This document shows, one piece after another, positions 1 through 24,594 of a stretch of 24,594 bases of DNA (the first letter of the stretch is position 1; the number at the start of each line of letters is the position of its first letter). The notes under the pieces were generated by a model. The model searched no databases. It was not told the origin of the DNA and saw nothing but the letters and a program-made list of their open reading frames with translations. The position numbers were made by a program, and so were the translations under genes. The stretch comes from a virus. The stretch lies in the IMG/VR virus record IMGVR_UViG_3300023273_000461, positions 1 through 24,594 of that record. One strand, 5' to 3'.

Positions 1-1516
1 ATAGTAATCCATTTACAGAAATCATCCACTTACCAAGTCTAACAGCATCTACTACCGACCTATCAACTGCAGTAACAATACCACCTCTAACCAACCCATC
101 ATCGACTGGGAATCCAAATCCCCACTTTTGAGGTTCACCTTTATCGATTGGTTTTCGTTGAATACCTCTCATAATCAATGGATGTGCAAACGCAGCCGTT
201 CCTAAATTAAATGCATCATCTCTAAGATTGTATTTGTGATACATTTCATCTAAGAATGAAGGTGAGTTCTTCATCTCATGCAATTTAGATATGCTTGGAT
301 TTGTTAATTCAGTATCTACATAATACTTTGTATCAAAGTTATATCTCTGAGTCAACCCAGTTTCTTTACCCACTTTGAACTTACCATATCCAGCTCTGAA
401 CGATAATCCGTTAAATGCCCCACTAAAGTTACTATATAATGAACTTACATTATCAAACTGAGTATTATCAGGATTTATACCAACAAATTTAGTTTTAGTT
501 TTATCAGTAAAGTTCTGAGTAAATCCAATTGCCTTATCGTTTGTAAACATATCCACAGATGGTGGGGTAACCGCCTGCTTATCCTTGTTGTTTGGGGTTT
601 TGAAGTTTTTTGGAGTAGTCTCGCCTAAGAATTGTGCACCTAAATCCATATCGCTTGGAGTAGTTTCACCTAAGTACTGAGATTGATTATTCATCTCAGT
701 TGGGGTTGTTTCACCTAAGTACTGAGATTGTGGTGCAGCTGAATTTGGAGTTGTTTCTCCCAAATACTGCGATTCATTGTTCATCTCAGTTGGAGTTGTT
801 TCTCCTAAGAATTTTGATTCTGGTGCAGCTGACTTCTGAGTTGTTTCTCCTAAGAATTTTGATGTATTATCCATAGGGGTTGGGTTGGTTTCACCCAAAA
901 ACTTAGATTGTGGTGCTGCTGATGTAGGGGTTGTTTCTCCGAGATAATTTTCGGAATTATCCATTGTTTTTGGTGTTGTCTCCCCTAAGAATTTCTCAGA
1001 ATTATCCATTTTAGATGGATTCGTTTCCCCTAAAAATCTCTCCGATGTATCCATACGATTTGGAGTAGTTTCCCCTAAAAACTGCTCTGATGAATCCATT
1101 TTTGATGGTGTTGTTTCCCCTAAGAATTTTTCTGAGTTATCCATCGGTTGTGGATTTGTTTCACCTAAGTAGTTTGGTGAATTATCCATCTTCTCTGGTG
1201 TAGTCTGACCTAAATATCTCTGTTCCAAACTCATTCGAGTTGGTGTAGTTTCGCCTTTGAACTTCTCTGAGTTATCCATAGGTGTTGCTGATGTTTCACC
1301 TTTGAACTTATCACCCTGCTGAACTTTATTTGGGTTTACACCCTCTTTATTTGTTGTTGTTTGGGAACGTGGGATTTTCGGCGCTGAATCTACCAGTGAA
1401 CTCAATGGTGTTTGGTTCTGGTTTGATTTTATATCCTCTCTCTTCTTAGATTCCAAAGGTTCTTTCTTTGGCATTCTAAACTTGGACAAATCCGATTTCA
1501 TATCTTTTAGTGCCAT
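1..1516 (-). CDS. Tandem 15-residue-repeat protein downstream of tape measure (3' end beyond window)
   Basis: The frame is open from ATG at 1516 to the window edge, giving 505 residues without a stop, so the C-terminus is missing. The ATG overlaps the tape-measure stop by one base (TAATG), which implies translational coupling. Residues 1-70 are Lys/Asn/Gln/Pro-rich. Residues 71-310 are sixteen back-to-back 15-residue repeats of the type FLGETTPSKMDNSEK. Residues 311-505 look globular, with aromatic and glycine residues and a stretch around WGFGFPVDDGLVRGG near the visible end. I recognise no known domain. The position directly after the tape measure and in its transcription unit suggests a tail or baseplate component; this is inferred from context only. 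The reading frame is certain because the repeat period stays in phase over 720 bp. Confidence 0.85.
   Translation of the reverse strand, partial: MALKDMKSDLSKFRMPKKEPLESKKREDIKSNQNQTPLSSLVDSAPKIPRSQTTTNKEGVNPNKVQQGDKFKGETSATPMDNSEKFKGETTPTRMSLEQRYLGQTTPEKMDNSPNYLGETNPQPMDNSEKFLGETTPSKMDSSEQFLGETTPNRMDTSERFLGETNPSKMDNSEKFLGETTPKTMDNSENYLGETTPTSAAPQSKFLGETNPTPMDNTSKFLGETTQKSAAPESKFLGETTPTEMNNESQYLGETTPNSAAPQSQYLGETTPTEMNNQSQYLGETTPSDMDLGAQFLGETTPKNFKTPNNKDKQAVTPPSVDMFTNDKAIGFTQNFTDKTKTKFVGINPDNTQFDNVSSLYSNFSGAFNGLSFRAGYGKFKVGKETGLTQRYNFDTKYYVDTELTNPSISKLHEMKNSPSFLDEMYHKYNLRDDAFNLGTAAFAHPLIMRGIQRKPIDKGEPQKWGFGFPVDDGLVRGGIVTAVDRSVVDAVRLGKWMISVNGLL
587..1306 (-). repeat. Sixteen tandem 45-bp coding repeats
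   Basis: 720 bp divide exactly into sixteen 45-bp units encoding 15 residues each, with no indels. The consensus is aromatic (F or Y), L, G, E, T, T or N, P, two variable residues, then MDNS plus two polar residues. Copies 1-2 have K or variant residues in place of L-G-E-T-T-P positions, and the last copy degenerates after the proline (KNFKTPNN). Codons vary between copies at synonymous sites (for example GGT/GGA/GGG for the glycine). This indicates old copies kept alike by selection on the protein rather than recent slippage. Confidence 0.95.
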
Positions 1517-4191
1517 TAGCTAAATCCTCTTGTTGATACACTCTGTCTACTTTGTACTCTTGTTATCTTCTGTACTGCTTTACCATCGATGTTTAGTACA
1601 ATAGGTTGTGCTTTAATATCACTGCGTAACCCTTTTATCTCTTCTAATAATTCTGCGTTACCACCACCACTACTATCTGAACTCTCAGAATCACCGCCGC
1701 CAAAACCGAAGAACTCACCAAGACCCATTAATGTAGGTGCTAGAGCTGCTAATCCAGCTATTGCGCCGAATATTGGTATTGCGAGTAATCCCGCACCAGC
1801 AACTGCTACCAACCCACCACTTATAGAATATAATGCGCCTGATAATTGGTACATTGGTGATACTAAATCGCCCATACCACTCATAGATTCAGTAACTATC
1901 GACATGTTATCCGCTACCGCCGCCAAACCATCACCAGCATCTTTAACTCCTGGTCCAACTTTTGATAATTCTACTATTTGGTCTACTAATCCACCACCAA
2001 ACCAACTAGCAAATGCACCTACTAATAATGATGCTGAGAATGCCAACATACCAACCGATGCCAGCATCAAAGCAGGTCCTAATAGTAACAATCCTGCGAT
2101 TGCTTCTGGTGTTATCGCACCTAACATTGTTACAAATCCATCGGCTATTGCCTGAATGATTGGTGGAACTGCACTCATAACACCTACAATGATATTACCA
2201 AATGCTTCTACCAATGGTGATAACAAAGATAATGCGTATGCGAATGGAATCATCGCAGCACCTAATAATGCCATTAATCCAATACCAATCAAAACAAACA
2301 CCGCCGTACCCGGATTACCAAATGCTGCCAAACCAGCGGCTAATGCTGTAAAGTTTGCTTGAATTATAGGTCCAGTTGCTGGGATGGACATGAATGCTAA
2401 GAATGGAATTGCTAATAATCCTACTGCAAGTGCTGGCCCAACCAACATCATTGTTAATGCACCTAATGCACCTTGCGACATCTGAGCCAAACCTCTACCT
2501 AAACCTCCAAAGTTTTCTTCCAATGCCTTTAGTTTAACTTTACCCATAAACAATAGGAATGGGATGGATGGAAGTGCTATAACAAATGCTGGTCCTGCTA
2601 ATGCAACTACACCAACACCTGCTAATACTTTAGCATCACCCATTTCTCTTAAACCATCGGCTAATGATTTTAATCCACCACCACTACCTTGTGCGGCTTG
2701 ACCTGCTTGCCCTCCGGCATCTTGTGTAGATTCCATTCCTGGAACTCCACCACCACCTCCACCTTTTTTCTTAAATGGATTCAGATTTCTCAGATTACCA
2801 ATACCTGTACCTCTACCCTGCATAGTATTTAGGATAGCCATTTGTGCGATATATGCAATCAATCCAGTAGTTGCTTCTTTTAAACCACCAGGCACTCTTT
2901 CCCACAGCTCCATTGCGGTCGTTGCGGCATCGGCTAGTGGGCCAGATTCTTCAACAGTTGCACTTTGAATTTGAATCATCTCTGCTAACTTATCAGCACT
3001 CACACCAATAGCTTCCGCATATATCTCTTGCCCACGTGGTCCGAGTTTGGCGAATTGTTCAGCGGACATCTTGGTCTGTTCCATGGCATCCAGTAGTGCA
3101 CTATCGTCGCCTGTATTCTGAAACTCCAAAGCGGCTGCCTGCATAGCACTCATACCTTGAATTTGGTCTTGTGTTAACTTACCCTGTAACATCACTCTGG
3201 CTTTAGATTGAGCTTTCATAGTACTTTCGATATCCATCATATTATTAGCAATATCCTGCATATCTGAAAGGTGTAATCCTTGCTTACTTAGTTCGATTGT
3301 TTTTTTAGCGAGTAACTTTATTTCTTTTTCGGTTAGTCCCACTATTCGTCTCTGCTGAGCTCCTAAATCTTTGAATACACCACCCGCCATCACACCCGCA
3401 TCTTTAGCCATATTTTTGATGTCGGTAGTTAGTTGTTTAGAATCACCTGTAGCACTATCAAATGATTGTGCTAACTTAGCTGCATCTTCACCACCAACAC
3501 CAAATTTAGTCATTTCTGCCATTGCGTTACGCATATTGTTCGTTAACCCAGCAGTTGTACCCATTGTTTCTGCAAAATCTCTAGTTGCTTGATTCAACTC
3601 CTCTACACTAAATCTAGAAAAAAGAATTTCCGGTGATAGGTTTTTGAACCCTTGAAGCATTGCTTGCCCACCATCCATACCCAATTCTTTATTTAGTTCT
3701 GATGCGAATCCAATTGTGTTTTGAAATGCTGCTCCAATCTGTTCAGTTAATCCTTTGAATAGAGCCATAGATGCAGCAATACCAGTACCTGCTTTGAGCA
3801 TATCACCCATAGTACCTAAACTGGTGTATAGACTATCATTAGCATCTTCGCGATACCCATTTATTTCATCAGATAAATCTTTAATCTGTTTCTCTTTCTT
3901 AACTAACTCTTCGGCATCCTCTAATTGTTTAAGTAGTGCGATGCCAATATCTTTATTAACACCCTTATACTTCTCAATTATCTCATTTTTCTTTTCTTGT
4001 ATTGATGTGAGTTTTGATTCCAAGTCCTTCTGACCTTTTATCTCAGCTATCAACTCCTTTTGAGCAGTGGTTAGATTTCCAGTCTTTGTAATCCTATCTT
4101 GCAATATGGCAGACAGATTTCTTTGAATCGCCTCTTCACCTTTTACAGCTGCGATTCGTTTTTGTGTGTCTTTATTGAAATCTTCTGCCAT
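1516..4191 (-). CDS. Tail tape measure protein
   Basis: An 891-residue protein that would set tail length and occupy the tube lumen. Residues about 10-115 are charged and coiled-coil-like. Residues 115-450 are Ala/Met/Gln-rich and helical. A glycine-rich linker spans about 477-506. Several long hydrophobic stretches follow (about 521-550, 572-602, 628-660, 697-730 and 790-825), separated by Gly/Pro-rich turns, as is usual in tape measures that also contact the host membrane. The last 45 residues are polar and charged (AELLEEIKGLRSDIK, then VLNIDGKAVQKITRVQ), resembling the C-terminal baseplate-anchoring tail of this class. It follows the tube gene and a chaperone-like pair, which is the standard tape-measure position. 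The ATG at 4191 lies 13 bases after the preceding stop with only a weak GAG upstream. Identification rests on size, composition and position rather than a catalytic motif. Confidence 0.85.
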   Translation of the reverse strand: MAEDFNKDTQKRIAAVKGEEAIQRNLSAILQDRITKTGNLTTAQKELIAEIKGQKDLESKLTSIQEKKNEIIEKYKGVNKDIGIALLKQLEDAEELVKKEKQIKDLSDEINGYREDANDSLYTSLGTMGDMLKAGTGIAASMALFKGLTEQIGAAFQNTIGFASELNKELGMDGGQAMLQGFKNLSPEILFSRFSVEELNQATRDFAETMGTTAGLTNNMRNAMAEMTKFGVGGEDAAKLAQSFDSATGDSKQLTTDIKNMAKDAGVMAGGVFKDLGAQQRRIVGLTEKEIKLLAKKTIELSKQGLHLSDMQDIANNMMDIESTMKAQSKARVMLQGKLTQDQIQGMSAMQAAALEFQNTGDDSALLDAMEQTKMSAEQFAKLGPRGQEIYAEAIGVSADKLAEMIQIQSATVEESGPLADAATTAMELWERVPGGLKEATTGLIAYIAQMAILNTMQGRGTGIGNLRNLNPFKKKGGGGGGVPGMESTQDAGGQAGQAAQGSGGGLKSLADGLREMGDAKVLAGVGVVALAGPAFVIALPSIPFLLFMGKVKLKALEENFGGLGRGLAQMSQGALGALTMMLVGPALAVGLLAIPFLAFMSIPATGPIIQANFTALAAGLAAFGNPGTAVFVLIGIGLMALLGAAMIPFAYALSLLSPLVEAFGNIIVGVMSAVPPIIQAIADGFVTMLGAITPEAIAGLLLLGPALMLASVGMLAFSASLLVGAFASWFGGGLVDQIVELSKVGPGVKDAGDGLAAVADNMSIVTESMSGMGDLVSPMYQLSGALYSISGGLVAVAGAGLLAIPIFGAIAGLAALAPTLMGLGEFFGFGGGDSESSDSSGGGNAELLEEIKGLRSDIKAQPIVLNIDGKAVQKITRVQSRQSVSTRGFS

Positions 4192-4204
4192 TTATAAACT
4201 CAAA

Positions 4205-4408
4205 TTATAGAGATGTTTGATTCCAGTCTACTGGTTTTATGTTGTATTTTTTAAGGATTCTCTGATACTCTGGGTCTTGAGTAAGCTTTTCAAGTTCCTT
4301 TTCTTTGTTCTGCTTTTTGATATTTTTGAAAAACCTATCAATAAATCCTTCAGATAACCCTTGGTTTCTGAAATGTTCTGTTAAGTTTGTTTTTGTAAGT
4401 CTAGCCAT
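4205..4408 (-). CDS. Small charged protein upstream of tape measure
   Basis: A 67-residue protein starting MARLTKTNLTEHF. The start at 4408 is preferred to the longer open frame beginning at 4459: it has GGAG about ten bases upstream and lies 28 bases after a promoter-like box, whereas the longer start would lie inside a terminator hairpin. The sequence is Lys/Glu-rich and helical, with a central segment SEGFIDRFFKNIKKQNKEKE. There are no membrane segments or cysteines, and I do not recognise a named family. It is the first gene of a unit with the tape measure, so a role in tail assembly is likely but unproven. Confidence 0.75.
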   Translation of the reverse strand: MARLTKTNLTEHFRNQGLSEGFIDRFFKNIKKQNKEKELEKLTQDPEYQRILKKYNIKPVDWNQTSL

Positions 4409-4435
4409 ATTAGGTACTCCATTTGTTCTATATAG

Positions 4436-4444
4436 TATAAATAT
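4436..4444 (-). promoter_or_regulatory. Late-promoter-like box ATATTTATA
   Basis: Reads TATATTTATACTATAT on the coding strand, 28 bases before the ATG at 4408 and immediately after a terminator hairpin. It is one of eleven matching boxes, all upstream of minus-strand starts. No -35 element is visible. Confidence 0.55.
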
Positions 4445-4470
4445 AGAAATACCCAACAAAATTGTTGGGT
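4445..4470 (-). terminator. Putative intrinsic terminator after the chaperone-like pair
   Basis: On the minus strand ACCCAAC, a six-base loop and GTTGGGT form a perfect 7-bp stem followed by ATTTCT. The U-tract is short, so the terminator may be leaky. The stop of the upstream ORF lies 8 bases before the hairpin. Confidence 0.6.
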
Positions 4471-4477
4471 ATCGCTA

Positions 4478-4753
4478 TTATCTTCTTCTTGATTTTGCTT
4501 TCTTCATTTCTTTATCATGTGCCTTCTTTTCAGCTTCTTTGAATTCTACAATTTTAGTAATGTAGAATGTTCTAGCCCAAACAGGCATATTATAAACATC
4601 ATTCCATGTAAATCCACCATTTCCGTGATAAATTAAATCAAAAAGTTGTGAGTGAAGATGCTTTCTGTAATTAGGATTTAGGCCAAAAAAACCCGATATC
4701 CATCGGCAGTAGCATCTCTCTCCTTTCCCCGGTCTCCTCAGATATAAATTCAT
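4478..4753 (-). CDS. Putative frameshift extension of the tail-assembly-chaperone-like gene
   Basis: The frame is open from ATG 4753 to TAA 4478 and overlaps the 3' end of the 295-residue gene by 83 bases in the +1 frame. Its first 25 or so residues are an alternate-frame reading of that gene. The ATG at 4753 has no Shine-Dalgarno, and no ATG, GTG or TTG follows until a methionine far inside the conserved-looking part (GGFTWNDVYNMPVW). The downstream part, from about PNYRKHLHSQLFDLIYHG to a basic tail KKAKSRRR, looks like a real protein. It most likely reaches expression as a C-terminal extension made by ribosomal frameshifting near a seven-T run (4685-4691) or at the codons just after it. 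This is the position of gpG/gpGT-type chaperone pairs in other tailed phages. Alternatives are a sequencing indel in the homopolymer or independent translation. Confidence 0.7.
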   Translation of the reverse strand: MNLYLRRPGKGERCYCRWISGFFGLNPNYRKHLHSQLFDLIYHGNGGFTWNDVYNMPVWARTFYITKIVEFKEAEKKAHDKEMKKAKSRRR

Positions 4754-5558
4754 ATGTTAAATCAACATCTGGAACAACTGTATTTATGTACGCTCTGAGG
4801 GCCCTTGAGTCTACCGCAAATAATTCGTTATCCACAAATTCGTTTATTAGTTTCTGGTCGGTTTCACCATCAACTGATGTGATTGTGTTTTTTAACCTCG
4901 TCGTAAGTTGCCTGTCGGTTGTATCTTTCATCCGGCGAGCGGCTTTCTTAGAATCCTCTAACTGATGTTTGATTTTTCGCTCCTTACTTTCAGTTAATGC
5001 CGAAAATGTAATCTTTCTTTTGGATTGTGGTAACTCAAACTCAAATTCATTTTTGTTTAGTTCGGTTTGATTTGAACCATCGTACTCAACTGCTTCGAAT
5101 TGAGTTAAATCAATAACATCTTTTTGCTTATTTCCTGGTGAGGTTGGGTCATCAATCTCAACTTCGTAATCCTTACCATAACCTAAGATTCTGGCGGCAA
5201 TCATTACTGCGTTCTTATCACCCATTGTGATATCAACGTATTTGACTGGCTTACCTTCACCATTTGAAATAATTAGGGATTGGAACAATCGGTCTAATAC
5301 CGAACCATCTTTGATATATGACTGTGTTGTAAGAATATCCTCTTCTTTTGCGGTCATATATTTCATTTCCACTTTTCCTGATGATAGTGGATTATCCTGT
5401 GGGTATATCAACCCTCTGGATGGTAACTCTACGATTTCAGTAGGGAACTTATAATCAGATACCTTCTGTTGTTCGTATTGTTGTTTAGCCATCTCCACCA
5501 TTTCCTGATTGGAAGTTGGTGCAGTGTACTCATCTTGTAATTGCTTTTCTGTACTCAT
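4671..5558 (-). CDS. T4 baseplate-type protein / tail assembly chaperone-like
   Basis: A 295-residue protein resembling the T4 base plate protein family (gp26/gp51-like in annotated relatives). A conserved-looking core runs from about residue 38: FPTEIVELPSRGLIYP, then GKVEMKYMTAKEEDIL and a leucine-rich helix. The middle holds an acidic region and a Lys/Arg-rich helical segment (SKERKIKHQLEDSKKAARR). It ends in MDIGFFWPKS, an FFWP ending I associate with this family. It has no signal peptide or membrane segment. It has its own promoter-like box and lies immediately upstream of the tape measure with an overlapping +1-frame ORF at its 3' end, which points to chaperoning of the tape measure during assembly. 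The baseplate-family assignment is moderate; the chaperone role is inferred from context. Confidence 0.7.
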   Translation of the reverse strand: MSTEKQLQDEYTAPTSNQEMVEMAKQQYEQQKVSDYKFPTEIVELPSRGLIYPQDNPLSSGKVEMKYMTAKEEDILTTQSYIKDGSVLDRLFQSLIISNGEGKPVKYVDITMGDKNAVMIAARILGYGKDYEVEIDDPTSPGNKQKDVIDLTQFEAVEYDGSNQTELNKNEFEFELPQSKRKITFSALTESKERKIKHQLEDSKKAARRMKDTTDRQLTTRLKNTITSVDGETDQKLINEFVDNELFAVDSRALRAYINTVVPDVDLTYEFISEETGERREMLLPMDIGFFWPKS

Positions 5559-5601
5559 AACATTACTCTTTGTTTTAAAACTATATTAGTGGTTAACCTT
5601 A

Positions 5602-5610
5602 TATAAATAT
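5602..5610 (-). promoter_or_regulatory. Late-promoter-like box ATATTTATA
   Basis: Reads CATATTTATATAAGG on the coding strand, 44 bases upstream of the ATG at 5558. It lies just downstream of the tail-tube terminator, so it would restart transcription. Confidence 0.55.
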
Positions 5611-5630
5611 GTAACTCTGGATTTATAAGT

Positions 5631-5660
5631 GAAAAAACCCCAACATTTCTGTTGGGGTTC
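5631..5660 (-). terminator. Intrinsic terminator after tail tube gene
   Basis: On the minus strand a 10-bp stem AACCCCAACA / TGTTGGGGTT closes a GAAA tetraloop and is followed by a run of six T. This is a strong rho-independent terminator, about 40 bases after the tube stop. Its stem-loop core matches the terminator at 16494-16519. Confidence 0.9.
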
Positions 5661-5698
5661 TCAATTACCAATTTGTAATTAGTAGTATAATCCGAAAA

Positions 5699-6187
5699 TT
5701 AATATTGTAGTATTGCGTAATCGTATGTAAGTGTCAAATCTACAGTTGCTAAATCTTCACCTGTGTAATCCATATCTGAGAACTTAGCCGTTTGGATGTA
5801 AGCTCCCTTCAACGTCCACTCTTCTACTTTATCACCAACAGGACCCAAACTGTTAAATGTGATATCCTTCTTGTAGAAATCAGAGTAACCGTCTCTACCA
5901 GTTACAGATTCGTGATGTAAACGTACCCACTCCATTGCGGCTTGTGCTGCTGATGGAACTACCGGGTCGTACAATGAAATTGCTAAATCACTCCACTCAC
6001 TTCTACCCTTCACGTATCTTCTAACGTTGATATGGTCAATGGTAACTTTACCATTTGTTATCTCAGGTCTGTTGGCCGCTTTCACTAAGTACGCTGGAAT
6101 TCCTTCGATGTACATAATGAACCTGTTCGACATCTTCGGTTCGAATGATGTGAACATTACTTCTGTTGGGTCTAATAATTGTGCCAT
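5699..6187 (-). CDS. gp19: Tail tube protein, gp19-like
   Basis: A 162-residue protein, almost the same length as T4 gp19. It forms the inner tube of the contractile tail by stacking hexameric rings. The N-terminal FEPKMSNRFIMYIEGIPAYLVKAANRP and the later HINVRRYVKGRSEWSDLAISLYDPV are characteristic of T4-like tube proteins. The C-terminal half ends in a beta-strand stretch (TVDLTLTYDYAILQY). The ATG at 6187 has an excellent AGGAGA Shine-Dalgarno and a box ending 25 bases upstream. A strong terminator follows, so the gene forms its own transcription unit, consistent with the need for many copies. The order sheath then tube matches T4. Confidence 0.93.
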   Translation of the reverse strand: MAQLLDPTEVMFTSFEPKMSNRFIMYIEGIPAYLVKAANRPEITNGKVTIDHINVRRYVKGRSEWSDLAISLYDPVVPSAAQAAMEWVRLHHESVTGRDGYSDFYKKDITFNSLGPVGDKVEEWTLKGAYIQTAKFSDMDYTGEDLATVDLTLTYDYAILQY

Positions 6188-6211
6188 TTATGTCTCCTAT
6201 TATCTCTTTCT

Positions 6212-6220
6212 AATAAATAT
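6212..6220 (-). promoter_or_regulatory. Late-promoter-like box ATATTTATT
   Basis: Reads TATATTTATTAGAAAG on the coding strand (one mismatch in the last base), 25 bases before the tail-tube ATG and right after the sheath terminator. Confidence 0.5.
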
Positions 6221-6230
6221 AGTTCTTTTC

Positions 6231-6272
6231 AAAAAAGTATTTAGTCCCCCCAAAATTTTCGGGGGAACTAAA
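6231..6272 (-). terminator. Intrinsic terminator after tail sheath gene
   Basis: On the minus strand TAGTTCCCCCG and a CCCCCC-complementary arm form a long GC-rich stem around an AAAATTTT loop region. The T-rich tract CTTTTTTG follows. The hairpin begins about 12 bases after the sheath stop at 6284. Confidence 0.88.
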
Positions 6273-6283
6273 TTATCTTTCAT

Positions 6284-8647
6284 TTACTCTGGAAATGCTG
6301 CCCCAGTTGGTAATACATTGAAGTCAAGAACTATGAATTCCGCTGTCTTAGCTGGTTGTAAGAAAATCTCACCCACCATAACGTTTCTATCGATTACGTC
6401 TGGTGTGTTGTTAGTTTCATCCATTACAACACGGAATGCGTATAAACCTTGTCTTTGTTGGATTGATTCCAAGTAAGGGTTAACGATTGATAAGAATCTG
6501 TTTCTCGTAGCCGCTGTGTTGTTTTCGAACACTAAGTAACGAGTTGAAGAAGCGATGAACTTCTTAACAGCAATTAACAATCTTCTTACATTGATTCTAT
6601 CCAATGCTGATGGTTTAGCTTGTAGTGTTTTCTGTCCGAATACCGTAACACCCTGACCTGGGAACGTAGCGATTGGATTCAATCTACCTTCGTAAAGTGT
6701 ATCTCTCTCAGTTCTTGTCAAACGTGTCTTAGCTTCGATAACCGAAGTTAAACCACCTCTATTCAAACCTGCTGGAGCGAACCACTCAGCGGCAACCTGG
6801 TCGTTAAATGCGATAACGCCTGGTAGAACTACTGATGGTGGCACCCATACTGGTTTGTTCTTATCTGTGTTAAGAATCTTAACCCAAGGGTAGTAAGATG
6901 CTACATAGTTTGAATCAAATGACTGAACTGCGTTAGTTGCAGTTGCGATTGAATCACCCCATGCGGATGCATCCATTACAAAGAATGTATCTTGTCTATC
7001 TTCACACATATCTTTAGCGAATGTGGTTACTGAAGAGTGGTATCTGTGGATAAGACCAGGGATTACCAACATATTGATATCAAACTCATCTGGGTTAGAT
7101 ACTGCATTGATTGCTTTTCTAAATGCCACAGTACCTGTTGCGGTGTTTGAAGAACAATCCCATCCTTGTGTGTTTCCAGCACTAATATCATTACCAGTGT
7201 TAACAACTCTGTTTGGTTTGTATCCATCAAAACCACCTTGGAACGGAACTAAGAATTTCTTAGCTGATAATGTACCACTTAGTGCTACAGATGCATCAGC
7301 CGATTCATCACGACAATCACCTAAGTAGAATGCAGTACCTACAGTAGCACCATTCGATGAAGGTGTTGGTGCTAAGAAGTTTAAGTTATCAGTTGTAGCG
7401 AAATCAAAGTTATATCCTAAAAATGCTTTCTCATTGTAAGATTCGTTGATTGATTGTGATACAACGTATGATGGATTTGGTAATGCGAACTTACTTCCAT
7501 AAGGATTTTGTAGTGCTGCGAATCCAAATGGTACTAATGATTCATCGATACCTTTGTTAGCAACAGCAGTTGATACTTCAACTCTGATATTTGCTGAATT
7601 GTTAGGGTAATCACCATTAGTTGATAATTTACCATTTGCATCAACAGTAATGTACTTATCACCAATCACTCTTGCGATATAGTTTGGTGAATCAGGGTCT
7701 AAGTTAACGTTTTGGAATGATTCCACTAAGTTAGGTCTGATATCTGAATCAACCACACCTACGAATGGTGTTCCACTAATTTTGTCTTGGTCTACTCGTC
7801 TAACCACTACAGTGAATGAACCATACTCAGAACCTGCAACAGTTCCAGCTGGTTTGATATCTTGGATACCCACTTTGAATTCGTAGTTAGTTGGATTACC
7901 ATGTGATAACGTATAGAACTTAACTAAGTTAGTTGTGTTACCACCAACTTTTTGTGAAGTAATCCACGGAGTAGCTGCCTCAGCGTAAGCGTTTTCATAC
8001 GCAATATCTTTAACAACATCAATTGTTACTACAGGAATCTCATCACCCAATGCAAATGAAGCAGATTGGAATGTTTTGAAGTTTGATAGTACATATGCAT
8101 CTTCAGAACCTCTAGCCCCAAATCCGAACAACTTAGTAAAGTAGTTATCATTTGTAGGATTTAAAGATGCTGAGTAATTAGCTTCGGTTGCTGCAGAACC
8201 ACTCAATGTTAATGTGAACAATGATGCCGATACATCAGATGAACCATTGTGGTCTACTAATGCTGATGAATCAAATACATCTGTATCTGATACGATTTGT
8301 GTTGTTGGGTGTAGTACCGCTACTACTTTACTACCATGCGATGATGATACTGTCAATGCCACTGGGTTTTCAAGTGTGTATCCACCTTGTCCTAATACCC
8401 TTACGATTGTTGCAGTTCCGGCATCTTCCAAATAAGATTGAGCAGTATATGGTAGATATGAATCTTCTGTCAATCCACCGAACACTTGCTGAAACTCTTG
8501 GAAAGATTGTACCTGTGTTGGAACGAATGCAGGTCCTTTAACTGTAGACCCGATTAATGCTGCTCCGATTTCACCAATCCCTTGAGGTAGAAATGACAAG
8601 TCCTTTTCTCTTGTAAATACACCAGGACTTACTATTCTTTCTGCCAT
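6284..8647 (-). CDS. gp18: Tail sheath protein, gp18-like
   Basis: A 787-residue contractile sheath subunit, longer than T4 gp18 (659 residues). The N-terminus MAERIVSPGVFTREKDLSFL and GAALIGSTVKGPAFVPTQV is the classic sheath start. The C-terminal part contains the fold conserved across sheaths: FPGQGVTVFGQKTLQ, the helix INVRRLLIAVKKFIASSTRY, FENNTAATRNRF and the last strand-rich stretch VGEIFLQPAKTAEFIVLDFN. The middle holds Ser/Asn-rich surface-exposed insertions, the usual variable part. The ATG at 8647 has AGGAGA eight bases upstream. The gene has its own promoter-like box and terminator, consistent with very high expression. Sheath identity is near certain. Confidence 0.97.
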   Translation of the reverse strand: MAERIVSPGVFTREKDLSFLPQGIGEIGAALIGSTVKGPAFVPTQVQSFQEFQQVFGGLTEDSYLPYTAQSYLEDAGTATIVRVLGQGGYTLENPVALTVSSSHGSKVVAVLHPTTQIVSDTDVFDSSALVDHNGSSDVSASLFTLTLSGSAATEANYSASLNPTNDNYFTKLFGFGARGSEDAYVLSNFKTFQSASFALGDEIPVVTIDVVKDIAYENAYAEAATPWITSQKVGGNTTNLVKFYTLSHGNPTNYEFKVGIQDIKPAGTVAGSEYGSFTVVVRRVDQDKISGTPFVGVVDSDIRPNLVESFQNVNLDPDSPNYIARVIGDKYITVDANGKLSTNGDYPNNSANIRVEVSTAVANKGIDESLVPFGFAALQNPYGSKFALPNPSYVVSQSINESYNEKAFLGYNFDFATTDNLNFLAPTPSSNGATVGTAFYLGDCRDESADASVALSGTLSAKKFLVPFQGGFDGYKPNRVVNTGNDISAGNTQGWDCSSNTATGTVAFRKAINAVSNPDEFDINMLVIPGLIHRYHSSVTTFAKDMCEDRQDTFFVMDASAWGDSIATATNAVQSFDSNYVASYYPWVKILNTDKNKPVWVPPSVVLPGVIAFNDQVAAEWFAPAGLNRGGLTSVIEAKTRLTRTERDTLYEGRLNPIATFPGQGVTVFGQKTLQAKPSALDRINVRRLLIAVKKFIASSTRYLVFENNTAATRNRFLSIVNPYLESIQQRQGLYAFRVVMDETNNTPDVIDRNVMVGEIFLQPAKTAEFIVLDFNVLPTGAAFPE

Positions 8648-8686
8648 TTGATTCTCCTATTGATTTCTTTTGGTTTTTAATATATC

Positions 8687-8695
8687 TATAAATAC
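8687..8695 (-). promoter_or_regulatory. Late-promoter-like box GTATTTATA
   Basis: Reads TGTATTTATAGATATATT on the coding strand (one mismatch at the first base), 40 bases upstream of the sheath ATG. Confidence 0.5.
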
Positions 8696-8720
8696 ATCAA
8701 AAAACTCAAAACGATTATAT

Positions 8721-9020
8721 TTATTGGATAGGAGTGAAAGTACCTTCTTCTATATTGAATTCCCCATTACCATACTTCTTTTGAAATTCTTCGGTTAGAT
8801 TTTTCTCATCTATCCTCAGTTTTCTAAATGCATCTGATAGGTTATTCTTCACAGCTTTAATATTTTCAAGTACTAACTCTGCGTTTAGAATTTCAGCCTC
8901 TACCTCTCCCAACTGAGAAACAATCTCAGTATATTCCGTTCTAAATTTTTTAATTCTATCGATATCCGATTGTTCGATACCGATTACTTGCTTTTCTTCC
9001 ATTTTCTTAACGTCAGCCAT
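8721..9020 (-). CDS. Small coiled-coil protein between tail-completion and sheath genes
   Basis: A 99-residue acidic, helical protein. From about residue 18 to 80 it has a heptad-like pattern (DRIKKFRTEYTEIVSQLGEV, then AELVLENIKAVKNNLSDAF), so a coiled coil is likely. The C-terminus is a short tail ending EGTFTPIQ. The start at 9020 has only a weak purine tract (AAAAAG) but lies 41 bases after a promoter-like box. In T4 the terminase genes 16 and 17 sit between gp15 and gp18; here only this small gene does. It does not look like a terminase. Function unknown. Confidence 0.8.
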   Translation of the reverse strand: MADVKKMEEKQVIGIEQSDIDRIKKFRTEYTEIVSQLGEVEAEILNAELVLENIKAVKNNLSDAFRKLRIDEKNLTEEFQKKYGNGEFNIEEGTFTPIQ

Positions 9021-9060
9021 AACTTTTTAATAAATTTTTGATTTCAAATACGTTTCAGTA

Positions 9061-9069
9061 TATAAATAT
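9061..9069 (-). promoter_or_regulatory. Late-promoter-like box ATATTTATA
   Basis: Reads TCATATTTATATACTG on the coding strand, 41 bases upstream of the ATG at 9020. Confidence 0.55.
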
Positions 9070-9088
9070 GAAAATTTTTTCTCAAAGA

Positions 9089-9892
9089 TTAAATATCTGC
9101 TCTTAATTTCCAAACCACTTTTGATGTACCAAAAGTTTTGGATGTATTTATCTTTGTTCCAGTGTTTTCTGGTATAATATACGCTTTTGTGGTGAGTGTT
9201 ACGTTACTTCTAACCAATCTTTCCTCACCAACACCATTTGTGGTTTCAAATGAGTAAGATTCTCCCTTAATTTGGAATTTATATCTATCTCCAAACGCAC
9301 CACCCTGAAAATATACGATTTGTTCAACTAATTTGTTCAAATCTTCCATAAAATCACACCAAACTATCACATCATACTGAATGTTAACGTAATCTGGTCT
9401 ATCTACAATGTATTTCTCTTGCACAGGTCGTTGGCCAATCAATTCGGAAAATGCATCATACCTATTTTCTCTGGAATACTTTTTTACAAATGGATGTGAT
9501 GTATCTTCATCGGTCAAAACCTTCAACTTAGAGTATTCGGTGTTGATATCCAATGAATTTCGTTTGAATGAAATCAAAGGAGTTTGTACTTTACCATTCC
9601 CATCACGCATAAACCCATCTTTTTGAGCAGATGCCCAATTTTCAGGCGATGCATACATCACAGGTACAGGTATAAACTTCCCATTCTCTTCGATTGTTGG
9701 TTTTACATCTCTTTCTAAGAAATCTTTGAATGCCAAATCAATATCATAGATACCAACCGATACATTTTTTACGTCATCATTACGCCGTGATACCTGTCTG
9801 GCTTTATTCAACTTAGGGTCATCTGAAAAAGAACTCTGAGTTCTCTTCAAATCAACTTTTTCATCCCTATTTTGTCTATATTTTTGTGCCAT
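9089..9892 (-). CDS. gp15: Tail sheath stabiliser/completion protein, gp15-like
   Basis: A 267-residue protein, close to T4 gp15 (272). After a basic N-terminal extension (about residues 1-40) come the gp15-like elements: FKDFLERDVKPTI, FIPVPVMYASPENW, PLISFKRNSLDI, and YVNIQYDVIVWCDFMEDLNK followed by LVEQIVYFQG. These match the T4 pattern of imposed pressure-strand residues and a helix that forms the hexameric cap of the tail. The C-terminal part has LVRSNVTLTTKAYIIPE. The start at 9892 is one base after the gp14-like stop, with TAGGAAT as Shine-Dalgarno inside the upstream gene. It would cap the finished tail and bind the head-neck complex. Assignment is by motif order and gene order. Confidence 0.8.
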   Translation of the reverse strand: MAQKYRQNRDEKVDLKRTQSSFSDDPKLNKARQVSRRNDDVKNVSVGIYDIDLAFKDFLERDVKPTIEENGKFIPVPVMYASPENWASAQKDGFMRDGNGKVQTPLISFKRNSLDINTEYSKLKVLTDEDTSHPFVKKYSRENRYDAFSELIGQRPVQEKYIVDRPDYVNIQYDVIVWCDFMEDLNKLVEQIVYFQGGAFGDRYKFQIKGESYSFETTNGVGEERLVRSNVTLTTKAYIIPENTGTKINTSKTFGTSKVVWKLRADI

Positions 9893-9893
9893 T

Positions 9894-10421
9894 TTAGATT
9901 CCTACAGGTAAATCGTTATTATTATCATTGTTACCAACTCTAAAATCATCTCTTAACTTTAATTGGCTCTTCTTAGCAACGTGAGTTTCACATATAATTG
10001 ATACATTATAACCTTGTGTATTACCACCATCCCAAGTTTCAGGATTTTTACCGGCAAAGAACTGATTTGTAAAGGTTACATCAACAATATGTTGTTCATC
10101 GTTCCATTCAATCACATCACCAAGTTCAGGATATACATTTTTCTCAACCAAAGTATCTCTTAGGAAATAGAAATTAACATTTCTGGTGTATGATGAACCA
10201 AATTCATCAAAAATTGTTTCTGCATTTGTTCTATCAACTAACGTAGGAATTTTTACTGGATTGTAGTACACCTTATCTTTACCTTCACCATATAGATTAC
10301 GTTTAGTATCATCCAAAATAATCTTATAATAGTAAACTTCGGTATCAATGATATCCGTAATTAATTCTTTGTTAAGTTTCCTAAACAAATCTGCATCTCT
10401 CTGTCCACCAAACAATGCCAT
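9894..10421 (-). CDS. gp14: Neck protein, gp14-like
   Basis: A 175-residue protein, shorter than T4 gp14 (256). It begins MALFGGQRDADLFRKLNKEL and contains NVNFYFLRDTLVEKNVYPEL followed by GDVIEWNDEQHIVDVTF and QFFAGKNP. This resembles the gp14 core, in which a GD-[LIV]-[IV] stretch precedes a polar strand and a sentence-end aromatic Gly. The tail is asparagine-rich (GNNDNNNDLPVGI). It lies three bases downstream of the 384-residue gene and one base upstream of the gp15-like gene, so the three form one neck/completion operon. With its neighbour it would make the gate between head and tail. Assigned from motif resemblance and position. Confidence 0.72.
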   Translation of the reverse strand: MALFGGQRDADLFRKLNKELITDIIDTEVYYYKIILDDTKRNLYGEGKDKVYYNPVKIPTLVDRTNAETIFDEFGSSYTRNVNFYFLRDTLVEKNVYPELGDVIEWNDEQHIVDVTFTNQFFAGKNPETWDGGNTQGYNVSIICETHVAKKSQLKLRDDFRVGNNDNNNDLPVGI

Positions 10422-10424
10422 TTG

Positions 10425-11579
10425 TTATCCTATATAAATTGCACGAGGAACTCTGTTCAATGTTTGTTCCATTGCTTCAGATTCTTCTTGTTGTGCTTGT
10501 AATAATGCTTTACGAGAGGTTGCTTCTAAGTTTTCTCTCAATTCTGAGATTAAGATTTCCTTTTCAGTAGCTGCTTCACTTCTCAAATCAGCACCATCCA
10601 AAGTTACTTCTGAATTTGGAATTGGAATTGATGAGAACTTAGCTCTAACAGCACCCAACATCTCTTTCGCCAATGCTAATGTATATTTTTCAATCCAACG
10701 CTTACCCACATGATTGATATTTGAATACTGAATTCTATCAAATCTAGCATTTGAGTAATCAGATACTACCGAATTTGATATTATTGGATTACTTCTATCA
10801 GATTCTAAAATGTAATGGAAGTGTACAGTATACGGGTGCTCAGGAACTGGAAATAATCTTACTCTATTGTTTTGGATATCAAATCCATATTGAGATTTAC
10901 GAACCATATCATTGAATTCGATTGCTTGTAATCTTAAAAGGTCATCATAAAGTGGTTGCATCATAAATGATACACCCGGTGAGTAGTTACCCCAGCCGAA
11001 AGTATCCATCATTTGTTGTGAACCTAAACCAGTACCAATAAATGGGTCAAAGTATCTTACCATAGCAGGAGGTGCATTGTGTAACATCTTTTTAATCTCA
11101 ATCTTATCAACACCAGGAGTACCAACTTCAAGTGTTACATTTGATGCATCTGTTAAATCATAAACTTGTTGAGTTGTATTTACTTCAAATGAACCCGTAT
11201 AGTAAGTTACTCTACCACCACTACCCGCTTCAGTTCCATAATCTTTAGATAGTGAAATCAATCCACCTAAGTTTGCGTTTAGTTGTGTTTGTGATAAGTT
11301 TGAACCCGTCGAACTACCTCTAAGGTTTAATAGATTTTCTCTAATATTGAATTGGTTTACTTGTGATGAGTACTCAGTAACTGCTTCCTCAAAACACGCA
11401 TAAAAATTAATATCCTGTAGTTCAATATCGACAATAGGATACCCCAATCGTTTAGCGCACCACCCTGCAGTTTTATCTGCAGATGATGTGAACTCTACAT
11501 CGCTATCATAATACCCAAATGGAGTACCTCCTTCTGAAAACGATGATGAACCAGGCCATATTGGAATATTTACCGCCAT
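10425..11579 (-). CDS. Putative neck/head-completion protein, gp13-like
   Basis: A 384-residue protein at the gp13 position, first gene of the neck operon; T4 gp13 is 309 residues. The N-terminal part has WCAKRLGYPIVDIELQDINF followed by an acidic helix (CFEEAVTEYSSQVNQFNIRE), a connector-type helical start. The middle is Gly/Ser/Thr-rich strand sequence, then NRVRLFPVPEHPYTVHFHYI. The C-terminal third is helical (RWIEKYTLALAKEMLGAVRA, then a Glu/Gln-rich helix around residues 335-372). SD AGGAG is six bases from the ATG at 11579, and a promoter-like box lies 21 bases upstream. The gp13 role is inferred mostly from position; another portal-vertex or adaptor protein is possible. Confidence 0.65.
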   Translation of the reverse strand: MAVNIPIWPGSSSFSEGGTPFGYYDSDVEFTSSADKTAGWCAKRLGYPIVDIELQDINFYACFEEAVTEYSSQVNQFNIRENLLNLRGSSTGSNLSQTQLNANLGGLISLSKDYGTEAGSGGRVTYYTGSFEVNTTQQVYDLTDASNVTLEVGTPGVDKIEIKKMLHNAPPAMVRYFDPFIGTGLGSQQMMDTFGWGNYSPGVSFMMQPLYDDLLRLQAIEFNDMVRKSQYGFDIQNNRVRLFPVPEHPYTVHFHYILESDRSNPIISNSVVSDYSNARFDRIQYSNINHVGKRWIEKYTLALAKEMLGAVRAKFSSIPIPNSEVTLDGADLRSEAATEKEILISELRENLEATSRKALLQAQQEESEAMEQTLNRVPRAIYIG

Positions 11580-11599
11580 ATACTCTCCTTAATCTTTGT

Positions 11600-11608
11600 T
11601 ATAAATAT
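11600..11608 (-). promoter_or_regulatory. Late-promoter-like box ATATTTATA
   Basis: Reads CATATTTATAACAAAG on the coding strand, 21 bases upstream of the ATG at 11579. It separates the neck operon from the methyltransferase gene. Confidence 0.55.
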
Positions 11609-11624
11609 GGAGATATCTAAAGAA

Positions 11625-12203
11625 TCATTTGTTTATGTACCAAATCAGATTATAATCACCTCTATCAAATGTAATTACTTTTATATGCTTTTCCCAGCCA
11701 AACGAATCTACTACTTCTTCACATTTTTCTACATATGATGAAATTTCATTAAAATAAGAATAAATACCATTTGGTTTTAGAATCTTAGGTACAATTTCTG
11801 AGAATCTTCCCCATTGGGGCCAATTCACATAATCAAATGGAAACGTATCAAAGTAGATACTATCAAATCTCTTACCATCTTTAATAAATTGTGGAATAAT
11901 ATCTTCCCAAGCACCCTCAATAGGGTCAAATCCCATTTCCCGTGCCTTATCACATACTTGTGGATGGGCTTCTATAATACAATGTTCGGTTGGGTTATGT
12001 TCTCTAATATATGAATCAATTATACCCATACCAAAACCAACGTTTAATACAGAACCACTATTTGAACATAGAATTTTAGCACTTTCATACATCAATTCAT
12101 CTTCATCATCCGACATTATGTCACAGCACTCCATTCCAGCTACCGTTAAGGCATGTTCACTATATGATACATCACCCTTTAAATATTTTTCAAATGCATC
12201 CAT
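11625..12203 (-). CDS. SAM-dependent methyltransferase, GAMT/Rmt2-like
   Basis: A 192-residue class I methyltransferase. SAM-binding motif I is VLNVGFGMGIID (residues 52-63), followed by a strand ending in the acidic residue of IIEAHP (76-81), then EGAWEDII (96-103) and FDSIYFDTFPFD (113-124). These four blocks in this order characterise guanidinoacetate N-methyltransferase and the fungal/plant arginine N5-methyltransferase Rmt2. The aspartate of IYFDTFP (D119) matches the residue that binds the guanidino group in GAMT. An acidic stretch DDEDELM (32-38) sits where GAMT has its second acidic contact, though the usual MxxWE is absent. The ATG directly follows the fibre gene stop with no Shine-Dalgarno, so translation is probably coupled. 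The substrate is unknown: a guanidino metabolite or an arginine in a virion or host protein. Confidence 0.82.
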   Translation of the reverse strand: MDAFEKYLKGDVSYSEHALTVAGMECCDIMSDDEDELMYESAKILCSNSGSVLNVGFGMGIIDSYIREHNPTEHCIIEAHPQVCDKAREMGFDPIEGAWEDIIPQFIKDGKRFDSIYFDTFPFDYVNWPQWGRFSEIVPKILKPNGIYSYFNEISSYVEKCEEVVDSFGWEKHIKVITFDRGDYNLIWYINK

Positions 12204-12866
12204 TTATATTAATTTACAGTCTATATCTAATTTATTGTAATCTACCCACACATCACCATCTTTGGTGGATAATGTATCTGAAAGTCCTAATCTTTGTAAT
12301 TCATCTACCATAGTACCCACATATCTACCTATACCATTCGGGGCGTGTTCTGGATTTTTATATTCGAAATGATATATAGGAATTCCCATTGGAGATGTTC
12401 CAATATATTCAATGTTTTTCTTTAATCTTCTTTCAGAACGACATCCTCCAAAACCAGTTACTGCGCCTGCAGAAACGGAGTACCAACTGTTTTGAGATTG
12501 GTATTTGTAAACACCATCACCTAAAGCTGCCGTACCCTTTGAATTACTATATACATTATCGAAGGTGACAGGGTCCGCGCCAGCTCCATCGTGGTAGTAC
12601 GTTGTAAATATAATTTGTGAACATGCGTTGGCGGCATTTGCTTGTAAGGTTGATGAACCATATGATGTAAGTGATGCAGCTGCATTATGGTTATATCCAT
12701 AAAATTCAGATATTGCGTGGGGTGTTGCTTGGTCAGGTACGTTAGGTGCTGAGTTTGAATTTATATTTGTTGTAGATAGTGAGGTGAGTGAATCATTACC
12801 TTGAGCCAGCGATTTTTCGGTTACGATATCACCTATACTAATTTGTCCTGAACTTGGTAATGTCAT
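12204..12866 (-). CDS. Short virion protein with C-terminal S74-type domain
   Basis: A 220-residue protein. The N-terminus MTLPSSGQISIGDIVTEK with PHAISEFYGYNH is a pattern common in phage minor tail or fibre proteins. Residues about 65-140 are Ala/Ser/Tyr-rich. From residue 144 a compact S74-like domain follows: SERRLKKNIEYIG, then GIPIYHFEYKN and GRYVGTMVDELQRLG. S74 chaperones trimerise fibres and self-cleave using a Ser-Lys dyad; S144 and K149 keep the S-x4-K spacing. The domain is short and ends with WVDYNKLDIDCKLI, without a long C-terminal coiled coil. Its ATG overlaps the stop of the upstream S74 fibre gene (TAATG). Confidence 0.75.
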   Translation of the reverse strand: MTLPSSGQISIGDIVTEKSLAQGNDSLTSLSTTNINSNSAPNVPDQATPHAISEFYGYNHNAAASLTSYGSSTLQANAANACSQIIFTTYYHDGAGADPVTFDNVYSNSKGTAALGDGVYKYQSQNSWYSVSAGAVTGFGGCRSERRLKKNIEYIGTSPMGIPIYHFEYKNPEHAPNGIGRYVGTMVDELQRLGLSDTLSTKDGDVWVDYNKLDIDCKLI

Positions 12867-14608
12867 TACAATCTCCTTTTAAGTTGTTCAATTTCAGATT
12901 TCAACTCTTTGATTGATTCAATCAGTAATGGGACTAACTTTTCGTACTGAACAGTTAGATAGTTTTCGCCTGAAAGTGAACCATCACTACCATCGTTATC
13001 AAATGGTGCTCTTTTTACTGCTTCAGGCAATACACTCTCAACATCTTGTGCGAATACACCCACCATTGATTGATTTCTATCAAATCCTGCAACTTCTTCC
13101 GCCTTTTCATTCCAATTAAATGTAAATCCTGATAGTTTATCTATTTTCTCTAAAGGATTTTCAATTGGATTAATATTTTCTTTTAATCTTTTATCGGATG
13201 AGAATGCAACAATATCGTTACCCGCATCAATTCTACCATCAGTAGTACTTGCAGCAACATCAACACCCAATGCACCATTATTTACACGCAACCCATTGTT
13301 ATTAATCGTTCCCCTTTGTGTAGCGCCGGTCGCTATTGAGATAGTATCGGTAGTTCCTCTATAGAATCCAGTATTCGTATCATTTTTAAAGTAAATTCCT
13401 GGTTTTCCAACCACACCATCTTCAGCAGCGAAGAGTCCAGTAAATGAACCAGTTGCGGTACAAGTATCTCCTGATACTACAATTGCTTCATTGTTAAATG
13501 TACCAATATTAACAGTATCATCTGAGAATACTTCAAAAATTGGAATACCTGATATATCATTTACCGAAAATAAAGAACCCGATAGCTGGTCTGTTACTTC
13601 AAACAATCTACCTTGTGCTCCATCAACGGCCATTACAATATCATCACCAGTTGAACCAGATTTGTAAGCTGTTATCGACCCTGAGAGAACTGATAGTGAA
13701 CCAGTTACCCTAACGTCTACTGATGCCGATGCATATGTTGTACCATCAAACCATTCGTATCCACTACCACCACCTCCTGTCGCAGATATGGTTTGGTTTG
13801 TTATAGATAGCCCCGTACCAATATCTAACCAAGCGACAGAACCGAATGAATCATCCCAAAAAAGAATTCTATCATCATTAGGGTCTGCAAGAGATGCACC
13901 AGTACCACCATGCGCTAATCCAATATCTGTTGCGACCCACTCACCTGTAGAAATTGAGCCTAATGTAGTAATCGCATTATCACCAGCATAGGTAGATGAT
14001 GCAACAGTTTGTAGGATATTACTCCACGCTTGAACATCTGAACCGATTGCTAATCCTAAATTACTTCTAGCAGTAGTTGCATCAGATGCACCTGTACCAC
14101 CATTTGCAATTGCTAAATCAGTACCACTCCAGTTACTATTACTAATTGTACTTAGTGTTGCTAATGAACCCAATCCTAATGAAGTTCTTGCGGTTGCTCC
14201 AGTTTCTAATACAAATGTTGAGCCATCACCAACGATAAATCCACCATTGGTTACTGCTAAGCCAGCTATTGCATTTAAACCCGCATCGTATGCTTGAACA
14301 TTAGTTCCAATTACTAAACCTAAATCCGAACGTACTTCTGCATAGCTCCGACCTTCAATTGTATCGGCATCGGTAAATCTAGCGAAGTCGTTAGCTACTG
14401 GTGTTCCTGAGGTATCAACAGTACCTGTACCACTACCGGCTCCGATATCTGAAAGTACTTCGGTGCCTGTTCTAAAATCAACATTTCCCGTAGAATCTAA
14501 TACTAAGAATTTATCAGTATCAGTTCCTGCGTTTACTACGCTGGATAGGTTTAAAGAGTTTAACGTTGCATCACTTCCTGAAGTGATTACTTTTTTCCAA
14601 TTTGGCAT
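12866..14608 (-). CDS. Tail fibre with intramolecular chaperone (peptidase S74)
   Basis: A 580-residue fibre. The N-terminus MPNWKKVITSGSDATLN shares a WKKVI-x-SGS block with the 549-residue fibre gene. Residues about 80-260 carry fibre repeats of the form IANGGTGASDATTARSNLGL and IGSDVQAW. A glycine linker (about 277-281) leads into a strand-rich part. Residues about 470-580 are an S74 chaperone: SSDKRLKENINPIENPLEKI, SMVGVFAQDVESVLPEAV, YLTVQYEKLVPLLIESIKEL and a terminal coiled coil. S471 and K476 are the expected catalytic pair, so the C-terminal domain is probably cut off after trimerisation. A terminator-like hairpin and a 100-base gap lie upstream. Confidence 0.88.
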   Translation of the reverse strand: MPNWKKVITSGSDATLNSLNLSSVVNAGTDTDKFLVLDSTGNVDFRTGTEVLSDIGAGSGTGTVDTSGTPVANDFARFTDADTIEGRSYAEVRSDLGLVIGTNVQAYDAGLNAIAGLAVTNGGFIVGDGSTFVLETGATARTSLGLGSLATLSTISNSNWSGTDLAIANGGTGASDATTARSNLGLAIGSDVQAWSNILQTVASSTYAGDNAITTLGSISTGEWVATDIGLAHGGTGASLADPNDDRILFWDDSFGSVAWLDIGTGLSITNQTISATGGGGSGYEWFDGTTYASASVDVRVTGSLSVLSGSITAYKSGSTGDDIVMAVDGAQGRLFEVTDQLSGSLFSVNDISGIPIFEVFSDDTVNIGTFNNEAIVVSGDTCTATGSFTGLFAAEDGVVGKPGIYFKNDTNTGFYRGTTDTISIATGATQRGTINNNGLRVNNGALGVDVAASTTDGRIDAGNDIVAFSSDKRLKENINPIENPLEKIDKLSGFTFNWNEKAEEVAGFDRNQSMVGVFAQDVESVLPEAVKRAPFDNDGSDGSLSGENYLTVQYEKLVPLLIESIKELKSEIEQLKRRL

Positions 14609-14640
14609 ATCCTTTATTCCGTTTTATATGGTTGGTTACT

Positions 14641-14665
14641 AAAAAGCCCACTTCCCTTTCGGGCC
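14641..14665 (-). terminator. Putative weak terminator after the LamG genes
   Basis: On the minus strand GCCC and GGGC can pair around GAAAGGGAAGT and are followed by five T. A competing CCC-GAAA-GGG hairpin is also possible. The stem is short, so read-through is likely. The 14609-14711 gap holds nothing else clear except a TATAAAA at about 14619-14627. Confidence 0.45.
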
Positions 14666-14711
14666 GATACAAAAGCTTGTACTAATAAGTATGTAGATGC
14701 TTTAATAAAAG

Positions 14712-15473
14712 TTAAGCAGGGTCATTATATTTAAATTTGGTCTTTTCATATATTGCACGAATTTCCGATTGTTCCAGTCGTCTGTCATAGACCCAAAGTC
14801 CACCAATACCACCATTAAAATAATTATTGTTAGTGAGACCAATCGCGCCCGATGTTGAACCCGAATATCCAATTGAAGTTGCAGTTCCAGTTGAAGTCTG
14901 CATGAGTTGGGTACTTCCATCAATATATATCTGCCATTTTGCCGGGTCTGACCAGAATACAAATGATGCAAATATCCATCGGTTTGCTGAAATATCATTT
15001 TGTGTTAATCGAGTTCTTCTGTTTGCTGGGTTTGAGCCTCCACCATCACCCGTTGACATACCCAAATAACCACTTCCGTTTATAAATGTTGTAATACCAT
15101 AGTATGTTGCATTCGCCTCCCCATCATTACAAAAAATACCTTGTTGTATTGTGGCTTCTGGAAGTATCCACGCGTTCACAGTGTATCCAGTATCGTTGAC
15201 ATGGCTTGTATTAGGTTGTAATCCTGCTGGTGATGAATTTATTCTCCAATATTGATTTGTACCATTTAAATCCCATCTTTTACCAACACCATCGTTTAGA
15301 ATAGAACTTGCGGAGTTTATGGAACTTAGGGTTACTAATGCATTACTTCCTTCATCTCTACCACCACCAATATCATATGCGGTTGAACCGTCGGTATATG
15401 ATTTGTGATTTGCGGGGTCTACACAAAATACTAATGAATTTGTGGTTATATTTGGTGCTCTAAAAATTCCCAT
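14712..15473 (-). CDS. LamG/concanavalin-like lectin domain virion protein (second copy)
   Basis: A 253-residue protein with a LamG-like jelly-roll pattern: FCVDPANHKSYTDGSTAYD near the start, KRWDLNGTNQYWRINSS, GYTVNAWILPEATIQQGIFC, RWIFASFVFWSDPAKWQIYI and IGGLWVYDRRLEQSEIRAIY at the end. The closing strand with L-x-x-x-E-I-x-x-x-Y is typical of LamG-like folds. Such domains bind glycans and are frequent at phage fibre tips. It lies three bases after its paralogue and shares its layout, though sequences have diverged strongly. No signal peptide is present. The likely role is host-surface recognition; a decoration protein is possible. Confidence 0.75.
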   Translation of the reverse strand: MGIFRAPNITTNSLVFCVDPANHKSYTDGSTAYDIGGGRDEGSNALVTLSSINSASSILNDGVGKRWDLNGTNQYWRINSSPAGLQPNTSHVNDTGYTVNAWILPEATIQQGIFCNDGEANATYYGITTFINGSGYLGMSTGDGGGSNPANRRTRLTQNDISANRWIFASFVFWSDPAKWQIYIDGSTQLMQTSTGTATSIGYSGSTSGAIGLTNNNYFNGGIGGLWVYDRRLEQSEIRAIYEKTKFKYNDPA

Positions 15474-15476
15474 AAC

Positions 15477-16193
15477 TTATTGATATCTATTTTTTGTAAC
15501 TATATAATTATTATTATTTTCACTGTTAGTTAGTACTTTATTGTATATTTGTAAGTTACTTACTTTACCATCTAATGGTCGATTCCCTCTCAGCGTATTA
15601 CCAATCGTTAAATTGTTGGCTGTTGTAATGTTTGATAAATTACCACTATGTGATGCTGTTGTGGATGAACCACCATTTAACATTAGTGAAACTGAGTTGG
15701 TATTATATACTACTGCTATATGATTCCATCTTAATGTATCAACTGCGACTGCCATTGATGTTTGTGCTCCATCTAATGCTGGAACTAATGTATTAGTACC
15801 ACCATTGGTTTTGATTAAAAGTGAGAATCCCGCATCAGTTCTTTCTCTATCCGCGCGCTTACCAGATGTAGCTTCATCACTTTTATCCCACAATCTTGCA
15901 TTTGTAGCACTTACTAAAGTATCAATATAAAACCAACAAGTGATTGTAAATGGAGATTGATAATTAAATACAGATGTATCAACCTCTAATGATGCGAAAT
16001 CATCAGTACCATCAAAATCCATACAACCTAGTGCTGTGGTATTGTATGTAGTTCCATTTTCCAATGTACCATTTGAGCCACGCCCCGCTTTATTAAACCA
16101 ACCATTTCCTGAACCAGTGTATGATTTTTGATTCCCCGCATCTATAGAAAAAACTACGTTTTTACTACCTAAAAGTTTTGGTCCTACTTTCAT
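15477..16193 (-). CDS. LamG/concanavalin-like lectin domain virion protein (first copy)
   Basis: A 238-residue LamG-like protein. Visible strands are NVVFSIDAGNQKSYTGSGNG, GCMDFDGTDDFASLE, FTITCWFYIDTLV, RWNHIAVVYNTNSVSLMLNG, LTIGNTLRGNRPLDGKVSNL and QIYNKVLTNSENNNNY. The FDG(T/S)DDF block followed by F-T-I-x-x-W and W-x-H-I-A-V is the core of LamG/pentraxin-type jelly rolls. AGAGGAGAG lies nine bases before the ATG at 16193, within the end of the upstream small gene, so translation is coupled. Likely a glycan-binding fibre or baseplate accessory component. Confidence 0.82.
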   Translation of the reverse strand: MKVGPKLLGSKNVVFSIDAGNQKSYTGSGNGWFNKAGRGSNGTLENGTTYNTTALGCMDFDGTDDFASLEVDTSVFNYQSPFTITCWFYIDTLVSATNARLWDKSDEATSGKRADRERTDAGFSLLIKTNGGTNTLVPALDGAQTSMAVAVDTLRWNHIAVVYNTNSVSLMLNGGSSTTASHSGNLSNITTANNLTIGNTLRGNRPLDGKVSNLQIYNKVLTNSENNNNYIVTKNRYQ

Positions 16194-16196
16194 ATC

Positions 16197-16439
16197 TTAA
16201 CTCTCCTCTGAGGCCCATTCCGAACCCGTTAATATATTTACCATTTCTGAGTATGTGTAAGGCCCATCTTTTGTTGTAAGGGCATTTATAGATGCTGGAA
16301 CACTTACCCCTTCCCACTTCACAAAGGTTAAAGAACCACTTGCATCTGTTCTGTGTGTGTCTGAACCAGATTGTAGAACTTCATTGTAATTAACACTTCC
16401 CGTTTCGGAAGTAGATAGAATCATATAATTTCTAGACAT
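16197..16439 (-). CDS. Small hypothetical protein preceding LamG genes
   Basis: An 80-residue acidic protein starting MSRNYMILSTSETGSVNYNE. It contains VLQSGSDTHRTDASGSLTFV, KWEGVSVPASINALTTKDG and a C-terminal helix-like segment SEMVNILTGSEWASEES. It has no cysteine, membrane segment or catalytic motif. SD AAAAGG is ten bases upstream, and a promoter-like box lies 23 bases upstream, making it the first gene of the LamG unit. I do not recognise a named family. Small proteins next to fibre genes are often attachment or assembly factors, but that is only a guess here. Confidence 0.75.
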   Translation of the reverse strand: MSRNYMILSTSETGSVNYNEVLQSGSDTHRTDASGSLTFVKWEGVSVPASINALTTKDGPYTYSEMVNILTGSEWASEES

Positions 16440-16461
16440 ATCTATACCTTTTATTCTTTAG

Positions 16462-16470
16462 TATAAATAT
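16462..16470 (-). promoter_or_regulatory. Late-promoter-like box ATATTTATA
   Basis: Reads CATATTTATACTAAAG on the coding strand, 23 bases upstream of the ATG at 16439 and directly after a strong terminator. Confidence 0.55.
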
Positions 16471-16488
16471 GTAATTCATAATATTAAA

Positions 16489-16519
16489 TCAAAAAACCCC
16501 CACATTTCTGTGGGGGTTT
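16489..16519 (-). terminator. Intrinsic terminator after the 59-residue gene
   Basis: On the minus strand AAACCCCCACA / TGTGGGGGTTT is an 11-bp stem with a GAAA tetraloop, followed by a run of T. It is strong and nearly identical in core to the one at 5636-5659. Confidence 0.92.
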
Positions 16520-16524
16520 CTGTT

Positions 16525-16704
16525 TTATCCGTTTTTAATCAGATTTTGAATCTTCAATGCCGTTTGATACACAAGTTGTACATCCTTTCCCTCAAATGAA
16601 GAGTTGGCAATTAATTGTAAGAGGAAATCTAACTCCTCATTTGTAAATTGATGCTCAACTTTAGATTCAGATGTATCTTTACGTCTTATATTTGAAAGTC
16701 CCAT
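16525..16704 (-). CDS. Small hypothetical protein (59 residues)
   Basis: A short ORF from ATG 16704 to TAA 16525, with a strong terminator six bases after the stop, which supports it as a real gene. It starts MGLSNIRRKDTSESKVEHQF and continues TNEELDFLLQLIANSSFEGK, then a helical DVQLVYQTALKIQNLIKNG. It looks like a small two- or three-helix protein with leucine-rich faces and a conserved-looking F-T-x-E-E-L-x-F-L-L-x-L-I block. It lies 25 bases after the large fibre gene, so it is co-transcribed with it. Function unknown. Confidence 0.75.
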   Translation of the reverse strand: MGLSNIRRKDTSESKVEHQFTNEELDFLLQLIANSSFEGKDVQLVYQTALKIQNLIKNG

Positions 16705-16729
16705 ACTCTATAACTTTTTTGATTAAATA

Positions 16730-18379
16730 TTAAACGTAAATGTAAATCTCTGATGATTCAACTCTGATGTTACCTACTTTGTTAGCTTTTGCAGTTGCAG
16801 CATCTGTATCTGAACCTTCAAATGCACCAACAATTGAGTAGTGGTTTGTTGCCGATGGTACAAATGGTGCACCTGTTGCATCGGGATCTAAGTTTGTAGT
16901 TTGTAAAACAAGTCTGTCATCTGAATCATCTAAAACAAGTGCCATACCTTGGTTAGCACTTCCAAGTGAACCACCGAATACGATACCAGAATCACCTGAT
17001 GAAGAACCTGAGTTCAAAAGAATCAATTGGTCATCCACTGCTAAGTTAGTAGTGTTCAATGTAGTAGTTGTACCACTTACAGTTAAATCACCACTTACAG
17101 TAAGGTCTTGTGCAACTGTTACATCGTTAACAAAAGTTCTATTACCTGTAATACTATCTGGTAAAGTAATTGTATAAGTAGGAGCACCCCCTAAAGCTTG
17201 TGCTGCTGTTCCTGTTACCCCTATCTCACCTGATGTTCCATTGATTGTAATCGTTGTATCACCTTCTACTGCTTGGTTAGCAGAAGAACCATATGCTACG
17301 GCAAAATCTAAAGTACCATCACCATCTTGATATGTAACAGAAATACCTGTTTCAGTATTTCCTGTAACCATACCACCAACAACATCTTCTATTTGTTCTG
17401 AACCAGATACTACACTTGTGCCTGTTAAGATAGTAGCCGCTGTAATTGAACCACCCAATGCAGTTGAAGTTCCAGCAATTGTAATAGAATCGTTTGCAAG
17501 TTTTGCGTTTGTTACGTTTGCATCGACAATTTTTAAAGTAGATACTGCATTATCTGCAAGTTTTCCGTTTGTTACTGCATCAGCGACAAGATTTTCTGTA
17601 TCAACAGCATCATCTGCAATTTTTGCGTTTGTTACTGCATCAGCTCCAAGTTTTGCCGTTGTTACAGCTCCACCATTGATTTTTGCTTCTGTTACTGCAA
17701 GGTTTGCAATATGAGCTGCATCAATAGATAAATCAACGTAGTGTTCTGAATTAATTGAATCATCAGCGATTTTAGCACCAGTTACTGCATCAGCCGCAAG
17801 TTCGGTTGTACCTACAGCACCTGCTACGATTTGTGCATTGGATGCGGGGCCTGATAAATCACCACCCATAGTTACACCAGCAGAACCTGATATTACATCA
17901 GTACCCGATAGTATTGTTGCTGATGTAATTGAGCCACCTAATGCGGTTGAAGTTCCAGCAATTGTAATAGAATCGTTTGCAAGTTTTGCGTTTGTTACGT
18001 TTGCATCTGTAATCTTAGCAGTTGTTACTGCGTTGGTTGCAAGTTTTGCGTTTGTTACGTTTGCATCTACAATCTTAAAAGTTGTTACTGAGTTTGTTGC
18101 CAAGTGAGCTGCATCAATAGAACCATCTACATAGTGTTCTGAATCAATTGAATTATCAGCGATTTTAGCACCAGTTACTGCATCAGCTGCAAGTTCGGTT
18201 GTATCTACAGCACCTGCTACGATTTGGGCGTTATTTGCGGTGCCTGATAGGTCTCCGCCCATTGTGATTTGAGATGAACCTGATACAATACCACCACCCG
18301 TTGATGCTACATAGTTCAAATCGTTGTTAAGTTGTGATATATTACTACCACTAACTATGACCTTTTTCCATTCTGCCAT
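16730..18379 (-). CDS. Repeat-rich tail fibre with duplicated beta-solenoid-like segment
   Basis: A 549-residue fibre-like protein beginning MAEWKKVIVSGSNISQLNND. Most of residues 40-340 consist of short repeats such as AVTGAKIADNSID, VTNAKLAND and AVTTAKL, with Ala/Asn/Lys/Leu at fixed places, as in trimeric beta-helical or solenoid fibre shafts. The shaft is made of two large duplicated units, each starting MGGDLSG and ending TIAGTSTALGGSIT plus SATIL or AATIL. The C-terminal third (about 340-549) is non-repetitive and strand-rich (DDQLILLNSGSSSGDSGIVF) and ends in KVGNIRVESSEIYIYV, probably the receptor-side or capping part. SD AGAGGAAAC precedes the ATG. No chaperone domain is present. 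Confidence 0.8.
   Translation of the reverse strand: MAEWKKVIVSGSNISQLNNDLNYVASTGGGIVSGSSQITMGGDLSGTANNAQIVAGAVDTTELAADAVTGAKIADNSIDSEHYVDGSIDAAHLATNSVTTFKIVDANVTNAKLATNAVTTAKITDANVTNAKLANDSITIAGTSTALGGSITSATILSGTDVISGSAGVTMGGDLSGPASNAQIVAGAVGTTELAADAVTGAKIADDSINSEHYVDLSIDAAHIANLAVTEAKINGGAVTTAKLGADAVTNAKIADDAVDTENLVADAVTNGKLADNAVSTLKIVDANVTNAKLANDSITIAGTSTALGGSITAATILTGTSVVSGSEQIEDVVGGMVTGNTETGISVTYQDGDGTLDFAVAYGSSANQAVEGDTTITINGTSGEIGVTGTAAQALGGAPTYTITLPDSITGNRTFVNDVTVAQDLTVSGDLTVSGTTTTLNTTNLAVDDQLILLNSGSSSGDSGIVFGGSLGSANQGMALVLDDSDDRLVLQTTNLDPDATGAPFVPSATNHYSIVGAFEGSDTDAATAKANKVGNIRVESSEIYIYV
17463..17524 (-). repeat. 62-bp perfect direct repeat, copy within fibre gene (second in translation order)
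   Basis: Identical over 62 bases to 17946-18007, 483 bp away within the same gene. It encodes the end of VTNAKLANDSITIAGTSTA. A shorter 29-bp match recurs at 18039-18067. Confidence 0.9.
17946..18007 (-). repeat. 62-bp perfect direct repeat, copy within fibre gene (first in translation order)
   Basis: The partner of 17463-17524. It lies inside a larger imperfect duplication that also pairs about 17752-17835 with 18145-18230. Confidence 0.9.
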
Positions 18380-18434
18380 TTTAGTTTCCTCTTTTAAATG
18401 TGTTCTATTCGAACATTAGTTATATGTGTTTAAC

Positions 18435-18443
18435 AATAAATAT
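18435..18443 (-). promoter_or_regulatory. Late-promoter-like box ATATTTATT
   Basis: Reads AATATTTATTGTTAAAC on the coding strand, 56 bases upstream of the ATG at 18379. It has a last-base mismatch and the longest spacing of the set. A small TGTTC / GAACA inverted repeat lies between box and ATG. Confidence 0.45.
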
Positions 18444-18461
18444 TAAAAAATATCTTTTCCA

Positions 18462-18857
18462 TTATAAGTATATGAAAAAATTACTTCCACTTACAGCAAG
18501 CCCACCAACTTCTCCAGTTGGAAGTGTATTTACTTCTTTTATTATAAATGTACCATCCGAATTCACTGTTACTTTATCATCACCACCCACTCTAATAGTT
18601 AATAAGTCTCCAGTCGGAGAATCGTTGGTTATAAGTTGAAATGATGAAGTTACTGCTGATGTAAGTTCAATTGAACCCGTTATCTGTGCATGAGTTGTAA
18701 CAATTGTTTCTAATGAATCCGAACCATCGTTTTTCTTTATAAAAACCTTACCATCAAAAGTATTGACAGCCAATTCACCCAATGTTAAATCGCCTAAGCT
18801 TGGAACATTGGACTGTACATTACTCCTTTTTAGTTTAATGGTATTAGTTGCGGCCAT
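18462..18857 (-). CDS. Small fibre-like protein with Mtd-type N-terminal motif
   Basis: A 131-residue protein starting MAATNTIKLKRSNVQSNVPS and continuing LGDLTLGELAVNTFDGKVFI. The pattern I-K-x-[KR]-R-S ... P-x-L-x-x-GELA-x-N ... G-x-[VI]-[FY]-[IV] is the short N-terminal beta-prism-like module found at the start of many phage fibres (Mtd N-terminal type). A strand-rich region follows (LLTIRVGGDDKVTVNSDGTF), then a C-terminus VGGLAVSGSNFFIYL similar in style to the fibre ends. It lies between two larger fibre genes in one unit. Likely a short fibre or adaptor; the host receptor is unknown. Confidence 0.72.
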   Translation of the reverse strand: MAATNTIKLKRSNVQSNVPSLGDLTLGELAVNTFDGKVFIKKNDGSDSLETIVTTHAQITGSIELTSAVTSSFQLITNDSPTGDLLTIRVGGDDKVTVNSDGTFIIKEVNTLPTGEVGGLAVSGSNFFIYL

Positions 18858-18875
18858 CTGTGGAATCCTTTACTT

Positions 18876-20030
18876 TTAGAAGTTTCCACCATCAATTTCA
18901 TAAAATGAAATACTCCCCGATACAAATAATGAACCCGTCATTTGGTGCGTATCTGTAATATCATCACCAAAAATTGTAGAACCACTACTAAATGATGTAG
19001 TCATAAATGTTACCGATGAGCTAATAATGTAAGTCTCAGCAGTCAACGATGTTACAACTACATCCTGTCCAACTAAGTTAGCAACAGTTTGAGCAGAACC
19101 ACTAACCACACCATCTGGTAATCCAGCAATAATTTGAGCTGAGCCAGATACTAATCCCGATGGAACATTTGTAATGCTAGTAAAGTCTACCTCAGATGAT
19201 GATGAAATAAATCCAAAATCAGTAATCTGTTGTGAACCACTAAGCGTACCTGCAGGTACTTCTGTTAAGTATGATGAAGTTGCCGCAGTTAAAGAATCTA
19301 CTTCGGATTGAATCGAACCAGTGAATGTATTCAACGCTGAAATATCTGTAGAACCACCACCACCACCAATTGAACCATCATCAATCTGTGAACGAAGTGT
19401 TCTACCAACGTATTGATAAACGGTCATATAAACGTATTGGTTTGATGTTGGAATATTTCCATCAACCCAAGTTAAAATACCCGTCTTATAATCAAATACA
19501 AATTCCGATGGGCTTGATGCACCTTCGGTAATTGAACCTGCCGAAGTTGCTGTACTTTTGAATACCTGAATTTTATATCCCGGTTGTAAACCTTCTGTTG
19601 TATTTGGTGAATCTGTTGCTATAATATATTTTGAAGATATAAAGTTTGTTAATTGGTCACTTTCAATCAAACCATCATTACCAACAGTATCAGTTAAAGA
19701 GGTAGGTTCAGATTCAGTAAAGTAATACACTTCTCTATTACCATTTTTAGCTGGTCTTAGTTTGTGTCTGTACCAGTATTTCAATACGGCAACATCCGTT
19801 CCAATAGATGGGTTTACTACACTACCAGATACGATACCACCATCTTGTGATGAACCACTATATGGTAATTGCGTTGAGCCGGTTGGAATTAAACCATCAT
19901 CGGTATAAATCTCACCAGCACCCAAATCAAAAACATCAGTAAATGCTTCTTGTGTTAGTGTAAGTTCATCGGTTGTAAATCGTCTACCTTGTAGTAATCG
20001 TTCCGACCTGTTATTTGAATTATATGCCAT
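18876..20030 (-). CDS. Tail fibre-like structural protein
   Basis: A 384-residue Ser/Thr/Gly-rich protein. The first 230 residues look globular, with VLKYWYRHKLRPAKNGNREV followed by YYFTESEPTSLTD, and later FVFDYKTGILTWVDG and YVYMTVYQYVGRTLRSQ. A Gly/Ser linker (GGGGSTDIS) separates it from a repeat region containing LSGSQQITDFGF, SGLVSGSAQII and GVVSGSAQTVANLV. This SGS-x-QI motif is shared with the 287-residue and 549-residue genes. The C-terminus is strand-rich (QMTGSLFVSGSISFYEIDG). AGAGGAAT precedes the ATG at 20030. No enzymatic motif is visible, and its exact position in the virion is unknown. Confidence 0.72.
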   Translation of the reverse strand: MAYNSNNRSERLLQGRRFTTDELTLTQEAFTDVFDLGAGEIYTDDGLIPTGSTQLPYSGSSQDGGIVSGSVVNPSIGTDVAVLKYWYRHKLRPAKNGNREVYYFTESEPTSLTDTVGNDGLIESDQLTNFISSKYIIATDSPNTTEGLQPGYKIQVFKSTATSAGSITEGASSPSEFVFDYKTGILTWVDGNIPTSNQYVYMTVYQYVGRTLRSQIDDGSIGGGGGSTDISALNTFTGSIQSEVDSLTAATSSYLTEVPAGTLSGSQQITDFGFISSSSEVDFTSITNVPSGLVSGSAQIIAGLPDGVVSGSAQTVANLVGQDVVVTSLTAETYIISSSVTFMTTSFSSGSTIFGDDITDTHQMTGSLFVSGSISFYEIDGGNF

Positions 20031-20047
20031 TGTTATTCCTCTTTATA

Positions 20048-22567
20048 TTACGATGCTGAAACCGTTATTCTTTCTAATGTGTTTGATGGTGTACCTATGT
20101 ATCTTACCAATAACCAAATTTTATCATTTGTTGCGTCAATTTCCTGTCCCGCAGCACCACTCAATCCTAATGTTAAAGTACCAGTTGAATTTGTTATTGA
20201 TGAGAAATCACCTCTAACGTTAACCGAATCACTAAATGGATTTGTGTTACCAGTTGATTGTGAATTCAAAGTTCCACCATATGAGCCATCACCCTTAACA
20301 GCATCATAGATTACTGAATTAGTTGCGCTGAAGATTACACCAACTGCAATTTTATTCGAAGTAGTATCATCAAACGTTGTTAAATCTGCTGATGTATCAG
20401 GATTTAAATCAATTACCAATTCGCTTAATCCAGCAGCTGCGTTTGTATCAAATTCTCTTAGATACCACTTTACGTGCGATGCGTTATATGAACCATCATC
20501 ATACCAATATCCATTTGTAGATTCTGGGTTTACCAAATAACCCGGCTTAACTTGCAAATCACCACCATCACCTAATGTAAGTAACGAATCTGAGTTCCAA
20601 GATGTACTTAATGTTGTTGAGTTTGAAATAGCTCTTCTGTATGTTTCGTTTGTAAATCTTTCAACCAATGTAGTTGAAGCCGTTCCGCCACCGAAGTATC
20701 CCATAGAACCACTAGCAGCATCCTGCCCAAATGTTCCTGCAGTATGTAGATTTACAGTTTGTACTGATAAGTTAGATTGTGTACCACTTCTGTTTCTTCC
20801 TCTGAATGTTAATGTATATGATGTATCACTCAATCCTGATTCTGAGAAAGTATCACCCGTGCCACTAATTGAGTAAACAGCATTAATGTGTACGTTATCA
20901 GTTCTAAACGGAACAGTTGATGTAGTTCTTACTGAAGTACCATCATTACTATAAACAGCGTTAGCCGTTTGGATTGTTCCACCAGAAGTGCTCACTGCAT
21001 CGGTACCCGATGATTTTGATATTGTATATCCTGAAGTGCTACCAATTGAAGTATCTGCTATTGTAGTTGATGCAACATACATTGGTTCGAATAATCCACT
21101 AGCACTTCCAACCAATCTCCACGTACCACCACTAATATATGGTGCTCCTGATAGAGAACCCGATGTTAATGTTAATGCAGTTACACCAACATTTGAACCG
21201 GCGATGGTTTGTGAACCTAAATTTGAATTAATTGTAGATACAGGTGCCCAGAAAATAGTTTCACTAGCAGTTTTATCAACATATCCACTTTGAGAACCAG
21301 TTGCGATTCCAATTGTAGTATCAATTTTATACTGACCGGATGCCGATACAGATGATAATGATTGAGCTGTCCAGTTTACTAAGTTTTTACTGAAAACTGA
21401 TGCAAACTTTCCATCTTGGAATGCCGCTGGTATTACAGCTGGGTTAACCGTATCAATTTTACCAAGAGTTAATCCATTAGATGTGGTATCTAACGTTGAG
21501 TTACTTAATATCTGAGCCGATGTTGATGTTTCAGTAGCCGTATCACCACTAATAGCAGTTTGGGATTGGTAAAAACTCCAATCGTGCGAACCACTTACTC
21601 TAAATTCAGTACCAGCACCACTACTCAATCCACCCAATCCGAATAATTGGTCATCATCTGATGATTCTACATCTGAAGAACCAGCAGCTACTGATGTGTA
21701 TGAAATTAATGGGGTAGCTGATGAATAAATTGTTTTACCTGGAAATAAAGTACCACCTTCTGCTGCGAATCCTTTATTGATTAGGTATTGTATATCTGCA
21801 ATATCATTATCTTGTGGAACATATCCGTCGGGAGCCGAAGTTGTTGAACCAAGTGTTTTATTTTCACTAATAGAACTGTAAGTTCTTGTATTTGCAGTTG
21901 GATTCGCCGCCGATGATGATAATAACCCCGCAACAAATCTTAAAATCTCAGATACATCTGTGTTTGCATCGAAATTGTTAAAGTATGAGCCATCTAAGTT
22001 GGTTTGCCAATCATTTGATGTTGGATTACCTGCATTGATGTTGTATGCGTGAACTGATTCTGATACTTCTAGTGCGTATTTACCACCAGAACCACTAATT
22101 TGTAAGTTCTTATCAGATGATGCGTATATTGTACCAGATACTAGCTCAAAAATACCACTTCCACCACTACCAAATCCCGCAGCTGCTGCTGAAGATGATA
22201 CATGAGTATCAAAGTTTTGTAGTGATGCTGTTGTGATTGTAATTTCAGTATGTCCTGATGTACCATCGCCACTTGCACCTAAAATGTACAGTTTTTTATT
22301 TGTTGTATCGTAGTATGGTAGACCATCTAAAGTAGTACCAAAGTTAGCTGTAACTATTGATGGTACTCCCGCACCAGCGTACAACTTTGAAACTGGTACA
22401 TAATCATTCGCCGCAGTTGTACCACCCGGCTTACCTATGTAAACGAACGGTCCATCTATCTTAGAATCAACCGAACCACTACCAATTACGATTTCTGCTT
22501 CACCAAAAGAGGTGATATTTCTTACCGATGCTACCGAACCTCTTCTATGTTTAATTGTTTGAGCCAT
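20048..22567 (-). CDS. Large tail fibre/adhesin
   Basis: An 839-residue protein, the largest in the adhesion cassette. The N-terminus MAQTIKHRRGSVASVRNITS with GEAEIVIGSGS and FVYIGKPG is a variant of the fibre-start module also seen in the 131-residue protein. Then comes LDGLPYYDTTNKKLYILG, followed by a long Ser/Thr/Gly/Asn-rich, low-charge region of strands (about 130-640) that looks like a surface adhesin. Two helical stretches stand out (DNDIADIQYLINKGFAAEGG and HVKWYLREFDTNAAAGLSE). The last 200 residues are a folded beta-rich domain (LSELVIDLNPDTSAD, IAVGVIFSATNSVIYDAVKG and KIWLLVRYIGTPSNTLERIT). No S74 domain or cysteines are seen. It is first in a unit with the next two genes. Probably a main receptor-binding protein. 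Confidence 0.75.
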   Translation of the reverse strand: MAQTIKHRRGSVASVRNITSFGEAEIVIGSGSVDSKIDGPFVYIGKPGGTTAANDYVPVSKLYAGAGVPSIVTANFGTTLDGLPYYDTTNKKLYILGASGDGTSGHTEITITTASLQNFDTHVSSSAAAAGFGSGGSGIFELVSGTIYASSDKNLQISGSGGKYALEVSESVHAYNINAGNPTSNDWQTNLDGSYFNNFDANTDVSEILRFVAGLLSSSAANPTANTRTYSSISENKTLGSTTSAPDGYVPQDNDIADIQYLINKGFAAEGGTLFPGKTIYSSATPLISYTSVAAGSSDVESSDDDQLFGLGGLSSGAGTEFRVSGSHDWSFYQSQTAISGDTATETSTSAQILSNSTLDTTSNGLTLGKIDTVNPAVIPAAFQDGKFASVFSKNLVNWTAQSLSSVSASGQYKIDTTIGIATGSQSGYVDKTASETIFWAPVSTINSNLGSQTIAGSNVGVTALTLTSGSLSGAPYISGGTWRLVGSASGLFEPMYVASTTIADTSIGSTSGYTISKSSGTDAVSTSGGTIQTANAVYSNDGTSVRTTSTVPFRTDNVHINAVYSISGTGDTFSESGLSDTSYTLTFRGRNRSGTQSNLSVQTVNLHTAGTFGQDAASGSMGYFGGGTASTTLVERFTNETYRRAISNSTTLSTSWNSDSLLTLGDGGDLQVKPGYLVNPESTNGYWYDDGSYNASHVKWYLREFDTNAAAGLSELVIDLNPDTSADLTTFDDTTSNKIAVGVIFSATNSVIYDAVKGDGSYGGTLNSQSTGNTNPFSDSVNVRGDFSSITNSTGTLTLGLSGAAGQEIDATNDKIWLLVRYIGTPSNTLERITVSAS

Positions 22568-22615
22568 ATTTTTATCCCATTATGTATCTATGTGCGATAT
22601 CTCGCCATTATCCTT

Positions 22616-22624
22616 TATAAATAT
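22616..22624 (-). promoter_or_regulatory. Late-promoter-like box ATATTTATA
   Basis: Reads CAATATTTATAAAGG on the coding strand, 49 bases upstream of the ATG at 22567. Confidence 0.55.
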
Positions 22625-22633
22625 TGTAGATTA

Positions 22634-23497
22634 TCAGAAAAATCCCCCACAATCTATAGAATCTTTAGTACCACCTATTTGAATGGATGCTGATGCTATA
22701 TATCCCGCCAATTCTTTCTCTAATATTTTCATTCTACCTTGTACTTCTACTGCCAATCCATCATCAGTACCTACATCTTGTATGAATACCGATTTACCAT
22801 TAACCGTTAAATCACCTTGAATATCAAAACTACCCGTTACCTTTAGATTATTTTGTGTTTGAAGGTAAGTGTATGCCACAGGGTCTTGTGACCCAGTATT
22901 CCATATACTTGCACCAGAACCAACACCTGCTTGTGGTAATACAACACTATTACCATTTGATATACTTAGTGTTTGGCCTGAGATTGATAGCGTTTGTGCA
23001 TCAGTTTCAGATGTTATGTACCCCAATGCTGATATTTGTGCGGATGATGATATTGTACCATCTGGCACATCACCGAACCCCGATGCTGCTATAGAAGCAG
23101 ACATATATGTATCTGTAACAACATCTGTGATTTGTGATGAACCACTAAGTACATTCTCAGCGTTTAATCTATTTTTTACATTTGTTGTAAAGTTATTACG
23201 CAATGCACTATTTGCTAAAATTGAATTAGCTTGGAATGGTGTGATTGTAACAGGTAAATTCGTAAGATTAAAATAATCAATTGTTAAATCAGTTGGTACT
23301 ACTTGTGCCGAACTTGATATTAAGCCGCTTGGTAATTGGTCTGAACCCGATATTAACCCACTTGGTAATTGGTCTGAACCCGATATTACACCAATGGGTA
23401 AACTACCCACCACTTGTGCTGATGATGATATCACCCCATTTGTAGAAAGTAAACTTCCTGTAAATGAACCACTAAATGAACCTGTGTAATCTGCCAC
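22634..23497 (-). CDS. Fibre-like protein with SGS-x-Q repeats
   Basis: A 287-residue protein starting MADYTGSFSGSFTGSLLSTN. The first 70 residues carry near-perfect repeats of the 11-residue unit ISGSDQLPSGL, flanked by SSSAQV variants. Further copies occur later (LSGSSQITDVV, SSSAQISALG). The centre is a helical spacer (NSALRNNFTTNVKNRL). The C-terminal 100 residues include SGASIWNTGSQDPVAYTYLQ, KVTGSFDIQGDLTVNGKSVF and a helix (EVQGRMKILEKELAGYIASA). This pattern of a strand-rich head plus a coiled-coil-like segment is seen in fibre or collar proteins. It ends CGGFF. It has its own promoter-like box and stands apart from the 839-residue fibre unit. Confidence 0.7.
   Translation of the reverse strand: MADYTGSFSGSFTGSLLSTNGVISSSAQVVGSLPIGVISGSDQLPSGLISGSDQLPSGLISSSAQVVPTDLTIDYFNLTNLPVTITPFQANSILANSALRNNFTTNVKNRLNAENVLSGSSQITDVVTDTYMSASIAASGFGDVPDGTISSSAQISALGYITSETDAQTLSISGQTLSISNGNSVVLPQAGVGSGASIWNTGSQDPVAYTYLQTQNNLKVTGSFDIQGDLTVNGKSVFIQDVGTDDGLAVEVQGRMKILEKELAGYIASASIQIGGTKDSIDCGGFF
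23328..23388 (-). repeat. 33-bp tandem repeat in fibre gene
   Basis: A 28-base identical segment occurs at 23328-23355 and 23361-23388, a period of 33 bp (11 residues, ISGSDQLPSGL). Flanking units are degenerate copies. Confidence 0.9.
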
Positions 23498-23525
23498 TAT
23501 ATTCCCTTAATTGATTAGTACTGAT

Positions 23526-23534
23526 TATAAATAT
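23526..23534 (-). promoter_or_regulatory. Late-promoter-like box ATATTTATA
   Basis: Reads TGATATTTATAATCAG on the coding strand, 29 bases upstream of the ATG at 23497. Confidence 0.55.
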
Positions 23535-23542
23535 CATCAATA

Positions 23543-24202
23543 TTAATAATCCGTAAGTAGTTTCAAAATTTCATCTAAAGATTCATGTCTGTGATTATCT
23601 TTTAGTACCACATCATAAACCCATTTAGAACCTTTTAGCTTTGGAACTTCATGTACTGCTGAATCGTTGTTAAACTTCAAATCGATTTGTTGCTTATCAC
23701 CACACAAAATCATAGTTGAACCTTTACCAACTCTACCCAATACCATTAGTAACTGTTGTTTTGTTAAGTTTTGGAACTCATCGACAATACATATGGAGTT
23801 TTCAAAAGTTCTTCCTCTAAAATGTGAAAGAGAAACTAATTCTATTGATTCATCCTTTTCCATCTTTTCTAAGATGTTTGGTTTATTGTAAACCTTTCTC
23901 ATATTAGAACGTATTGGAACTAACCAGGGTTCCATTTTTTCCTCTAAAGAACCAGGTAAAAACCCATTATCCTCATTTGATACAGTTGGTCGTGTAATCA
24001 CAATCTTATTTACCTGTCTTTTGAAAAACATATCCAACCCAATCTGACACGCTAATAAGGTCTTACCACTACCAGCCTTTCCTATTAAGAAATTGAAAGG
24101 GTGTTCTAAAATTTGTGCTTTTGCGAGTTTCTGCTCTTCTGAGAGAGTGATTGAGAATCTGATGTTCCCTTTAGGCGGAGTTTTGTCTATATTTTCAGCC
24201 AT
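23543..24202 (-). CDS. phoH: PhoH-like ATPase
   Basis: A 219-residue P-loop ATPase of the PhoH family. Walker A is GKAGSGKT (residues 41-48), the strand IVITRP (67-72) follows, then NEDNGFLPGSLEEKMEPWL (76-94), typical of PhoH. Walker B is CIVDEFQN (138-145), with GDKQQID (168-174) as the downstream motif. The length suits the short phage form consisting of the PhoH core alone. SD AAAGGAAA lies before the ATG at 24202. Biochemical role in phages is unsettled; nucleic-acid or phosphate-stress functions have been proposed. It sits between the capsid gene terminator and the fibre cassette, with its own promoter-like box. Confidence 0.93.
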   Translation of the reverse strand: MAENIDKTPPKGNIRFSITLSEEQKLAKAQILEHPFNFLIGKAGSGKTLLACQIGLDMFFKRQVNKIVITRPTVSNEDNGFLPGSLEEKMEPWLVPIRSNMRKVYNKPNILEKMEKDESIELVSLSHFRGRTFENSICIVDEFQNLTKQQLLMVLGRVGKGSTMILCGDKQQIDLKFNNDSAVHEVPKLKGSKWVYDVVLKDNHRHESLDEILKLLTDY

Positions 24203-24234
24203 ACTTTCCTTTTAGAAATTAAATAACCATTTAA

Positions 24235-24243
24235 TATAAATAT
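24235..24243 (-). promoter_or_regulatory. Late-promoter-like box ATATTTATA
   Basis: Reads GATATTTATATTAAAT on the coding strand, 33 bases upstream of the PhoH start and just downstream of the capsid gene terminator. Confidence 0.55.
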
Positions 24244-24254
24244 CATGTGGGTAA

Positions 24255-24282
24255 TAAAAAAGGGGAGCCGAAGCCCCCCTTT
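24255..24282 (-). terminator. Intrinsic terminator after the major capsid gene
   Basis: On the minus strand AGGGGGGC, loop TTCG and GCTCCCCT form an 8-bp stem (one G-T pair) closed by C-G around a UUCG tetraloop, then six T. The capsid stop lies about 26 bases upstream. Confidence 0.93.
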
Positions 24283-24307
24283 AATTCATATTCTAATAAT
24301 CTAATGA

Positions 24308-24594
24308 TTACTGAATTAAGTGCAATCCATCCACGTATACTTTACCGTAGAACTCACCTCTCAACATTTTCTTAGCGTAACGAGTCATTACACCTTTTCT
24401 TGGAGTGAAGTTAGTTGGGTCATATACAAGCGGAGTCATAATCAATGGGATGTATGGTGCGTAAACCGCTCCAGTCTCAAGGAATTGTGTTCCTCTGTAA
24501 CCCATTAAGATTACGTTCTCTTTCATGTAAGGATTCTTGTACACTTGGAATCTGCTATTTAATGCACCAATCTTAGTTACACCAAATGCGAACT
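24308..24594 (-). CDS. gp23: Major capsid protein, gp23-like (C-terminal end only)
   Basis: The frame is open from the window edge to TAA at 24308, giving 95 residues. It has the C-terminal signature of T4-like capsid proteins: VTKIGALNSRFQVYKNPYMK, then ENVILMGYRGTQFLETGAVY, APYIPLIMTPLVYDPTNFTP, RKGVMTRYAKKML and YGKVYVDGL. These match the end of T4 gp23 (GYKGTQ, Y-x-PY, DP-x-NFQP, G-x-x-TRY, RRVYVKG). A GTG at 24544 is internal and not the start. The rest of the gene lies beyond 24594. The protein would form the hexameric head lattice. Confidence 0.95.
   Translation of the reverse strand, partial: FAFGVTKIGALNSRFQVYKNPYMKENVILMGYRGTQFLETGAVYAPYIPLIMTPLVYDPTNFTPRKGVMTRYAKKMLRGEFYGKVYVDGLHLIQ

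Follow-up and report, generated by a model that had tools for sequence, protein, structure and literature searches.

Organization of the locus

Does the open reading frame that follows a gp26-type gene in another frame, just ahead of a tape measure candidate, belong to the same gene, and if so, how do ribosomes reach it? The window, i.e. the whole analysed stretch of 24,594 nucleotides of IMG/VR record IMGVR_UViG_3300023273_000461, contains two such overlapping ORFs, here called A and B (Table 1). We read them as one tail assembly chaperone (TAC) gene of a T4-related phage in which a programmed +1 frameshift would yield a minority TAC-NC fusion, and give this reading a probability of about 0.9.

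Table 1. Features of the A-B locus and its surroundings in the window.
Feature	Position	Strand	Remarks
ORF A	4671-5558	minus	gp26-type TAC-N; normal product ends in DIGFFWPKS, then stop
ORF B	4478-4679	minus	C-terminal TAC domain, gp51-C-like; +1 frame; stop at 4480-4478; three predicted helices
Favoured slip site UUU UUU UGG (Phe, Phe, Trp)	4683-4691	minus	contains the seven-T run 4685-4691
Pro codon CCT	4680-4682	minus	near-invariant (CCT in 98/99 representatives); alternative +1 slip site
Terminator-like hairpin directly after ORF B	4443-4478	minus	from inverted self-match and sequence
Small ORF between ORF B and tape measure candidate	4205-4414		
Tape measure candidate, downstream	1516-4191	minus	from length and position only; immuto annotates this position as tape measure

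In the +1 frame B encodes NPNYRKHLHSQLFDLIYHGNGGFTWNDVYNMPVW and stays open to its stop codon. The overlap reads TTT TTT TGG CCT AAA, and its T run is the only run of at least seven T on the coding strand of the window. A single ATG lies upstream in the B frame, at position 4753 inside ORF A, and has no Shine-Dalgarno sequence; such sequences are present at many other genes of the window. A sequence-only reading of this DNA had described the gene ending in FFWPKS, the +1 ORF, the T run and the lack of a usable start or Shine-Dalgarno sequence for B. All of these features were confirmed, and many relatives have no upstream start for B at all.

The hairpin after ORF B is strong and is followed by a T-rich stretch; it sets the A-B gene apart from both the small ORF and the tape measure candidate. 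The latter is adjoined by a gene (positions 2-1516) for a protein rich in FLGETTP-type repeats.

Identity of the two proteins

ORF A matched phrog_150 with an E-value of 1.8e-8, and the A profile matched a gp26/PF12322 set from T4-like phages, Thornevirus and jumbo phages at 99.7% (E = 1.2e-25). PF12322 matches the relatives L005, SP-15 and KVP40; a direct Pfam search with the window proteins A and B gave no match (for A against PF12322, none at E up to 1). A PDB sequence search with the A profile returned nothing useful. The structural model of A (pLDDT 89.6) had its best PDB match in the HK97 tail assembly chaperone 2ob9, with a middling Z-score of 5.5 and an rmsd of 3.2 over 78 residues (Z of the next match 3.5), and its top viral structure matches were gp26-type baseplate hub proteins. 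The sequence-profile comparisons identify A as a gp26/PF12322-type TAC-N, a tail assembly chaperone of the T4-like kind.

For B, a profile-profile comparison with the gp51-C set of KVP40-type phages gave 96.7% (E = 4e-10). The small-domain members of KVP40 and Bellamy match phrog_634, annotated as 'baseplate hub assembly catalyst'. A direct comparison of B with the single T4 gp51 sequence was not significant. The AF2 model of B (pLDDT 90) comprises three helices, for which a structure search found weak helical matches only. Profile comparison thus identifies B as the gp51-type C-terminal TAC domain of KVP40-type phages.

Conservation of the frame relation

A tblastn search for the A-B pair, followed by six scans of viral contigs, yielded several hundred loci; those from one collection are mutually related, and the counts given here are not counts of independent events. 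By tblastn the pair was found, with B offset by +1, in Microcystis phage Mel-JY01, in the Flavobacterium phages immuto and in one huge-phage genome. Both parts are present in 421 loci, and in 415 of these B follows in the +1 frame; an in-frame A-B fusion occurred in none of 436 loci. Many loci have a B-frame stop codon just 11 bases ahead of CCT, so that a shift could take place only within the Phe-Phe-Trp-Pro block or in the few codons that remain before A ends.

The offset runs the other way in the remaining six of the 421 loci, which include LR756511 and the lineage of L257 and L263 (included twice). In L257 (2727-3049) and L263 (2715-3010) B has its own ATG after the stop of A and has gained an N-terminal extension together with it. 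The own-start relatives have lost the shift pattern, their codons being TTC TTG TAT CCT and TTC CTT TGG CCA, and the own-start pair is nested within the +1 clade as sister to a shifted phage. This lineage would be a natural replacement of the frameshift.

Could B then be a separate protein throughout, with initiation at a start codon of its own or through translational coupling? L257 and L263, with an ATG and extra N-terminus right after the stop of A, speak for this, as does the TAATG at the junction in KVP40 and 121Q. We nevertheless consider it very improbable. In 116 of the 297 distinct loci the stretch from the upstream stop to where conserved B begins has no ATG, GTG or TTG (no ATG in the B frame in 201 of the 297), the own-start lineage is nested and derived, and separate translation leaves the synonymous constraint at the overlap (see below) unexplained. 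As a general rule, an independent start of B is ruled out by the 116 startless loci. Homologues with an independent start had been named in advance as evidence against a frameshift; they exist in L257 and L263, but as one nested, derived lineage only.

Two loci, L292 and L388, carry an in-frame TAA within a conserved A gene, which is either an assembly error or real.

Selection on B and on the overlap

The dN/dS ratio was 0.20 for B and 0.21 for A (77 pairs), which marks B as a protein under purifying selection. Synonymous constraint was scored at 235 codons of A in 122 representatives sharing less than 90% identity. Over these codons the excess had a mean of 0.12 and a standard deviation of 0.18. 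The four most constrained were Pro 308 (1.00), Phe/Leu 306 (0.89), Phe 305 (0.81) and codon 309 (0.72). In a codon tally of 99 representatives (less than 80% identity) the Pro codon was CCT with a single CCA, and seven other Pro columns were mixtures of CCT, CCA, CCC and CCG. The second Phe codon was TTT in all 79 representatives having Phe there. Few nearby bases outside TTTnTTTGGCCT are equally conserved.

The frame arrangement is far beyond chance, judging by the 415 of 421 loci with B in the +1 frame and by the overlap, where the most synonymously constrained codons of A lie. Comparison of relatives likewise shows that the pair is one coding unit, that its +1 offset is conserved and that the overlap is under selection. 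What we infer from these sequences is that ribosomes carry out the shift, at which codon and how efficiently they do so, and what part it plays in building the tail. The frameshift candidate of the sequence-only reading, understood here as a conserved programmed link between a gp26-type TAC-N and a second domain ahead of the tape measure, has strong comparative support.

Conserved accessory signals were sought as well. Downstream RNA structure was unconvincing, with a mean z of -1.0 (+8 to +88) against -0.6 upstream, and 0.2 for the window. Neither a Shine-Dalgarno-like stimulator nor a purine-rich block upstream of the slip site was conserved among relatives. The lack of such a stimulator and of strong 3' structure counts against a programmed shift.

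The probable slip site

Among the 297 distinct loci the block reads TTT TTT TGG CCT in 187, TTT CTT TGG CCT in 79 and TTC TTT TGG CCT in 12; minor forms have CTA as second codon, CTT as first, or TAT, TAC or TTC in place of Trp. A seven-T homopolymer is error-prone and can make RNA polymerase slip, so that a sequencing error or transcriptional slippage might mimic the arrangement. We find this scarcely credible, since hundreds of independent assemblies, and isolate records too, show the same frame relation, and the TTTCTTT and TTCTTTT forms have no seven-T run. These observations refute it as a general explanation.

An in-frame UUU-Y is present in every genuinely shifted locus. Nearly all of the 297 have YUU in the P site followed by U, with mostly UGG and rarely UAY as the A-site codon. 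A review describes UUU_Ynn as particularly liable to shift +1 in bacteria and notes CUU_U in RF2 (PMC5009743). For yopN-tyeA a UUU-UGG site was proposed, but its mutation did not abolish the YopN-TyeA product (PMC3789692); a match to UUU-UGG alone therefore proves little.

The same pattern recurs in the Thornevirus group of SP-15, LIS04 and GXN1, which have a +1 second domain, UUU-Y at the same Phe pair and no common Pro. In SP-15 (L268), LIS04 (L269) and GXN1 (L006) this apparent +1 second domain after the gp26-type gene is unannotated. The three phages have NCC CGA TTY in common, shortly after the Phe pair.

The slip probably takes place at the Phe-Phe pair, on UUU-Y or CUU-U. The same fusion could also arise by a +1 slip at the Pro codon, with peptidyl-tRNA-Pro moving from CCU to CUN; both products would then share FFWP, and the junction would read FFWP-NPNYR. 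In its favour, CCT is the single most constrained codon of A, and the aromatic residue of the A frame (W, Y or F) is kept while the B-frame residue at this place varies (G, T, I or S). Moreover, Listeria phage PSA shifts +1 on a Pro codon, at CCC sites (PMC5009743). A slip at Pro nevertheless appears unlikely to us. L305 has CCA with an intact and conserved B, and in SP-15 and LIS04 this Pro is missing. Any base may follow CCT (G 223, A 36, T 25, C 13 in the 297 distinct loci), and the constraint on TTT TTT is left unexplained. We prefer the Phe pair to CCT since UUU-Y occurs in every shifted locus, while the intact L305 has CCA.

Some observations stand against the Phe pair. The constraint on CCT equals that on the Phe codons, and a slip at Phe explains this only via the Leu of the B frame. 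In addition, five distinct loci whose second codon is CTA are unable to slip there and would need the first codon; they have UUU-C one codon earlier. GXN1 also has UUU-C.

A third route to the same frame is a -2 shift on the T run, as in Mu (PMC5009743), which would add one residue to the fusion (GFFFGLNPNYR). The seven T of the window would allow perfect re-pairing of tRNA-Phe. We consider this shift improbable: the TTC TTT TGG forms and GXN1 would re-pair on UCU with a mismatch in the middle position, and the CTT and CTA forms re-pair less well. Across the cases, then, a +1 slip at the Phe pair would fit all, a +1 slip at CCU nearly all, and a -2 shift fails for TTC TTT. The sequence-only reading had left open a +1 slip at the seven-T run or at CCT AAA and a -2 slip; the +1 direction is the best reading, with the Phe pair favoured, and -2 is disfavoured by the TTC TTT TGG relatives and GXN1.

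Proposed mechanism

For the favoured +1 slip at the Phe-Phe pair we propose the following course. Most ribosomes would stop after GFFWPKS and release TAC-N. At the Phe-Phe pair a minority would move ahead by one base and continue in the +1 frame. With the next codon, mostly UGG, waiting in the A site, the peptidyl-tRNA would leave YUU and pair with the overlapping UUU; in some relatives it would leave UUU for UUC. At the slip site of the window, tRNA-Phe would re-pair one base downstream on UUU. The resulting TAC-NC would carry the gp51-type C-terminal domain, with GFFGLNPNYR at the junction. By analogy with gpG and gpGT of lambda, TAC-N may coat the tape measure protein and TAC-NC may recruit the tail tube.

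Predicted shift direction among related phages

In a tree of A the clade of the window (28 shifted rows and the own-start pair) has a support of 99/90. The +1 shift looks ancestral in this clade, because its early branches L248 (TTC TTT) and L005 (TTT CTA TTC) are +1. The deep branches of the tree are long, and the number of switches of direction is uncertain.

KVP40, Bellamy, 121Q, PA5oct, Atu_ph07 and Vibrio 2.275 resemble the A-B gene in that gp26 ends in Phe-Phe and is followed by a gp51-C-like domain. They differ in that gp26 ends on T TTT TTC, over which the second domain lies in the -1 frame. In these phages (L270, L271 and L273-L276: KVP40, cyanophage Bellamy and four jumbo phages) a -1 frameshift is likely, and records usually list the second part as a gene of its own.

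With odds slightly better than even, a broader picture emerges. A large environmental clade of T4-related phages would use a +1 shift at UUU-Y without a stop codon, a Shine-Dalgarno sequence or strong RNA structure, at the very Phe-Phe pair where KVP40-type phages have a -1 heptamer. The direction would thus have switched at a fixed position of the protein, and one lineage would have moved on to separate initiation.

Comparison with known systems

Frameshifting in TAC genes of the lambda gpG/gpGT type is -1. The A-B gene resembles gpG/gpGT in having a short TAC-N and, presumably, a rarer TAC-NC from overlapping frames by the tape measure gene. As in that kind of gene, the second ORF, startless in many relatives, lies in a different frame and is conserved, and a slippery sequence is conserved in the overlap. 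Unlike in lambda, all shifted relatives of the clade have the second frame at +1, in place of a -1 shift on X XXY YYZ, and the protein belongs to the T4 gp26 family.

The T4-like TACs gp26 and gp51 (Vladimirov et al. 2022, as cited in later papers) are of the same protein families as A and B; T4 has separate genes for them, whereas the window has one gene with a probable frameshift. Some T4-like phages are stated to dispense with frameshifting and to carry two genes, one short and one long and fused (PMC10885494). Consistent with this statement, T4 gp51 matches the gp26 family over its whole length plus the small second domain.

The site shares with RF2 (prfB) CUU-U and with UUU-Y sites the slip from YUU-U into UUU; in contrast to RF2 it has no A-site stop codon and no conserved Shine-Dalgarno-like stimulator. 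Mu (-2) and HSTV-2 (+1, likened by direction only) also have TAC genes with shifts other than -1 (PMC5009743). Both belong to different families, and the direction of Mu is disfavoured here, the -2 re-pairing failing in the TTC TTT forms.

T4-like phages have been singled out as an exception without TAC frameshifting, and a conserved +1 arrangement is found here in the same protein family, across about 300 distinct related phage sequences. Relatives add -1 signals, separate starts and gene duplication, a natural series for studying how shift direction evolves at one site. The system also lends itself to asking how a +1 site can function with no stop codon. In current records the A-B gene is split or cut short; in those of immuto and Mel-JY01, for example, the second part appears as a hypothetical protein of its own.
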